From: Oceanospirillum beijerinckii DSM 7166
GTDB lineage: Bacteria > Pseudomonadota > Gammaproteobacteria > Pseudomonadales > Halomonadaceae
Assembly (NCBI RefSeq): GCF_000422425.1
Contig: NZ_AULT01000029.1
Coordinates: forward strand, 1-64,000
Length of the DNA stretch: 64,000 nucleotides
Reading direction: 5' to 3'
The translations under genes were made by a program, and so were the position numbers. The notes beneath the pieces are model-generated. The model did no database searches, was not told the origin of the DNA, and saw only the letters and a program-made list of their open reading frames with translations. The stretch's first letter is position 1; every line of letters begins with the position of its first letter. Positions 1 to 64,000 of the stretch are shown in pieces.

Positions 1-2
1 GA

Positions 3-188
3 GCAAAGCTCTATATGGCAGCAGTCAGTTGTTTACAACATAACCCAGATATTCGACATCAATTTAAGCGTTTAGTAGAGAAGGGTAAAAGTAAAATGCA
101 GGCCCTGTGCGCAGGTATGCGCAAGCTTGTTCAAATTTGTTTTGGTGTTGTAAAGCATCAAAGCGAATATCACCCTCAATCAGCCTAA
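3..188 (+). CDS. IS110-family transposase, C-terminal fragment cut by window edge
   Basis: An open frame enters from the left edge and stops at TAA 186-188, giving 61 residues. Its pattern (MAAVSCLQHNP, then VEKGKSKMQALCAGMRKL) is typical of the C-terminal transposase_20 part of IS110/IS1111-type transposases, where an 'AA..A..NP' segment is followed by 'GK..K.A..A.MRKL'. The start and the DEDD catalytic domain lie outside the window, so whether the element is intact cannot be judged. It sits downstream of the type I secretion operon on the opposite strand. Confidence 0.8.
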   Translation, partial: AKLYMAAVSCLQHNPDIRHQFKRLVEKGKSKMQALCAGMRKLVQICFGVVKHQSEYHPQSA

Positions 189-243
189 AAGAGCTGTTGA
201 AGGTGATTTGGAGAGATGGTATCTACAACAACTTATCTGGAAC

Positions 244-295
244 AAAAAAGCCGCACGCTCTGATCTGTAATCAAATCAATGCGTGCGGCTTTTTA
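244..295. terminator. Bidirectional Rho-independent terminator
   Basis: The arms AAAAAGCCGCACGC and GCGTGCGGCTTTTT pair perfectly around a 22-base loop. A-runs and T-runs on both sides make it usable in both directions. It can end the transposase transcript on plus and the HlyD-ending operon on minus. Confidence 0.85.
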
Positions 296-354
296 ATTTC
301 AATCTGGTTGCTAATCCATGGCTAATCCAAATGAGTGCCACTAGCCCTGATTGA

Positions 355-1710
355 TTAACGCTCTCTAAAGCCTTGCGACAGGGCTTTAGTCACAGGATCA
401 GACAGATAAGCCAGCAGAGTTTTATAACCGGTCAAAACCTCTGCGGTTACTGTCATACCCGGCAGAATCGGATAACGCTTATCGCCTTTAGTCAGATAGG
501 TTTTTTCCAGGCTCACCCAACCTTTAAAGTAAGGGTTCCCTCTGTCATCTAACGTGCTGAAAGCCGATACCCGGACTAGCTCACCCGTTGCAAAGCCATA
601 ACGGGCAAAGTCATAACTGGTCACTTTTACATTAACTTCCTGTCCAACCTGCACATAACCGATATCTTCGGGAGGGATGCGTACTTCGGCCTCCAATTCA
701 ACATCTTCAGGTACAATCTGCATCAAAACAGAGCCTGGCTGAACAACCTGCCCCGCGTTATTCACTTCTAAATTAAACACTAAGCCATCTGCTGGTGACC
801 TCACCCACAGATCACCCAAACGGGAGTTGATTTTCTTCAGCTCTTCTTCTGTTTCTGCAATTTCACCTTCCAGGATATCCAGTTGATCCAGAGGAGCTTG
901 CAGGATCTGATTACGCGCTTCAAAGAAGCGACTCTTCGCTTCTGCCAATTCGCGATTGGTCAGGTCGATCTCTTTGCGAATTCTTTCCTCTTCGCCCTGT
1001 GCGGCTACAGCTGCACGCTGGGTTTCAAGTAGGGTAATACGTGTCACCAGACGTTTTTCAAACATCTTCTCACGCATTTCAAACATCTCAGAAGTCAGCT
1101 CTTTCTGCTTAATCGCTGCGGCCAGAGACTCTTCCAACTGAGCCAGACGGGATTCACGCTGCCTAATTTGCTGCCGAACCACATCAAGCGTGGACCTGCG
1201 CACAGAGAGCTGGTTCACCAGCTGCTGCTTCTGCACACTCACCATCACCGGATACTCTTGTTCAAACTCAGAAAAATCCGGTTCGCGATCAGATACAAAC
1301 GCCTCCTGACGCTCAGAGCGCATTTTCAGAGATGCCAGGCGTGACTGTATCTGACGTAAGTCTGACAGGTTTCTCTCATCATCCAACTTCAGCAGCATAT
1401 CGCCTTTCTTCACCGGCATACGCTCCTGAACCAAAACCTCAGACACTGTACCGCCATTCAGGTGCTGTACAATTTTGATTTGGCCAGATGGCACGATCTC
1501 ACCGGGAGCAGAAGTGACCTCCGCTAACTCAGTCACCGATGCCCAGATCGCAAAACTGATCATCATTATCGCAACCAGATATAAAATCGGTCGTGCATAG
1601 ACAGGAATCAGTTCGTCTTCAATCTGTACCGTCTCGGATAACAATCTGCGCTGACGTCTGCCCAGGGTGACTCCAGAGTCAGTGTTTTTATCGACTTTTT
1701 GCTTAGACAT
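355..1710 (-). CDS. HlyD-family membrane fusion protein of a type I secretion system
   Basis: This is a 451-residue periplasmic adaptor that would bridge the inner-membrane ABC exporter and the TolC-like outer-membrane channel. After a short charged cytoplasmic N-terminus there is one transmembrane segment (about residues 43-62, PILYLVAIMMISFAIWA). A lipoyl/barrel half follows (GEIVPSGQIKIVQHLNGGTV), then a long helical hairpin rich in Gln/Glu/Arg (about 120-290). The second barrel half contains VRSPADGLVFNLEVNNAGQV, and the C-terminal beta domain ends in LPGMTVTAEVLTG. Length and layout match the HlyD/LapC/PrtE family. Its ATG overlaps the stop of the upstream ABC gene, so the two are translationally coupled. 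It is the last gene of the four-gene operon; the terminator at 244-295 follows. Confidence 0.93.
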   Translation of the reverse strand: MSKQKVDKNTDSGVTLGRRQRRLLSETVQIEDELIPVYARPILYLVAIMMISFAIWASVTELAEVTSAPGEIVPSGQIKIVQHLNGGTVSEVLVQERMPVKKGDMLLKLDDERNLSDLRQIQSRLASLKMRSERQEAFVSDREPDFSEFEQEYPVMVSVQKQQLVNQLSVRRSTLDVVRQQIRQRESRLAQLEESLAAAIKQKELTSEMFEMREKMFEKRLVTRITLLETQRAAVAAQGEEERIRKEIDLTNRELAEAKSRFFEARNQILQAPLDQLDILEGEIAETEEELKKINSRLGDLWVRSPADGLVFNLEVNNAGQVVQPGSVLMQIVPEDVELEAEVRIPPEDIGYVQVGQEVNVKVTSYDFARYGFATGELVRVSAFSTLDDRGNPYFKGWVSLEKTYLTKGDKRYPILPGMTVTAEVLTGYKTLLAYLSDPVTKALSQGFRER

Positions 1711-4700
1711 CAGCTCAAACCTGCCATAATTTTATTTTCAACATCAGCATAAGGACCTCTAGCAGTCACAGCCCCACCTTCCATATAAAGAATATGATCC
1801 GCCATTTTCAAATGACTCGGTCGAGGAGTGACGACAATCAGAGTCACTCGACCTCTGAACCAATTAATACAACGCACTAGAGCCTCTTCGCCCGCATCAT
1901 CCATACCATTGCCCGGCTCATCCAGCAGCACAATAGAGGCCGGTTTTAGAATGGTTCTTGCCAGGGATAGACGCTGACGGAAACCATTCGATAGCTGATC
2001 AGCACCACTATTAGAGATCCGGGTTCTGAAACCATCTTCCAACTGTTCAATATCTTTCAGGATACCCGCCATCTCTGCAGCCCATCTCAACTCCTCATCC
2101 GTTGCCCCCGGATGAACCAAGCGCAGGTTCTGGGCCACGGTGCCGTAGAAAATGTCACACTTCTGAGGCATATAACTCACAATAGACCGTAAGTGGTTAG
2201 CCGAAATTTGACGCGTATCGATCGTATCAATTCGAATTGAACCGGCCTGAGGCGAATACAAACGACTGATCAGGGTCAATAATGTTGACTTACCAGCACC
2301 ATCAGGCCCGGTAATGCCCAGAAATTTACCTGGTGGTGCATTAAAGGAGATACCCAGCAACGCCGGATCCAAATTCGCGGCATAGCGGAAAGAAACCCGT
2401 GAGAATGAAATATCACCATTGGAGACAAAACGGTTCGCCTGGCTAGTGGTGCCATCAGACTCAATACCCAGTTTCATTAACTGATTCACCTGATGGATAT
2501 TGGTCGAAATTCGCGACCAACTACTCAAAGCCGTAAATAGGTTTTGTAATGGGCCGATAACTCTCCAGGTTAAAATCATTGTCGCCATGATAGTACCTGG
2601 GGTGATCTGTCCTAAAATCACCAGATAGGCCGATAAAGCCATTACCAGAATCCCGGTCATGCTACCAATTAGATGAGCAATACTGCCGACTTTCATTTGT
2701 GATTGTTGTTCATGGAAACCTGCCACAGCTGCTTCGCCACTCAAGTTTCTAAAACGACGCAACCAGACGTTTTTAGCCCCTACTGAGCGCAGCGCCTTCA
2801 TTGTAGTCAAGGTTTCATCAATCAATTCAGAACGGCGGCCGACTTTGTCAGAAGAGTTATCTGAAGCACGATCTGTCAGGGGGCGCGTGATATATAGAAG
2901 AATAGCGAAGGCCACAACCGCTCCTGTCAACAATGCCCCTGCCCACGGGTTCAGGATATAGATCACGGTTAACAGAATAATACTGGCTGGCAGGTCGAAG
3001 ATCAGCAGCACCAAGGGGCCTAAGAACAGGTCTCTTAAGCGCTCCAGGCTTTTAATCCGTCCAATCTGGCGACTAACCGATACTCCATTCAGAGAAGTGG
3101 TTGGCAGACGTATCACCCGATCAAAAATGCCGTTACCCAGGACATACTCAACACGCCCTCCAATATAGGCCAACAAGCGACTACGCAAAGTATTCAGGAA
3201 CCAACCTAACATAATCGCTATTACTGCCCCGGCGAGGAGATGCCCACCCATCAGGGCATCCCCGGTCGGTAAGACAGAGTCAAACACGGAACGCACAAAC
3301 AGGGAGGGCGCAATCGCAAGAATAGTACTGATAACGGTAGTAAAGAAAATCAGCATAATGTGCTTTCTAAACTTCCAGAATAACTCCGTTACCCATTTTT
3401 TCTTATTCTGCTGCGGATCAGCTTTGATCTCCTGGAAGACATAGATATCTCCCTTATCTTTTAAGGAGTAAAGCACCTCTTCTTCGTTCGTTTCGCTATT
3501 AAATGAGCGATAGCCACCGTCAGGTAACTGCTCAATAATAACGACAGCAGGCTTATTATCCGGCACTAGAATACACGGCAATAAGCGATTGTCGAAGTTT
3601 TTAAAGCTATTGCCAAAATAGCGCGAACGGTAACCTAAGTTTGCCAGCGTGCTGAAGTAGTAGGAAATATCGACATGGTCAGCCAGGTGCGGTAACGCCT
3701 CTGCCAGATCACGGGGTGAACCGGACCAGCCCAATTTATTCAATACAGGAACTAATGCGCGGGACAGATCAGACTTATTAAAAACACGAGTCGCAATGAT
3801 CGATTCAAAGTCAGTATCAACCTCGGGCCTTTCGATGAGCACAATATCCTTGTTATCAGCAAAGTAGCGGCGATCCTGCTCATCTTCAACCAGATCACCA
3901 TCCTGAATTTTGTAAACCTTATCCGCCAGACGAGTTAGGGATGGGCGGTTAGCCACCAGCACCATGGTCAGTTCACCCTTTCGGTTTTCCAGGAACTGAC
4001 GCAATTTTTTATCACCTTCGAAGTCGAGGGAGTTATTGGCTTCATCAAAGAGAATCACATCCGGGTCGTGCACCAGGGCCCGAACGATCGTGATCATCTG
4101 TTTTACCCCCATAGGTAAAACTTCACTGGCGTTCTCACCCAGAGGTGTTTGATAACCCTGCTTCATGCCCGCTACAACCAGATCAAGCCCCAACTCTTCT
4201 GACAGCTCTAATGCCCGCTTTTCCAGCTCAGGCTCAAACATGGTCAGGTTATCCAGAATGGAGCCAACAAAAACCGTGCCCACTTGCGGCAATAAGGCGA
4301 TTTTTCTACGAACCGAATCACCATCAAACTCAGTCAAAGGCGTACCATCAATAAGTACAACACCTTCGCTGGGTTGCTCCAAACCATTTAACAGGGATAA
4401 CAAACTGCTTTTACCACTACCGCTGTCACCGCGAATCGCAATACAGGTGCCCGCAGGCAAGGACAGGTTCAGGTTACTGAATACAGCACTAAAGCCTTCA
4501 TGGGTCGCATACCCCAGGGTCACATTCTTCAGGGACACAGAGTGAGAGATCGCTTCAAGCTCTGGCTTATTGCCTTCATCCACTATTGGCATATTCATAA
4601 TGGATTCAACGCGCTTATTACCAGCAATAAACGACTGATAACGCAACCAGGTGCCTAAGCCTTTTCTTAAAGGTTGCAGAGAACGGACAGAGAGCAACAT

Positions 4701-5597
4701 ACAGGCAGCCAGTGCACCGGATGTAATTTCACCATCAATGGTTTTGATCGCTCCAAAGAAAATAACCAAAACGATCATCACCTGGGACATAGCACCGCCC
4801 AGGCTGTTAGCGAAAGCACTGCCAAAGAACAGGCTTTCGCCCTGCGTGGCACTGGCTTCTTTCAAACGCTCATAACGGCGTAGCATAATGCTTTCTACTG
4901 ACATGGTCTTAATAGATAACACACCTGCCAACACTTCAGTTAAGAAGCTGATACGTCTCTCATCATTGATGTCTTTCTCTAAAACCTGCTTATACATCCA
5001 GCGACCAAAGAAGACGACAACGATAGAGAAGATACACAACAGCGCGATAGGCACTAATACCAGATCACCAGCAATCAGATAGATCACATAAAGGAAGAGC
5101 GCGACAAAAGGCAGGTCAAGCAGTACCAACAGAGTTTGACCTGAATAAACATCAGCGACCCGTGAGATTGATTGAACTTTCTCCGCGTAGGCCCCCGGTT
5201 CTTCTTTTGAAAAGACCCTCATAGGCACCAGGAAGAACTTTTCTAACGCCTGATTTGAAGCTTTATGTTTAAAACGGGCCCCTAACCAGTTAGTTACAGT
5301 ACCATTTACATCCTTCATCAGTTCTTCCAGAATCAGAATCAGGATAACACCAAAGACAATAAAAACCAGAGTCTCAATGGACTGGTTTTTTAATACCCGG
5401 TCAAAAATCTGTAAAATACTTAATGGCATTGCTAATGCCAAAATATTAGCTATTAACGATGTAAAAATAATCATCGGTAATAGTCGTTTAAGATCTGGAG
5501 AACAGAGAATTTTCTTCAGAGAACTGAAAAGGTTATGACCTAAATCATCCGAACTCTGATCGTTTCCAGAACGTGAGCCATTGCTGTTATTTGCCAT
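1710..5597 (-). CDS. Tandem-fused type I secretion ABC exporter (two TMD-NBD units with a C39-like domain between)
   Basis: The protein has 1295 residues, about twice the usual T1SS ABC protein. Unit 1: membrane domain (about 38-330), then an ATPase with Walker A GDSGSGKSS (390-398), degenerate signature LPMGVKQ (494-500) and Walker B VILFDEA (514-520). Residues about 600-725 resemble a C39-like (LapB/HlyB CLD) domain without an obvious catalytic Cys. Unit 2: membrane domain (about 745-1030), Walker A GPDGAGKST, signature LSNGFRQ and Walker B IVLLDEP (about 1222). In both ATPases the H-loop histidine is replaced: Asn in VLVANRPS (about 550) and Pro in VVTPRPS (about 1258). A normal transporter is a homodimer of one unit, so the fusion would give both halves in one chain. 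It lies 4 bases after the regulator gene and overlaps the HlyD gene. Assignment to T1SS is firm; the substrate is unknown. Confidence 0.92.
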   Translation of the reverse strand: MANNSNGSRSGNDQSSDDLGHNLFSSLKKILCSPDLKRLLPMIIFTSLIANILALAMPLSILQIFDRVLKNQSIETLVFIVFGVILILILEELMKDVNGTVTNWLGARFKHKASNQALEKFFLVPMRVFSKEEPGAYAEKVQSISRVADVYSGQTLLVLLDLPFVALFLYVIYLIAGDLVLVPIALLCIFSIVVVFFGRWMYKQVLEKDINDERRISFLTEVLAGVLSIKTMSVESIMLRRYERLKEASATQGESLFFGSAFANSLGGAMSQVMIVLVIFFGAIKTIDGEITSGALAACMLLSVRSLQPLRKGLGTWLRYQSFIAGNKRVESIMNMPIVDEGNKPELEAISHSVSLKNVTLGYATHEGFSAVFSNLNLSLPAGTCIAIRGDSGSGKSSLLSLLNGLEQPSEGVVLIDGTPLTEFDGDSVRRKIALLPQVGTVFVGSILDNLTMFEPELEKRALELSEELGLDLVVAGMKQGYQTPLGENASEVLPMGVKQMITIVRALVHDPDVILFDEANNSLDFEGDKKLRQFLENRKGELTMVLVANRPSLTRLADKVYKIQDGDLVEDEQDRRYFADNKDIVLIERPEVDTDFESIIATRVFNKSDLSRALVPVLNKLGWSGSPRDLAEALPHLADHVDISYYFSTLANLGYRSRYFGNSFKNFDNRLLPCILVPDNKPAVVIIEQLPDGGYRSFNSETNEEEVLYSLKDKGDIYVFQEIKADPQQNKKKWVTELFWKFRKHIMLIFFTTVISTILAIAPSLFVRSVFDSVLPTGDALMGGHLLAGAVIAIMLGWFLNTLRSRLLAYIGGRVEYVLGNGIFDRVIRLPTTSLNGVSVSRQIGRIKSLERLRDLFLGPLVLLIFDLPASIILLTVIYILNPWAGALLTGAVVAFAILLYITRPLTDRASDNSSDKVGRRSELIDETLTTMKALRSVGAKNVWLRRFRNLSGEAAVAGFHEQQSQMKVGSIAHLIGSMTGILVMALSAYLVILGQITPGTIMATMILTWRVIGPLQNLFTALSSWSRISTNIHQVNQLMKLGIESDGTTSQANRFVSNGDISFSRVSFRYAANLDPALLGISFNAPPGKFLGITGPDGAGKSTLLTLISRLYSPQAGSIRIDTIDTRQISANHLRSIVSYMPQKCDIFYGTVAQNLRLVHPGATDEELRWAAEMAGILKDIEQLEDGFRTRISNSGADQLSNGFRQRLSLARTILKPASIVLLDEPGNGMDDAGEEALVRCINWFRGRVTLIVVTPRPSHLKMADHILYMEGGAVTARGPYADVENKIMAGLS

Positions 5598-5601
5598 AAT
5601 A

Positions 5602-7233
5602 CTAATCTAACTTTAACTGACCAGAGAAAAGATAACCAACTACTTCTTTTACTAAGCTATTCCTGTAGCGTACACTTTTGCCATCGGTTTCCAGTACACC
5701 TATGCTGGCAGCACGTTTCACCGATTTATAAACAGCATCTGTACTATCCTGCATAATTTTACCTAATTTGTTTAACGATACTGTATCCGCCTGATCTGCC
5801 AAACAATACAAAAGCTTCCAATCCATATTAAAACGATCCAAACGGGATGCGATGGTAATCACAAGAGCGATAGATATACTATTTCCTTCTCCCCGGGCCA
5901 TCTCAATAGCAAACAAAGGGACACCTCTCGAACGATTAGCGATATCCTCAACCAGCAATGCTCCCAAATCATATGGTTGCAAAAGCTCAGCTACCTGTGA
6001 GATATCCATTCGGCTTAAATGAACAAAGTTAACCTCTGCGGTATCAATGTAATCACTTTTTAATAGCTGACGACCCGACAACAGTACTTTTCTGTTTGCA
6101 CCAAGATGCTGAAGGCTGATGAAAAAGGCCTCTTTCTCTTCCTTAGAAAATAGATGTACATCATCTAAAATAAGCAAACTTTTAGCCTTGGCATCTGATC
6201 TTAACTGTTCATAAAGAACCTCAACGCTATCGACCATGCAGCAGCTAATTCCATCCCAGATACCAGTGGGCGTTACATTCAGAAAAGTGAGCTGATATCC
6301 ATTCTTCTCACTTTCTCTGGCTAATTGACGGCAGATACGAGACTTACCCATACCACTTTCGCCATCCAGCAACATCAGTCCGTTATCAGAACGAGGGGAT
6401 AAAAAGTGAAGTAGCTCTGCCAGTTCTTGCTGACGCCCTGAAAGAGGCTTATCGCAACCAGCATCCCAAACATTTAATTGCCAGGCCTGATTAAAATTGA
6501 TCTGCTCAGGTACTCTGCCATCCAAAGCGATATCATAGGCCTTCATAATCCACTGACATGAATCATCCAATAACAGATAGTCTTCATCAGCCTGGAACAG
6601 CAGCTGATGAGCACGCGCAATGACTCGACTTGCCACAGCATCCCCGGACCAACCACCAAAACGGTTTTGGCTGACCGATGCGATGCCAGCGACCAAAGCT
6701 CCATACAGTACAATTGAAGAGTCCAGCTGCTTCAACTGTTTATGAAGGTCTCCGGCAATAAAAAGAGCGGCCCTCAAATCATATTCAGAAGAGCGTTTTA
6801 AGCCGAAAACAAGCTCACCTTCGCCATCATCACGATGGACAAAGTGTGCATTATGGTCAAATGCAGCACCGGATAAAAAATCATAAAACTGTCTATTGGC
6901 TTTACGGGTTCCACCGCTAAAGCGCAGACTCAGTACAATACAGGGCCGGCGGGCATGAATACGGTTAACATCTTTCTTATGCAGCAGTTCTTTCCCCAGG
7001 GAAGCCGCCATGGTTCGATTACTGACATTAAGCTTCTTAAAAATAGCAACAACGTGCTGTTTCACTGTCCCCAGACTGATATCCAGTTCTCTGGCGATCT
7101 CTTTATTAACCTTCCCAGCCTGCATTAAGCTCAAAATCTGCTCCTGACGGGCGGTCAGCTGGACACCTGAACGTTCAGCCTGCCCTTCAACCTGCACTTG
7201 TTCACTGGCACTTTCGAGCTTATCCGCAACCAT
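5602..7233 (-). CDS. LuxR-type regulator with cyclase-like region and P-loop ATPase module
   Basis: This 543-residue protein has its GerE/LuxR helix-turn-helix at the N-terminus (about 26-82; LTARQEQILSLMQAGKVNKE, then LGTVKQHVVAIFKKLNVSNR), the reverse of most LuxR proteins. Residues about 98-225 look like a degenerate class III nucleotide-cyclase homology fold (IVLSLRF at its start, FGGWSGDAVASRVIARAHQL near its end). That comparison is by pattern only, and metal-binding Asp residues are not evident. An AAA/STAND-like ATPase follows with Walker A DGESGMGKSR (about 290-299) and Walker B SLLILDDVH (about 352-360), then a helical C-terminus. ATG 7233 lies 8 bases after AAGGA; a GTG sits directly upstream at 7236. 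The gene lies between the TolC-like and ABC genes (gaps of 19 and 4 bases), so it probably controls this operon or its substrate (inference). Confidence 0.85.
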   Translation of the reverse strand: MVADKLESASEQVQVEGQAERSGVQLTARQEQILSLMQAGKVNKEIARELDISLGTVKQHVVAIFKKLNVSNRTMAASLGKELLHKKDVNRIHARRPCIVLSLRFSGGTRKANRQFYDFLSGAAFDHNAHFVHRDDGEGELVFGLKRSSEYDLRAALFIAGDLHKQLKQLDSSIVLYGALVAGIASVSQNRFGGWSGDAVASRVIARAHQLLFQADEDYLLLDDSCQWIMKAYDIALDGRVPEQINFNQAWQLNVWDAGCDKPLSGRQQELAELLHFLSPRSDNGLMLLDGESGMGKSRICRQLARESEKNGYQLTFLNVTPTGIWDGISCCMVDSVEVLYEQLRSDAKAKSLLILDDVHLFSKEEKEAFFISLQHLGANRKVLLSGRQLLKSDYIDTAEVNFVHLSRMDISQVAELLQPYDLGALLVEDIANRSRGVPLFAIEMARGEGNSISIALVITIASRLDRFNMDWKLLYCLADQADTVSLNKLGKIMQDSTDAVYKSVKRAASIGVLETDGKSVRYRNSLVKEVVGYLFSGQLKLD

Positions 7234-7252
7234 CACGATAATCCTTCAATCG

Positions 7253-9667
7253 CTATTGTTTTAATTCCAAGAGTATATTGTGTTCACCCCAAGATACGGT
7301 CACACCGCTTTCATCAATCGACTTGATAACGCCTCCACCATACACGCGGTCACCAACACGGTGAGAGTAAACACGTCCGGCGCGGGCACTGCCCCAACGC
7401 AAATAGGCAAGCACTGAGCCATCATCGCGCTGTTCGATCGACTCGACGACATACAGAGGCTGTAAACGTACACCACTGTTATCGAAATTCAGAATAGCCA
7501 GATCTTTTTTAAGTGCTACGATACGGCCATTAGAGTATAAGTCTGCATTGACTTGATACTTCCATACTCTAAAGGTGTTGTTACCAATCAGCCAGGCATG
7601 AGCGCCATCTGACTTCAGCAGAGAGTACAACAGCCCACGTTTATCGATGACAGAGCCCTCTTGTATCTGCTCTTCTTCCAGAGTGCCTGAAGTTTGTTCA
7701 CCCGGGAGAAGCTTACTCTCTTCGTTATCCTCAATATCATCTTCAAGCAGGGCAACCAGAGACTCACTTGCATACCTCTTATCAACCAGGAAAACGCCAT
7801 CTACCTCAAAGTTGTCGTCAGGTTGAAAAACAATACAACGCTGCTGATTTTTTCTGAGCATCGAACACCAATCTTCAGCCTCGTCCTTATTTTGGAAGCC
7901 TGTAATATTCAGTGCATACCAGGAAGCCTGGCGCTGTTTCTCGCTGTCTGTAAAACCAATACGCTCTGCCAATAACGCTTTCGCCGGACGAATATCCTGA
8001 TAGCGACGTCTAAAATCTTTTAATACAGACTCTGTTGCAAAAGCATCAAAAACCCCGGAGAGACGTACTAACCAACGCTCTTTACCTCGATAGCGTTCGG
8101 GTTCAACCAGCCAACCCTCTTCACCCTCAACCCAGGAAGGGCCGGATAATTCATCAGCTTTCTCCTGCTCACCCGCATCTAGAGCGGCAATAGATCCTTT
8201 TACTTGGCTTGTACCGGAATAAGCACCGCGATAGGGAATACCACCACCCAGTGCACCATACAGGTCAATAAAAGATTGGTAATACTCCAGATAGAAGGTG
8301 AAAAGCTCATCTTTCCGGCGCTGGTAGGAGTGCGTTGAGTCCAGGAAAGTTAAGAAGTCGATCCCTCCAGCACGGTAAGAATCCAAGCCTAAATCCAGTG
8401 CCTCTTTAGCTGCTTCAGTAGAAGTCTTCTGCATGCTCAGACGGCGCTCAGTGAACTTGATCCCATTTAAGGCATCTCTTGCCTGCTGCAAGCCGGAATA
8501 GACATTGAATACATAAGTTTCGACCAACTCAGCTCTCACCGCCTGAGCAAACTTAATTTGTTGCTCTCTTCGACCACCGTCAAATATTGTTGCAGTCAGG
8601 TTAGAGACAAAATTCCACATCAGGGTATGTGGCTGGAATAACTGGCTGGCACTGGCAGAGCCAAAACCTATTTCTGCAGCTAATTCTAAAGAAGGCAGAA
8701 GCGCTTTACGGGCCACATCAATATCAGCGTCAGCGGCTAACATTGCAGCTTCTATGGCCTGAATATCAGGACGTCGCAAAATATAAGCAGAAGAAATACC
8801 TTGCACCTGTGAGGGGAATGTCAAAGAGTCCAGACCCAGATCAGATAACCTCAACTCACCTGGTGCAACCCCTACCAAACGTGCAATACGGTTTGCAACT
8901 TGCTCCTTACTCAATTCAAGGGTTGGTAAAACAACCCGTGAATTGTAAACAGAGGAGCGCTGTATCTGCATCTCAACAACTGTCGCATCGCCTTGTTCAT
9001 ACAAGTCAGCCATGGCCTTAAGCATGGAGTTCAGAGCGGTATCGCTTTCTCTGGCACTACGAATACGATCATTTAAAGCCAGGTATTCGAGATAAGCTTT
9101 GGACAGATCGGTTATCGTCTGAAGTAGACGGGCATCATATTCATAAACCGCCCGCTGAAGACGATACTGTGATGCCTGAGCAAAGCTGGCGCGCTCACCC
9201 CAGATATCAACGGTATAACGAGCATTTAAACCCACCTCGAACTCTTCATCCGAGCTTGGGCTACTGCCTTTAGGCACCGAACCCAGGCCACCCTCGGGAG
9301 CCTCTAAGGTATAACCCGCTGTTGTCGTGACTTCAGGCAGAGTCTGAGCATAATCCTGAATTGAGCGTGCTTTAGCCTGCACAACCCTCTGCGCTGAGAT
9401 TTGTAACTGTTGGTTATTGACGATCATTCTGTCAATCAGCTTCTCTAGCTCAGCACTACCCAGGTGTCGCCACCAAAGACCAAAGTATTTATCATCTGGA
9501 ACCGAAACCGGTGGGCTTTTATCAACTTCTGGCGCGTTATTATCCACGACAGAAGCCTGCTCACCAATCTCAGGAACTGTAACGACATCTTCATCCATCG
9601 GTTCTAACTTGGAAGAACAGCCTACTAGAAAAACTAGAAAACCAGCTAAACAGATAAGTTGCTTCAC
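7253..9667 (-). CDS. TolC/NodT-type outer membrane lipoprotein with SPOR-like C-terminal extension
   Basis: The outer-membrane channel component of the T1SS. GTG 9667 is preferred: GGAG lies 8 bases upstream, and it yields a classical lipoprotein leader (MKQLICLAGFLVFLVGC, lipobox LVGC). Longer frames reach 9739 without a better ribosome site. Residues about 60-500 carry the OprM/NodT pattern of two efflux-protein repeats (WWRHLGSAELEKLIDRMIVN; later YILRRPDIQAIEAAMLAADA and ATIFDGGRREQQIKFAQAVR). Family members normally end near 470-500 residues, whereas this one continues for some 300 more. The extension includes a SPOR-like segment (about 545-660; WYALNITGFQNKDEAEDWCS) and a beta-rich tail. 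SPOR domains bind denuded peptidoglycan, so the extension may tether the channel to the wall (inference). It is the first gene of the operon. Confidence 0.9.
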   Translation of the reverse strand: MKQLICLAGFLVFLVGCSSKLEPMDEDVVTVPEIGEQASVVDNNAPEVDKSPPVSVPDDKYFGLWWRHLGSAELEKLIDRMIVNNQQLQISAQRVVQAKARSIQDYAQTLPEVTTTAGYTLEAPEGGLGSVPKGSSPSSDEEFEVGLNARYTVDIWGERASFAQASQYRLQRAVYEYDARLLQTITDLSKAYLEYLALNDRIRSARESDTALNSMLKAMADLYEQGDATVVEMQIQRSSVYNSRVVLPTLELSKEQVANRIARLVGVAPGELRLSDLGLDSLTFPSQVQGISSAYILRRPDIQAIEAAMLAADADIDVARKALLPSLELAAEIGFGSASASQLFQPHTLMWNFVSNLTATIFDGGRREQQIKFAQAVRAELVETYVFNVYSGLQQARDALNGIKFTERRLSMQKTSTEAAKEALDLGLDSYRAGGIDFLTFLDSTHSYQRRKDELFTFYLEYYQSFIDLYGALGGGIPYRGAYSGTSQVKGSIAALDAGEQEKADELSGPSWVEGEEGWLVEPERYRGKERWLVRLSGVFDAFATESVLKDFRRRYQDIRPAKALLAERIGFTDSEKQRQASWYALNITGFQNKDEAEDWCSMLRKNQQRCIVFQPDDNFEVDGVFLVDKRYASESLVALLEDDIEDNEESKLLPGEQTSGTLEEEQIQEGSVIDKRGLLYSLLKSDGAHAWLIGNNTFRVWKYQVNADLYSNGRIVALKKDLAILNFDNSGVRLQPLYVVESIEQRDDGSVLAYLRWGSARAGRVYSHRVGDRVYGGGVIKSIDESGVTVSWGEHNILLELKQ

Positions 9668-9739
9668 ACGCAAGACTCCGGGCATTTCCTTGTTTAGTAG
9701 TCTAAAAATGTTCAGGCAACACTGATGCCAAATGACCAC

Positions 9740-9910
9740 TACTCATTCAAGGAACAATAAGTTACAAATAAAAACACAAAAATAAAAGAAAAAACTCAAA
9801 TTTTCTTCATTTTTTTGTGCAATTATCAATACATAGTGACGCTTTAAAAAATTAACCAACAAATCAATTAGTTATAAAAGAAAGTCTTAATTAAGCAGCC
9901 ACACTAAAAA
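9740..9910. promoter_or_regulatory. AT-rich leader upstream of the type I secretion operon
   Basis: A strongly A/T-rich stretch with several A- and T-tracts precedes the secretion operon on the minus strand. It is the only space in which the operon promoter can lie. No -35/-10 pair was clear enough to name. Such composition is typical of silenced or curved promoter DNA (inference). Confidence 0.35.
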
Positions 9911-9935
9911 CAGCTAAAGCAATTACTCCAGGACA

Positions 9936-10388
9936 CTATTCGTCATCATCGAACAAAAAGTGCGCCCGAGCCGAAGCGATGGGCGTTTCGCGATTTTTCT
10001 GCCAGGCCAATACCTGAACATTAGCCACCCGTCGCCCCTGGCGATTTAAAATACAGGTTGCATAGGTATCCTTCATGGCCCCTGACCTTAAATAATCAAC
10101 TGTAAGATCAATTATTTTAGGCACTTGGACCACATCCAAACGCATCATCATATTTAAAGTGGCCGCTGTTTCCATAAACCCTGCAATAACTCCGCCATGC
10201 AATGCAGGTAAAACCGGATTGCCCGTATTACTGGGCAAAGGGTCCATTTTAAAGATAATCTCATCCCCCATGGACAACACCGATATACCGATGAATTTGG
10301 CATAGGGGATTTTCTCTATCAGCTCTTGCCAATTACCCTCACGCTGGATTTTACTAACCAGCTCAACCATGGTTTTAGCCTCGTTCAT
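9936..10388 (-). CDS. PaaI-family hotdog thioesterase (second of a tandem pair)
   Basis: A 150-residue single hotdog-fold protein, predicted to hydrolyse an acyl-CoA thioester in the cytoplasm. The segment LPALHGGVIAGFMETAATL matches the PaaI/YbgC-type helix, where the 'HGG' turn and an acidic residue in the following helix form the active site. The beta strand LTVDYLRSGAMKDTYATC is also typical. Its ATG overlaps the stop of the neighbouring thioesterase gene by four bases (ATGA), so both are made from one transcript. The substrate cannot be told from the sequence. Confidence 0.85.
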   Translation of the reverse strand: MNEAKTMVELVSKIQREGNWQELIEKIPYAKFIGISVLSMGDEIIFKMDPLPSNTGNPVLPALHGGVIAGFMETAATLNMMMRLDVVQVPKIIDLTVDYLRSGAMKDTYATCILNRQGRRVANVQVLAWQKNRETPIASARAHFLFDDDE

Positions 10389-10861
10389 TCATTTACTCCA
10401 AATACGGCCACATCCATCTCAAGCGGTGTTTTATCTTCTCCCAAACGCATAAAGTTAGCCGCTGCCCGGGCAACTGGCAGCCCTTCCTCCTGATAAACCT
10501 CGCCTTCGGTAAAAACAATCTGAGGGGTCACTTTGATCACCTTGGCCACACAATAAAGCGGAAGACCGGCAACCGCTGGCCGCAAGTGATCTATGCGCAG
10601 ATCCAACGTAGGACACATTTCAAAACGTGGCAGCGCGCAGATCACCACAGACCCACAAGCCGTATCCAGCAAAGTAGTGATAACACCGCTGTGTATCAGC
10701 TGTTTTTTTGCATTCCCAATCAGGTGTTCAGCAAAAGGCACAGTAAACAGCACTCTTTTATTATTGGCTTCCAAAGCAGCCATTTTAAGAGCCTGACATT
10801 GAGGGATAACACCGATAAAACGCTCTACACCGGCAAGGTATCTCTGTTCAGAAAAACGCAT
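10385..10861 (-). CDS. PaaI-family hotdog thioesterase (first of a tandem pair)
   Basis: A 158-residue hotdog thioesterase related to its downstream neighbour. QLIHSGVITTLLDTACGSVV is the catalytic-helix region and LDLRIDHLRPAVAGLPLYCV the central strand. The two proteins are divergent paralogues whose reading frames overlap, which suggests a heterodimeric or two-substrate enzyme (inference). The terminator at 10885-10909 lies just upstream and separates the pair from the coiled-coil gene. Confidence 0.85.
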   Translation of the reverse strand: MRFSEQRYLAGVERFIGVIPQCQALKMAALEANNKRVLFTVPFAEHLIGNAKKQLIHSGVITTLLDTACGSVVICALPRFEMCPTLDLRIDHLRPAVAGLPLYCVAKVIKVTPQIVFTEGEVYQEEGLPVARAAANFMRLGEDKTPLEMDVAVFGVNE

Positions 10862-10884
10862 AACTTTTTATACTCTCTAAAAGT

Positions 10885-10909
10885 AAAAGGACGGTTAACC
10901 CGTCCTTTT
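10885..10909. terminator. Bidirectional terminator hairpin
   Basis: AAAAGGACGG pairs perfectly with CCGTCCTTTT around a 5-base loop. It lies after the stop of the coiled-coil gene on the minus strand, with T-runs usable in both directions. Confidence 0.8.
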
Positions 10910-10943
10910 AGTCTTTCCTTAAAAGGGCAACCCCTTTTCTAAA

Positions 10944-11999
10944 CTACTGACTGGCTGCTTTTAACTGACCCAGCTCCAACCGCAGTTGATTCACATCGGT
11001 AGTCAACCTGGTCACACTACTGATAAATTGTCTGCGTGAAGCATCTACAGCATCCAAGCGTTCATTGTGCTCTTCCAGGAGGATTCTCATCTCAGTTTGG
11101 TCCATATTGCCTAGCTGGGCTAATTTTTTCTCCAAACCTACCAACTGATTATTCAGCGCATCAACCTGCTTAAGTTTTTCGCTCTGCTGCTTCAGCTGAG
11201 CACTATGCTGTTCCAACTGCTTAAGCTTACCCCCCAGATCTGCAATCACTTTCTTCTGAGCTTCATCAATATTGGACAGGCTCTTACCCTCAGATGCCAC
11301 CTGTTCTAGCTGCAACTGTTGTTTGGCTTGCATCTGTGTCAACTCTTTTTGATCGCTTACCAATTGAGCTTGCCCAGACTGCAGACTTTTTTGCAGGGCT
11401 TCCAGCGCCTTATCACTTTTCTCAAGTACAGCAAGCTGTTCCGACAACTGTTGCTTTTGCTTCGCAAATCCCTGCTGCTGTTCGATCAAACTTTTCTTCA
11501 GGGATGCTATATCGTCGATTGCTACTTTCAACTGCTGACTATTTTCAGCTATATCCGCTTTATTTCTTTTATTGCTTAGATCCCATAACTTCCTGATCTC
11601 ATGCTCAGACGCGTTAATCCTTTTCTCCAGACTGGAACCTGCCTCCTCGATTCTCTTTTCCAGGCTGCTACCTGATTGAGACAGATCCCGCCCCGTAGCG
11701 GCCAGCTGAGACTCCAAAGACTGAATTCGTTCATCCATCACCGATAGATTAGCTTGCTGTGCAGTCATTAACTTTGACTGTGTTTCCAGCTTACTCTGAT
11801 ACCCCTGCAATGCAGTGTTGAGCTGTTGATTCTGGGTAAAAAGGCCACCGGCAGCCACCACTAACAGACATACACAAAACCACAACGCAATATTAGCCAT
11901 GCTATGGGAGGATTTGCCTTTAGAGGCCTTGGGGCGTTTTTCCGAAGAGATATTGTCGCGCTCGGGTACAATTTTCAGATCGTCATCATCCAAGCTCAT
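10944..11999 (-). CDS. Membrane-anchored coiled-coil protein of unknown function
   Basis: A 351-residue protein. It has an acidic/basic cytoplasmic N-terminus (MSLDDDDLKIVPERD), one transmembrane segment (about 34-55; ANIALWFCVCLLVVAAGGLF) and a long periplasmic coiled coil very rich in Gln, Leu, Lys and Ser (about 60-350). ATG 11999 is chosen because AGGA stands 9 bases upstream; a longer frame to 12053 has no such site. The layout resembles the ATPase-like or HemX-like coiled-coil proteins often annotated as hypothetical in marine gammaproteobacteria. No enzymatic domain is visible. It is a single-gene unit with a terminator after it. Confidence 0.7.
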   Translation of the reverse strand: MSLDDDDLKIVPERDNISSEKRPKASKGKSSHSMANIALWFCVCLLVVAAGGLFTQNQQLNTALQGYQSKLETQSKLMTAQQANLSVMDERIQSLESQLAATGRDLSQSGSSLEKRIEEAGSSLEKRINASEHEIRKLWDLSNKRNKADIAENSQQLKVAIDDIASLKKSLIEQQQGFAKQKQQLSEQLAVLEKSDKALEALQKSLQSGQAQLVSDQKELTQMQAKQQLQLEQVASEGKSLSNIDEAQKKVIADLGGKLKQLEQHSAQLKQQSEKLKQVDALNNQLVGLEKKLAQLGNMDQTEMRILLEEHNERLDAVDASRRQFISSVTRLTTDVNQLRLELGQLKAASQ

Positions 12000-12078
12000 G
12001 GGTTTTATCCTGATATCAACCTGAACCAGAACATAGCTGCTCTTTTCTAACAAACAGCCAGGACACCGGGTTCAGGTA

Positions 12079-12131
12079 CTTTGAGTTTAAGGTGCTTTGG
12101 GTTTAAGGCACTTTGGGTTTAAGGAACTTTG
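12079..12131. repeat. 16-bp tandem repeat, about 3.3 copies
   Basis: Three units of CTTTGrGTTTAAGGnn follow each other (12079, 12095, 12111) plus a trailing CTTTG. Copies differ only at the fifth/sixth base and the last two bases. It lies upstream of the coiled-coil gene on the minus strand. Confidence 0.85.
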
Positions 12132-12254
12132 CCAGTTCTAACTCACAGATTTAAATCAGCTTAGCATCTGTAAGCTTATGTTTATTCAAGATATTAAAGA
12201 CTATTACAATGTCCTTAAGAAATAAATCGATAAATCGGGCTAGAAAACGACCTC

Positions 12255-12268
12255 TTGATCTAAATTAA
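12255..12268. promoter_or_regulatory. FNR/ANR-like half-palindrome upstream of sodB
   Basis: TTGATCTAAATTAA matches the FNR consensus TTGAT-N4-ATCAA at nine of ten positions. It lies about 190 bases before the sodB start. It is only a motif match; the distance is long for direct activation. Confidence 0.25.
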
Positions 12269-12344
12269 TATCCAACTGTTTCACTCAGAAATAGAAACCA
12301 CATAAACTAAGTGCTATCATTTACGCACTTAAAACACAGGTTCG

Positions 12345-12363
12345 GCTGATGATAAGCATTTTC
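12345..12363. promoter_or_regulatory. Possible Fur box upstream of sodB
   Basis: GCTGATGATAAGCATTTTC agrees with the 19-bp Fur consensus at 15 positions by hand alignment. It lies about 90 bases before the sodB start codon. Iron control of Fe-superoxide dismutase is common in gammaproteobacteria, which makes the site plausible. Confidence 0.4.
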
Positions 12364-12452
12364 TGCTGTCACAGGACCTGAAAATGATAAACGTGGCTTT
12401 ACCCATAAACCCCTAAGCCACAATCACTACGTGAGTTGATGGAGATACAACC

Positions 12453-13037
12453 ATGGCATTTGAATTACCTGCCCTGCCTTACGAAAAAACTGCACTGGAA
12501 CCACACGTTTCTGCAGAAACTCTGGACTTTCACCACGGCAAACACCACAACACATATGTGGTTAAACTGAATGGACTGGTGCCTGGTTCTGAGTTTGAAG
12601 GCAAAACTCTGGAAGAGATCATCATGGCAGCTCCTGCGGGGCCTGTATTCAACAATGCAGCTCAAGTATGGAATCACACTTTCTTCTGGAACAGCCTGTC
12701 TCCAAACGGCGGCGGCGAGCCAACGGGCGCTCTGGCTGATGCAATCAATGCAAAATGGGGCTCTTTCGCAGCATTCCAGGAAGAGTTCAACGATAAAGCA
12801 GTAAATAACTTCGGTTCCAGCTGGACCTGGCTGGTTAAAAACGCTGACGGCTCCCTGGAAATCGTTAACACCAGCAACGCTGGCACACCGATGACTAACG
12901 GCCAGACTGCTCTACTGACTGTTGACCTGTGGGAACACGCTTACTACATCGACTATCGCAATGTACGTCCAGACTACCTGAACGGTTTCTGGGCGCTGGC
13001 TAACTGGGAATTCGCAGCGGCTAACTTCGCAGCTTAA
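12453..13037 (+). CDS. sodB: Iron superoxide dismutase
   Basis: A 194-residue cytoplasmic enzyme that dismutates superoxide to oxygen and hydrogen peroxide. Metal ligands are visible in the standard places: a His in LDFHHGKHH, the His of AQVWNHTFFWNSL, and the Asp and His of DLWEHAYYIDY. Fe-type signatures include FNNAAQVWNHTFFW and NNFGSSWTWLV. Length equals that of E. coli SodB. A GGAGATA ribosome site precedes ATG 12453. The gene stands alone, with a terminator at 13053-13080 and candidate Fur and FNR sites upstream. Confidence 0.97.
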   Translation: MAFELPALPYEKTALEPHVSAETLDFHHGKHHNTYVVKLNGLVPGSEFEGKTLEEIIMAAPAGPVFNNAAQVWNHTFFWNSLSPNGGGEPTGALADAINAKWGSFAAFQEEFNDKAVNNFGSSWTWLVKNADGSLEIVNTSNAGTPMTNGQTALLTVDLWEHAYYIDYRNVRPDYLNGFWALANWEFAAANFAA

Positions 13038-13052
13038 TTCCAAGCCAAAACC

Positions 13053-13080
13053 AAAAAGCCGGTTTTTACCGGCTTTTTTT
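13053..13080 (+). terminator. Terminator of sodB
   Basis: AAAAAGCCGG pairs with CCGGCTTTTT around a short T-rich loop, followed by a T-run. It lies 16 bases after the sodB stop. Confidence 0.9.
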
Positions 13081-13219
13081 ATGTGTAACTTTCTCTTTCT
13101 ATCTATTTTTCAACTATATACCCTAGCCTGATTAGCATCTACACTACATAGCAAAACACAATAGAAAGCATATCCTGTATATCAAGCCAGTCTGATAGAT
13201 CGCTATAAGGAGAGTAACC

Positions 13220-13729
13220 ATGCCTGTCCCTCCCCGCGTTAGTTTTATTGTCAAACAGATTCTTTCAGTGTTCACACTGCTGATCCTAAGCCTAATAACC
13301 ACACTGCAAACCAGCTATGCCGCCAGCGATGTATTGACAATTACCGGCAAGGTGGAAAATGGCGCACAAAGTTTCTCTTTTAAAGAACTTGAACAACTAC
13401 CCAGACTGAAAATCGTAACGGAAACCATCTGGACAGATGAGCCCCACACTTATACTGCAATCTCTGTTAAACAGCTGCTTACAAGCGTTAGCGCCCAAGG
13501 CAGCACGCTTAAGCTGATCGCTCTTAACGATTATTCGGTGGAAGTTCCTATAAATACCTTGGTTGAACATGATGCCTTTATCGCTTACGAGCAGGATGGC
13601 AAACGCATGCGCATCAGAGATAAAGGTCCACTGTGGATTCTCTACCCTTTTAGCGATAAACCCGAAATTAACATTCCCGTTTACCAGTCTCACTCTGTCT
13701 GGCAGCTAAAAAGTATCGAAGTATTCTAA
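13220..13729 (+). CDS. Periplasmic sulfite-oxidase-fold (molybdopterin-binding-like) protein next to a hybrid kinase
   Basis: A 169-residue exported protein with a signal peptide (about 1-34, cleavage near SYAAS). The remainder resembles a stand-alone oxidoreductase molybdopterin-binding (SUOX) fold: FSFKELEQLPRLKIVT at the start, YTAISVKQLLTSV in the middle, LIALNDYSVEVPINTLVE, and a GPLWILYPFSD turn near the end. The Cys that binds molybdopterin in sulfite oxidases is absent, so an enzymatic role is unlikely. It ends 6 bases before the hybrid kinase start; such pairs are usually taken to be a ligand-binding accessory and its sensor (inference). A GGAG site precedes the ATG. Confidence 0.75.
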   Translation: MPVPPRVSFIVKQILSVFTLLILSLITTLQTSYAASDVLTITGKVENGAQSFSFKELEQLPRLKIVTETIWTDEPHTYTAISVKQLLTSVSAQGSTLKLIALNDYSVEVPINTLVEHDAFIAYEQDGKRMRIRDKGPLWILYPFSDKPEINIPVYQSHSVWQLKSIEVF

Positions 13730-13735
13730 CTTCCT

Positions 13736-15649
13736 ATGAAGAGTTTCTATCGCTTTCAGCCTGTTGTTCTGGCCGCCACACTGGCTGTGCTGGTTATCTC
13801 TGTAGCAGTCTCTTTACTTTATCTGGAACAGGAGACCGATGACTTTGGCTTGTTTACCAAAGATGAACGTTACTGGAACAGCACCAGGGTTGAGATGGAG
13901 TTGTTACGCTTTATTAAGCAACTGGATCGCTATAGCCAAGCGCCTGATGAAGATAAGCTTGAAGAGCTTATTTTGCGCATGGAGATCCTATGGAGCCGGG
14001 TTGATATTGTTAACAGTGGCAGCACACGTCAGCTGATAGAAGCAGTCGACAGCCAAGCACTGGAGCATGCGAAAGAGCTGGAAACCCTGTTACTGGCACT
14101 GGAAGCAGAGCTGGATAAACTCGATGCGAACAAAGCCCAACAATATAGAGCGAAGTTTGCAGGCTATGTCATTCTCTTTATGAACTCTTCGCGCAAGATA
14201 GCCTCAGCGATTTCTGATGTTGAAAGCACTTTTGCCATAAAAGTGCAGCAAAACTATCGTTTTATGGCTGCGTTATTGGTCACAGTATTAATCATCGGTA
14301 GTATTTTCACTTATATCAACTATCTGGAAATCCGCCGCAATAAACGGCTTGCCGAAAAAGCAGAAGCAGCCAACCAGGCTAAAAGTGCCTTCCTATCCAA
14401 TATGAGCCATGAAATACGCACACCCCTGAACGGCATACTCGGCTCTATACAACTTTTAAAACTGGAGCAACACTCCCCAGAAGTCGACCCTCTTTTAAAA
14501 GATATCGAAGTTTGTGGTAACAACCTGCTTGAGTTGATCAACTCCATTCTCGATTTATCCAAAGCCCAACAACAGAAAATCCATCTGGAACAGGAGCCCT
14601 TCAACCTGAAAGGCGCCATCCGCAATGTGGTCTCTATTGTTAACGGCCCATTAAAAGAGAAAAATCTAAAGCTTCATCTGTCTGTGGACCCAGAGGCGCC
14701 AGCAGCTATTTATGGTGATTCTTTCCGCATACAACAAGTGTTGATTAACCTGACCAGTAACGCCATTAAATTTACCTCAGAGGGTAAAGTTGATCTTAAG
14801 GTAGAAGTGGTCGAGACAACCGCTGATAATCAGGTCAAGCTCAGGTTTGAGGTAAAAGATCAAGGCATTGGCATCGCACCTGAGATGCAGCAGCAGATCT
14901 TTCAACCCTTTACTCAAGCTGACGTGTCCACTACCCGCAACTACGGTGGCAGCGGCTTAGGTTTGGCTTTGTGTCAGGAAATCATCAATATTATGGGAGG
15001 AGAGATCGGCGTCAAAAGCGAGCAAGGAAAAGGGGCAACTTTCTGGTTCACCTTGACGACTCACATTGCTGATCTTGGCTATCTTGCAGATAGCACATCA
15101 GAGCAGAAAAAACCGGCGACACCTCAGCATAAGCCTGAAACAGAAACCGGGGCAGAGCGAACATCAGACACGATACAAGTATCAAGCAACAACACAATCG
15201 CTCTGCAAACCGTTAAAACACTTCAAGCAAAGCCCAATATCGAAACAGTGAAGGGAAGTACAACCAATACAGAAGCGACTTATCCTGCTATCGTTTTGAT
15301 CGTAGAGGACAATCCAGTGAACGCCAAACTGGCAGAAGCCATGGTCAAACGCCTGGGTTACCAGACTGATCTGGCCCAGCATGGTGGCATTGCCCTTGAG
15401 AAATGCGCCCGGCATACTTATCAACTCATCCTAATGGATTGCCAAATGCCGGTTATGGATGGCATTACCTGCACCGAAAAACTGAGAGCAGAACCCGGGC
15501 CTAATCAAAACACCCCTATCCTGGCGCTGACAGCCAATGTTCAGGAACAGGATAAACAACTGTGTTTTGATGCGGGTATGCAATCCTTCCTGGCCAAACC
15601 CGTGGACTATAAAATCCTGAAACAGGAAATTGAGCGCTGGATCACATAA
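13736..15649 (+). CDS. Hybrid sensor histidine kinase with receiver domain
   Basis: A 637-residue inner-membrane signalling protein. Two transmembrane segments (about 9-29 and 181-201) flank a helical periplasmic region of about 150 residues. The HisKA box [17 protein letters not shown] carries phospho-acceptor His225. The ATPase domain shows the N box [11 protein letters not shown]1 DQGIGI and G2 GGSGLGLAL. After a low-complexity linker, the receiver has IVEDN, phospho-acceptor Asp568 in [13 protein letters not shown], and the conserved Lys in FLAKPVD. No output regulator is adjacent, so the partner is elsewhere. It is probably cotranscribed with the periplasmic protein 6 bases upstream. Confidence 0.93.
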
Positions 15650-15799
15650 ATTCATTCGCTCGATTGAAACCACAAAGCCGCCTGTAACGTAACTATCAAT
15701 AACCAAGTGTTTACAACTGCTGAAAACCTTCATCTGTTTCAGCAGCAAAAAACTTCGAATATTGATTGAACTGTTGAGAAACGGTTGCAGGAGAGAGTT

Positions 15800-16417
15800 A
15801 TGTTAAAACAAATTAAACAGGGTCTTGTTTTTGGTGTACTGGCAGCAGGCAGTCTGGCTTTTTTACCTACAGCCTCAGCCCAGGCAGAAACAGCCATAGC
15901 CACCTTCGCTGGCGGCTGCTTCTGGTGCATGGAACCTCCATTCGACAAACTGGATGGCGTAATATCCACCACCTCCGGCTATATTGGCGGTCATAAAGAC
16001 AACCCCAACTACAAAGAAGTTTCTGCCGGTATTACCGGCCATACAGAAGCAGTTCAGATTGTCTACGATCCAGCCAAGATCAACTATCAAACTCTGTTGG
16101 ATGTGTTTTGGGTCAATATCGATCCCTTTGCAGTCAACCGACAGTTCTGCGACACCGGCAGTCAGTACCGTTCCGGCATTTTTACCCATAGCGCAGAACA
16201 GCTCAAACTTGCCAAAGCCAGTAAACAACAGGTTGGGCAGACACTGGAACAAAAGATCGCTACTGAGATCACGCCAGCCACTAAATTCTATCCCGCAGAG
16301 GACTATCATCAGGATTACTACCTGAATAATCCCATTCGCTACACCTTCTATCGTCATAATTGCGGTCGGGATAAACGCCTGGAACAGGTATGGGGCGATA
16401 AATACAGCAAAAACTAA
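15800..16417 (+). CDS. msrA: Exported peptide-methionine (S)-S-oxide reductase MsrA
   Basis: A 205-residue enzyme that reduces methionine-S-sulfoxide in proteins. ATG 15800 has GGAGAG six bases upstream; an in-frame TTG at 15785 is less likely. A signal peptide ends near SAQAE (about residue 31), so this form acts in the periplasm. The catalytic GGCFWCMEP motif follows directly, and FCDTGSQYRSGIF and DYHQDYYLNNP are family hallmarks. The single-domain form lacks a fused MsrB. It stands between the hybrid kinase and the SQR gene in the same direction. Confidence 0.95.
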   Translation: MLKQIKQGLVFGVLAAGSLAFLPTASAQAETAIATFAGGCFWCMEPPFDKLDGVISTTSGYIGGHKDNPNYKEVSAGITGHTEAVQIVYDPAKINYQTLLDVFWVNIDPFAVNRQFCDTGSQYRSGIFTHSAEQLKLAKASKQQVGQTLEQKIATEITPATKFYPAEDYHQDYYLNNPIRYTFYRHNCGRDKRLEQVWGDKYSKN

Positions 16418-16456
16418 TTTCATCTTTACTTATATAAGAGATAACTTATAAGATAG

Positions 16457-16497
16457 ATCGCAGGCTAGGCAAAATAAAAACAAAGGAGGCCTGCGAT
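16457..16497 (+). promoter_or_regulatory. Stem-loop enclosing the sqr ribosome site and start codon
   Basis: ATCGCAGGC (16457-16465) is perfectly complementary to GCCTGCGAT (16489-16497). The right arm begins at the end of the Shine-Dalgarno AAAGGAGG and includes the first two bases of the start codon. Folding would mask initiation, so translation of sqr may be controlled (inference). Confidence 0.5.
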
Positions 16498-17770
16498 GGC
16501 TCATATAGTAATTCTGGGCGCCGGTACCGGCGGCATGGCAGCAGCTTATGAGATGCGTCATAAGCTGGATAAAGAACATCAAATCACAGTGATTAATGAG
16601 CGGGATTATTTTCAGTTTGTCCCATCCAACCCCTGGGTTGCCGTCGGCTGGCGCGAAGCAGAAGAGATCAGCTTCGCCATCGAACCTCACCTGAAAAAGC
16701 ACGATATCGATTTTATTGCACAACGAGTTGACCAGATTGACCCAGATCAGAAAACTTTGCTACTGGATAACCAGCAGGAAGTTTCATACGACCAACTGCT
16801 GATTATGACAGGCCCCAAGCTGGCCTTTGACGAAGTACCTGGAGCAGGTCCCGACGGCGGACACACTCAATCCGTTTGCTCCCTCCCCCACGCACTCACC
16901 TCCTACAACAACCTTGAAGCCCTGTGTGAAAACCCTGGCCCTGTGGTAGTCGGTGCTATGGCAGGCGCCAGCTGTTTTGGCCCTGCTTATGAGTATGCCT
17001 TTATTCTCAATAAGGAGCTACAAAACCGAAAAATCCGCGATCAGGTGCCTATGACGTTTGTTACCAGTGAACCTTATATTGGCCATTTGGGTTTGGGTGG
17101 TGTCGGTGACTCAAAATCGATGTTGGAATCCGACCTGCGCAATCACCATATCAAGTGGATTTGTAACGCGAAGGTCAGCCGGGTAGATGAAGAGACCATG
17201 TATGTGGATGAACACAACGAAGATGGTGAAGTGATCAAGCGACATGAACTACCGTTCAAACATGCCATGATGCTACCGGCTTTTAAAGGCGTAGATTCCG
17301 TAGCTCAGGTACCAGAGCTGTGTAATCCACGGGGCTTTGTTATTGTTGATAAACACCAGCGCAGTCCTATTTATCCTGAGATTTGGTCCGCTGGTGTGTG
17401 CATCGCTATCCCACCCACTGAGGCTACCCCAGTGCCTACTGGCGTTCCGAAAACAGGCTATATGATCGAGTCCATGGTCACCGCTATCGTAGAAAATGTG
17501 GCAGCAGTGTTAAAGGGTGAAGAACCTCACGCCTTAGCAACCTGGAATGCGATCTGCCTGGCAGATATGGGGGACACTGGCGCGGCTTTTGTAGCAATTC
17601 CACAGATCCCACCGCGCAATGTCAGCTGGTTTAAAAAAGGCAAGTGGGTACACTTGGCCAAGGTTGCTTTTGAGAAATATTTTATTCGCAAGATGAAGAC
17701 CGGTAACCCTGAGCCTTTCTATGAGCGCCAAATCCTGAAAATGATCGGCGTAGAACGCTTAAAAGAGTAA
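16496..17770 (+). CDS. sqr: Sulfide:quinone oxidoreductase
   Basis: A 424-residue FAD flavoprotein that oxidises sulfide and passes electrons to quinone at the inner membrane. An N-terminal dinucleotide fold (VILGAGTGGMAAAYEM) is followed by the three cysteines of the family: Cys128 (SVCSLPHA), Cys160 (GASCFGPAYEY) and Cys354 (AICLADMG). These lie close to Cys128/160/356 of the well-studied Acidithiobacillus enzyme. GYMIESMVTAIVENV and the amphipathic C-terminus (VAFEKYFIRKMKTG) also fit. It has a strong AAAGGAGG site inside a potential hairpin. The gene is monocistronic, with a terminator 33 bases after the stop. Confidence 0.88.
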   Translation: MAHIVILGAGTGGMAAAYEMRHKLDKEHQITVINERDYFQFVPSNPWVAVGWREAEEISFAIEPHLKKHDIDFIAQRVDQIDPDQKTLLLDNQQEVSYDQLLIMTGPKLAFDEVPGAGPDGGHTQSVCSLPHALTSYNNLEALCENPGPVVVGAMAGASCFGPAYEYAFILNKELQNRKIRDQVPMTFVTSEPYIGHLGLGGVGDSKSMLESDLRNHHIKWICNAKVSRVDEETMYVDEHNEDGEVIKRHELPFKHAMMLPAFKGVDSVAQVPELCNPRGFVIVDKHQRSPIYPEIWSAGVCIAIPPTEATPVPTGVPKTGYMIESMVTAIVENVAAVLKGEEPHALATWNAICLADMGDTGAAFVAIPQIPPRNVSWFKKGKWVHLAKVAFEKYFIRKMKTGNPEPFYERQILKMIGVERLKE

Positions 17771-17803
17771 AAGCATACTCAGCTGTAGCCCTTCAAACGA
17801 CTT

Positions 17804-17849
17804 GAGCGCAACAGATTCCCTGCCATTTGGAAGAGTTGCGCTCTTTTTT
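17804..17849 (+). terminator. Terminator of sqr
   Basis: GAGCGCAAC pairs with GTTGCGCTC around a 22-base loop and is followed by TTTTTT. Confidence 0.85.
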
Positions 17850-17907
17850 ATACCTCTCTATCCCTGCTTTTCTGCCAACGATATTCAACACAGATCTTTT
17901 CCAGTTG

Positions 17908-17988
17908 CTATTGGGGGCGCTTAATCCAGAACCACCAGATAATCAGCCCAATCAGAATCAAGCCCAGGGTATTAACTAAGAACCCCAT
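17908..17988 (-). CDS. 26-residue membrane microprotein following copA
   Basis: The open frame begins with ATG one base after the copA stop and encodes 26 residues. Residues 2-22 form one hydrophobic helix ending in IIWWFWIKRPQ. Its ribosome site AGGAGG is perfect and 9 bases from the ATG, inside the copA end, which strongly suggests real translation. Single-helix peptides ending in a Trp/Phe-rich patch occur as N-terminal anchors of cupredoxin-type proteins, but here a stop follows directly. Its role in copper export is inferred only from position. Confidence 0.6.
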   Translation of the reverse strand: MGFLVNTLGLILIGLIIWWFWIKRPQ

Positions 17989-17989
17989 C

Positions 17990-20275
17990 TCACACAACCT
18001 CCTGCTTAGCTAACACTTCCGCTTGTTTTTTAACCGACTTATCAGAATCCAGACGCTGCAGCCTTAATCGATTCGCATTGCTTACTACGGTCACTGAAGA
18101 CAGAGCCATCGCTGCCCCGGCAAAAGCGGGATTCAATAGCCACCCGGTCAACGGGAAGAGCGCCCCCGCTGCCAGCGGAATACCGATACTGTTGTAGATA
18201 AAAGCACCCAGCAGGTTCTGCTTAATATTACTCACAGTTAAGCGGGACACCTGCATCGCATCGGCAATCCCGTGTAAAGAGCCACCCATCAAAGTCAGAT
18301 CAGCACTTTCAATGGCAATATCGGTTCCAGTACCAATCGCAATACCCACATCAGCCTGAGCCAGCGCCGGGGCATCATTGATACCATCACCCACCATGGC
18401 CACCTGTTGACCGCCAGACTGCAGCTGCCTGATCGCATCGGCTTTACCATTGGGTAATACCTCTGCAACTACTTCATCGATACCCACTTTTTGCGCCACT
18501 ACCTGAGCCGTTGAACGATGATCACCCGTCAGCATGACGACCCGGACGCCCTGAGCTTTAAGTCTGGCGATAGCAGAAGCAGCGTCTTCTTTAATTGGAT
18601 CGGAAATACCCAGCACAGCCACCAGCTGTTTATTTACCGCCAACATCACAGGCGTACAGGCCTGGTTGGCCAGCTGCGCCATAACAGCCCTACCCTGAGC
18701 AGAATCCACCTGATTGGCCGTCATCAAGGCCTGGTTGCCTAATAACAACTGATGATTATCCAGCACACCTTGAATACCTAAACCCGGCTGCGGCTGCACT
18801 TGTTCTGCCGCAACGGGTTTTAACTCACAAGCTGCAGTCTTAGCCAAAATAGCCTGTCCCAAGGGGTGCTCTGAAGCTAATTCCAAGGCACTGGCCCACA
18901 ACAGCACATCAGACTCTGAGTGACCGCCTAAACAAACGATATCCGTCAGTTCCGGCTTACCCTGGGTCACAGTACCCGTTTTATCCAATACCACCACATC
19001 CAACTCAGAGGTTTGCTGCAAAGCATCACCACGGCGCAACAGAATACCGCGTTCGGCCGCTTTACCTACTCCCACCATAATCGACATGGGTGTTGCCAAA
19101 CCCAGGGCACAGGGGCACGCAATAACCAGCACTGTCATAGTAGTCACTAACATATAGGCCGACACAGGCTCAGGGCCAAAGTTATACCAAGCCAATGCGG
19201 TTAACACGGCTATTACTAACACGACAGGAACAAACACAGCAGCGATCTTGTCCGCCAAGCGCCCCAAAGCTGGCTTGGCATTTTGTGCCTGCCGCACCTG
19301 ATCAATAATCTTGGCCAGCGCCGTATCCTGACCCACACGCAGGGTTTTAATCTTGATGCTGCCACTTTGGTTGATGGTGCCCGCAGTGACCTCATCCCCC
19401 TTGTTCTTAGCAATCGGCAACGGCTCACCAGTGAGCATGGATTCATCGACCAGAGTCTCACCGCTCATCACCTTGCCATCCACAGGAATTCGCTCCCCCG
19501 GACGCACACGAATCATATCCCGCTTTTGGATCGATTCGATGCGCATATCCACCTCTTCACCGTCTTCACGACGGATCAAGCGGGCAGTAGAGGCCTGTAG
19601 ATTAAGTAACTTACGAATCGCCTGCGAAGCCTGCCCGCGGGCACGGCTCTCCAGCGCCTGACCCAGATTAACCAAACCGATAATAAAGACCGCAGCCTCA
19701 AAGTAGACATGACGCGCCTGCTCTGGCACTAATTCCGGCCAGATTGAGATCAACATGGAGTAAAACCAGGCGGTGCCAGTACCCAGAGCGATCAGGGTAT
19801 CCATATTGGCGTAGTGGCGCTTAAATGCCAGCCAGGCACCCTGGTAAAAATGCCCGCCGGAGTAAATCATCACCCCCAAAGTCAGCAGGCCAGTAACCAA
19901 CCAAAATACCTGCCCAAACAGACTATTCAGCATTGGCATCACAGGCAGAAACATCAATAGCATGAGAGGAATGCCCAGCGCTAAAGCGACTGCTGTTTTT
20001 TTCAATTGCTGATAATAATGCTGTTTTTCCTCATCCTGGCGCTGAGTTTCACCATACTCACTATTCAGTACTGTAGCACCAAACCCAGCTTGCTCAATGG
20101 CCTGGATGACCTCTTCAGGGGGTAAAGAAGTACTCACCTGGGCAGAGCGATCCGGCAGATTCACCTCGGCTCGTTCAACTTTCTCCAGCTGATCCAGGGC
20201 ACTCTGCACCTGCTGTACACAGCTGGCACAGTGCATCCCCCGTAAAGCCAGACGAAATTCCTGAGTCTGCGACAT
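17990..20275 (-). CDS. copA: Copper-exporting P1B-type ATPase CopA
   Basis: A 761-residue inner-membrane pump that exports Cu(I) using ATP. One N-terminal heavy-metal domain carries GMHCASC (Cys16, Cys19). Eight membrane helices are expected. The intramembrane metal motif is [12 protein letters not shown], the phosphorylated Asp is in DKTGT, the HP nucleotide motif is [10 protein letters not shown], and the hinge is [18 protein letters not shown]. The N-terminal metal domain is single, unlike the doubled one of E. coli. It is followed by the microprotein gene and preceded by copZ on the same strand. Confidence 0.97.
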
Positions 20276-20360
20276 AACATCTCCTGCGTACGTTTGTTGG
20301 CAAAGCTGGCAGCAAGGTTAGTGGTAATAATAGACGGTAAGCATAGGTGACAATAATGGA

Positions 20361-20380
20361 TGGTAAGGCTAGCCTTGCCA
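20361..20380. repeat. Near-perfect 20-bp palindrome between copZ and copA
   Basis: TGGTAAGGCT is followed directly by AGCCTTGCCA, with one mismatch between arms. It sits in the 147-base gap between copZ and copA. It could be a transcript-processing hairpin or a metal-regulator site; no proper -35 lies next to it. Confidence 0.5.
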
Positions 20381-20422
20381 GCCTTTGCCTTACCTAATGC
20401 TTTGCGCTGTAAATAAAAACGC

Positions 20423-20626
20423 CTACTTCTTCTCTTCTGCATCAAAACCCGCTTCTTCAACGGCATCGATCAATACCTGGGGATCGACATCTCCGGTAAC
20501 AATAGCCTCGTACAAGGTAACATCTGCCTGTTCAACGCCATCCACCATAATCAGAGCTTCAGTTACAGAGTTCACACAACCGTTGCAAGACAGGCCTTCC
20601 AGAGTCAACACAACCTCTTTACTCAT
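20423..20626 (-). CDS. copZ: CopZ-like copper chaperone (heavy-metal-associated domain protein)
   Basis: A 67-residue single HMA-domain protein. The metal loop reads GLSCNGCV, so the usual MxCxxC has Leu-Ser in place of the Met but both Cys are present. The ferredoxin-like pattern (VVLTLEGL, then VDGVEQADVTL, then IDAVEEAGFDAE) is complete. It should carry Cu(I) to CopA. It is the first gene after the MerR-type promoter at 20714-20744. Confidence 0.88.
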   Translation of the reverse strand: MSKEVVLTLEGLSCNGCVNSVTEALIMVDGVEQADVTLYEAIVTGDVDPQVLIDAVEEAGFDAEEKK

Positions 20627-20713
20627 TTAATTCACCACTTTGTTGAAAATATATCCAATAAAACAGACCACTCTTGAGGCCTGTCATGATTTAAGCAACT
20701 GCGATTACAGCCA

Positions 20714-20744
20714 GTTTAAACCCTGAAGTGTACTCCAGGGTCAA
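20714..20744 (-). promoter_or_regulatory. MerR/CueR-type promoter and operator upstream of copZ
   Basis: Reading the minus strand, TTGACC (-35, 20744-20739) overlaps the dyad ACCCTGGAGTACACTTCAGGGT. A -10-like TAAACT or TTAAAC follows with a 19-20 bp spacer. An overlong spacer filled by a dyad is the hallmark of promoters controlled by MerR-family activators. No cueR gene was found in the window. Confidence 0.7.
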
Positions 20745-20806
20745 GCTTATTTAACAGCAAGGAAGGATTATAAAATCAAGCACTGAACAGAACAGAACAT
20801 AACAGA

Positions 20807-21283
20807 TCAATGCTTAGGCCGATTCCAGGCTTGATAGATAGGTTCAGGCCAGCGGGACTGGAACCAGGCAATCGTTGCATCAATTTCCTGATCTGACAGC
20901 TTATCGTCCCAGGCAGGCATATCGCTCGGGATATCCGGGCCTTGACCATATTTAATCACCTGTCGCAGCTGATCCAATGGATGATGCCAGGCATGTCCTG
21001 AGCCATTTAACGGCGGAGGCAGGTAACGCCCATCCGCCTTGGGTTGACGCCAATCAGGGTTCCCTTGTGCAAAACCACCATGACATTGAGCACAATTCTG
21101 CTGAAATATGACCTTCCCCTGCTCAACCATAGCAGCACTATACCAACGCTCAGCCTCTGATACCTGAAGCCCCGTGCTAACAGCGCTTGATTGCTTATGT
21201 TGTTCATCCGTTGCGGAAGGCTCACTGCAGGCCGTTATCAGGCCAATGGCCAGCAGAAGAGAGAAGATAATATGTCTTTTCAT
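20807..21283 (-). CDS. Lipoprotein c-type cytochrome (single heme)
   Basis: A 158-residue exported protein. The lipobox LITAC ends the leader at Cys19. The heme site CAQCH follows in IFQQNCAQCHGGFAQG, and DMPAW near residue 122 offers the distal Met. The C-terminal helix DQEIDATIAWFQSRWPEPIY is typical of class I cytochrome c. It stands upstream of copZ in the same direction but is separated from it by the copZ promoter. Its electron partner is unknown. Confidence 0.88.
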   Translation of the reverse strand: MKRHIIFSLLLAIGLITACSEPSATDEQHKQSSAVSTGLQVSEAERWYSAAMVEQGKVIFQQNCAQCHGGFAQGNPDWRQPKADGRYLPPPLNGSGHAWHHPLDQLRQVIKYGQGPDIPSDMPAWDDKLSDQEIDATIAWFQSRWPEPIYQAWNRPKH

Positions 21284-21464
21284 TCTTTTAATTCCAAAAA
21301 CTCTTTGAGCATGCTTATTCAGAACATGGGAACGGCATCAAGATAAAACAATCTGCTTGCTGCCCCAAAACCACATTCATCAATGACTTGCTTTATTTAT
21401 GAGACAAGCGCTGCTTCAAACCACAGCACATAATCAATAATCAGGATAAAAGTCTGGAATTAAC

Positions 21465-22088
21465 CTAATGACGCCAACAGCAGAACAGACGCTGGCGATT
21501 AACAATACGAGAAACTGAACGCCTGAAAGATAAGCCATAAGCGCTTAGCCTGAGTAAGCGCAGGCAGAATATAACGAGCAAACACAGAGAAAAGATTTCA
21601 AATGGCAGGACCGACAAACCATCCTGCTCACAGCAGCTTATCTCAGGCCAATCTCCGGTTGAAGTCGTGCTAACAAGTGTATTAGTGCTTGATGCTGTTC
21701 GGATTGATATAACACCGGATCTTTGTATTATGGTGCTGGCCTCAATCAAGTCATGGTATCGGTCAGGTGAAGCCTTAGCCACATGAAGTATCGGTTGAGC
21801 CTGGACCTGGGTCGATATCTGAGAAAAGTGAGCACCACCATATGGCGCCTGCATCAACCCCTTAACGCAATGCAGAACAATCAACAGAATCAGAGCGATA
21901 GGTAACAATACGGGCAAGCTGACTCTCGTCACAACCGCCAGCGCTTTCACAAAACGAGAATGGAACCGTGTAAACAACCGTGTAAACCTTGTGCCCTGAA
22001 ACAGGGTCTGAAAAAAATCTACTGCCATCAAAGTAAAAGCAAAGAGCGCTATCCCACGATAAAATGCGTATAAAAAATAACACAACAC
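21465..22088 (-). CDS. Possible membrane protein, weakly supported
   Basis: An open frame of up to 207 codons starting with GTG and lacking a clear ribosome site. Hydrophobic stretches occur near residues 5-25 and 57-76 (VLLPIALILLIVLHCV) and again near 160-178, and a CC pair (ISCCEQ) precedes the last one. The gene is not recognised. The two-helix layout suggests it may be real, possibly from a later start, but composition is uneven. It could equally be non-coding. Confidence 0.35.
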   Translation of the reverse strand: MLCYFLYAFYRGIALFAFTLMAVDFFQTLFQGTRFTRLFTRFHSRFVKALAVVTRVSLPVLLPIALILLIVLHCVKGLMQAPYGGAHFSQISTQVQAQPILHVAKASPDRYHDLIEASTIIQRSGVISIRTASSTNTLVSTTSTGDWPEISCCEQDGLSVLPFEIFSLCLLVIFCLRLLRLSAYGLSFRRSVSRIVNRQRLFCCWRH

Positions 22089-22209
22089 TTGAAATTCGGG
22101 CTATTGGAAACCAATTATCTACCTGAGTTCCAAGAAAATATCTAAACCAATTTACTGCTTACTAAAACAATACCCTGGATCTGATCAACTTCTGATCAGA
22201 AAGGATTAT

Positions 22210-23166
22210 ATGAGTCAGACAGCCATGCCTAATAACGCCTCTATAGAAAACAGCGCTCCAGCCACTGCTACACATCACCACGCCACACAGGATAACTGTG
22301 TTATCGCACTGAATTCTCTAGGCGTTATTTGTATTGAAGGCGATAACGCGGCAAAACTGCTACACGGTCAGGCCACCAATCATATTGAGAGCATGCAACC
22401 TGGTGATATTAAACCAGCGGCTCTGTGCTCACCCAAAGGGCGTATCTATGCCTCTTTCTATGCCTTGCATCAAGGCGATCATTTTAAACTGATTATGCCC
22501 CGCTCCACTATTGAGCATACACTAATAACCTTAGGGAAATTTACACCACTGTACCGCTGCCAACTGAGAGATACCTCAGAGCAATACCAGGCTGTCGGCT
22601 TCACCTCTGACACCATTACACTGGACGGTCTGGAACTCAGCCCTATCGCCCTGCCCGAAGAAAACAGAAGTTTGCTTTTACTACCAAAAGAGCAAGCAGC
22701 AGCGACTCTTGAAGTCCTCTCCCAACAGTTTACAGCAGAAACAGAAAACTACTGGAACCTGCTTAGCACTCGTCTGGCCCGGGTATTAATCGAACAAGAC
22801 CATAGTGACCAGTTTATCCCTCAGATGCTGAACTATCAGGCTACGGGCATGATCAGTTTTAAAAAAGGCTGTTACACCGGGCAGGAAATTATTGCACGTG
22901 CGCAATACCGCGGCGGTGTTAAAAAGCGCGTTCAGCGCGTAACTCTGGCTCAGGGCACAGAAGCACAGCGAGGTAACATTATCGTCAGCGCTGAAGGTGA
23001 TGCTGGCGAAGTATTACTGACTGCCTATAATCCTCAGGGTGAACAGGAGTGTCTGGCTGTAGTGAAAGATAATGCACTGGATCAAACGCTACACCTGAAT
23101 AAAATGGATGGCCCGGTACTGCAGCTGCAACCTCTGCCTTATGAGCTGGATAAGCGGGATATCTAA
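22210..23166 (+). CDS. ygfZ: YgfZ/GcvT-domain folate-dependent Fe-S cluster protein
   Basis: A 318-residue cytoplasmic protein of the YgfZ/IBA57 family, which uses tetrahydrofolate to help assemble or repair certain Fe-S enzymes. The signature KKGCYTGQEIIARAQYRG is present with the essential Cys221. The N-terminus has the GcvT-like segment LLHGQATNHI and later ALCSPKGRIYASF. The first 30 residues are a polar, His-rich extension not typical of the family. A hairpin terminator follows at 23208-23243. Confidence 0.93.
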   Translation: MSQTAMPNNASIENSAPATATHHHATQDNCVIALNSLGVICIEGDNAAKLLHGQATNHIESMQPGDIKPAALCSPKGRIYASFYALHQGDHFKLIMPRSTIEHTLITLGKFTPLYRCQLRDTSEQYQAVGFTSDTITLDGLELSPIALPEENRSLLLLPKEQAAATLEVLSQQFTAETENYWNLLSTRLARVLIEQDHSDQFIPQMLNYQATGMISFKKGCYTGQEIIARAQYRGGVKKRVQRVTLAQGTEAQRGNIIVSAEGDAGEVLLTAYNPQGEQECLAVVKDNALDQTLHLNKMDGPVLQLQPLPYELDKRDI

Positions 23167-23207
23167 TCCAAGACAGCTTGCCCCTTTATCATGCAAACCC
23201 AATCCTC

Positions 23208-23243
23208 AAACAGCCCAGCAAAAACATCATGCCTGGGCTGTTT
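23208..23243 (+). terminator. Hairpin after ygfZ
   Basis: AAACAGCCCAG pairs perfectly with CTGGGCTGTTT around a 14-base loop. The following T-run is short. Confidence 0.7.
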
Positions 23244-23351
23244 CAAACTGGTGGCTGGCTTCTGATTCTTGATCAGAAAAATAACTGCGCTAGTGCAATA
23301 GCCTCACCTGATCTAAGATTAAGCTAACTCTTCCCATCCAAGAGGCTGTCC

Positions 23352-24689
23352 ATGTTTGATCAATACTTACGCACCGTGCTGGAGTGCGTGGATAATCGCT
23401 ATGGCGATGATTTCTTCAGCTCTATTACCTTGCAGCTGGATAGGATCATAGCGGCAGACTACACCTTTATCGCCCGCTTAAATACGCATACCCATAGTGC
23501 CAGAACCATCGCTCTAGTAGCGAAGGGAGAGTTGACTGACAATATTGAATACGACCTGAAACACACTCCCTGTGAAAATGTGGCAGACGACTCAGTTTGC
23601 TGCTATCCCGCAGACGTCTGCCAGGCCTTTCCCAATGATCAACTGCTGGTTGATATGAAGATAGATGCCTATCTAGGTACACCGTTAAAGGACTCAAATG
23701 GTCAGGTAATAGGGCTAATTGTTGCTCTTTATGAAACCCCTATCAAAGAGGAAGAACTCACCCAGGCCCTGTTTGAGGTTTTTTCCGGGCGCATCGCTGC
23801 CGAGATTGAACGTCAGGAGTATGAGACAGCACTGGAAAAACTGAACCAAAGCCTGGAAGAGAAAGTCGATCAACGTACCAAGGAGTTACAGAAAGCCTTA
23901 CTAACACTGAATAAAGCCCAACAACAGTTGATCGAGTCAGAAAAGATGGCCGCACTGGGCAATCTGGTAGCCGGTATTGCCCATGAGGTGAATACCCCCT
24001 TAGGCGTCGCCATTACTTCACAAAGCTACTTGGCAGATCAGTTTAAAGAGCTTTGCCAACAGATGGATCAGGAAACTCTGACCAAAGAAGGCTTACTGCA
24101 ATTCAGAGAAGATATGGCCGAAGCCCTGCCTTTACTCTATAGCAACCTGACACGAGCTGCAGAACTGATCCAAAACTTTAAACGCATTGCCGCTGATCAA
24201 CATGAGGATCGGGCAGATACCATCACGCTGGATAAATACTATAAGCAGGTGGTATCAACACTACACCCTCTGCTAAAAGAACAAGCCGTTGATATTACGC
24301 TGGATATTCCAGGTATCAATATATACACATATCCCAGTGCCCACGCACAGATTCTCAGCAACCTGATTAAAAACAGCGTAATGCATGGCTTTGCAGATAC
24401 CCCAGGAGAGCATCTGATTCAGCTACACGGGCAGTTAACAGACCATGGTAAAGGGGTAAAAATAACTTACCGCGACAACGGTGCAGGCATAAACGAGGAT
24501 ACCCGTAAACGTATCTTCGAACCCTTTTATACCACTGCGCGTCATAAAGGTGCTGTAGGTCTGGGGATGTCGATTGTGTACAACCTGATTAAGCAGAATC
24601 TTAATGGCGAGCTTGAACTGTTAAACTCTGAAGCGGGACTAATGCTGGAATACAGCTTCCCGGTTTCTGGGATACCGTCGGATTTATGA
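23352..24689 (+). CDS. Cytoplasmic GAF-domain sensor histidine kinase
   Basis: A 445-residue kinase without transmembrane segments. Residues about 15-160 form a GAF-like sensor (IDAYLGTPLKDSNGQVIGLI). A coiled-coil linker about 155-200 follows (LEEKVDQRTKELQKALLTLN). The HisKA box GNLVAGIAHEVNTPLGV holds His211. The ATPase has the N box NLIKNSVMHGF, G1 DNGAGI, an F box RIFEPFYTTA and G2 GLGMSI. No response regulator is adjacent. Kinases of this build often signal through an unlinked regulator, so the stimulus is unknown. Confidence 0.9.
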   Translation: MFDQYLRTVLECVDNRYGDDFFSSITLQLDRIIAADYTFIARLNTHTHSARTIALVAKGELTDNIEYDLKHTPCENVADDSVCCYPADVCQAFPNDQLLVDMKIDAYLGTPLKDSNGQVIGLIVALYETPIKEEELTQALFEVFSGRIAAEIERQEYETALEKLNQSLEEKVDQRTKELQKALLTLNKAQQQLIESEKMAALGNLVAGIAHEVNTPLGVAITSQSYLADQFKELCQQMDQETLTKEGLLQFREDMAEALPLLYSNLTRAAELIQNFKRIAADQHEDRADTITLDKYYKQVVSTLHPLLKEQAVDITLDIPGINIYTYPSAHAQILSNLIKNSVMHGFADTPGEHLIQLHGQLTDHGKGVKITYRDNGAGINEDTRKRIFEPFYTTARHKGAVGLGMSIVYNLIKQNLNGELELLNSEAGLMLEYSFPVSGIPSDL

Positions 24690-24755
24690 CCTATCCAAGT
24701 TCCATTTATCACCTGGATTCATCAACTGAATAGATCATAAATAAGCGCAGAGGTG

Positions 24756-25442
24756 TCAGGCTGGCTCAGAGGGTAACTGCCAATCAACTGGCATTTTGCC
24801 TCGCTGCTGCAAAAACTGATTGGTTTGGCTGAACTGATGATTACCAAAGAAACCGCGATGGGCTGACAAAGGTGATGGATGTACCGACTTCAGCACCAGG
24901 TGTTTCTGCTGATCCACAAAGGCCGCTTTTTTCTGGGCATAACTTCCCCAAAGCAGGAATACCACGCCATCCAGCTGCTCATTGATAATATGAATCACCT
25001 TATCGGTAAACTGCTCCCAGCCCTTTTTCTGATGCGAACCGGCTTTACTTTGCTCGACGGTCAACACACTGTTGAGCAACAGTACACCTTGCTGAGCCCA
25101 ATGAGTTAAATAACCATGATTCACAGGCTGAAAACCCACGTCTGCCTGCAACTCTTTATAAATATTCACCAGTGATGGTGGTGTTTTCACACCAGGACGC
25201 ACAGAGAAACACAGACCATGAGCCTGATCAGGGCCATGATAAGGGTCTTGCCCTAGTATCACCACTTTCACCTGATTTAACGGTGTATATTTAAAGGCAT
25301 TAAACCAATCTGATGAGTGAGGATAAATCACCTTCTTTTGCTGTTTTTCCTGAGCCAAAAAGGCTTTTAACTGCTTCATATAAGGCTGTTCAAATTCACT
25401 GCCAAGTGCAACAAGCCAATCTTCGGGCAGATCAATCGCCAC
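24756..25442 (-). CDS. ung: Uracil-DNA glycosylase
   Basis: A 228-residue family 1 enzyme that removes uracil from DNA in base-excision repair. The catalytic motif [18 protein letters not shown] and the DNA-binding motif [13 protein letters not shown] are both present. GTG 25442 is preferred because AGGA stands 9 bases upstream and the length equals the family norm. A longer frame reaches GTG 25502 but adds 20 residues without homology. It lies after apt on the same strand, with the apt terminator between. Confidence 0.95.
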
Positions 25443-25524
25443 ATCTCTGTATCCTGATATCCGACAAAAATTTGCCGTAAGTCTATCAGATGCGACCCGC
25501 ACTTGCAGAAACAGTCAACCATAA

Positions 25525-25554
25525 AAAAACCTGAAGCTTACACTTCAGGTTTTT
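25525..25554. terminator. Terminator after apt
   Basis: AAAAACCTGAAG pairs perfectly with CTTCAGGTTTTT around a 6-base loop. It lies between apt and ung and can work in both directions. Confidence 0.9.
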
Positions 25555-25582
25555 CAGAGCAAGACAGCCTCAAGGAGCTGAG

Positions 25583-26131
25583 TTACTGGCCTTCAAACTC
25601 ACAGATTGAGAAGACATCAATACCCAGCTCAGCCAACTTTTTCGAACCGCCCAGATCTGGCAGATCGATAATGGCACCGGCTTCTACCACCTCAGCACCT
25701 AAACGCTGAATCAGATTAGCTGCAGCAATCATAGTACCGCCAGTCGCGATCAGATCATCAATCAGCAATACACGATCACCCGGATTAAAGGCATCGGTAT
25801 GCAGCTCAACGGTGGCCGAACCGTATTCCAGCTCATAACTCTCTTCCACCGTTTCAAAAGGCAGCTTGCCCTTTTTACGAACCGGAATAAAGCTGGTATT
25901 CAGCTCATACGCAATCGGTGCGCCCAAAATAAAGCCGCGGGCATCCACACCAGCCACCGCATCAATCTGATGATCGTGATAACGGTGAATAAAGGCATCA
26001 ATCAGAAAACGAAACGCCTTTTTATCCTTAAACAGCGTTGTGACATCACGGAACATAATGCCCGGCTCTGGCCAATCCGGCACAGTACGGATAACAGAGC
26101 GCAGATAATCACTGTAGTATGCATCAGTCAT
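25583..26131 (-). CDS. apt: Adenine phosphoribosyltransferase
   Basis: A 182-residue purine salvage enzyme converting adenine and PRPP to AMP. The PRPP-binding loop [14 protein letters not shown] is diagnostic. The N-terminal [20 protein letters not shown] and [20 protein letters not shown] match bacterial Apt closely. It begins 3 bases after the stop of the purine permease gene, so import and salvage are cotranscribed. A terminator closes the unit. Confidence 0.97.
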
Positions 26132-26134
26132 TGT

Positions 26135-27430
26135 TTAGCCCTGCAGGAAAACAAATTTCAGCACAAACAGAGCCGCCAGCACCATCACACTGATAGAGAC
26201 ATCATCACGACGACCGGACATCAGCTTGATACCTGCATAGGTGATAAAGCCAAACGCAATACCGTTAGCAATAGAGAAGGTCAGCGGCATCGCAATCGCA
26301 GCCACAAACACAGGGGCCGCTTCGGTCAAATCGGTCCAATCCACTTCAGCCAGACCACTGGTCATCAGTACCGCCACGTAGAACAGCGCCCCAGCCGTCG
26401 CATAAGCTGGTACAGAGCCCGCCAGCGGCGAGAAAAACAGACACAGCAGGAAAAGTATACCCACAACAACAGCAGTCAAACCGGTACGACCACCGGCAGA
26501 GATACCCGCCGTACTCTCAATATAACTGGTCGTTGTGGAAGTACCCAGTGCAGCACCAGCCATAGTAGCCGTACTATCAGCCATCAGCGCACGTCCCAGA
26601 CGTGGCAGACGCTTGTCTTTATCCAGCAGCTTGCCCTGTTGCGCTACGGCAACCAGAGTACCTGAGGTATCAAACAGATCCACAAACAAGAAGGCGAAGA
26701 TAATGCTCAGCATACCCACTTCTAAGGCACCGGCCAGGTCCATCTTCATAAAGGTCGGAGCCAGACTTGGTGGCACAGACATCACACCTTTCAGCTCATT
26801 CAGGCCCATCACCATGGACAGTACCGTAACCACCAGAATACCGATCATTACGGAACCCAGTACGCGACGGTAGGACAGGGAAACAATGATAAAGAAGCCC
26901 AGAATGGCCAACATCACCTTAGGGTCGGACAAGTCACCCAGAGTTACCAAAGTCGCAGGGCTGTCGACCACGATACCTGCACTTTTCAGTGCAATCATCG
27001 CCAGGAACAGGCCGATACCTGCCGCAATGCCTAAACGCAGCGACAGTGGAATACTGTTAATAATCCACTCACGAACCTTAAAGATACTCAGAACGGTAAA
27101 AATCACACCGGAGAAGAAAACCGCCCCCAGAGCCGACTCCCAGCTGTACCCCAGCTCCAGCACCACGGTAAAGGTGAAGAAAGCATTCAGTCCCATGCCC
27201 GGAGCCAGAGCAATAGGATAATTCGCCCACACACCCATGATCAGAGAACCGATAGCCGCAGCCAAACAGGTGGCAACAAATACCGCACCGTAATCCATAC
27301 CAGCCATGGCCAGTAGAGAAGGGTTCACAAAAATGATGTAAGCCATGGTCAGGAAGGTCGTCACACCTGCCACAACTTCTGTTTTAACGTTTGTATTGTG
27401 CTCTTTGAGCTTAAATAATTTTTCCAGCAT
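26135..27430 (-). CDS. NCS2-family purine permease (AzgA/AdeP/GhxP type)
   Basis: A 431-residue inner-membrane purine:proton symporter with about 12-14 predicted helices. The N-terminus (FKLKEHNTNVKTEVVAGVTT, then FLTMAYIIFVNPSLLA) and the motif ALAPGMGLNAFF are typical of the AzgA branch. The DLFDTSGTLVAVA and STTTSYIESTAGI segments hold the substrate-site residues of the family. Immediate coupling to apt suggests adenine or hypoxanthine as substrate (inference). The leader contains a mismatched stem-loop (27462-27488); no purine riboswitch consensus was found. Confidence 0.92.
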   Translation of the reverse strand: MLEKLFKLKEHNTNVKTEVVAGVTTFLTMAYIIFVNPSLLAMAGMDYGAVFVATCLAAAIGSLIMGVWANYPIALAPGMGLNAFFTFTVVLELGYSWESALGAVFFSGVIFTVLSIFKVREWIINSIPLSLRLGIAAGIGLFLAMIALKSAGIVVDSPATLVTLGDLSDPKVMLAILGFFIIVSLSYRRVLGSVMIGILVVTVLSMVMGLNELKGVMSVPPSLAPTFMKMDLAGALEVGMLSIIFAFLFVDLFDTSGTLVAVAQQGKLLDKDKRLPRLGRALMADSTATMAGAALGTSTTTSYIESTAGISAGGRTGLTAVVVGILFLLCLFFSPLAGSVPAYATAGALFYVAVLMTSGLAEVDWTDLTEAAPVFVAAIAMPLTFSIANGIAFGFITYAGIKLMSGRRDDVSISVMVLAALFVLKFVFLQG

Positions 27431-27585
27431 TGGCTTGTCCAGAACAGGTCCAGAAACAACAAAACCCGGAAAGGTCGTTTCCAGGTTTCATATGAGAATT
27501 ACAACATAAGCTGCATATCGTGGCGACATCTTAGCCAAAAGTCTCACAAAAAGCGAGAATTCAGAGTAAAAACTCCAGCACCTCT

Positions 27586-27628
27586 TAAAAAGATTACTTA
27601 CTCAACGATAGCCTATTAAGTAAATCTT
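27586..27628 (-). terminator. Terminator after ribE
   Basis: On the minus strand AAGATTTACTTA pairs with TAAGTAATCTT (one bulge) and is followed by a T-run. It lies 60 bases after the riboflavin synthase stop. Confidence 0.65.
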
Positions 27629-27687
27629 AAGTAAAAAAGACCTGGATCAATCAAAGCCAATAAATACCACAAATAATATGCTTCGGT

Positions 27688-28299
27688 TTATTTAGCCTGC
27701 TGAGCCAGTACTCGCTCAACGGTATCGACTATCGCCTGAGTCTGCGGATCAATTTCGATATTGACATAGCTACCTAGCATTCTGTGACTAATGACCGTGC
27801 GTTGCAGTGTTTCTGGAATCAGATTAACGCAAAAATTACTCTTATCACGCTGACCAACCGTCAGACTGATACCATCAATACCGATATAGCCTTTTTCAAA
27901 AATATATTTTTCGTAACCTGCAGGCAGGGCAAGCCAAAGTTGATAATTATTTTCAGATTCAATGATATTGACCACATCCGTGGTACACATAATATGGCCA
28001 GACATCGCGTGACCACCAATCTCATCACCAAACTTGGCTGCACGCTCAATATTTACCTCATCACCTACTTCCAGAGCGCCCAGATTAGTTAACCGCAAAG
28101 TCTCCTGCATCAGATCAAAGCACACAGTTCTGTTATGTATATCAGTAACCGTCAAACAACAACCATTATGCGCAACGCTGGCGCCAATTTCTAAACCTTC
28201 TACCAAATCAGACGGCATCTCAACAATGTGAGTACGAAAGCCTTCCTTAACAATAATTTCTGAGATAACGCCAGTGCCCTGAACAATACCGGTAAACAT
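27688..28299 (-). CDS. ribE: Riboflavin synthase, alpha subunit
   Basis: A 203-residue enzyme forming riboflavin from two lumazine molecules. The N-terminus [12 protein letters not shown] is the family start, and AAGGA lies 8 bases upstream of ATG 28299. The two lumazine-binding repeats are visible, with [14 protein letters not shown] in the first and [13 protein letters not shown] in the second; [14 protein letters not shown] and [12 protein letters not shown] are equivalent segments. [18 protein letters not shown] ends the protein as in E. coli RibC. It is an orphan here, not in a rib operon, and no FMN riboswitch sequence was seen upstream. Confidence 0.95.
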
Positions 28300-28453
28300 A
28301 ATTAATCCTTCTATCCCAGCCGACGGCAAGGAGTTACAATTTATTTCAAAAACTTACAATCCAAATATACTACGGACTTAACTACAGTATTCTTATCACT
28401 ATCTCAAGCAGATTACCCAAGATTATTGTATTGACCACCTGGAGTAAGGATAA

Positions 28454-28564
28454 ATGTCGAAAAATTTGTATGCAGGCGCTTATCTAGCGAATCGACAGCC
28501 CCCCGACCCAAAACTCTTAGTCGCAATAACACTGACAGAATATCAATCATGCAAAAAAATCTAA
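28454..28564 (+). CDS. Possible 36-residue small protein
   Basis: An ATG preceded by GGAGTAAGGA opens a 36-codon frame ending at TAA 28562-28564. The product is polar with a short Pro-rich patch (ANRQPPDPKLLVAI) and matches nothing recognised. It lies in a 700-base space between ribE and the YaaR-like gene. Support is only the ribosome site. Confidence 0.25.
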   Translation: MSKNLYAGAYLANRQPPDPKLLVAITLTEYQSCKKI

Positions 28565-28664
28565 CATTGTGACAATATTCAATAAAATATTCTAAAATTA
28601 AATAGCGCTATAGAAGATATGCAACACGTAAATCTTTTTTTACACTATATCTATCTAAGTCAAA

Positions 28665-28693
28665 TTGACGTGTTTATTGTTAGCCTTTAGTAT
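28665..28693 (+). promoter_or_regulatory. Strong sigma-70-type promoter of candidate sRNA
   Basis: TTGACG and TAGTAT are separated by exactly 17 bases. No protein-coding frame follows; a hairpin terminator ends about 100 bases downstream. Confidence 0.55.
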
Positions 28694-28699
28694 TAGCGC

Positions 28700-28797
28700 C
28701 ATAGGGTCGCGCTACATTTTCCTGTGTTTGCAGGCGCGTTACAAAAGTGCAAACGGGTTTGTCCAGCGTTTTGCCACCTCTATGGGGTGGCTTTTTC
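28700..28797 (+). ncRNA. Candidate small RNA
   Basis: The span lies between a well-formed promoter (28665-28693) and a strong terminator (28773-28796), with no coding frame. Near the start TAGCGC (partly at the transcription start) pairs with GCGCTA around a 9-base loop. CCTG/CAGG and CAAA/TTTG stems follow, then the terminator. It matches none of the common sRNAs (4.5S, 6S, Spot 42, CsrB type) by eye. The 5' end is estimated from the -10 position. It is a prediction from architecture only. Confidence 0.45.
28773..28796 (+). terminator. Terminator of candidate sRNA
   Basis: GCCACCTC pairs with GGGGTGGC (including one T-G pair) around a TAT loop, followed by five Ts. Confidence 0.85.
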
Positions 28798-28874
28798 TCT
28801 GAACGCTTTCTCTGATAGGTCAAAGGAAGCCTCTCTCTGAGAGAAACCTCTGTTAGCTCTTGCATATGACTTCA

Positions 28875-28903
28875 GCCTCACACACAGTGCGAGGCTTTTT
28901 TTT
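28875..28903 (+). terminator. Second Rho-independent terminator
   Basis: GCCTC pairs with GAGGC, with an inner CAC/GTG pairing, followed by eight Ts. It lies about 80 bases after the first terminator in the same direction and has no gene in front of it other than the sRNA candidate. Confidence 0.85.
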
Positions 28904-29026
28904 GCCTGAAATCCAGCACAGCCACACCTGGAGATAACCAACACAAATAACTTACACAATAAGCTCTTACGATGAAAAGAGCTTATCCTGAAAAACGACG
29001 AGCAAAAGTGTCTCACCACAGGGAGA

Positions 29027-29491
29027 CTAGGACAACAGATCGACCACCAGCCCTTTAATATGAACTAATTTGGTGGCAATCTTGATTTTATCTTTCTGCT
29101 CAGACAGCACCAGCTGCAGTAGCTCTTCCGCCTCATGGTCGATCAACTTAACCACATGGTGTTTTTCCGCAGCAGACCAGCCTGCACCAATACCCTCGAC
29201 CTGATACGCGCCCTTGGTCGCGGTTGAGATCAGATTACTTAACAGCGCTTTAAATACTTCAAGATTGCCTAATGAAGGATTACGCTCCAGATTAGCCCCC
29301 GCATCATCAAGCGCCAGACGCAGATGATCCAACTGTTGATTCAGCGAAGGCTTAGCCACCTCATCGACCTGTTGAACCAGATGATCGGTAAAACTGCGCC
29401 CTAATGCTGCCGTTCCTGCTGCGCGCGTTTTCCCCTTGCGCCCATTAACACCTGTGCGAAAAGACTTAAGTTTGTCATTTACGTTAATCAT
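29027..29491 (-). CDS. YaaR-like (DUF327) protein
   Basis: A 154-residue, mainly helical cytoplasmic protein. After a basic N-terminus (INVNDKLKSFRTGVNGRKGK), the pattern SFTDHLVQQVDE, LRLALDDAGANLERNPSLGN, LEVFKALLSNLISTAT and KLVHIKGLVVDLLS resembles the YaaR/DUF327 family. That family is known mainly from Firmicutes and spirochaetes, where it neighbours flagellar or replication genes; its function is not established. The assignment is by pattern. It starts 4 bases after the DUF2489 gene, forming a two-gene unit downstream of the Lon-like protease gene. Confidence 0.65.
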   Translation of the reverse strand: MINVNDKLKSFRTGVNGRKGKTRAAGTAALGRSFTDHLVQQVDEVAKPSLNQQLDHLRLALDDAGANLERNPSLGNLEVFKALLSNLISTATKGAYQVEGIGAGWSAAEKHHVVKLIDHEAEELLQLVLSEQKDKIKIATKLVHIKGLVVDLLS

Positions 29492-29495
29492 GCCA

Positions 29496-29942
29496 TTAAG
29501 CCTTTTGTGTTAATAACCAGCGCGCGCCATCCAAAGCGGCATCCTGATACTCAGCTTCCAGCGCCATACGCTCAACATCCTGCCTCATACGCTCCTGCTT
29601 AGGCAGATCTTTACGCGCCTGATGAGCGGCCAGATGATCACCGCGACGGGAAATTTCACTAAACACCTTAGCTTCTGGCAGTTCAAACCACTCGGGCTCA
29701 ATAATATCGATCAGGACCCGGATTCTCAGACAGGCTTCCATCACATCAACCTGCTCTTCCAGTAATGCCCGTGCAATAAAATGGATATTTTCCAATGTTT
29801 TCACTCGGGCCTGATCAACAACCGCTTGCTGCTCTTGCTCACGGGCTTTCACCTTAAGCCTTAGGGTGTGGGCATAGTAGGCCAAACCGGCAACAATCAA
29901 TAGACCAACCACCAGTAAAGCCAATGCAGCTTGTGTAGACAC
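29496..29942 (-). CDS. DUF2489 family membrane-anchored protein
   Basis: A 148-residue protein with an N-terminal transmembrane helix (about 5-25) and a soluble helical domain. The segment ENIHFIARALLEEQVDVMEA, followed by CLRIRVLIDIIEPEW, is typical of DUF2489 proteins of Pseudomonas and relatives. No enzymatic residues are apparent. It is followed after 4 bases by the YaaR-like gene and preceded by the Lon-like protease gene, all on the minus strand. Confidence 0.75.
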   Translation of the reverse strand: MSTQAALALLVVGLLIVAGLAYYAHTLRLKVKAREQEQQAVVDQARVKTLENIHFIARALLEEQVDVMEACLRIRVLIDIIEPEWFELPEAKVFSEISRRGDHLAAHQARKDLPKQERMRQDVERMALEAEYQDAALDGARWLLTQKA

Positions 29943-30049
29943 TAAAATCTCCTCAACTTTTTAAATCGCATGCCAATAGGTTTCGCAGCAGGATCTGCGC
30001 CAACTGCCTTAAGAGTTGGTACAATCATTTCTATCCCGATAAACGCGAC

Positions 30050-32452
30050 TTATCGCGTTTTCTTTTTCTTACCACCATGGGCCTTTTTTCTCAGCTTGTT
30101 TAAGCGCTGCTGAATTTTACCGTAAAGTGTATTTTTGGCATAACATCCTTTGTCATTAGCCTGCCCGGCTGGAATATTGGTCATTAGTTTTATTGCCTGA
30201 CTCACATGTTCAACCGCATAAATAGCAAATTGCCCCTCTTTACACGCCTGCACCACCTCATCTTTAAGCATCAGGTTATCAACGTTCTGCACAGGAATCA
30301 CCACCCCTTGATCTCCAGTGAGACCTCGGCTGGCACAGGTATCAAAGAACCCTTCGATCTTTTCATTCACACCACCGATGGGCTGTACATCACCAAACTG
30401 ATTAATCGAACCTGTCACCGCAATGCCTTGATTCACTGGAATTTCCGCCATAGCAGACAGCAAGCAAACCAGCTCTCCCAGAGAAGCACTGTCGCCATCC
30501 ACACCATGATAGGATTGCTCAAATACCAGGCTGGCAGCCATCGGAAGTGTATCGCTATGACCAAATAATGCATTCAGGAAAGAGGTCAGAATCATAATGC
30601 CTTTGGAATGCAACGCACCGCCTAATTGGACACTGCGCTCAATATCCAGCACCTCACCGTTACCATAATGCACAGTGGCTGTAATACGGCTGGGCTGACC
30701 AAAATCACTTTCTCCGATGCGTAATACGGTAAGACCATTGACCTGACCGATCTTCTCACCATCACAGTCGATCAGAATCACACCATCCTTAATGGAGTCG
30801 AACATCCGCTCTTTGACGTGACCGGAACGATATTGCCGACTGGCGATGGCCTGCCTGACCGCCTCATCATCAATAATGTCTTTATTTTCACTTCTGGCCC
30901 AGTAATCGGACTCTCGCAGCAGGTGATTAAGATCAGCGGCATTAAGTGATAAACGCGCCTGATGATCTGCTTCGCGGGCTCCCTGCTCAATCACCGTCAT
31001 AATAGCATCCTGATTCAGGTGCAGCAGACCATCCTGATGCACCATAGAACTGATCAGACGCGCATACAGCCATTGATTCTCTTTTGAACGCGGCATATCA
31101 CCTTCAAACTCCGCCAGCACCTTAAATAGCTCAGCAAAGTCAGGGTCATACTGCTGTAACAGATAGTACTGCTCAGCATCACCCAGCACAGCGACGGTCA
31201 CGTTCAGCTCAATCGGCTCAGGCTCCAGACTGACACTACCGGACAATGTCAGCTGTTTTTCCAAAGTATCAATACGCAGACAACCGGTTCTTAATGCCAG
31301 TTTCAGGCCATCCCAAGCATAAGGCTGTTGCAGCAACTTGCCCGCATCCAGAATCAGAAACCCCCCGTTAGCCTTATGTAACGCCCCCGGACGGATCAGA
31401 GAAAAGTCGGTAGCTACTGTGCCCATATAGGTAATGTTTTCCACATTACCCACCAGATTATTATGGGTCGGCAGATCCTCAATAATCAGTGGCGCTCCGG
31501 TATCCGGGTTGCAGGAACTCATCACATTGACCTGATAACGCGCTGGAATTTTATGATCCGGCGATGCACGGGTCACCGCATCGGCATTTTCATCTTCTTC
31601 CAGGAAAATTTCGACATTCTCAACCAGGTCTTTCTGTACCGCTTCCAGATAAGCATGCACTCGCTCCTGAGCCTGATACTTATCTTTTAACTCCACCAAC
31701 CAATGCTGGATCGCTGTCAGAGTAATTTGCTCATTTAATGCCTGCTGTTTTTCACGACTGTCTTTTTCCAGATGGGCCAGCTCTCTTAAAGCCGCACGCA
31801 ACTCCTTCTCCATCTGTTCAATGCCGTTTTTAAACGTCTCCCGTTCCTCATCAGGTAAGCAATTAAACTCCTTGACAGCATAGGGCTCACCCTCAGCATC
31901 TACAGGCATAAAGGAGTAGCCACCAGGATTCTGCAGTACCAGTTTCAGCTGATATTCTTCCGCCTTCGCAGCCACCTCTTTCAGCATATGCTCCTGAACG
32001 TCGGAGAAATCCTCCCGAATCAGCTCCGCCTTTTCAACAAAGGCCTCTTGCTCAAACGCAGAGGGAATGGCATGGCGCAGCTCTTTGATCAGCGCCTCCA
32101 TATCCTTTTTCAACTCAGCAGCCATTCCCGATGGGAGTTTCAGCGCCCAGGGCTTACGAGGGGAGTCAAAGTTGTTGACATAGCACCAATCGGCTGGGGC
32201 AGGCATCTGCGCTGCATGAGCGGATAGAAAACGTTTAAGCATGGTACGTTTGCCCAGGCCATTTTCACCCACAGCAAACAGGTTGTAGCCTTTTTTAGGT
32301 ACTGCAATCGCAAAACGCACCGCTTGCTCTGCCCGTTGCTGGCCGATAAAGCGATCCAGAGGTTTGATCTGCCCTGTATGATCGCAGGGAAAGTTCTTTT
32401 TGATGCACCGTTTCTTCAGTCGAGAAACAGCTAAAGGCTTGGGTGCCTGCAT
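30050..32452 (-). CDS. Lon-like ATP-dependent protease (LonH/AsrA/YcbZ type)
   Basis: An 800-residue AAA+ protease without the Lon N-domain. The P-loop is FAVGENGLGKRTMLKRFL near residue 55-75, a long helical insert spans about 110-290, and the second part of the ATPase domain follows (NGGFLILDAGKLLQQP). The C-terminal protease shows the catalytic Ser657 in GDSASLGELVCLL and Lys698 in GGVNEKIEGFFDTC, spaced as in Lon. Members of this family include Pseudomonas AsrA, linked to heat shock and aminoglycoside response. A perfect 8-bp hairpin (30041-30060) overlaps its stop codon. It has a highly basic tail (GGKKKKTR). Confidence 0.9.
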   Translation of the reverse strand: MQAPKPLAVSRLKKRCIKKNFPCDHTGQIKPLDRFIGQQRAEQAVRFAIAVPKKGYNLFAVGENGLGKRTMLKRFLSAHAAQMPAPADWCYVNNFDSPRKPWALKLPSGMAAELKKDMEALIKELRHAIPSAFEQEAFVEKAELIREDFSDVQEHMLKEVAAKAEEYQLKLVLQNPGGYSFMPVDAEGEPYAVKEFNCLPDEERETFKNGIEQMEKELRAALRELAHLEKDSREKQQALNEQITLTAIQHWLVELKDKYQAQERVHAYLEAVQKDLVENVEIFLEEDENADAVTRASPDHKIPARYQVNVMSSCNPDTGAPLIIEDLPTHNNLVGNVENITYMGTVATDFSLIRPGALHKANGGFLILDAGKLLQQPYAWDGLKLALRTGCLRIDTLEKQLTLSGSVSLEPEPIELNVTVAVLGDAEQYYLLQQYDPDFAELFKVLAEFEGDMPRSKENQWLYARLISSMVHQDGLLHLNQDAIMTVIEQGAREADHQARLSLNAADLNHLLRESDYWARSENKDIIDDEAVRQAIASRQYRSGHVKERMFDSIKDGVILIDCDGEKIGQVNGLTVLRIGESDFGQPSRITATVHYGNGEVLDIERSVQLGGALHSKGIMILTSFLNALFGHSDTLPMAASLVFEQSYHGVDGDSASLGELVCLLSAMAEIPVNQGIAVTGSINQFGDVQPIGGVNEKIEGFFDTCASRGLTGDQGVVIPVQNVDNLMLKDEVVQACKEGQFAIYAVEHVSQAIKLMTNIPAGQANDKGCYAKNTLYGKIQQRLNKLRKKAHGGKKKKTR

Positions 32453-32815
32453 TGAATTCTCCTAAAAAGCAAGCTGTATCAATGTATTATGCACCAAGCC
32501 AGTGAATTCAGCATCCATTTGTCGACACCATTTCCTCTCCTTTCGCTCAGACATCACCTTAATCCTTAAGCACACACTTACATAGCACTTACGAAGTATT
32601 TACTTAACATTACAAAACCCTTCGCCTTTTGGCGGATATAGACTAATACGACTTTTTGGTAGATTAAGACTATAAATATTAAAAAAGTCACCTTCTGAGT
32701 TAAGCCCCTTTTGAATACTACTCTCCCATCCAAACAGAAGCGGAGCGCCTTATTCAAAAGCACTCAAACGAAGCGTATGACAGCAAATCTCCCTTGAGCC
32801 TGATGTGGTACTCCA
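32453..32815. other. Intergenic region between Lon-like protease and chemoreceptor genes
   Basis: This gap separates divergently transcribed genes, so both promoters lie here. A loose inverted repeat (ACTTTTT near 32651 and AAAAAGT near 32682) is the only structure noted. No sigma-28 promoter could be called with confidence, and no coding frame is supported. Confidence 0.4.
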
Positions 32816-34453
32816 ATGACTCAAACACTCCGTTCTATCGGTATTAAATCCCGCATGGTACTTGTCCTGCTGGTTACCGTGCTTAGCATTGTCGCCTTGA
32901 TGAGCTTTTCCCTGAAAACCAGCTATGAGATGCAGATCCGCGAGAAACAGCAAAAAACCCAGCATATGGTGGAATCCGTGATATCCATGGTTCAACACCA
33001 ACATCAACTGTTTAAAGATGGTAAAAAAACGGAACAGGAAGCCAAGGACTCCGCTCTCAAAGCCATTGAAAAGCTACGCTATAACAAAACAGATTACTTC
33101 TGGGTGAACGACCTGGATGCCATCATGGTGATGCACCCGATCAAGCCTGCTCTGAATGGTAAAAACCTGTACGGTTTGAAAGACAAGCAAGGCAAACAGT
33201 TCTTCAAAAATTTTGTTGATATTGTAAAAGCCAAGGGCGCAGGCAACGAAAGCTACCTATGGCCTAAACCAGGCTTTGAAGAGCCGGTTGAGAAAGTATC
33301 CTACGTGGAAGGCTTTAAACCCTGGGGCTGGGTAATAGGAACCGGCATCTATGTAGATGATGTTAAAGCGGAGTTCTGGAGTAACGCATCTTCTCAAATC
33401 ATTATCGCCGCCATCGGGTTAGGCCTCACTATTCTGGTGCTGTTCCTCATTGCCAGCAGTATTATCAACCCAATGGAGGCAGCCAACCGTGCCATGCACA
33501 ACATCAGCCAAGGCGACGGCGATCTGACCCAGCGCCTGGATACCTCTGGTAATGATGAGATGAGCCAACTGGCCCGGGCCTTTAATCTGTTTGTCGACCA
33601 GATCCAGAGTGTCATCAAAGAAGTGGACAACTCAACCCAAAGAGTTGCAGCAGCAGCATCACAGCTCTCTTCAACCACGGAACAAACCACTCAGGTGATT
33701 ACACGCCAAACCTCTGAAACCGACCACGTAGCCACAGCCATTAATGAGATGGCAGCCACTATTCATCAGGTAGCCCAAAGTGCACTCCAGGCAGCCAGCA
33801 CGACCCGCGAAGCAGATGCACAGGCTCAAGATGGTAAACAGAACATCCATGAGACCGCTCATACTGTAAGCTCACTGTCTGACGAGGTTGGTCGAGCCAC
33901 TGAAGTAATTCAACAACTGGAAGCACAGGCGGAAAATATCTCCTCTGTTCTGGATGTCATCGGTGGTATTGCCGAACAAACCAACTTGCTGGCATTGAAC
34001 GCTGCAATTGAAGCGGCCCGCGCCGGTGAACAGGGCCGGGGCTTTGCTGTGGTCGCTGACGAAGTACGCACCCTAGCAAGCCGGACGCAGGAAAGCACCC
34101 ATGAAATCGAGCAGATGATTGAGCAACTGCAGGCCGGTGCCAAACAAGCCGTAACCGTAATGGAAAACAGCCGCACCAGCACTCAGCTGACGGCTGAAAA
34201 AGCGATGGCAACTCAGGGAGCACTGGATACCATTTCGGCATCCATTCAGGGTGTCAATGATATGATTAACCAGATTGCCAGCGCAGCAGAACAACAATCT
34301 TCAGTGGCAGAAGAGATCAACCGCAACGTGGTTAATATCGTTGATCTATCTAATGATACCGCTCAGGCGTCTGAACAGACCAGCCAGGCCAGCGCTGAAC
34401 TACACACACTGGCAGAACAACTCAAACAACTGGTACATCGATTCAAAATCTAA
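32816..34453 (+). CDS. Methyl-accepting chemotaxis protein with single Cache sensor
   Basis: A 545-residue chemoreceptor. Transmembrane segments (about 13-34 and 196-216) flank a periplasmic sCache_2-type sensor, marked by [15 protein letters not shown] and a later [14 protein letters not shown]. Such domains bind small ligands such as carboxylates or pyruvate-type compounds, but the ligand is not predictable here. A HAMP domain (about 217-270) and the signalling domain follow, with the hairpin tip [20 protein letters not shown]. No C-terminal CheR-binding pentapeptide is present. It is monocistronic. Confidence 0.93.
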
Positions 34454-34856
34454 AACATCAGCACGAGCAATAACCATCTAATACATACATTATCTGCCGG
34501 CCTCAACCCTTTTGAGGCCGGTAACCATACTGAACAAATACGACTAATCTGATTCCAAACCAATAAACCATGGCCGTAAACCTAGACTCGACTGTTGAAT
34601 AACAAAAAGCCACACAAAGATTCAGTCAAATCAATCATCTGCGTGATAGAATTTTAATTAATCAATTTATATTAACGTCAAAATATAGCTGTACGGAACA
34701 AAATGCCAATACTAAGCACTGTTTTCCCATCTTTCAGGTGAAAAATAGAAATAGTTCTGTTTCGTCAGACACTATCTATACTTAGGCAAAGAACACAAGC
34801 CCCCATAAACTGTTTGCTTAAGTGTATGACCGTTTTTTTATCAAGCAGGGCCAAGT
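34454..34856. other. Intergenic region between the two chemoreceptor genes
   Basis: The region holds a perfect hairpin at 34497-34521 (CCGGCCTCAA with TTGAGGCCGG, 5-base loop) shortly after the first receptor gene. It has no long T-run, so it is a weak or Rho-assisted terminator. The rest is AT-rich with no supported gene, and would contain the promoter of the second receptor. Confidence 0.5.
34497..34521 (+). terminator. Strong hairpin after the first chemoreceptor gene
   Basis: A perfect 10-bp stem with a CCCTT loop begins 43 bases after the stop codon. The T-run is missing. Confidence 0.55.
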
Positions 34857-36455
34857 ATGCTGAACTCTATTGCCAATTTTATTGATTTTCTTCTACGCTT
34901 ATGTGGCGCAAGAAGCCTCAACTCCCAATTTCTACTTTCTTACGCACTTATATTCATTCTGGCAATAGCCTCAGGTGTTTCCCTCTATCTTAGTATGGCC
35001 ATCAACCCTCAAACGATTAACATTGCTGGCCGTCAACGCATGCTCAGCCAGAAGATTGCCAAAGAGGCATTGCTGGTCGCAGCACAGGTAGAAAACCAAA
35101 ATACCTTACAGAAAACCATGCAGCTGTTTGAGCGCTCTCACAAAGATATCATTCATGGAAATACAGAATTGGGCATGAACCCAATTAATGACAAAGCGAT
35201 TCTGGCTCAAATGCAGAAAGTAGAAGGATTATGGCAAAGCTACAAAGGGATGATTAATCGCTATGCCAGCACCCCGACCCCTGAGCTGACACAAGAGATC
35301 CAAAAGCAATCACCTATCGTGTTAAAAGAGATGAACCAAGCGGTCGTAATGATGACTCAGGCCGCAAACAGCACGATGAAAAGCATGCTAATGACAGCTT
35401 TTATCTGCGTTATCGTTATTGTATTTATGGTGATTATGGGACGTATCTTTGGCTTAAGACAGCTGATGGATAATATCTCACGATTGCAAAGGCGCCTCTC
35501 TCATGTGGGACAGGGTGATTTCACCCATCGCTTTAACGTTACTCATACTGATAATGAAGTAGGCAAAATGTTTTCGGCCTATAACGATATGGCTGATCAG
35601 GTCAGCTCTCTGGTTAACAACGCTCGCCAGGCGGCGGAAAGAACCAGTCGTCATAGCAAAAATGTAGTAAAAGCAACCAATGACGCTGAAGCGGGTGTTG
35701 CTCAGCAATATAACGACATCGATCAGGTCGCTACCGCCATGAATGAGATGAGCGCCACCGTTAGCGAAGTGGCTCAAAACGCAATTCAGGCCGCAGAGGC
35801 TGCTCGCAGCGCTGACGACCAAGCCCGCAACGGTATGCAGGTGGTTCGGTCAGCGGTGAACCAAATCCAGAAAATGGTCAGTCAATTAAACGACACTTCC
35901 AATGTATTGGATAAACTGGAGGCCGAATCAGAAGAGATTGGTAAGGTATTAGAAGTGATTACCGGAATTGCCGAACAAACAAACCTTCTGGCCTTAAATG
36001 CCGCCATTGAGGCAGCCCGCGCGGGTGAACAGGGCCGCGGCTTTGCAGTAGTCGCGGATGAGGTGCGCACCCTGGCCCAACGTACCCAGGAATCGACAGA
36101 AGAGATCAAGCAGATTATCGAACGCCTGCAGAGCCAGGCACGCAATGCCGTTAGCTCTATGGAGCAAAGCTCACAGCTGGCCAGTACCAGTGTCTCACAA
36201 GCAGAAGAAGCTGCCGGGGCGTTGGAGCATATTGCCATGGCAGTAGACAGCATCAACTCAATGAACACCATGATTGCAACCGCTGCCGAGGAACAGAGCC
36301 AGGTCGCCGAAGATATTGATCAGCGGATTGTCAGTATTGCGGATGTAGCAGAGAAAACACGTAACGACACCACTGAAGTAGTACAAGCTACGGAACAAAT
36401 TGAGGGTGAAGTTAAAGAACTGGAAAAACTGATCAAGCAGTTCAAAACCCATTAA
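34857..36455 (+). CDS. Methyl-accepting chemotaxis protein with PilJ/NarX-like sensor
   Basis: A 532-residue chemoreceptor. Two transmembrane segments (about 24-46 and 176-198) surround a helical periplasmic domain that begins with the P-box-like [19 protein letters not shown]. That motif is shared with PilJ and nitrate sensors NarX/NarQ, so a nitrate-like or surface cue is possible (inference). A HAMP domain and a full signalling domain follow, with the tip [20 protein letters not shown] identical to that of the preceding receptor. A terminator lies at 36489-36526. Confidence 0.93.
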
Positions 36456-36488
36456 AAATAGCACCTGACTTCAGACAGATATTTTCAC

Positions 36489-36526
36489 AGCCCGCTTTCA
36501 ACTTATTGTTATAGCGGGCTTTTTAT
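36489..36526 (+). terminator. Terminator after the second chemoreceptor gene
   Basis: AGCCCGCT pairs perfectly with AGCGGGCT around a 16-base loop, followed by TTTTT. Confidence 0.85.
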
Positions 36527-36723
36527 TTTGATTTATGCACATGCGAACCGCACTTTGCGTCTCGCCTGTGCAACACGAAAGACTTTAAATCAGACCTTAG
36601 CTATGCTTGAAAATTTCTCTTAAAAAACCTCCTGCAGCTCCAAACACAACGACTACACTCAAGTGTGTACACCCGGACGCTATAACAAAAAACATACTGT
36701 ACATTAAGCAGGAGAGACACCCT

Positions 36724-36993
36724 ATGCTGACTTTTGAAGATACCGTAGGCCTGAGTGATTTATCGGAAGGCGAAGTACTTGCGATTGCCGAGCATGAACA
36801 CACCGCCCCTATCATCGCCTCTGGTATTGGCTCATTTTTGATGCAACACCACGGCGAACAGGTTATAGGCCAATATATACTGGAAGACCTGACCCGCGCC
36901 CAGCGTCATGGTGACTACCAGCATCAAGCTGATCTAGTGAAAGTGCTGACCCACTTTCTGGAAGAACACCCAATTCAAGGTCACGCCCATTAA
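36724..36993 (+). CDS. Conserved hypothetical protein of 89 residues
   Basis: A small acidic, helical cytoplasmic protein. ATG 36724 is supported by GGAGAG 7 bases upstream; a longer frame from 36607 has no such site. The text LSEGEVLAIAEHEHTAPIIA followed by a short C-terminal helix (LVKVLTHFLEEHP) resembles a family of roughly 90-residue proteins common in gammaproteobacteria, without known function. Four His residues cluster in the first half and at the end (HGEQ, HAH), so metal binding is possible. A terminator follows at 37073-37098. Confidence 0.75.
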   Translation: MLTFEDTVGLSDLSEGEVLAIAEHEHTAPIIASGIGSFLMQHHGEQVIGQYILEDLTRAQRHGDYQHQADLVKVLTHFLEEHPIQGHAH

Positions 36994-37072
36994 TAAAATG
37001 GCATAAGCAACCAATAAAAAAGATCAAAACTAGAACTCAGCTACTATATCCTCCAATTCGTTGCGTTGTTTA

Positions 37073-37098
37073 AGCCGACCATACTGTCGGCTTTTTTT
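37073..37098 (+). terminator. Terminator after the 89-residue protein gene
   Basis: AGCCGAC pairs with GTCGGCT around a 6-base loop and is followed by seven Ts. Confidence 0.85.
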
Positions 37099-37131
37099 AT
37101 CCATTTATTTTGCTTATAAGAGACTCTCCGA

Positions 37132-38122
37132 AGGGTAAACGCATCTAAATTTTAGGTCGTCTTAAATAGGATGCTTTCCAGATATCTATCATCTACTCCC
37201 GCTAATTTAAGCTTTCTTGCTATACCACCCTTAATCGTTTCATCCTGTTTGATTAAGTGAAGTGCTATATGCCTCAGTATTGCCAGATTTTCTGCTGAGT
37301 AGCCCGAGTGGATCAGGCAATCATCCTCCCTAAACCCCACATCAAGGCTCCAGTGCAAACCGTTCTCTATACCCCAATGCCTTCGTATAATACCACTCAG
37401 TTGCTCTGCAACTGGAGGTAAACTACTGATAAAGTGTCGAACTTCTCCATACTTCTCCCCATCAACCAAATGATTGCTATAGACCGCTACCGCACTTTGA
37501 ATACCAGGCCAGCGTGAACTCGCATCAATAGAAATAACGGTGTCTTTGATAACCAGTTGCTCCAGTAATTTAGGGATAGCCGTTATTTCATTCGATTTCT
37601 CCTCAGTCTTTTGTTGTCCAATGACCAGATTATGTTCACCAATCCAGGCACTCACCATGTGTATCGCTTGCTTCCCTTTGGCTTTTGACCTTGAGCCTCG
37701 TAATGTTTTGCCATCAATGGCAATTTGATGACCTTCCAGCGAAATGCCAAGACTGGCGACCCAATCAGCAAAACATTGGCGAAAAGCCTCTGGATCAACA
37801 TGCATGAAAATACGTCAAATAGTGTCGTGATAAGGAGGTGCCATTAGGTAGGTCCAGGAAACGTCGAAGCCAGGACTCTTTACTTTTGGCAAAGAGCTCA
37901 ATTTCTTCCCTGCCATCAAACCCACAAATCGTGGCATACAGGCCGATAAAAACGGCATCAATAAGTTTGTGGCGGCGGGTTCTTTCTACCCGAAATTCAG
38001 GGAGTTTGTCGAAGCAAGCTGCAATTGTATTTTCTTCAAGCATAATGGAACTCAGGGAAGGTTGGTCAGACCAAAGAGTAATCGGTTACGGTCAGGATGA
38101 AAAATTTAGATGCGTTTACCCT
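37132..38122 (-). mobile_element. ISAs1-family insertion sequence, decayed
   Basis: The ends are perfect 22-bp inverted repeats, AGGGTAAACGCATCTAAATT plus TT at 37132-37153 and its exact complement at 38101-38122. The 991-bp length is short of the usual 1.2-1.3 kb of the family. The transposase inside is broken (see the pseudogene entry). No matching target-site duplication was found at the flanks. It lies beside a shortened DUF3360 gene, suggesting that insertion and deletion events reshaped this locus. Confidence 0.88.
37152..38043 (-). pseudogene. ISAs1-family transposase, frameshifted and internally deleted
   Basis: The N-terminal part (82 codons, 38043 to 37795) has LIDAVFIGLYATICGFDGRE and EEIELFAKSKESWLRRFLDL, typical of ISAs1 transposases. 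Near 37845 the frame shifts; the continuing frame reads PYHDTI, a TGA stop, then RIFMHVDPEAF, so a nonsense codon adds to the frameshift. The C-terminal part carries IAIDGKTLRGS (first catalytic Asp) and GIENGLHWSLDVGF (last catalytic Glu region). Between VISIDAS and SRWPGIQSAV about 70-80 residues expected in the family are missing, including the middle of the fold. The gene cannot make an active enzyme. Confidence 0.88.
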
Positions 38123-38153
38123 GTCAGGTGACTTCCACCTTTTGAGAACAAAT

Positions 38154-38957
38154 CTAGCACTCTATGTTTTCATGATGACTGACTACTAGGTTATCCAGCA
38201 GCATAGTAAAGGACCAACCAAATACCGGATTCACAAATGCAGAAGCAAACATCACAATACCGGCGGACTGAGACGTTTTGGAATCACGGGTCATCTGCAT
38301 ACCGGCCTCCAGCAACGGAAGAAATACACCCACTAACAACGCAACACGCAGCACCGGCGGCCATACAGCCAGATCCATACCATTAGCCCAGTCAAACAGT
38401 GCCTTGACCTGGCTGATCATGCCGACAGCCCCGAGATAGATCAGCAGACCTCCCCGCCCCCCTTCGCCTGTAAGCACCATCAACTTACTGCCGCCTTTGG
38501 TAATACTGAGGAACAGACCAAACAGCCCCACCATAATCCCGAGCGCCATCGGATGACCACCTGAAGCCACAATTAGGGGAATCATGGGGATCATGGGCCC
38601 GTGTGTACCAGCCAGGTTGGCATTCGGATTAAAAATGCCAGAGAACAAAATCACAAACAGTAATGCCGCGATCAGCATCTCAAAACGTACATTTTCGATT
38701 ACAAACTCACTGGACAAACCCAGAGGCGAGGCAAAAGCCGCCACAACAGCTGCAACCATAACAATCTTACCAATCGTTGCGGCCAGCGCAGGCACAAAAT
38801 CCTCCATCTCGAAGTGATAATCACGAAACGGCAGGTTAACCCCCCAGCGCTTGGGGTTCATGATGGTCAGCTCGTGCTCCAGATACTCTGCACGCGAGTT
38901 AAAACTCTTACTCGGCTTACGCTGAGAGCGATAGCAGCCATTATTTTGTTGCGTCAT
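38154..38957 (-). pseudogene. Shortened DUF3360 family membrane protein gene
   Basis: The 267-codon frame starts like DUF3360 proteins, which are permease-like and about 490-500 residues long: EYLEHELTIMNPKRWGVNLP and FRDYHFEMEDFVPALAATIG. It continues with NANLAGTHGPMIPMIP and a late-family segment PLLEAGMQMTRDSKTSQSAG. About 200 residues seem to be missing between LFDWANG and MDLAVWPPVL, and the C-terminus ends early 31 bases from the ISAs1 end. The frame itself is open, so a short product could still be made. Calling it a pseudogene rests on remembered family length. A Crp/Fnr-type regulator is divergent. Confidence 0.7.
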
Positions 38958-39320
38958 ACGAATCTACTTTGTTGCGTTTATCGGGAAACTTTGACGTAGC
39001 ACTTGTTGTAATAACGACCTAAGCAGAACATCTAAACGGACAGTTTCAACTCACTCGTCACGATACTTTCCAGCTCAAGTACAAATCTACCAATCAGTAG
39101 GCCAAAGAATGGTAAAATATATGACCAACCAGTCTCCATTCGACGTAGGCATTTGATACATAAGTCAAATTTTTAACCTACATATAAAGAAGCAGTTATT
39201 AACACTTCATTCTCACGACACTATTTAGTAACAAATACCTGTCTTTTTTGCGCTATGGAGACACTAAAGACAAAAAGGCGATAAAATTCTGAGAAGATAA
39301 CCCAGCCTGAAAGGTAATAC
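38958..39320. other. Intergenic region between DUF3360 remnant and Crp/Fnr-type gene
   Basis: An AT-rich divergent promoter region of 363 bases. No gene, terminator or clear operator was found. A loose complementarity (TGTCTTTTTTG near 39239 with GACAAAAAGG near 39269) may form a hairpin in the leader of the regulator gene. Confidence 0.4.
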
Positions 39321-39884
39321 GTGATTTACGACGATTTGAACCTGCCACCACCACCGCACCCTGAGTTTAACCTACAGGATCAAACGCTATTGGAGCTTGA
39401 AGCCCAGCAAGCGCTGATTCGTCAGGGTGATATCAGTCATAGTATCTACTGGCTGGAAAAGGGGTTGGTTCGAGCAGTGTTTAGCGATGACACAGGCAAG
39501 GAGTTCACCAAGGAGTTTTTCTGGGAGGGCGATATTATCTTTCAGCCCCGTAGCCTGCTGACTGATGAGCCTTTACCCTACAGCATGCTGGCACTGGAGG
39601 CTTGCCGTTATCGACAGCTCAGTATTGAGCGTTATCTGGAATTTGTGCGAACCGATCCGCAATGGCAACAATACCATCAACGCATATTGACGCTGCACCT
39701 GATTAACAGAGAAAGAAAAGAAGAGTTCCTGCTGCTTAACAGCCCGGAAAAACGAGTGATACGTTTTAATCAAAATTTTGCCTGGCTAATCAAACGGGTG
39801 CCCGATTATATTCTGGCGTCTTATCTGGGTATGACGCCTATAAGTTATAGCCGGATCAAAAAGCGCCTGGGTCTTTCCTCTTAA
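39321..39884 (+). CDS. Crp/Fnr-family transcriptional regulator
   Basis: A 187-residue regulator with an N-terminal cyclic-nucleotide-binding beta roll (about 30-115; LIRQGDISHSIYWLEKGLVR) and a helical dimerisation region. The C-terminal DNA-binding part is short (YILASYLGMTPISYSRIKKR), with the helix-turn-helix at about 163-182. There are no Cys residues for an Fnr-type cluster except a single one in EACRYRQL. It starts with GTG 39321 behind AAGG. Proteins of this compact type often regulate a neighbouring divergent gene, here the damaged DUF3360 gene (inference). Confidence 0.85.
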   Translation: MIYDDLNLPPPPHPEFNLQDQTLLELEAQQALIRQGDISHSIYWLEKGLVRAVFSDDTGKEFTKEFFWEGDIIFQPRSLLTDEPLPYSMLALEACRYRQLSIERYLEFVRTDPQWQQYHQRILTLHLINRERKEEFLLLNSPEKRVIRFNQNFAWLIKRVPDYILASYLGMTPISYSRIKKRLGLSS

Positions 39885-39973
39885 CAATTGTTAATGCACT
39901 CAGGTGACATGCCTACTACAGTAATTGCCAGTTACCAATCAACCGTTTATACAACAAGTAAGAAGTCACACCC

Positions 39974-40489
39974 ATGAACTGGCAACTCAAAACCTTTAAA
40001 CAACTCTCCGCTGATCAACTGTATCAACTACTGAAACTGCGCAGCGATATCTTTGTTGTGGAGCAAGACTGCGCCTATAGCGATATGGATGGATTGGATC
40101 GCCATAGCCAGTGCTTGCATCTGATGGCATATGGCGAAGTAACCACTATGTATGATAACGACACCAGCAACAGCCCAGAAGATCAACAGGAAGTCCCTCT
40201 GATTGCCTATGCCCGTCTACTTCCACCCGGTGCATCTTACCCAGGCATGAGTAGCATTGGCCGCGTTATCGTTAACCCGGATTACCGCATTAAGGGTATG
40301 GGACACCAGCTGATAGAGATAGCTAAAGAGCATACACTGCAATACTGGCCTGGATTGGATATCAAGATTGGCGCTCAGGCTCATCTGGAAAACTTCTACG
40401 CTCAACATGGCTTTAAGGTCATCTCTGAGCCGTATCTGGAAGATGGCATTCCTCATATCCATATGCTGTTTAGCCCTGATGCTCAGTAA
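39974..40489 (+). CDS. elaA: ElaA-type GNAT N-acetyltransferase
   Basis: A 171-residue acetyl-CoA-dependent acyltransferase. The N-terminus (LYQLLKLRSDIFVVEQDCAY, then DMDGLDRHSQCLHL) matches ElaA closely, and the acetyl-CoA loop is VNPDYRIKGMGHQLIEIA. The substrate of ElaA proteins is not established. Its TAA overlaps the ATG of the EamA transporter by one base (TAATG), so the two genes form an operon. Confidence 0.92.
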   Translation: MNWQLKTFKQLSADQLYQLLKLRSDIFVVEQDCAYSDMDGLDRHSQCLHLMAYGEVTTMYDNDTSNSPEDQQEVPLIAYARLLPPGASYPGMSSIGRVIVNPDYRIKGMGHQLIEIAKEHTLQYWPGLDIKIGAQAHLENFYAQHGFKVISEPYLEDGIPHIHMLFSPDAQ

Positions 40490-41442
40490 TGGCAGCTAAA
40501 TCTTTGAATACATCAAATGCTCCTGCCCACCAATCTCAACCCTCTCAATCTAGACCCACTCAGGTAGCACCTACCGCCTTGGTGGCGATTATCGGGTTGT
40601 TAGTAGGTAACCTGATCCTGACACTGGGTGATATCGCCATTAAAAGTCTGGGCGCCAGCGTAGGCTTGTTTCAATACCTGGCCATTCGCTATCTGCTGAC
40701 TCTAATGCTGATTTGGCCGATTTGGCGACGCTTATCAGCAAAACAGCGAGCCCCCAGTGGTTTTAAGATCCATCTATTAAGAGGCCACCTGTCTCTATTA
40801 GGTGCAGTCTGTGCTTTTTATTCGTTACTACACCTGAGTTTAGCCACTGCCAATGTGATCTTTTACGCAGCTCCTCTAGTGACACTGCTACTGGCCAGAA
40901 TCTGGTTAAAACAAGCGCTCACTTATGTACAGGTGACTCAGGTTTGTCTGGGCTTTATCGGCGTGATGATCGCCTTACGGCCCGATGAACTGCATTGGAC
41001 CGTACTGACCGCTATAACCGTCGCTTTTACCGTGGCCCTGTTTAATCTGTTGAGCTGCAAGATGCCCAAAAACCAGGCGATGCCCAGCATGGTGCTTTGG
41101 GGTAACCTCAGTGCACTTCCCCTATCTGTGGTCTTAGCCATTATCTTCTGGCAACCATTGCAGATTGAGATGCTGATACTGGCGGCTATCGTAGCGATTA
41201 CGACCACCCTATATCAAGTGATTGCGGCTAAAGCCTATCGCAACAGTAGTGCCGGTGAGATTGTTATCGCAGAATATTCCGGCCTGCTATTTGCCTTGCT
41301 GATTGGTATCTTCAGTTTTGATGAACCCGCCCATTGGTACACACTGACTGGCATCAGCCTGATTATTCTACCCATGGCCTGGCAGAGTGCTCATCTCTAT
41401 CGAAAACGCGCCTCGACCATGCAAACACCCAGCGCCTCCTGA
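40489..41442 (+). CDS. EamA-family drug/metabolite transporter
   Basis: A 317-residue inner-membrane protein with two EamA repeats, giving about ten transmembrane helices. FQYLAIRYLLTLMLIWPIWR, then ANVIFYAAPLVTLLLARIWL in repeat 1, and GEIVIAEYSGLLFALLIGIF in repeat 2, are typical. Such proteins export or import small metabolites; no substrate can be assigned. It is translationally coupled to elaA. Confidence 0.9.
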   Translation: MAAKSLNTSNAPAHQSQPSQSRPTQVAPTALVAIIGLLVGNLILTLGDIAIKSLGASVGLFQYLAIRYLLTLMLIWPIWRRLSAKQRAPSGFKIHLLRGHLSLLGAVCAFYSLLHLSLATANVIFYAAPLVTLLLARIWLKQALTYVQVTQVCLGFIGVMIALRPDELHWTVLTAITVAFTVALFNLLSCKMPKNQAMPSMVLWGNLSALPLSVVLAIIFWQPLQIEMLILAAIVAITTTLYQVIAAKAYRNSSAGEIVIAEYSGLLFALLIGIFSFDEPAHWYTLTGISLIILPMAWQSAHLYRKRASTMQTPSAS

Positions 41443-41617
41443 TTGAATACCGCCGGAGTATCTGTTAAAAAACGCGGCTTTTTCCCTATGCTTCAGCTAT
41501 TTCCCCTATGATTTAGCTAAGGCTATCGATTAGCCAACAACCTTATTACCCTGCAACACCGGTGCTCTATGCAATATAGAGCACTGGATTTTTGTACAAG
41601 CCGTGATGGAGAGCCCT

Positions 41618-42634
41618 ATGTCCAACTTATCCCAATTTATCGCCGCCCTGCCAAAAGCAGAGCTGCATCTGCATATCGAAGGCTCTTTTGAACCCGAGCT
41701 GATGTTTAATATCGCCGAACGTAATGGTATTACCCTGCCATTTGACAGTGTTGAAGCACTGAAAAAAGCCTATGAGTTTAATAACCTGCAGGAATTTCTG
41801 GATATCTATTATCAGGGTATGAATGTGCTGCAAACGGAACAGGACTACTATGATCTGACCATGGCTTATCTGCAGCGTGTAAAAACCGATAATGTGCGTC
41901 ATGTGGAGATATTTTGGGATCCTCAGGGCCATCTGGAACGTAATATTGCCTTTTCTACTCAGATCAATGGCATCCTAAAAGCTTTGGAAGAGGGTGAGCA
42001 GCTACTGGATATCAGTTATCGCCTGATTATGTCTTTCCTACGTCATCTGCCGGAAGAGAGTGCTTTTGAAACCCTGACTCAGGCCGAACCCTATCTGGAT
42101 CATATTTATGGTGTGGGTCTGGACTCTTCTGAAGTAGGACACCCACCCGAGAAATTCGCCCGGGTGTTTGCCGCCTGTAAGGAGAAGGGCTTAAAAGTAA
42201 CCGTCCATGCAGGAGAAGAGGGTCCGGCAGAATACGTCTGGCAAGCATTGGACCTGATACAGGTGGACCGTGTCGACCACGGCAACCGCTCGTTGGAAGA
42301 TGACAAACTGGTACAACGCTTAGTCGCTGATCAGCAAGTACTCACTGTATGTCCATTATCTAACCTGAAACTGCAAGTAGTGACAGATCTCAGCCAGCAC
42401 CCTATCCCAAACATGCTGGAAGCAGGTCTAAAAGCCACCGTAAATTCCGATGATCCCGCTTACTTCGGCGGTTATATGAATGACAACCTCAATGCCCTGC
42501 AACAAGCGGTTGGTCTGGATAAAGCTCAATTGGCTACTCTGACTCGTAACGCCATTGAGGGTAGCTGGGCAGAAGCAGAACGCAAAAAGCTATTATTAGC
42601 CGAACTGGATCAGGTCATCGCCGAATTTACTTAA
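41618..42634 (+). CDS. Adenine/adenosine deaminase family enzyme, adenine deaminase more likely
   Basis: A 338-residue zinc amidohydrolase. ATG 41618 has GGAG 6 bases upstream; a GTG at 41603 is weaker. Zinc and catalytic motifs are in place: AELHLHIEGSFEPEL, TVHAGEEGPAEYVWQ (catalytic His/Glu region), RVDHGNRSLED and VNSDDPAYFGGYMNDN. The subtype features GLDSSEVGHPP and LTVCPLSNLKLQVV agree with the bacterial Aah1-like adenine deaminases (such as Pseudomonas PA0148), which are usually annotated as adenosine deaminase. With the purine permease and Apt elsewhere in the window this suggests adenine salvage to hypoxanthine. The preference for adenine is inference. Confidence 0.9.
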   Translation: MSNLSQFIAALPKAELHLHIEGSFEPELMFNIAERNGITLPFDSVEALKKAYEFNNLQEFLDIYYQGMNVLQTEQDYYDLTMAYLQRVKTDNVRHVEIFWDPQGHLERNIAFSTQINGILKALEEGEQLLDISYRLIMSFLRHLPEESAFETLTQAEPYLDHIYGVGLDSSEVGHPPEKFARVFAACKEKGLKVTVHAGEEGPAEYVWQALDLIQVDRVDHGNRSLEDDKLVQRLVADQQVLTVCPLSNLKLQVVTDLSQHPIPNMLEAGLKATVNSDDPAYFGGYMNDNLNALQQAVGLDKAQLATLTRNAIEGSWAEAERKKLLLAELDQVIAEFT

Positions 42635-42676
42635 TAAATGAAGAGTTCGCTGAATAAATGCTGCTGAAGGAATAAG

Positions 42677-42739
42677 CACTCACACAAAAGTTTCTCTTTA
42701 GCAGATGGCCGAAAATACCGAAATACTTTTGTGTAAGTG
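42677..42739. repeat. Hairpin repeat element, short copy (63 bp)
   Basis: It begins CACTCACACAAAAGTTTCTC and ends with ATACTTTTGTGTAAGTG. Its 15-bp ends are inverted repeats. It is homologous to the 84-bp copies at 45471-45554 and 45775-45858 but lacks about 20 internal bases. Confidence 0.85.
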
Positions 42740-42835
42740 TGTACCGCTATATTCTCTGCTCAGAATGCCAGAGAATATAGCCTCTCCTGCTCCAACAATT
42801 TTTGTTTCAGCATTTAAGATAAAAAGGACCTTGAC

Positions 42836-43948
42836 TTGCTCAGCATTCCATTGCCTTTTGTAATTACCCTGCTACTGACTATACTGGCTATTACACTGTA
42901 TCAACGTCAGCGGCACGTTCCCCACTCCCTACAACCTAGCACATTAAAACCTGCCATTGGCTTTATTGGCTTATGTGCGGTGATGATCACCCTGGTAGGC
43001 ATACGTTGGAGCTGGGATATCGCATTTATTCGTTTCTTACAACCGATAGTCGCTGCTACGGTGCCCTCAGCGGCCTGGTATTGTTTTAGCCAGAGCCAAA
43101 GTCAGAAACGATTGTCTTGGCCCCACTGGTTATCCCCTATCGTTATCGCTGGACTGTCTTATAGCTACCCTATTTGGCAGCCACCAGTTGATGCTTTATT
43201 AGTGCTACTCTACGTCGGCTATGGCGCGGTGATGATTCGCACTGCTATGCGAATATCTCAAACAACTGAGACACCGCCTGCCCGTATTAGGCTCTCCCAG
43301 ATTGATCAGGTATCCAGAGCAGAATTCATAGCGGGCTGCGCACTACTCTTTTCTGCTTGTGTTGATCTTTTGCTGACTTTGGATTTTGCGCTCTATCAGG
43401 GTCAACATGCGACCATGCTGGTGAGTACAGCTCAATCCCTACTGATTCCGCTACTGGTTTGGGCTGTTGTCACGGTTGGTCAGAGTATTGCCGATGACAG
43501 CCCTGAGCAGCAAGAAGCGGAAAACTCGAAACCGACAACGACTGACAGTGCACAGGACCAAGTCAACTACTCCAAAACAATCCCAGATATAAGCCAGATA
43601 GACCATGAAACCCGCCAGACCGCAGTCGCTATCAAACAGTTAATCACTGATAGGCAACTATTTTTAGACCCGGACCTTACGTTAAACCGGCTGGCTCGAA
43701 AAGCGGGCATTCCTTCCCGACTGATTTCGGAGGCGATTAATCAAGTTGAGCAACAGAGTATCTCCCAACTGCTGAATCACTACCGGATAGAGCACGCCAA
43801 GCATTTGCTACTGACCACCGATGACACCATTACTCAGATCTATCTCAGTTCTGGCTATCAGACCAAATCCAACTTCAACCGGGCTTTCTCTAATATCACG
43901 GGTACAACCCCCAGCCAGTTTCGTCGCCAGGCTGCCAACTCCGATTAA
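42836..43948 (+). CDS. Membrane-bound AraC-family transcriptional regulator
   Basis: A 370-residue protein with several transmembrane helices in its first 220 residues (for example VITLLLTILAITLYQ and ALLFSACVDLLLTLDFAL). A polar linker and a C-terminal AraC/XylS DNA-binding domain follow (about 262-368; LTLNRLARKAGIPSRLISEA and ITQIYLSSGYQTKSNFNRAF). AAGGA precedes the TTG start at 42836 by 8 bases. Membrane AraC regulators of this type sense an envelope or lipid signal, unknown here. The gene is monocistronic, with the repeat element upstream. Confidence 0.85.
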   Translation: MLSIPLPFVITLLLTILAITLYQRQRHVPHSLQPSTLKPAIGFIGLCAVMITLVGIRWSWDIAFIRFLQPIVAATVPSAAWYCFSQSQSQKRLSWPHWLSPIVIAGLSYSYPIWQPPVDALLVLLYVGYGAVMIRTAMRISQTTETPPARIRLSQIDQVSRAEFIAGCALLFSACVDLLLTLDFALYQGQHATMLVSTAQSLLIPLLVWAVVTVGQSIADDSPEQQEAENSKPTTTDSAQDQVNYSKTIPDISQIDHETRQTAVAIKQLITDRQLFLDPDLTLNRLARKAGIPSRLISEAINQVEQQSISQLLNHYRIEHAKHLLLTTDDTITQIYLSSGYQTKSNFNRAFSNITGTTPSQFRRQAANSD

Positions 43949-43981
43949 ACACCGGCACAGAAGCTTTTTTACACTTAGACC

Positions 43982-44014
43982 TTATCGCCTCCGGCCATTG
44001 GCCGGAGACGATAA
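43982..44014. repeat. REP-like palindrome, copy 1
   Basis: TTATCG-C-CTCCGGCC-ATT-GGCCGGAG-A-CGATAA is an almost perfect palindrome after the AraC-type gene. The right half and following bases (TGGCCGGAGA..TAAAAGT) recur at 50911-50940. It may act as a terminator or REP-type sequence. Confidence 0.75.
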
Positions 44015-44122
44015 AAGTATTCATGCTGTAGCGCTTAAGTCTACAAAGAGACAAATATGGTAAGAATGGCTTCGCTCCCCCCCTTACCATAAGACCATAT
44101 GCGATTATCAGAACTCATATCA

Positions 44123-45250
44123 TTAGTGGTTACTGGGCTCAAAACCATACTGCTTTAAAAAAGATTGAATATCGGTAAATATCTTCTGATGCAACTTGAT
44201 CCGATCTTGTCCCTTACCGTCCTTGCAGATAATACCGTCACCGGGAAACTCCTGTTCCAAAATCTCAACAGCTCCCGGTTTACACGGTTGCATAAAGCTA
44301 AAATGAGTCGCGCCCCGATACACCCGGTAACTTTGCTTTTTCAATGGCATATGTTCAGCCAGATAGCCAGACTCAAACTGCTGCGGCAGATCGCCAATAT
44401 CCACACCCGCAGCCAAAATGAGGCTTGGAATATCAACCTGACTTAAGCTGGCAGGAGAAAAACTTCTGGCCAAGCCTAAATCCAAAGAGATCACCGCCTT
44501 GATTCGAGGATCTTTTAGGCTTGTACTTGTACTCGCTTGCGAACTCTCACTTTGGCCATTCGGAGCTGGCTCTCCAGGTTGCACTTGCGCTAAACCCAAT
44601 TCTACGGCCAAACCACAGGTACGAGGATTGGGTAACAATACACACTCTTGCTTAAAGTACTTACGATCAAATTTGGCACCAGCCAGATTTATCACCGTCC
44701 AGCCACCCAGAGAGTGCCCCATTGCAATCACCTTATTGCGATCAATTAACGGATTCCAACGGGACTGTGCGGTTAACCAATCCAATAAGCGACTGATATC
44801 CCGAGGTCGTTGCCACCACTGTGCCGCTGCTTTAGGCGATTGATTAAAGGTCGTCGTACCAGGGTGATCAACCGCCGCCACCAGATAACCTGCCTGTACT
44901 AAACGCGCCGCCAGCCAATTAAGATTACGCCAACTTCCCCGATAGCCATGGGACAGAACAACAAGGGGATATAAACCTTTTTTAGGCTCCGCTTTTTTAA
45001 TCACCTCAGTTCCAATAAAAGCAATATTGTCACCCACTTTTTCTATGCTGATAGACTGATGATTCTTCCCATCCTCCCCATTACTATCTGCGACATTATT
45101 ATTTGCTGCATACCATAATGTAATATTTAAAGGTCGTTTACTTTGCTGAGCTATTTCCTGTTGATAAAAGCCTATGTTGTGAGCGTAAACAGGTAAGCCA
45201 ATAGTGATAAATAAAGCGATGAATAATAACCGGGTAAGATACGCCTTCAT
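44123..45250 (-). CDS. Secreted alpha/beta hydrolase (dienelactone hydrolase/PAF-acetylhydrolase-like)
   Basis: A 375-residue exported esterase-like enzyme. ATG 45250 has GGAG 6 bases upstream and starts a good signal peptide (MKAYLTRLLFIALFITIGLP, cleavage near VYAHN). A longer frame to 45355 is unlikely. The oxyanion segment is VVLSHGYRGSWRNLNWLAAR, the nucleophile elbow is AMGHSLGGWTV, the Asp is likely in the VDIGDLPQQFE region, and the His is in GATHFSFM. The type resembles COG4188 predicted dienelactone hydrolases and PAF acetylhydrolases. The substrate is unknown. Confidence 0.85.
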   Translation of the reverse strand: MKAYLTRLLFIALFITIGLPVYAHNIGFYQQEIAQQSKRPLNITLWYAANNNVADSNGEDGKNHQSISIEKVGDNIAFIGTEVIKKAEPKKGLYPLVVLSHGYRGSWRNLNWLAARLVQAGYLVAAVDHPGTTTFNQSPKAAAQWWQRPRDISRLLDWLTAQSRWNPLIDRNKVIAMGHSLGGWTVINLAGAKFDRKYFKQECVLLPNPRTCGLAVELGLAQVQPGEPAPNGQSESSQASTSTSLKDPRIKAVISLDLGLARSFSPASLSQVDIPSLILAAGVDIGDLPQQFESGYLAEHMPLKKQSYRVYRGATHFSFMQPCKPGAVEILEQEFPGDGIICKDGKGQDRIKLHQKIFTDIQSFLKQYGFEPSNH

Positions 45251-45385
45251 AACACGCTCCTGATAATCCTTAGCAGTTGAACAAATTAACGGTCGAACAA
45301 CGTAGCGGCCAAACAAACTCCCTATCAGACTTTGCCAACCGCAGTTAATGATCACCAGAATCGCTATAAGCCGGTTACCATGCGA

Positions 45386-45403
45386 CCTAAAACGCGTTTT
45401 AGG
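45386..45403. promoter_or_regulatory. Perfect 18-bp palindrome CCTAAAACGCGTTTTAGG
   Basis: CCTAAAACG is followed directly by its exact complement CGTTTTAGG. There is no spacer, so it is better suited to a dimeric DNA-binding protein than to an RNA hairpin. It lies 136 bases upstream of the hydrolase gene on the minus strand. Confidence 0.5.
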
Positions 45404-45470
45404 ACGTCCTATTTCAGGCTTTACATCTGTTTATGTACCTTGTCAGGAAGCAAATCAGATAACTGTCTAG

Positions 45471-45554
45471 CACCCACACAAAAGTTTCTCTTTGATAGAC
45501 GGCTTCACTCTTCAGCCGCTGGCCGAAGAATATCGAAACACTTTTGTGTCAGTG
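45471..45554. repeat. Hairpin repeat element, full copy (84 bp)
   Basis: It begins CACCCACACAAAAGTTTCTC, has an inner palindrome around CTTCAGCCGCTGGCCGAAG and ends CACTTTTGTGTCAGTG. The whole element can fold into one long hairpin. A 22-bp partial repeat of its right end follows at 45573-45594. Confidence 0.88.
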
Positions 45555-45572
45555 AAATTGTGTAAGTGTGAG

Positions 45573-45594
45573 TCGAAACATTTTTATGTCAGTG
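45573..45594. repeat. Partial copy of the hairpin-element end
   Basis: TCGAAACATTTTTATGTCAG plus TG repeats the preceding element end (45533-45554) with two mismatches and a 40-base period. Confidence 0.75.
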
Positions 45595-45774
45595 GGTATA
45601 AATAACACCTTATTACACGCCCCTTACCACAAGACACGTAATGTCAGGTAATACTTCCTCTACACCTTTCTCCTTATGATTTCTGTACTTATTACTCTGA
45701 ATAAAGAAAGACAGGGCCGATGTGAAGCTACGACAGGGAAATAAAAACACCCCGCTCACTTTCACATCAGATCC

Positions 45775-45858
45775 CACTTACACAAAAGTATTTCGACATT
45801 CTTCGGCTATCGGCTGAAGAATGAAGCATTTTGCTATAAAGAAACTTTTGTGTGAGTG
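45775..45858. repeat. Hairpin repeat element, inverted full copy (84 bp)
   Basis: This copy is the reverse complement orientation of that at 45471-45554, with the same length and the same ends (CACTTACACAAAAGT and ACTTTTGTGTGAGTG). Its inner stem is TTCTTCGGC/GCTGAAGAA. It lies 35 bases upstream of the DyP-glycyl radical fusion start and would be in its leader. Confidence 0.88.
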
Positions 45859-45892
45859 CTTATTTACTTATAAACCGTGAAGGGTGTCATCG

Positions 45893-48800
45893 ATGAACGT
45901 TCATCAGGAAACCAAACTGAGCCGACAGCAGCTGAATGCCAACTTTGCCCAACAGGGCATCGCCTTTTTCCCTGCCTTTGGTCACTTTACGACCATTTAT
46001 CTGAAAGATGATCAAAAGAACATTAAGCAGCAATGGCTGAAAGTGGTTAAGGAGATCGATACCCTGTGCGCACAACAGAAAGAAAAAACCGTGTGTGTAT
46101 TTGGTGTCGATTATGAGCTTTGGCAACAGTGGTGTGATCAGGACAAAATGCCAGCACCACAAGGCACTACCGATTTTGTCCGTCTGGATGACAAGCCTTT
46201 TGCCAATACCCGCGGTGACCTCTGGTTCCATATCAAGGGAACCAGCGCTGAGAGCTGTGCACTGATTTATCACACTATTCTCAAAAAACTGAAATCCGTT
46301 ACCCGCACCCATACCCACACGCCTGCTCATAAACAACAGGGTGGTAAGGTCTTTGGTGGCCGCTTTATTGATGCCATGATCAATCCTGTGGATCAGGTCA
46401 ACCTGTCCGAACGGGTGATCGTTGGTGAGGAGGATCTGTTCTATCGCGGCTCCGCCTATGTACTGCAGCAGAAATTTGTCCATAACTGGGCGGCGCTGGA
46501 CAATATGAGCATGGTCGAGAAGGAGGATATGATAGGCCGCAACCATAACCAGGCCATCATCCCGATGCACGATGAGCGCAGCCATATCAAGTGTGTGCGC
46601 CAGCTGAACGGTGAACGGGTGACACAACGTATTCTGCGTCAGGCCCTGCCTTTTGGTCATTCCGATAGCGGTGCAGGTAAAGAAGAAGGCGTCTACTTTG
46701 TCGCTTACGGTAACGACGGCAATGTGTTTGAGCAGCTGATCAAAAATATCGTCGGCTCGGACAAAGGCTTTGTTAAAGACAAGATGCTGAGCAACAGCCA
46801 AGCCATTACCGGTAACTTCTGGTTTGTACCGGCAGCAGAGCTGATTGGCCTGTCTGGTCCTGAAGCCGATATCCCTGTGCCACTGAATGACTATTACAAT
46901 GTGCGCAGCGACAACGGTCTGATGTTCTACAACAACCGGGACTTCCTCAATAAAGCGCAATCGGCCAATGCTAACGACATCCCGATCAGCGATCGTATTA
47001 TGCTGCTGTTAGGTCAAACCTTCAGCGAATGGAACGATACCTGGGAGAAGAAAAAGGTGATGCCTCCTTTGGGCCACCTGAAGGATCATGTCAAAGCTGA
47101 GCGCTGGCAGGGCTACAAAAAGGTCGCCAAGAGTAAATCCGCCGCCTTGCGTAAAGGTTTAGCGATCAAGATCAGCCTGTCCGATACCTTGCTACGACCT
47201 GAATATCGTGAAAAAGCGGGCCTGTACAATATCAAACCCAACGAGATCATTATCGGTAATATGCCACCGCTGACGTTGGGTACGGGTACTCAGGTGATGG
47301 AATATCTGACCGCCGATGAGAAGATTGAACACTTTTTTGGCAATCTGAACGAGTACTCCGCCACCGGCCATAATATTCCGAATTACCACAAGGTTATCCG
47401 CCTGGGTATCGGCGGTATGATCGAGGAAGCTCAGCTCAACCTTGATGCTTCCAAAGGCGAGAAAAAAGCCTTCTATCAATCCGTACTCTGGGCACTGGAA
47501 GGTCTACAGGCGTTTATCCTGGCCCATGCCAAACTGGCCGAAGAAAAAGTACAGGCATGCACGGATACCGATCTTCATAATAAAGAGCACTATGCGGCAA
47601 TTGCGGCTCGTATGGAGAAGCTGGCTTACGAGGCACCACAAGGCCTGTTGGAAAGCCTGCAGCTGATCTTTATCGTCAACTGTGCCTTGCACCAATCCGG
47701 CGAACCTATGTCCATCGGTCGTCTGGATCAATACCTGATCGAACCTTACGAGCAGGATATTGCCGCGGGCCGCCTGACTCAGCCTCAAGCTCAGGAGATT
47801 ATCGACGCCTTCTGGTTGAAGATGGATGAAACCGTACTCTACAACCGCCAGCATATGGAAGACTACCTGAACTATGGTACCGGTGCGGTGTTCTATTCTG
47901 CCGGTAACTTCCCTCAGGGTTCCGCGCTAAACCAGTGGGTGCAGCAGGTCACTATTGGCGGTTATCTGCCGACCAATAGCAAAAAACCAAAAGACGGCTG
48001 TAATGATATTACACTGATGTGTCTGCGTTCCGCCCGTCGTCTGCCATTGAATGCCCCTTGTCTATCTCTGCGTGTCCACCAGGCGATGAAGACACCGCTG
48101 CATGAAGAGATTCTGCAGGAAGCCGCCATGTCCATTATGTCTGGCGGTGCCGATCCTATCCTGATGAATGACGACAAACTGGTTAAAGGCCTGATGGCCA
48201 GTGGCCCGCTGCAACTGGCCGACGCCCGTGATTATGTCTGTGACGGCTGTTACGAGCCGATTATTGGCGGTAAGAGTGAATGGGCGTTCAGCTATGTACC
48301 GATCCTGCCGGTCGTGGGCATGGCGATGAACCAAGGCGCTACCATCGCGGGTGCCGGTTGGCAGCATCTGCGCGGTATCAAAACCGGCTGGAACTCCCCA
48401 GCACCGGAGCAGATCACAAGCTTTGACCACTTCATGGAGATTTTCTTTACCCAATATAAATGGCAGATCAGCAAGTTCTATAACACCCTGATGAACAGCT
48501 ATGGTGCCCTGTGGGATGTGCGCCCAAGCCCACTGTTCTCTGCCATGACCGACGGTTGCATGGAAAGCGGTAAGGATATGACCAACGGCGGTGCCGAATA
48601 TCATATTGTCGCACCGATGATGTGCGGTATTACCGATACCATCAACGCCCTGTATGCCATTAAGAAGATGGTATTTGACCAGGAGACTGCCGTTACTACC
48701 CTGCCGGAACTGCTGCAAGCCCTGTGGAATAACTGGGGTGAAGATATGCAGGAGCCTTTCCACAATGTGATGGCCGGAAATGGTCGTACGGAAGAGGCTG

Positions 48801-49519
48801 CTCTGCGCTATAAGCAGCTGCGCCAAGCAGCGTTAGCCCTGCCTAAGTTTGGTGAAGGTAACTCCGAAGATGTGAAGGCATTGGCTCAGCAGGTCGTACA
48901 GGGTTGTGTCGATATTATCCATGATGGCATTAATAAACCGGTTAAATCGGTGAAAAAAGCCTACAAGCAACTGCAGAAGCAATATGACCTGCCAGAGCGT
49001 AAGTTTGAGTTTGTGGTGACTCCGGGTGTCGGTACCTTTGAAGATAACCTGGGTCTGGGCTCCGGTATGGGGGCATCGCCGGATGGACGCCTGGCCGGTG
49101 ACCCGATTGCCGATGATTTCTGTGCCGCACCAAGTCCTGCAGATCAGCCTCCAAAAACTGAAGCCTACGATATCTACCAGTGCCTACAGGACTGGAATAT
49201 CGAAGCAATCAATGTCGGCCTGTCTAACGCCGCCCCGATTGATCTGAATATCAAAGAGGACTTCCCGGTGGATGAGCTGACCGAAGTGATTCGTCAGTTT
49301 GCCGACAGCAAGCTGGGCTCTAACCTGCTGACCTTTACTACTGCGGATCCTGAAACCTACAAACAGGCGGAAACCTTCCCTGAGAAATACGACCTGGTTC
49401 GCGTACGCCAGGGTGGCTGGAGTGAGTTCTATATCGCCATGTTCCCAGAGCATCAAAAGTATATCTCACGCCGTCGGTTTTATGAGGTGAAGTCACCGGG
49501 CAAAACCGCTAGATCCTGA
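45893..49519 (+). CDS. Fusion of a DyP-type heme peroxidase and a glycyl radical enzyme
   Basis: A 1208-residue protein; ATG 45893 has AAGGG 9 bases upstream, and an in-frame GTG at 45884 is less likely. Residues about 25-320 follow the YfeX/EfeB-like DyP pattern. FGGRFIDAMINP replaces the usual GxxDG (Asp160 kept, last Gly now Ala), the probable heme-ligand His231 is in ERSHIKCV, and Arg249 is in RILRQALPFG. Residues about 365-1195 form a full PFL-type glycyl radical domain. The thiyl Cys786 and base Glu788 are in CDGCYEPIIGG. NGGAEYHIVAPMMCGITD and GMGASPDGRLAG are family hallmarks, and the radical Gly1175 is in LVRVRQGGWSEFY. The GCxE motif fits dehydratase/lyase types (like GDH, HPAD or CutC) rather than true pyruvate formate-lyase. 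No radical-SAM activase lies nearby. Substrate unknown. Confidence 0.9.
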   Translation: MNVHQETKLSRQQLNANFAQQGIAFFPAFGHFTTIYLKDDQKNIKQQWLKVVKEIDTLCAQQKEKTVCVFGVDYELWQQWCDQDKMPAPQGTTDFVRLDDKPFANTRGDLWFHIKGTSAESCALIYHTILKKLKSVTRTHTHTPAHKQQGGKVFGGRFIDAMINPVDQVNLSERVIVGEEDLFYRGSAYVLQQKFVHNWAALDNMSMVEKEDMIGRNHNQAIIPMHDERSHIKCVRQLNGERVTQRILRQALPFGHSDSGAGKEEGVYFVAYGNDGNVFEQLIKNIVGSDKGFVKDKMLSNSQAITGNFWFVPAAELIGLSGPEADIPVPLNDYYNVRSDNGLMFYNNRDFLNKAQSANANDIPISDRIMLLLGQTFSEWNDTWEKKKVMPPLGHLKDHVKAERWQGYKKVAKSKSAALRKGLAIKISLSDTLLRPEYREKAGLYNIKPNEIIIGNMPPLTLGTGTQVMEYLTADEKIEHFFGNLNEYSATGHNIPNYHKVIRLGIGGMIEEAQLNLDASKGEKKAFYQSVLWALEGLQAFILAHAKLAEEKVQACTDTDLHNKEHYAAIAARMEKLAYEAPQGLLESLQLIFIVNCALHQSGEPMSIGRLDQYLIEPYEQDIAAGRLTQPQAQEIIDAFWLKMDETVLYNRQHMEDYLNYGTGAVFYSAGNFPQGSALNQWVQQVTIGGYLPTNSKKPKDGCNDITLMCLRSARRLPLNAPCLSLRVHQAMKTPLHEEILQEAAMSIMSGGADPILMNDDKLVKGLMASGPLQLADARDYVCDGCYEPIIGGKSEWAFSYVPILPVVGMAMNQGATIAGAGWQHLRGIKTGWNSPAPEQITSFDHFMEIFFTQYKWQISKFYNTLMNSYGALWDVRPSPLFSAMTDGCMESGKDMTNGGAEYHIVAPMMCGITDTINALYAIKKMVFDQETAVTTLPELLQALWNNWGEDMQEPFHNVMAGNGRTEEAALRYKQLRQAALALPKFGEGNSEDVKALAQQVVQGCVDIIHDGINKPVKSVKKAYKQLQKQYDLPERKFEFVVTPGVGTFEDNLGLGSGMGASPDGRLAGDPIADDFCAAPSPADQPPKTEAYDIYQCLQDWNIEAINVGLSNAAPIDLNIKEDFPVDELTEVIRQFADSKLGSNLLTFTTADPETYKQAETFPEKYDLVRVRQGGWSEFYIAMFPEHQKYISRRRFYEVKSPGKTARS

Positions 49520-49599
49520 TAGTCAGCATTTAACTTAAGCTCACAGGAAATCAGTCGAACCAGGGGACCTACAGACCATCAGTAGGTTTCCTGAACAAG

Positions 49600-50751
49600 A
49601 TGGAAAAGATTATGATGAAACTTAAACTGAACGCCATGTTTCTGCTGTTAGGTGGTTTACTGTTTCAAGCCCATGCCTACGGCGCTGCAGAGAAGAAACA
49701 AGAATCTCTGGTACAAATGATTACTGTAAACAGCTTTAGCCAACTACAACAAGCAGTACTGGAACTGAAAGAAGAGAGCAAACAGAAGAATCTGTCTAAT
49801 ACCCTGATTGTAATGGATGATGACGACACACTAACCATGATGGAGTGTGAGGATCGCAGCAAGCCAATAAGCTGTCAGTTCCTCGGTGGTCCGGCCTGGT
49901 TCAGCTGGCAGGAAAATCTGTTAAAGCAGTATCAAAGCAATCATCCAGTCCCTCAAGATCTAAACCTGCTGCAACAGCTGGAAGCCAAAAATGGCAAGCT
50001 GACCAAGCAGGAAAAAGAGCTGAAACACGAGCTGGAGAAACTGGCAAAGGAAAGTGCTAATACGGTTAAACCGCCGTTGGTAGCCAACAATATGGGCGAC
50101 TTGTTGGATATCGCCGCCCTGCTGCTGGCGATCAACAATATGCCCTATACCGAAGAGAAGGAAGTGCCTTCCGTACTGAAAACACTGACCAAAGATCAGG
50201 CCAAACTGCTGGTACTGACTGCCCGAGGCACCAGCAACCTGTCAGCCACTGAAAGCCAGTTTGCTGCCCTGACAGCTACAAAAGCGGATCAAAAGAAAGG
50301 AATCACAGCCGTGAGTTTTCAGGAGCTGATTCATAACAATGCACTGAATGGGCAAAAGAGTGGCATCGCCAGTATCGCCGGCCCATTTGCTCCCTGTACC
50401 CAGTCAACAAACGCCAGAAGCGTGAGCTATCAGGAAGGTGTGATGTATGTCGCCGGTCAGAATAAAGGTGAGATGCTGAAATGCCTGCTAAGCAAAACGG
50501 ACTCGGGGCAGATCCAAAATATCTTCTTTATCGATGATACCCTGCAAAACGTAGTTGATGTGTTCTCTGCCTTTGAAGGTCAGGATCAGTACAAGGTGAC
50601 CGCCATGCACTACACCTACCTGAAAAAGCATAAAGACGCCTTTATGAATGAAAAAGCGCTGCAGGATAAAGCCAATCAGCGCTGGGAGGATGTTAAAGCA
50701 AGCCTGGCGAGTCATCTGAAAAATCCAACAGCAATTTCTAAAGTTCAGTAA
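49600..50751 (+). CDS. Exported DUF2608 (HAD-like) protein
   Basis: A 383-residue protein with a signal peptide (MMKLKLNAMFLLLGGLLFQA, cleavage near AYGAA). The start could be ATG 49600, 49612 or 49615. The soluble part resembles DUF2608, a HAD-fold family. A first strand TLIVMDDDDTLTMM stands where HAD proteins have DxDxT, KLLVLTARG is the second motif, and IFFIDDTLQNVVDV the final Asp pair. Phosphatase activity is plausible, but the family function is unknown. It begins 80 bases after the fusion gene in the same direction, with a short hairpin (49567-49587) between, and may be cotranscribed. Confidence 0.75.
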   Translation: MEKIMMKLKLNAMFLLLGGLLFQAHAYGAAEKKQESLVQMITVNSFSQLQQAVLELKEESKQKNLSNTLIVMDDDDTLTMMECEDRSKPISCQFLGGPAWFSWQENLLKQYQSNHPVPQDLNLLQQLEAKNGKLTKQEKELKHELEKLAKESANTVKPPLVANNMGDLLDIAALLLAINNMPYTEEKEVPSVLKTLTKDQAKLLVLTARGTSNLSATESQFAALTATKADQKKGITAVSFQELIHNNALNGQKSGIASIAGPFAPCTQSTNARSVSYQEGVMYVAGQNKGEMLKCLLSKTDSGQIQNIFFIDDTLQNVVDVFSAFEGQDQYKVTAMHYTYLKKHKDAFMNEKALQDKANQRWEDVKASLASHLKNPTAISKVQ

Positions 50752-51103
50752 ACAGCACTCCAATTACCCAAGAAATGACTCAGAGTATGGCTGGTGTTGT
50801 AATTATACAAATAAACTGACATCAGCCTTGTTTCTTTGAATCTACAACCCTCTCTTTAAACCTCAGCTCTTTAAGCGCCAGTTCAGAATTTTCTCGGCAT
50901 CTATATCATTACCCTCTCTGGCCGGAGAGGGTAAAAGTGTTACTCTGCTTATCAACCTTTTTTTCACTCAGAATAGACTTTAATATCAGGCTATAGATAA
51001 CCGGTTTCACACATAAACAACCCTGATATCACCTGATTGATACCGTGCGGATCGGTATCGCATCAGAGTCGGAAGTAAAACATTTCAAGAGAAACTCAAA
51101 CCT
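50752..51103. other. Intergenic region upstream of the two-component pair
   Basis: This region holds the second REP-like palindrome (50911-50932) and the promoter of the response regulator gene. GTGCGGATCGGTATCGCATC near 51046 has weak dyad character. No gene was found. Confidence 0.4.
50911..50932. repeat. REP-like palindrome, copy 2
   Basis: ACCCTCTC pairs perfectly with GAGAGGGT around TGGCCG. The sequence GGCCGGAGA followed by TAAAAGT is shared with the palindrome at 43982-44014. Confidence 0.75.
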
Positions 51104-51781
51104 ATGAAACTACTACTTGTTGAAGATCATCAGGATATCGCCGGTATCATCTTTGATTTTTTTGAGCTTAAGGGCTACGTGCTGGACTACGCCTGCAATG
51201 GCCAACAGGGTTTTGATCTGGCCAGAGACAATCACTACGATCTGATTATTCTCGATGTGATGCTGCCACGTATGGATGGCTATACCGTGTGCAAGAAGCT
51301 GAGAGAGCAAGGAATCGATACACCGATTCTAATGTTAACCGCGCGGGATACCCGGGAAGATACCCTGGCCGGCTTTGAGCAAGGCGCTGATGATTATCTG
51401 GTCAAACCCTTTGACCTGGAAATTCTGGAAGCCCGCATCAAAGCCTTGACACGACGCAGGCTCGGCCAAACTGCCACTAAAGCCATTCGCTTTGAACAAC
51501 TAACGCTGGACATCAACACCCATTCCCTGAACCGGGGCGATTGCCGTCTCTCTCTCAATCCCACCCAGTTTACTATCCTGAAACTGCTGATCATGCGCGC
51601 ACCGGAAGTGGTGAGCAAAGAAGAGATTGTCCACACGCTATGGGGCGAGGATGAACCGGAAGGTAACGTGCTCAGAAGCCATATCTATCAACTGCGCAAC
51701 CAGATTGATAAACCCTTTAGCCATCACTACCTGAAAACAGTTCCCAAGGTAGGCTATCAATTGATCGGAGAAGACAGCTAG
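51104..51781 (+). CDS. OmpR-family response regulator
   Basis: A 225-residue DNA-binding regulator. The receiver shows the acidic pocket VEDH, phospho-acceptor Asp51 (LIILDVMLPRMDGY), the conserved Thr (MLTARD) and Lys (YLVKPFD). The winged-helix domain (about 128-222; LNPTQFTILKLLIMRAPEVV, then HIYQLRNQID) is complete. Its stop overlaps the kinase start by one base (TAGTG), so it is coupled to that kinase. Confidence 0.95.
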   Translation: MKLLLVEDHQDIAGIIFDFFELKGYVLDYACNGQQGFDLARDNHYDLIILDVMLPRMDGYTVCKKLREQGIDTPILMLTARDTREDTLAGFEQGADDYLVKPFDLEILEARIKALTRRRLGQTATKAIRFEQLTLDINTHSLNRGDCRLSLNPTQFTILKLLIMRAPEVVSKEEIVHTLWGEDEPEGNVLRSHIYQLRNQIDKPFSHHYLKTVPKVGYQLIGEDS

Positions 51782-53130
51782 TGCCCCCATCACAGCCTGA
51801 TCATGTCATCCTGAAGGTATTCCGTAGCGTAAAAAGCGCTAAACAACTCACCTTCACCTATTTCTCTATTGTGGCCTTCGCCATTATTACCTTTCACTTT
51901 GCACTCTTTGATATCACTCTGGATAAACTGGAGCGACTGACTACCCAAAATCGACTGCTGCATGATAAGCAGCAGGCCGAGGAGCTGTTGCGGAGCCACT
52001 TTCAAACACAGTTTGAAATCCCACCATTCAGCAAGGCTTATCTCAACCGTCAGGATATTCCTGACAATCTCACTCTACCGAAAAAAATGAAACTCGACCA
52101 AGCCTATGAGATTGAACGAGGTGACGGCAGTCTGGAAGATGAATATTACCTGATGTACTCCAAGATACAGGTCAATGGGCAAGAGCATTCACTTTACCTG
52201 CTGCACTTTGATGCTATATACGAACAAAGTGAAGCGGAGGCGTTTCAGGCCCAGAGTAAGCAGCTATTACTGTCGTTTTCTTTGCTCTGCATCAGTCTGT
52301 GGGTAGTGTTAAGTATCTCCAAACACCTGACTTCACCGCTGGCGCAGCTGACGAAGACACTGCAACATCGCACGCCTCAGGATCTTTCGCCTATCCCCGT
52401 CCCCGAAGGAGTTTCGACCCGGGAGGTGCTGCAATTGGTGGAACAGCTTAATCAATATCAGAATCAGATCCATGAACTACTGGAACGGGAGCGAGCATTT
52501 AACCGGTATGCCAGCCATGAACTGAGAACCCCTCTGATGGTAATTAAAGGGGCCGTATCCTTACTGGGCCAATCAAACGATGCACAGTTCATCGAAAAAC
52601 AACGCCAGCGCTTGCGACAAGCCAGTACAGAGATGAACGATTTTGTCAGCACCCTGCTATCACTGACCCGCGAGGAAGATATCAGTCGATTGAGCTATCG
52701 TACTCTCACACCGCAAGAAGTCGAAGATTGCGTCGAAAGTCACCAACACCTGTTAACCGGTAAACAGGTGCAATGCCAGATCAAAATGACCGATAGCGTT
52801 CATATCAAAATGCCTGAAACCAGTTTTAAAATTCTGCTCGGCAATCTGATCAAAAACGCATTTGCCTGTACAGAACACGGGCAGGTCTCTGTAAAAGTAG
52901 ATTCTCAGCAGATCCAGGTCATCGACACCGGTATAGGCCTGGGCAGCACCCCTCGCGGGGTCGAAGGGTTTGGTTTAGGCCTGTTGATAGCTCATGATAT
53001 CTGTCGCAAATATGACTGGCAGCTGGAGCTGATCAATAATGATCATGGAGGCTGTACCGCCAATATCACTTTGCAAAAACCCATAAGCATCAACCCTCCC
53101 AGAGTAAAAGTGGGTACTGACGCGACTTAG
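51781..53130 (+). CDS. Membrane sensor histidine kinase paired with the OmpR-type regulator
   Basis: A 449-residue kinase starting with GTG. Two transmembrane segments (about 22-45 and 160-180) surround a periplasmic sensor of about 110 residues. The HisKA box AFNRYASHELRTPLMVIKG carries His246. The ATPase domain has the N box NLIKNAFACTEHG, G1 DTGIGLG and G2 GFGLGLLIAHDIC. A HAMP-like linker lies at about 180-225. The stimulus is unknown. Target genes cannot be inferred beyond the neighbouring MgtE and DUF2608 genes. Confidence 0.92.
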   Translation: MPPSQPDHVILKVFRSVKSAKQLTFTYFSIVAFAIITFHFALFDITLDKLERLTTQNRLLHDKQQAEELLRSHFQTQFEIPPFSKAYLNRQDIPDNLTLPKKMKLDQAYEIERGDGSLEDEYYLMYSKIQVNGQEHSLYLLHFDAIYEQSEAEAFQAQSKQLLLSFSLLCISLWVVLSISKHLTSPLAQLTKTLQHRTPQDLSPIPVPEGVSTREVLQLVEQLNQYQNQIHELLERERAFNRYASHELRTPLMVIKGAVSLLGQSNDAQFIEKQRQRLRQASTEMNDFVSTLLSLTREEDISRLSYRTLTPQEVEDCVESHQHLLTGKQVQCQIKMTDSVHIKMPETSFKILLGNLIKNAFACTEHGQVSVKVDSQQIQVIDTGIGLGSTPRGVEGFGLGLLIAHDICRKYDWQLELINNDHGGCTANITLQKPISINPPRVKVGTDAT

Positions 53131-53254
53131 GTTTAAAGCACCCGTCAACATTCAAACGAGGAAAACACCACCACAGACCTAAGCGTTGTTCGGCCGAATA
53201 AATGTCATAGAAAACAGCGACAATGCTTCTTTTCCTCTGTCCAGGAGTTCAGCC

Positions 53255-54688
53255 TTGTTGGAAGCACATTCACATCGACTCAACCAAGTGATTCAGCGTA
53301 TTCAGGCTTTGATCAGTCGTAAGGAAGTGATCGAAGCCTGGTTGCAAAAACAGAATCAGCAACCGAAACAGCAGCTCACCGATGCCGTTACGCAACGTCA
53401 GCATCTCGCTGAGCTGGAGCTGTTGATTAATCGCCTGCACCCTGCTGATATCGCCCTGTTACTGGAACTGATCCCACCTGAGCAACGCTTACTGGTCTGG
53501 CATCAGGTACAACACTGTCATGCAGGTGCTGTGCTACTGGAACTATCCGATTCCGTGCGCTCCAAGTTACTCAACGCATACCGTACCGAAGATCTCACTG
53601 CTGTCACACAACATCTGGAAAGTGACGAAATTGCCGACCTGTTGCAGGAGCTGCCAGAAGAGATTGTACCGGACCTGCTCTCCTCTCTGCCTGGAACTGA
53701 ACGAGAGGATGTACGCTCCGCACTGAGTTTCCCAGAGAACAGTGTTGGGGCTTGGATGGAATTCGATATGCCCGTTGTCGTACAGGATAATATGACACTG
53801 GATAACGTACTGGCCTACCTGAGACAAGAGGGTGAGTTGCCGGATAACTCCGGCCACATTATGGTCACCGACAGTTCCGGTATACTACAGGGCACCCTGG
53901 CACTGGAAGATCTACTCACTCATAAGGGTGATATCTCTATCTCAGCACTGATAGACAAACACCCCATCACTTTCCAGACCAAAGACTCCGCTGAGGAAGC
54001 CGCACGCAGTTTTGAGCGTTACGAGCTGATTGTTGCCCCGGTGGTAAACGCACATAACAAACTGGTCGGTGTACTCAGAGTCAGTGCCCTGATGGATCTG
54101 ATTGACAAGCTGACCCAACAAAAACTGCTGGCTCAGGCGGGTCTAAGCAAAGAAGAGAACCTGTTCGACCCTATTACCAAATCCGCCAAAAACCGCTGGC
54201 CCTGGATCGCTCTCAATCTAATGATTGTTTTTGCGGCCTCACAGATTATTGATCAATTCGAAGGCGTGATCAGCCAGACCGCGGCCCTTGCCGCCCTACT
54301 GCCCATTACAGCCAATATCGGCGGCAATGCTGGCAATCAGGTGGTAGCCCTCGTTATCCGAGGGCTCGCCACCAAACAACTGGATGCCAGCAACCGCTTC
54401 CAGCTGGTGAAAAAAGAACTCTCCATCGCCATCATGAACGGTACTATATGGGGCATAATAACCGGTCTGCTCACCTTTGCCCTGTACCAAGATGCCAGCT
54501 TAGGCTTAGTGATGTTACTGGCGATGTTCTGCACCATGCTCTTCGCCGCCTGTATCGGTGTCGCCATTCCTATACTGCTCAAAGCGATGGGGCAGGATCC
54601 TGCTTTGGGCAGCAGTGTGATTATCACCGGCACTACAGACACTTTGGGTTTTTTGATTTTCCTGGGTCTGGCAACGATGATCCTGTGA
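53255..54688 (+). CDS. mgtE: MgtE-type magnesium transporter
   Basis: A 477-residue Mg2+ channel/transporter. TTG 53255 is preferred, with AGGAG 7 bases upstream; the frame is open to a TTG at 53186. A cytoplasmic MgtE N-domain (about 30-130; RLHPADIALLLELIPPEQRL) is followed by two CBS domains (GAWMEFDMPVVVQDNMTLDN and APVVNAHNKLVGVLRV). Five C-terminal helices contain the pore segment PITANIGGNAGNQVVALVIR. The absence of an ATG start is unusual but the length fits the family. Confidence 0.92.
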   Translation: MLEAHSHRLNQVIQRIQALISRKEVIEAWLQKQNQQPKQQLTDAVTQRQHLAELELLINRLHPADIALLLELIPPEQRLLVWHQVQHCHAGAVLLELSDSVRSKLLNAYRTEDLTAVTQHLESDEIADLLQELPEEIVPDLLSSLPGTEREDVRSALSFPENSVGAWMEFDMPVVVQDNMTLDNVLAYLRQEGELPDNSGHIMVTDSSGILQGTLALEDLLTHKGDISISALIDKHPITFQTKDSAEEAARSFERYELIVAPVVNAHNKLVGVLRVSALMDLIDKLTQQKLLAQAGLSKEENLFDPITKSAKNRWPWIALNLMIVFAASQIIDQFEGVISQTAALAALLPITANIGGNAGNQVVALVIRGLATKQLDASNRFQLVKKELSIAIMNGTIWGIITGLLTFALYQDASLGLVMLLAMFCTMLFAACIGVAIPILLKAMGQDPALGSSVIITGTTDTLGFLIFLGLATMIL

Positions 54689-54700
54689 CAATACTGACAT

Positions 54701-55114
54701 TTAATAATCCACCTTACCTCGCATCGACTTCACCTGGCCACGTTTGGTTTTACTATCCATACGACGCTTCTGGGAACCTCGGGTCGGTTTGGTGGCATGG
54801 CGGGTTTTCTGTACCACGGTCGCTGCCAGGATAAGAGTCTTAAGACGTTCCAGCGCATCGTCCCTGTTTTGCTCCTGGGTGCGAAACTGCTGAGCCTTAA
54901 TGATGAGTACACCCTCTTTACTGATACGTTTATCTTTCAGCTCCAGTAGGCGTTGCTTATAAAACTCTGGCAGAGAGGAGTTAGGGATATCAAAACGCAG
55001 ATGAATCGCTGACGAGACTTTATTGACGTTCTGCCCACCAGAACCTTGGGCACGAATGGCACTGAGTTCTAGCTCATCATCTGGAATGGAGACGGTATTG
55101 GAGATAATTAACAC
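54701..55114 (-). CDS. arfB: Alternative ribosome-rescue factor ArfB (peptidyl-tRNA hydrolase)
   Basis: A 137-residue release-factor-like protein that rescues ribosomes stalled at mRNA ends. The catalytic GGQ is in IRAQGSGGQNVNKVSSAIHL. The basic C-terminal tail, needed to enter the mRNA channel, is long and rich in Lys/Arg (SQKRRMDSKTKRGQVKSMRG). Length equals that of E. coli YaeJ. It converges on mgtE with 12 bases between the stops. Confidence 0.95.
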   Translation of the reverse strand: MLIISNTVSIPDDELELSAIRAQGSGGQNVNKVSSAIHLRFDIPNSSLPEFYKQRLLELKDKRISKEGVLIIKAQQFRTQEQNRDDALERLKTLILAATVVQKTRHATKPTRGSQKRRMDSKTKRGQVKSMRGKVDY

Positions 55115-55125
55115 TTATAAAATCA

Positions 55126-55440
55126 CTATTTAACAGTTGCCTGAGGCGATTTCCGATCGTTGGCGATAGGAGCAAAAAGCCAGAAAATCAATGGCTGTTT
55201 ATCTGCCTCAATTTCTTTACGCTGTTGTAATACCTGAGTCAGTAACCGCAGTGGGTGATAAATAGACTGAATAATCGTCCGTGAAAAACACGGGGATATC
55301 AGTCTCCCAATGAGCTTTTTAAGGGGGGCAGCGAGTAGATCTACTCGATGCATAAGTTGGATTGTAATTATTACTTGAATCCAAGATATTCGCTTAGCAT
55401 CCAGGCTACTCTTTATCGGTATACTCTCGAATGAAAGCAT
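55126..55440 (-). CDS. Possible small protein, uncertain
   Basis: A 104-codon frame between arfB and the terminator at 55472-55497. The product has hydrophobic and amphipathic helices (SWIQVIITIQLMHRVDLLAA; PLIFWLFAPIAN) and resembles nothing recognised. No proper ribosome site is next to the ATG. It may be non-coding or carry the arfB promoter. Confidence 0.3.
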   Translation of the reverse strand: MLSFESIPIKSSLDAKRISWIQVIITIQLMHRVDLLAAPLKKLIGRLISPCFSRTIIQSIYHPLRLLTQVLQQRKEIEADKQPLIFWLFAPIANDRKSPQATVK

Positions 55441-55471
55441 AAACCAACCATACCTTAATGCCTAAAAATAG

Positions 55472-55497
55472 AAAAAGGAGACTATTGCCTCCCTTTT
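55472..55497 (-). terminator. Terminator of the Ser/Thr/Gln-rich protein gene
   Basis: On the minus strand AAAAGGGAGG pairs with CTCCTTTTT (one bulge) and is followed by CTATTTTT. Confidence 0.65.
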
Positions 55498-55523
55498 CCG
55501 TAACAGACCAAACGGATAAGTGC

Positions 55524-55874
55524 TTACGCATCAATATCCAATACATTACCCAACGATTCTTGATTCGTTCGAGCTTCCGCTTGACGTCTTGCCAAATCGC
55601 TGGACTGAGTCTCAGCCAAATCGAGTTGATCTTCAATTGTATTACGTGTCGCCTGCTGTTCAGTCGTATCTGCAGTACGTGTCACTTCTGTTGCAGGCTG
55701 AGAACTAATTGCAACCCTGTCAGGTGTTACACCGGCAGTGGAGGTCGGCTGAGAATCTGCCGCTTCTTCTCGACGCTGTGTACTGCTAGCGTCCAGTCTC
55801 TGCTGTGCACGATTGTCAGTACCTGCCAACTGTCTGTTGATCAAGGTCGCATTCGAAGAGCTAGCTTCAATCAT
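55524..55874 (-). CDS. Hydrophilic Ser/Thr/Gln-rich hypothetical protein
   Basis: A 116-residue, low-complexity, probably disordered protein. Its ribosome site GGAGG is strong and 7 bases from the ATG. The segment TPDRVAISSQPA recalls the D-x-V-x-[IL]-S-S pattern of small proteins found with flagellar genes, such as FlgM-like anti-sigma factors, but the rest does not fit FlgM. A second half with regular Gln/Glu/Arg spacing (DLAETQSSDLARRQAEARTN) could form a helix. Function unknown. Confidence 0.65.
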   Translation of the reverse strand: MIEASSSNATLINRQLAGTDNRAQQRLDASSTQRREEAADSQPTSTAGVTPDRVAISSQPATEVTRTADTTEQQATRNTIEDQLDLAETQSSDLARRQAEARTNQESLGNVLDIDA

Positions 55875-55894
55875 AACAAACCTCCAATGCTAAA

Positions 55895-55945
55895 AAATAA
55901 AACCCATACGAATATCAGATATGACACCTGACATAGGTATGGGTT
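55895..55945 (-). terminator. Terminator of ccoM
   Basis: AACCCATAC (55901-55909) pairs perfectly with GTATGGGTT (55937-55945). Read on the minus strand the stem is followed by TTATTTTTT. It lies 74 bases after the ccoM stop. Confidence 0.75.
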
Positions 55946-56018
55946 CAATATAGACTCTTTTTGGCATTACGGAAAGCCTATATTCTATTCCGTCTAAGCC
56001 AGCGTCTTATGCTTTTGA

Positions 56019-56126
56019 TTAATCTTTAGGCTTATCGTGCATGATGAAGTAACCAAAGCCAACAAAAAATGCAATAGCACCACCCACAACCAGTAAACCA
56101 GCGATTACAGCATCATCTACGTACAT
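56019..56126 (-). CDS. ccoM: CcoM-like small subunit of cbb3 cytochrome oxidase
   Basis: A 35-residue single-helix membrane protein. The N-terminus MYVDDAVIAG, the glycine-spaced helix and the end FVGFGYFIMHDKPKD agree with the pattern of CcoM described from Pseudomonas stutzeri cbb3 oxidase (MF.D..V.AG...VG...AF..GFG.FI). ATG 56126 has AGAGG 8 bases upstream; a second ATG lies two codons earlier. It is not near other cco genes, as is also the case in Pseudomonas. A terminator follows, so this is a one-gene unit. The identification is by remembered family pattern. Confidence 0.7.
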   Translation of the reverse strand: MYVDDAVIAGLLVVGGAIAFFVGFGYFIMHDKPKD

Positions 56127-56335
56127 GATCATTACCTCTCAGCACTAGGCTAGCGAATAACTCAAAAAACAATAAACTGATGTCAGGTTAGCAACCTATT
56201 CGCTTTAAAACCCTGCGCCAGATCAATTTAATTAGCGACTGCGCATTTAACTCATGATCCGGATCAAGAAAACAGAGCTTTTATTCCACAAATGCTTTAA
56301 GAGCCACGTATTCCGTGACTTGTAACTAAACTGAA

Positions 56336-56369
56336 AAAGAGGAAAAACTGATAAAGAGGAAAAACTGAT
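56336..56369. repeat. 17-bp direct repeat, two copies
   Basis: AAAGAGGAAAAACTGAT occurs twice without a spacer, just after the hydrolase gene end. It is probably a recent slippage duplication. Confidence 0.8.
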
Positions 56370-56408
56370 AAAGGCATAACTATTTACTCAGCTCTCTTTG
56401 AAAGCGCC

Positions 56409-57098
56409 TTAAGCAGATCGCAGCTGTTTACTCAAATACTGCCCCATTGCTTCCAGCTGAGCGACACAGACTTCATGACTCATAGGATAAGGCTGCCAGT
56501 GACTTTCCTGACTAAGACTCTCCGTGTTTTCAAAAGCTTTCTTACCCATGGTAAAGGGTACGACATCATCATAAGAACCATGGGCATGCCAGAAACTCAC
56601 TTGCGTCAGATCTGCCGTCTGGCCAATAGGCAATGCCTGATAAGTTGATAGCGCAAAAACCGCTTTTGGCAAAACAGCATCCTGATAACGAGCGCTATTG
56701 AGCGCTGCTTCCAACACTACAGCCCCACCCTGAGAGAAGCCTGCCCAGTAAATCTGATCAGCGGAAATTCCTGCCTCAACTTGCTGGCGGGTTAAATAAT
56801 GTAATGCTTGAGCCGCCTGTTGCAGATGCTCAGGTACAATTTCACGTTCAGGTAACATACGTAAAATATCGTACCAAGCAGGCATTTCCCAACCGCTATT
56901 GATTGTGACCGGGCGTACCGGTGCCTGGGGAAAGAGAAATTTGACACCCGCCTGTTCCGGCAGTTTCAAATAAGGCACAGCAGGAATAAAGTCATCCGCT
57001 GAAGCTCCTAAGCCATGCAACCAGATGACACAGGCTTTAGGGTTTTCTGTTTCACCTGCTACTAACAATCCCTGCTCCATTGATGTCACGTTACCCAT
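56409..57098 (-). CDS. Carboxylesterase/acyl-protein-thioesterase-like alpha/beta hydrolase
   Basis: A 229-residue cytoplasmic serine hydrolase. The oxyanion segment is VIWLHGLGASADDFIPAVPY, the nucleophile elbow is YWAGFSQGGAVVLEAAL, the Asp is in GSYDDVVPF, and the His is in PMSHEVCVAQL. FPQAPVRPVTINSGWEMPAW is shared with the EstB/lysophospholipase-carboxylesterase group. Natural substrates may be short acyl esters or protein thioesters. It is a single-gene unit. Confidence 0.92.
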   Translation of the reverse strand: MGNVTSMEQGLLVAGETENPKACVIWLHGLGASADDFIPAVPYLKLPEQAGVKFLFPQAPVRPVTINSGWEMPAWYDILRMLPEREIVPEHLQQAAQALHYLTRQQVEAGISADQIYWAGFSQGGAVVLEAALNSARYQDAVLPKAVFALSTYQALPIGQTADLTQVSFWHAHGSYDDVVPFTMGKKAFENTESLSQESHWQPYPMSHEVCVAQLEAMGQYLSKQLRSA

Positions 57099-57344
57099 CT
57101 ATTTCCCCACCTTCTCTATAAACATAAACCGAAAGCCCTATCTTCTCTTATGAGTCAGCTGATCAGATAGTTTTTTTTGCAAAATACTCAGGTTAGCAAA
57201 AACTGCTTTGGGGTAAACTCAATAGCCCAACCAGTCAACCTGACTTTACGACTGTAACGATACATAATTAATATTTTTTTGAAATCAATCCCCCTTTTCT
57301 CTATGCTGCCTGCAGCCTCTCACAGTTCATACGGTTTTCGTTTC

Positions 57345-58169
57345 ATGCTCAAACATTTTAGCCAGATTGTTATCGTTACAAGTGTTCTTCTCCTGGCTGC
57401 CTGTGGTGGGCACTCAACTTATGGACCAGGTTCTTATGCCACTCAAAAACAGCGTCAGGGCCAGCATATTGTGCAAAAAGGCGAAACGTTTTATAGCATC
57501 GCCAAACGCTATGGCATGAACGTTAAAATGCTGTCCCGTTACAATCCCAAAGTGGTACCCAGCCGTTTACTGGCGGGTACTGTTCTGAGTATCCCTGTCG
57601 ATAAAAACGAAGTCGCCAATGATCGTGTCCCCTATGTGGTTCAAAAAGGCGATACTCTAAGCCGCATTGCCGATCACTTTGCCGTCAAGTTGAATGAACT
57701 CAAACTTATTAATCCCACAATTGACCCAAGAAAGCTCAGCGTGGGGCAAAAAATCTGGATTCCAACCGGCGAGCGTAAAGTAGAGGGTTTTATCTGGCCG
57801 TTGAACAATCCACGCATGATCAGTGGTTTTGGAGAAGAAGACTGGGGACTTCAGAAAGGTGTCAACCTGATAGCTCAACACGGCCAGACTGTTTTTGCCG
57901 CAAAGGAAGGCACTGTCAGCTTCGCAGGTAGCATGCGCAGTTTAGGGAAGGTCATTATTATCCAGCACCCGGGAGATCAACAGACCGTTTATGCTGGTTG
58001 TGACACCTTGAAAGTTAAGGTGGGTGATAAAGTCAAACAGCGCCAGGGCATCGCGACAGTAGGACACAACTCTTTAGTTAACCGGCCAGCACTTCATTTC
58101 CAGTTTCGGGACAGAGGTGCACCTCTGCCACCAGAAAACTATCTGCCTGCAATTGCTTCAACACGTTAG
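57345..58169 (+). CDS. NlpD-like lipoprotein with two LysM domains and a degenerate LytM (M23) domain
   Basis: A 274-residue outer-membrane lipoprotein. ATG 57345 begins a leader ending in the lipobox LLLAAC; the frame is open further upstream to 57279 but this start fits. Two LysM repeats bind peptidoglycan (about 47-92, HIVQKGETFYSIAKRYGMN; about 100-146, YVVQKGDTLSRIADHFAV). The C-terminal LytM domain lacks zinc ligands. The first His and Asp (usually H-x-G-x-D) read QKGVN, and the YGH-type site reads YAG; only the HF-Q part of the last motif remains. Like NlpD and EnvC it should activate amidases rather than cut peptidoglycan (inference). Confidence 0.88.
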   Translation: MLKHFSQIVIVTSVLLLAACGGHSTYGPGSYATQKQRQGQHIVQKGETFYSIAKRYGMNVKMLSRYNPKVVPSRLLAGTVLSIPVDKNEVANDRVPYVVQKGDTLSRIADHFAVKLNELKLINPTIDPRKLSVGQKIWIPTGERKVEGFIWPLNNPRMISGFGEEDWGLQKGVNLIAQHGQTVFAAKEGTVSFAGSMRSLGKVIIIQHPGDQQTVYAGCDTLKVKVGDKVKQRQGIATVGHNSLVNRPALHFQFRDRGAPLPPENYLPAIASTR

Positions 58170-58250
58170 TCCCTTTAATCATGACCAACCCAACGCTCAA
58201 CGATGCAACCATCAACAAACCGATCACAACCCGATGCAGGACGCACAGGC

Positions 58251-59180
58251 TTATACTCCAGACTTCACTTTTAAAAGACCTGCAGGCATTGGCTTGGACT
58301 CCTGATCAAACTCCGTGCGATAGCCATTTTCATCAATCCAGGCTGAAATCAGTTTTGCCGGAGTGATATCAAAATAGATATTGCGAGGGTTAATAAAATC
58401 GATCTCGGGTAACTGAAGCTCATCCGGGTCCATCTCTTCCAGTTCAACCTCATCCGCATGAGTCGGGCTGTGCTTAAAGCTCTCTGCCACCACCCAAACC
58501 GGTACACTTTGATCATAGGCTGCCAGTGCAACCAGGTAGGTACCGGCTTTATTGACCACAGAACCATCCTGCAGTACGCTGTCCGCACCAATCAATACTA
58601 GGTCTGCAAGACGTACAAAATTACCAATCTGTGCCTCGGTGATATAGGTTGTAGGCACTTGCATCTCAGATAGAGCCCGCGCCATACGGCGACCTTCAAT
58701 ACCAGGACGGGATTCGGTCATGATCACTTTAAACTCACTGCCCTGGAGCGATTTCAGAATCTGCATCACGGTCGTACTGTAACTGTGCACCATGACAACA
58801 GAGCCCGGCACTACCTGAGGACTGATCTGTTGGGTAATCTGCTTACTTGCCCGTACAGATGTTTCTGACAACATACGGGCTTGATCCGCCGCAAATTGAC
58901 GGGCACTATCAAGATCATCCAACGGCATACCCGGCATCAGCTCAATCCAGTGCTGCAGTATATTCCATAGCACCGCCATACTAGGCCGAGCCTGCTGAAT
59001 AGTCATTGCCAGATCAGTCAGCTCTGCCTTAAGCTCCATCGCACTCTCGACATCGCAAGCTTCCGCATAATCGCCAATATCCGCCAAAGCACTCCGGGAC
59101 AACTCACTGCCACCTTTACGCACGTCTTCTTTAATGGCTCGAATGCGTCGTTCCTTAAATTGCTCATTATTACGATACAT
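58251..59180 (-). CDS. eIF2B-like sugar-phosphate isomerase family protein
   Basis: A 309-residue cytoplasmic protein of the eIF2B alpha/beta/delta/MtnA superfamily. The C-terminal Rossmann part shows VVMVHSYSTTVMQIL, MTESRPGIEGRRMARALSE, DLVLIGADSVLQDGSVVNKA and GTYLVALAAYD. The catalytic Asp of isomerases is at LIGADS; the usual Cys in the ESRP region is not seen. Relatives include archaeal ribose-1,5-bisphosphate isomerase; bacterial members are usually annotated only as translation initiation factor-like. It starts 15 bases after the KDPG aldolase gene in one operon, which favours a sugar-phosphate role (inference). Confidence 0.8.
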   Translation of the reverse strand: MYRNNEQFKERRIRAIKEDVRKGGSELSRSALADIGDYAEACDVESAMELKAELTDLAMTIQQARPSMAVLWNILQHWIELMPGMPLDDLDSARQFAADQARMLSETSVRASKQITQQISPQVVPGSVVMVHSYSTTVMQILKSLQGSEFKVIMTESRPGIEGRRMARALSEMQVPTTYITEAQIGNFVRLADLVLIGADSVLQDGSVVNKAGTYLVALAAYDQSVPVWVVAESFKHSPTHADEVELEEMDPDELQLPEIDFINPRNIYFDITPAKLISAWIDENGYRTEFDQESKPMPAGLLKVKSGV

Positions 59181-59195
59181 GCGTGTTGCTCTCCT

Positions 59196-59837
59196 CTAAT
59201 TAAAATCAGCCAATATGGCCTGCAGCTGCTGCATATTGTCGCGGATGTGTTGCCAGTTCTGTTGTTGGATCTGATCAATAGGAGCCAACCAAGTGCCGCC
59301 CACAACAGGAACATTATCTAACGTCAGATATTGCGCCAGGTTCTTTACAGAGATACCGCCAGTAGGGCAAAAGTTCAACTCGGGTAAAGGCGCCCCCATC
59401 GCTTTTAATAAGGTGCAACCACCAGATACTTCAGCGGGAAACAGTTTCAACAAAGAGTAGCCATAGGAGTGCGCCAACATCGCTTCCGAGGGAGTCATCA
59501 CACCTGGGATAAAACCGATCTCAGTACGCTGACCCGCTTGTAGTAATGATTCTGGAGCCCCTGGTGATAACGCAAATTGAGCCCCCGACTGTTGCACATC
59601 TTGCAATTGTTCCGTGGAAGTTATCGTACCTGCACCCACAACCAACTCAGGATAACGAGTCGCCAGGAACTCAATGACGTTAAGTGCTTTAGGTGTGCGC
59701 AGAGTAATTTCAATGGCATTTAACCGAAACTCCAATAGACAGTCAGCCAGAATCCGGGCTTGCTCATTATTATCCAATACCAGTACAGGCAACACTTTCT
59801 GACGGGTTATCTGTTGATATAACACGGCACTTAACAT
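59196..59837 (-). CDS. eda: KDPG/KHG aldolase
   Basis: A 213-residue aldolase that splits 2-keto-3-deoxy-6-phosphogluconate to pyruvate and glyceraldehyde-3-phosphate, and also 4-hydroxy-2-oxoglutarate. The Schiff-base Lys is in YSLLKLFPAEVSGG, the catalytic Glu is in IEITLRTPKAL, the phosphate-binding GG is in FCPTGGISVKN, and GAGTITSTEQL is typical. No edd or zwf is adjacent; its partner is instead an eIF2B-like isomerase. Confidence 0.95.
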   Translation of the reverse strand: MLSAVLYQQITRQKVLPVLVLDNNEQARILADCLLEFRLNAIEITLRTPKALNVIEFLATRYPELVVGAGTITSTEQLQDVQQSGAQFALSPGAPESLLQAGQRTEIGFIPGVMTPSEAMLAHSYGYSLLKLFPAEVSGGCTLLKAMGAPLPELNFCPTGGISVKNLAQYLTLDNVPVVGGTWLAPIDQIQQQNWQHIRDNMQQLQAILADFN

Positions 59838-59997
59838 CTTATTTCTCTTAATATTTCTAATAGTTCTTGCAGTCGCCAGAACAGTATACCCTTATCCTAC
59901 ACTGCAGACGTTAAAAACGCACAACGATCGCATTGACTCAATGGAGCCCTAAAGCTGATATCGTTTGTGTAAGATTTGACGCTGTCTAACGTCTGAA

Positions 59998-61227
59998 TCA
60001 AGTCGGCTTATGCTGTAAACGTTGTTTTAACAGCCACATCATCACAGGTTGCGCCAATACCAGAATCAGAGTAATTTGGCTTAAAAATGCGATACCTTCC
60101 AAAGTACCATCGGCATTGGCTGTTAACAGATAAGAGCTGCCTACAGAAGCAGCGCCTGTGGCGACATGCTGGCAAGCAGACTGCACTGAGGTAAAAGCCG
60201 CGCGTTCATGGGCGTCAGGTGTTTGACTGGTTAAAGCACTCTGCGCCACTCTACGGGCTGAAGAGAACACCATAAAACCGGTAAAGATCCATAACACCCA
60301 CTCAAATGGTGGGACCTGAATAAAGCCAACCCAGAGCACAGTAGCCAAACCCAGACAAACCACACTGCCTGTTAGTACACTGCCCAGCCGATCAGATAAA
60401 TATCCCGTCAGTTGCATCCCGACCAAAGAGAAAACCCCACCCATCATATACAGCTCACCAATACGCTCACGGGGAAACTCCAGATTAAACTGAACGTAGG
60501 CCGAAAGGTTTGGGATCAGTAGGAAGTTACCAAACATAGACACCACAACGAGCATCAAGGCCAACCGTGTTAGTGGCTTTTTCAACAACATGATTGGGCC
60601 TACAGCCTTAGCCTCTCCTTGCTGCTGAATATGTGCAACCATCCTGGGCAACAGTAAATAAAGCGCCACTAACAGCATAATTCCACTGAGCGCGATAACA
60701 TAAAAAGGCGCTTGCCAACCATACCTGGCGGATAACTCCAAACCAAAAGGAATACCCACAATCGCAGCAACAGAAAATGACCCCATAGCGATAGCCATCG
60801 CCCTGCCCCGGCGCTTAACCGGTACGACATCTATAATCATTGCCAAACCAATCGCCGATGCCGGACCACCAAATAAACCGGCGCAGATCCGGCTCATCAT
60901 CAAGGTCGCCTGATCCACTGCAAGAGTGGCCGCAAAAGTACCGACAGAAAGTCCTGCTAACGCCCAAATAGCAATCTTTCTGCGATCAAAACGATCCAAA
61001 TGACGACTCAACAGGAAACCTGAAGTTGCCGCAGCAAAGGTATAACTACCACCGATTAATCCCAAATCAGACATGATAATGCCCAGTGCCTGCGCAAAAT
61101 CAGGGCCTAAGGGAATCACCATCATAAAGTCGACGATATTAATAAACTGAATCAAGGTGACCAGTATCACCACCCGCCATTCTCCGACAGGAGCCGGCGA
61201 TGAGTTATCAGAAGCCGTATCGGCCAT
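59998..61227 (-). CDS. MFS transporter (AraJ/drug-efflux type)
   Basis: A 409-residue permease with about 12 helices. ATG 61227 has GGAG 5 bases upstream; the frame is open to 61266. The MFS motif A-like loop reads GFLLSRHLDRFDRRKIAIW and its repeat reads GYLSDRLGS. GRAMAIAMGSFSVAAIVGIP matches the drug:H+ antiporter 1 motif C region. No specific substrate is suggested. It stands alone between the eda operon and norR. Confidence 0.9.
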   Translation of the reverse strand: MADTASDNSSPAPVGEWRVVILVTLIQFINIVDFMMVIPLGPDFAQALGIIMSDLGLIGGSYTFAAATSGFLLSRHLDRFDRRKIAIWALAGLSVGTFAATLAVDQATLMMSRICAGLFGGPASAIGLAMIIDVVPVKRRGRAMAIAMGSFSVAAIVGIPFGLELSARYGWQAPFYVIALSGIMLLVALYLLLPRMVAHIQQQGEAKAVGPIMLLKKPLTRLALMLVVVSMFGNFLLIPNLSAYVQFNLEFPRERIGELYMMGGVFSLVGMQLTGYLSDRLGSVLTGSVVCLGLATVLWVGFIQVPPFEWVLWIFTGFMVFSSARRVAQSALTSQTPDAHERAAFTSVQSACQHVATGAASVGSSYLLTANADGTLEGIAFLSQITLILVLAQPVMMWLLKQRLQHKPT

Positions 61228-61522
61228 ATAAACTCCGCACTTATTTAGACACTGGAAGATGGCCAAAGACAGTGAAATATCGCCTTTAAAAGTAATCCAG
61301 CAAGAGAGAGGAACCCTGTCAGAAATCCATACAATGAGACAGAAACAGGATAGGTAAACAACGAGGTCTGCTCAGTACAAGCATGTGCATACAGGCACTT
61401 TAGAAGCCGACAGCAGCAAGAACCAATTAACATACGAATAAGCCTGCATTATAACGCAGGAGTACGAGTCACCACTATCAGATAAAACTGACAAAATAAC
61501 TCGGCTTTGTTAATTTCCAATC

Positions 61523-63196
61523 TTACACATTGCCATTATGTATCTTTTTCACAACTTGCAAACCTAAACGCTTGGCCAGGCGCACCAGGTTTGCCCGGTC
61601 CATCTTCAATTCCCGCGCGGCCGCAGCCCAGTTGCCCTCATACTGGGTCAAAGCCTGCAGTATAAGTTGTTGCTGGAATTGCTCAGTACTCTCTTTAAGG
61701 CCTTGAGATGATGCCAACGTCAGTGACACAGATGAGGCATCACCAGCCACTTCCCCATTACTTATCTTATCTTCAGCCTCAAAGCTACTGAGAGTCATTG
61801 GATCTGTAAAAGAAGAAACCAGCTCACCAAGGTGATGGCACTGAATACAAGTAATATCCCCCCTTCGCTGTGTACCAGAAAGCAGCTTATTACCTTGTTT
61901 ATACTCTGCGTTAGCGATCAGAGCTGCACGCCCCATCACATGCTCAAGCTCACGTACATTGCCCGGCCAGGAATACGCCTGCAGTGCCTGATGGGCCTGA
62001 CTGTCAATGATTAACTGTGCTAACCCCAGCCTACGCCGCGACTGTTCCGCAAAATAACCTGCCAGCAAAGCCACATCACCATGACGCCGACGTAACGGAG
62101 GCACCTTAACAGGGTAGACACTCAGTCGGTGATAGAGATCAGCCCGGAAGCGTTTCGCTGCCACCTCCTGCTGCAAAATACGATTGGTTGCCGCCAAAAC
62201 CCTGACATCGACGTGAGAGATGCTATCCCGGCCAACTGGCTGAATTTCCTGATTTTGCAGCGCTCTCAGCAGCTTACTCTGGGCGACTAAAGGCAACTCA
62301 CCTATCTCATCCAGAAATAGTGTGCCGCCATCAGCCAGACTGAATTTACCGACCCGATCCCGGTCTGCTCCGGTAAAAGCCCCTTTCACATGGCCAAATA
62401 ACTCACTCTCGATCAGGTTTTCTGGAATCGCTGCACAATTCACATAAACCAAGGGTCCATCAGCACGGTTAGATTGTTCATGCAGTGTTCGGGCGACCAA
62501 CTCCTTACCGACGCCCGTTTCACCTTCAATCAAGATGGCATAATCAGAAGGCGCGACCAGAGCCAGCTCTCGTTTCAGCTGTTGCATCTCAGAACTATCA
62601 CCTATCAGCTCGCCACCATCTTTGGTTAATGCTTCCCGGGTTAACTCAGTAATTACATGACGAGTGTGAGCCGAATCATCTTCCAAGTGCTGCAACAGCA
62701 TTGCTGTTTTCAGACTCGCCGCCGCCATGGCACTGATCACTTCCAGCGTGTACTCTGGAATCTCATCAAAAGCACCAGGGGTCATACTGTCCAGAGTTAA
62801 CACACCGATCAGTTGCTGATCAGCCATTAATGGCAGTCCCATACAGGCATGCACGGGTAAGTCACCACGATGGCCCTGCAACATACCATCATACGGATCT
62901 GGCAGATCACAGTGAGTCTGAAAGCGAGTCGGAATATTAGTCTGGCAGATCTGTTGAAAACGAGGCTGGGAGTCAATTGTAAAGCGTCGACCTAACACAT
63001 CGGCGGTCAGCCCCTTTTGTGCCAACGGTTTTAGCAAATTACCATTACGCTGCAGTAACACCACCGCATCACACTGAATACTGCCCCGAACGGTGTTGAG
63101 CAAGCGATCGAACCTATCTTTTGCACTTAGACTATTGGCCATATCTATCGCCAGTTGCAACAGGGCGTTATGTGAAATCTGGTTTGCGGGCGACAC
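61523..63196 (-). CDS. norR: Nitric-oxide-responsive sigma-54 activator NorR
   Basis: A 557-residue enhancer-binding protein. The N-terminal GAF domain (about 20-175) should hold the mononuclear iron that senses NO. The sigma-54-interacting AAA+ domain has Walker [34 protein letters not shown] and [14 protein letters not shown]. The C-terminal Fis-type helix-turn-helix is [20 protein letters not shown]. Between AAA+ and DNA-binding domains the linker is longer than in E. coli. It starts with GTG and is divergent from the small membrane protein and hmp; its sites and a sigma-54 promoter lie between. Confidence 0.93.
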
Positions 63197-63277
63197 TAGA
63201 GGCTGCTCTTATAGCTGGGTCCTGCCACAACATAACATACTGCTATTTCCAGTATAAAGTCTAAAAAGCACAGAAGA

Positions 63278-63312
63278 GTCAAAAGGACCTTTATTATTCA
63301 TGTCTTTTTGAC
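63278..63312. promoter_or_regulatory. Two NorR-type GT-N7-AC sites forming an inverted pair
   Basis: GTCAAAAGGAC (63278-63288) and GTCTTTTTGAC (63302-63312) both fit the NorR core GT-N7-AC. Together with flanks they form a near-perfect inverted repeat (AGAGTCAAAA... and ...TTTTGACTCT). They lie 67-101 bases before the sigma-54 promoter, as expected for an enhancer. Confidence 0.65.
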
Positions 63313-63378
63313 TCTTTTATATAAATAAAAAGTCCAAGAGAACAATCAACATACTGATTTATATATCTTTTTCAAAAA

Positions 63379-63394
63379 TGGCATATCTACTGCA
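63379..63394 (+). promoter_or_regulatory. Sigma-54 promoter upstream of the membrane protein and hmp
   Basis: TGGCATATCTACTGCA has GG and GC separated by 10 bases, matching the -24/-12 rule. It reads toward the 103-residue membrane protein and hmp, downstream of the NorR-type sites. Confidence 0.75.
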
Positions 63395-63496
63395 ATACCC
63401 GAGTAAAGCACTCCGATAAAGCATGCAACAACATAGGTAGAGACCTCAAGCCATGATGTTGCAAAGCCCGGACCACGAAGCGTGAGGGGATAATTC

Positions 63497-63808
63497 ATGT
63501 ACAGCCATTTTTGCTTTGCCTATTTACTGTCTGATCAGGCGCTATCTGACCCAATTAAAAGCCGTCAAAACAAATATCACTCACTTTACCTGGCCGGGAA
63601 CATTCTCATGATGATCTCGGCAGCGGCTATGTGCATCAGTACGTTAGTGGCTTACCTGATACCGGAGTATTTCGCCCTGGGCACTCAGGTATCAGCCCAT
63701 ATCGCCACAATGCTCTGTGCCACAGGTTTAAAAGTCGGCTATGCCATGCACCTACTCGGTGAAAATGACCAAATCGGTCACCCCCATAGTGCGGCTTCTG
63801 GCGTTTAA
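63497..63808 (+). CDS. Small two-helix membrane protein of the NorR regulon
   Basis: A 103-residue protein. Residues about 30-55 (LYLAGNILMMISAAAMCIST) and 62-88 (THIA-like segment, VSAHIATMLCATGLKVGYAM) form two transmembrane helices; His residues occur in SAHIA and MHLLG. AGGGG lies 8 bases before the ATG. The gene has no named family that I can assign. Its place behind the NorR sites and sigma-54 promoter and before hmp makes a role in nitric oxide response likely (inference). Similar small proteins near NO detoxification genes may contact heme or quinol oxidase. Confidence 0.7.
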   Translation: MYSHFCFAYLLSDQALSDPIKSRQNKYHSLYLAGNILMMISAAAMCISTLVAYLIPEYFALGTQVSAHIATMLCATGLKVGYAMHLLGENDQIGHPHSAASGV

Positions 63809-63922
63809 ACCCTATTGCCTCATTGAGATCTCAGCCTTGGTTGAATCAAGACGAACACAGACCGATACCGTTCCACACACCATAAAATCAACGCAAAAGC
63901 AGATAAAGGATAGAAACAGAAG

Positions 63923-64000
63923 ATGTTAACTCAGGATCAAATTACCATTGTAAAAAGCACTGTACCTCTACTGGAAAGCGCAGGCCCTGCGATTACACAG
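63923..64000 (+). CDS. hmp: Nitric oxide dioxygenase (flavohemoglobin) Hmp, N-terminal 26 codons, cut by window edge
   Basis: The frame begins MLTQDQITIVKSTVPLLESA, the conserved start of flavohemoglobins, and runs off the right edge. Hmp converts NO and oxygen to nitrate using NAD(P)H and FAD. It lies 114 bases after the small membrane protein in the same direction and should be part of the NorR-controlled unit. Only the globin domain start is visible. Confidence 0.88.
   Translation, partial: MLTQDQITIVKSTVPLLESAGPAITQ

Follow-up and report, generated by a model that had tools for sequence, protein, structure and literature searches.

The fusion gene and its surroundings

The window analysed here, a stretch of 64,000 nucleotides from Oceanospirillum beijerinckii DSM 7166, contains a single open frame of 1208 codons (45893..49519, + strand) that joins a DyP-type heme peroxidase to a PFL-like glycyl radical enzyme (GRE). 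The frame starts with ATG at 45893 and ends with the stop codon at 49517-49519; an alternative start is the GTG at 45884, three codons upstream. The peroxidase domain (45971..46846, + strand, approximately residues 27-318) contains the heme-site residues D160, H231, and R249. It is recognized by the NCBIfam model TIGR01413 for Dyp-type peroxidases (residues 27-315, 120.1 bits against a cut-off of 100.5) and by Dyp_perox_C from Pfam (residues 158-315, 81 bits against a cut-off of 20). The Pfam model Dyp_perox_N (residues 57-134) scores 18.3 bits, slightly below its cut-off of 20.4, and does not identify the domain on its own. Solved DyP structures align by sequence up to about residue 324. A first-pass annotation of this DNA had described the peroxidase as the N-terminal third of the chain; its N-terminal position is correct, but it accounts for closer to a quarter of the length.

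The junction (46847..47092, + strand, approximately residues 319-400, with approximate limits) includes W380 and W384. It leads into the GRE domain (47093..49480, + strand, approximately residues 401-1196), which carries H493, C786, E788, and G1175; the start of this domain was set by eye, and a profile-profile alignment extends through its glycyl loop. The PFL-like model PF02901 from Pfam covers residues 479-1011 with 346 bits against a cut-off of 24.3. Against the NCBIfam model TIGR01774 (PFL2-3), whose cut-off is 678.2 bits, the score is 239.8 bits, and for this reason the GRE half is considered a divergent branch. The codon of Cys786, the expected thiyl radical site, lies at 48248..48250 (+ strand) and aligns with Cys in 7/7 canonical GREs. 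The codon of Gly1175, the expected glycyl radical site, lies at 49415..49417 (+ strand) and aligns with the canonical glycyl loop. A profile search detected no match to the glycine radical domain PF01228 anywhere in the window's genome; the profile-profile comparison aligned the C-terminal end of the fusion to the canonical glycyl loop with a probability of 100 and an E value of 7.7e-74. An AlphaFold model of residues 9-1208, built from 15 sequences, has a mean pLDDT of 61.3, with much of the C-terminal half of the DyP domain below 50, a quality insufficient for measuring distances.

Both domains and their key residues are present in the fusion protein. The first-pass annotation had claimed a DyP peroxidase and a GRE in one 1208-residue chain, which the open frame and the domain searches for both families bear out, and D160, H231, R249, the GCYE motif at 785-788, and G1175 were all correctly placed. 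A DUF2608 gene (49600..50751, + strand) begins 80 bases downstream of the fusion gene, and DUF2608 homologues follow the fusion at the loci L001-L005; the DUF2608 alignment returned no PDB match. A search for an OxyR-like pattern, allowing up to three mismatches, gave 42 matches against about 50 expected.

Distribution and conservation of the DyP-linked enzymes

Fifteen further genomes, from Gamma-, Alpha-, and Betaproteobacteria and from Planctomycetota, carry the fusion with identical domain order. The recurrence that the first-pass annotation wished to see checked is therefore found, and the worry about a chimeric junction is answered, since independently assembled genomes show the same domain order; the fusion is no assembly accident. 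No second PFL-like gene was found in any of the 16 carrier genomes. The window's genome is 99.05% complete, in a draft assembly of 99 contigs, and most other carriers are MAGs. In the carrier count, L082 was not treated as separate, being identical to L001 over 1214 residues; L017 (G132) and L011 (G285), which have the same values, were taken as one genome, and G468 is either the L001 genome itself or almost identical to it. Some copies are incomplete. G133 retains only a fragment of a broken fusion, the L014 fusion is cut by a contig end, and L009 keeps D160, H231, and R249 but no longer has Cys786 or an in-frame glycyl loop; L009 carries other losses too and looks decayed. Among viral contigs, 25 pattern matches were obtained and none was confirmed; in five phage records a GRE or a DyP was matched in part, in no case over 80%.

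The residues D160, H231, R249, C786, E788, and G1175 are invariant in 13/13 fusions counted, a set that omits the truncated L014 and the decayed L009. The three heme-site residues are found in 15/15 aligned fused rows from the scan and the window, and Asticcacaulis shows Glu in place of D160. In the GRE half, Cys786, Glu788, Gly1175, and His493 are identical in 15/15 DyP-linked rows from three phyla, again with L009 and L014 left out. W380 and W384 occur in all 15 DyP-linked rows, whereas these positions are gapped in 7/7 canonical GREs. The glycyl loop is also altered: it reads R-[QM]-G-G-W in the DyP-linked rows, against R-V-[AS]-G-Y in the seven canonical enzymes. For L004, whose long C-terminal tail hid the loop from the loop search, it was read from a separate alignment.

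The DyP-linked GREs form one clade in the GRE tree with 100/100 support, and the fused DyPs form one clade in the DyP tree, which was computed without the row DypB_Rhodoc_enc and three near-duplicates and whose bootstrap values had yet to stabilise. Both trees omit L009 and L014, and the GRE tree omits L002 and L003 as well. An unfused arrangement was found on a Hymenobacter plasmid, where a GRE of the DyP-linked clade is followed by a separate DyP gene. This DyP groups with EfeB-type rows and apparently belongs to another class than the fused DyPs. The Hymenobacter GRE reaches the PF01228 threshold (22.7 bits against a cut-off of 22.2). This pair was seen only once, both of its genes contain frameshifts, and its branch is long.

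Search for a glycyl radical activase

An activase gene adjoins 7/7 canonical GREs used as controls. By comparison, the GRE activase model TIGR02494 gave no match over the cut-off in the window's genome or in any of the 17 genomes tested, an absence that is not absolute because the genomes are drafts; an activase may be too divergent for this model, or lost in assembly gaps. None of the 24 PF04055 matches in the window's genome resembles a GRE activase by eye. The radical-SAM clusters common to the five isolate carriers, also judged by eye, resemble only MoaA, MiaB/RimO, HemN/HemW, LipA, and RlmN. The PF13353 family matched in 18/18 genomes searched; it neither helps nor refutes the case, since 14/14 controls match too.

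Relation to known systems and possible function

A DyP-PFL fusion of unknown function was described in the fungus Chaetomium in 2016, in a paper that derives the fungal gene from proteobacteria and reports the fusion from further prokaryotes and eukaryotes (PMC5041501). The first-pass annotation, which knew of no described example, was mistaken on this point, although its view of two real and conserved domains in a surprising pairing stands. What looks new here is the genomic context, not the fusion itself. The fungal protein has the same domain order, DyP then PFL, a likeness drawn from the description and not from sequence, and H2O2 raised its transcript level 3-fold, peroxyacetic acid 18.5-fold (PMC5041501). 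The same paper reports a putative PFL activase in the fungus (PMC5041501), whereas none over the cut-off was found in the bacterial genomes searched here.

Type-B DyPs, such as Rhodococcus DypB and the encapsulin cargo DyPs, share the heme-site Asp, His, and Arg with the fusion, which differs from them in being joined to a GRE and in its clade-specific tryptophans. At the position of the distal Asn of DypB, the fusions carry Ala or Thr, and Gly in Asticcacaulis. The best structural relatives of the other half, by profile, are the PFL2/glycerol dehydratase-type GREs (glycerol and diol dehydratases, CutC, PflD, YbiW), with which it shares the Cys and Glu of GCxE and the Gly. It departs from them in the lack of a detected activase partner, in its glycyl loop, and in a score far below the TIGR01774 cut-off. 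In the alignment, Phe799 stands where diol dehydratases carry their catalytic Asp. A lyase-type reaction of the GRE half is plausible from its sequence, because the GCxE motif is kept.

To our knowledge, all PFL-like GREs studied so far need a radical-SAM activase to start them and are active only when oxygen is low. Since the usual activase was not found in the carrier genomes, the peroxidase may be a built-in switch, and the likeliest of the readings considered, though a tentative one, is that it stands in for the radical-SAM activase and uses peroxide to generate the radical. The fusion would then be a peroxide-activated GRE suited to aerobic life. H2O2 would react at the DyP heme site (His231, Asp160, Arg249), and the oxidising equivalent would pass to the GRE half, perhaps through the clade-specific tryptophans. 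A radical would be made at Gly1175, or directly at Cys786, which would attack the substrate as in other GREs. We infer the direction of transfer, the relay, and the role of Gly1175 as radical carrier. Among the earlier guesses, regeneration of the radical site by the peroxidase fits the new evidence best, because no activase over the cut-off was found, an unfused GRE-DyP gene pair exists, and the glycyl loop is changed; protection of that site is a possible but poorer fit. A broader and somewhat more speculative proposal is that a GRE branch of aerobes exchanged its SAM-dependent activase for a heme peroxidase, with peroxide starting the radical, possibly twice, in one case through fusion with a type-B DyP and in the other through a gene pair with a DyP of EfeB type.

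Peroxide activation is opposed by the putative activase reported for the fungus (PMC5041501) and by AmmeMemoRadiSam rS. This radical-SAM protein, distantly related to the activases, is present in 11/16 carriers and in G133, that is, in 12/17 genomes tested, including all four isolate carriers other than the window's. Both observations favour an alternative in which a non-standard radical-SAM protein such as AmmeMemoRadiSam activates the GRE in trans and the DyP only removes peroxide or otherwise protects the radical site. The rarity of rS in the window's family (8/275 genomes, two of them being G132, which carries the fusion, and G133, which carries the fragment) points the same way, but these two are not independent because they belong to the same genus, and G133 retains its rS gene despite the broken fusion. 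No rS match was found in the window's genome, G275, G283, G284, G288, or G468, and the class background is high (183/369 genomes). The absence from the window's genome and this background weaken rS as a required activase, and activation in trans is considered rather unlikely.

Loss of radical chemistry, with the GRE half acting as a scaffold for an ordinary peroxidase or binding substrate for it, would agree with the missing activase, with the subthreshold PF01228 result in the window's genome, and with L009, where the heme site outlasted the radical residues. It is improbable in view of the four GRE residues conserved across three phyla and of the decayed appearance of L009. Consecutive action of the two domains on the same substrate, each activated in its own way, is less probable still. 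The pair occurs both as a fusion and in operon form, a pattern often seen with enzymes of consecutive steps, but the missing activase and the changed glycyl loop are left unexplained, and one shared substrate would not predict the seemingly different DyP class in Hymenobacter. The first-pass suggestion that both parts act on one substrate gained no specific support.

The preferred reading of peroxide activation has a parallel in class I ribonucleotide reductase, an enzyme of related fold whose metal centre uses oxygen chemistry to supply a thiyl radical through an aromatic relay. The reductase resembles the proposed scheme and differs from it in using a diiron or Mn subunit instead of heme and in having no glycyl radical. 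If the proposal is true, a peroxide-started branch in aerobic bacteria would add a second means of generating glycyl radicals. It would parallel the ribonucleotide reductases of the oxygen-using class and offer a path to radical enzymes that function under air. The gene-content evidence makes the function of this fusion, in print since 2016, a testable question.

A 427-aa neighbour of the fusion at L006-L008 and L013 was considered as a histidine phosphatase from a motif only, and this assignment was not retained. Its L006 copy matched nothing in Pfam or NCBIfam, and its single PDB row (E 0.081) was taken as chance. Phosphatase-like genes near the fusion are the only hint at its substrate.

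The fused enzyme and its distribution

A 1208-codon open frame at window positions 45893-49519 (+) encodes the fusion. A DyP-type peroxidase makes up its N-terminal part (TIGR01413 above cut-off; Dyp_perox_C, 81 bits; Dyp_perox_N slightly below the profile cut-off), and the remainder is a pyruvate formate lyase (PFL)-like glycyl radical enzyme (GRE; 346 bits). Among the matches listed (60 of 72 rows), solved DyP structures correspond by sequence to residues ~60-324 and solved GRE structures to residues ~480-1190. The open frame and the matches to both families bear out the first-pass annotation, which had described the two enzymes in one 1208-residue chain; its residue numbering (D160, H231, R249, G785-C786-Y787-E788 and G1175) is also correct in the sequence. 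The glycine-radical profile PF01228 gave no match in the window's genome; when the GRE parts of eight fusions are compared, profile to profile, with seven canonical GREs, the alignment extends across the glycyl loop as far as the end of the protein. Structure prediction of the fusion returned an unusable DyP domain.

The same annotation had asked whether the fusion recurs, and scanning the genome_contigs collection yielded 15 loci (L001-L015), a lower bound because a single-protein query picks up close relatives only. Fourteen align over almost the full length of the query; L014 is truncated by a contig end. The carriers belong to the Gammaproteobacteria (Aliikangiella, Pleionea, Kangiellaceae, Litchfieldella, Alteromonadaceae, Albibeggiatoa and one unplaced), the Alphaproteobacteria (Thalassospira and two Xanthobacteraceae), the Betaproteobacteria (two Sideroxydans, Comamonadaceae and one unplaced) and, in one case, the planctomycetes. 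A more distant fusion (1326 aa, 32% identity) is found on an Asticcacaulis plasmid. Across 13 fusions, counted with L009 and L014 left out and L013 not aligned, 334 of the 1208 positions are invariant. In L013 a frameshift separates the two pieces, and the key residues are kept. The fusion is a real, recurrent enzyme family. It is rare in the window's family (2/275 genomes, with a broken fragment in a third) and among genomes sampled evenly across the class (2/369, one of the two being identical to L001).

The DyP-GRE architecture is already in print, in PMC5041501, a paper of 2016. This was the only open-licence paper found on the fusion; searches of that literature for a DyP-type peroxidase with pyruvate formate lyase, or for a SAM-independent glycyl radical, found nothing under those headings.

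In a Candidatus Albibeggiatoa MAG (L009:9959-13503) the GRE half is without Cys786 and falls out of frame ahead of the glycyl loop, with the DyP heme-site residues kept. In a Litchfieldella relative (L018, G133:C14:121215-121763) only a GRE fragment with stops is left, and the AmmeMemoRadiSam gene is kept.

Search for an activating enzyme

Canonical GREs require a radical-SAM activating enzyme. All seven canonical GREs compared (G303, Acinetobacter, Rahnella, Klebsiella CutC/CutD, Vibrio, E. coli YbiW/YbiY and Peptoclostridium) adjoin an activase gene; the six other than G303 were hand-picked among the listed plasmid matches (39 and 33 records in all), their activases being taken from annotation. 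PF02901, searched in 18 genomes, found exactly one PFL-like gene, the fusion, in each of the 16 carriers; the remaining two genomes were G133, with the fragment, and the control G303. The activase profile TIGR02494 matched nothing in the window's genome at E 1e-5, and no match reached its cut-off in the 17 other handles (L001-L015, G133 and G132, the last being the L011 genome again). The activase adjoining the standalone GRE of G303, used as positive control, scores 352 bits with this profile (cut-off 174). Matches below cut-off occurred in 13/17 handles. The AmmeMemoRadiSam radical-SAM protein (rS; recognised by eye, then confirmed with TIGR04337) accounts for the stronger of them, and the rest resemble, by eye, ferredoxin-type or other proteins.

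Broader profiles were also applied. PF13353, which covers related proteins, has matches in 18/18 genomes searched and in 14/14 control genomes, and therefore does not discriminate; the ~91-bit matches in two Sideroxydans genomes, in frames of ~230 aa, are by eye probably NrdG. PF04055 gave 24 matches in the window's genome, 22 over cut-off, none of which resembles a GRE activase by eye. When these 24 and 63 further matches (all 87) were clustered for the five isolate carriers (window, Aliikangiella, Pleionea, Thalassospira and Litchfieldella), only five clusters were common to all, by eye MoaA, MiaB/RimO, HemN/HemW, LipA and RlmN. Two similar radical-SAM proteins of ~500 aa in the window's genome (L070 and L073, contigs C31 and C34) resemble none of those found in the other four isolates.

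The fusion family seems to work without a standard activase, the peroxidase standing in its place, and this is the new, testable point; every absence is weakened by MAG incompleteness. No printed statement of a missing activase, or of an unfused GRE-DyP pair, was found in the open-licence literature searched. The alternative that rS activates the fusion draws on its presence in 12 of 17 genomes tested (11/16 carriers and G133), against backgrounds of 183/369 in the class and 8/275 in the family, where two of the eight are G132 and G133, of the same genus. The window's genome has no rS match, so rS is not the general activase unless this draft genome lacks the gene. PMC5041501 reports that H2O2 induces the fungal fusion gene 3-fold and peroxyacetic acid 18.5-fold, which counts for the peroxidase as activase, and that the fungus carrying the fusion has a putative PFL activase, which counts against it.

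Glycyl loop, tryptophans and an unfused pair

The glycyl loop is the part of a GRE bound by the activase; an open-licence literature search for this binding found nothing. The loop reads R-V-[AS]-G-Y in 7/7 canonical controls and R-[QM]-G-G-W in 15/15 DyP-linked rows with an intact end (L004 read from a separate alignment). Trp199 and Trp310 are present in 15/15 and 14/15 fused DyP domains, respectively, and in 0/13 reference DyPs. Trp380, Trp384, Trp682 and Trp1176 occur in 15/15 DyP-linked GREs and 0/7 canonical GREs, the first two falling in a gap of the canonical enzymes. These clade-specific tryptophans could form a relay, which their conservation alone does not establish; Trp199 and Trp310 are absent from the DyP of the Hymenobacter pair described next.

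A Hymenobacter plasmid carries a GRE of the DyP-linked clade (36.7% identical to the query across 71% of its length), followed on the same strand by a separate DyP gene, and no activase is annotated in the 18.5 kb of plasmid covered. Each gene is frameshifted in the record, perhaps through sequencing error. Read piecewise, the GRE keeps D-G-C-Y-E and R-M-G-G-W, and the heme-site Asp, His and Arg are all present in the DyP. In the GRE tree, 13 DyP-linked rows form one clade against the seven canonical GREs (support 100/100), and 14 fused rows form one clade in the DyP tree (100/100). The Hymenobacter DyP groups with four EfeB-type rows (100/100; 93/89 in the first tree) on a long branch with unsettled bootstrap. 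If this placement holds, one GRE clade would have partnered with DyPs of two kinds. An encapsulin shell gene directly follows each of two standalone type-B DyP genes retrieved for the DyP tree (L187 and L188).

Substrate and neighbouring genes

Diol dehydratases have Asp at the position that is Phe799 in the fusion, which makes a simple diol dehydratase function unlikely. A phosphatase-like gene lies beside the fusion in 11/16 loci, DUF2608 being taken as phosphatase-like by eye; none was seen by eye within the flanks available in L009, L010, L011, L014 and L015. The DUF2608 gene is 3' of the fusion in 6/16 loci (window and L001-L005; gene clusters, with Pfam on two). PF04185 phosphoesterase genes are near it in L001, L002, L004 and L012 (Pfam on the L002 gene and a second L012 gene); in L006, L007, L008 and L013 the nearby gene encodes a protein of 427 aa in which a motif resembles, by eye, that of histidine phosphatases.

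Downstream of the DUF2608 gene, response regulator and sensor kinase genes occupy window positions 51104-53130, and similar proteins also lie downstream of the Thalassospira fusion (L005:14678-16734). Directly upstream of the fusion gene are two inverted repeats (45469-45554 and 45775-45860; 86 nt each, 83% complementary, 220 nt apart), and the pair resembles a small element of mobile or repetitive type; its core motif has one further copy in the window, at 42718-42734. By eye, a transposase-like frame at 37152-37805 (-) adjoins a permease-like frame at 38154-38957 (-), which seems short for its kind.
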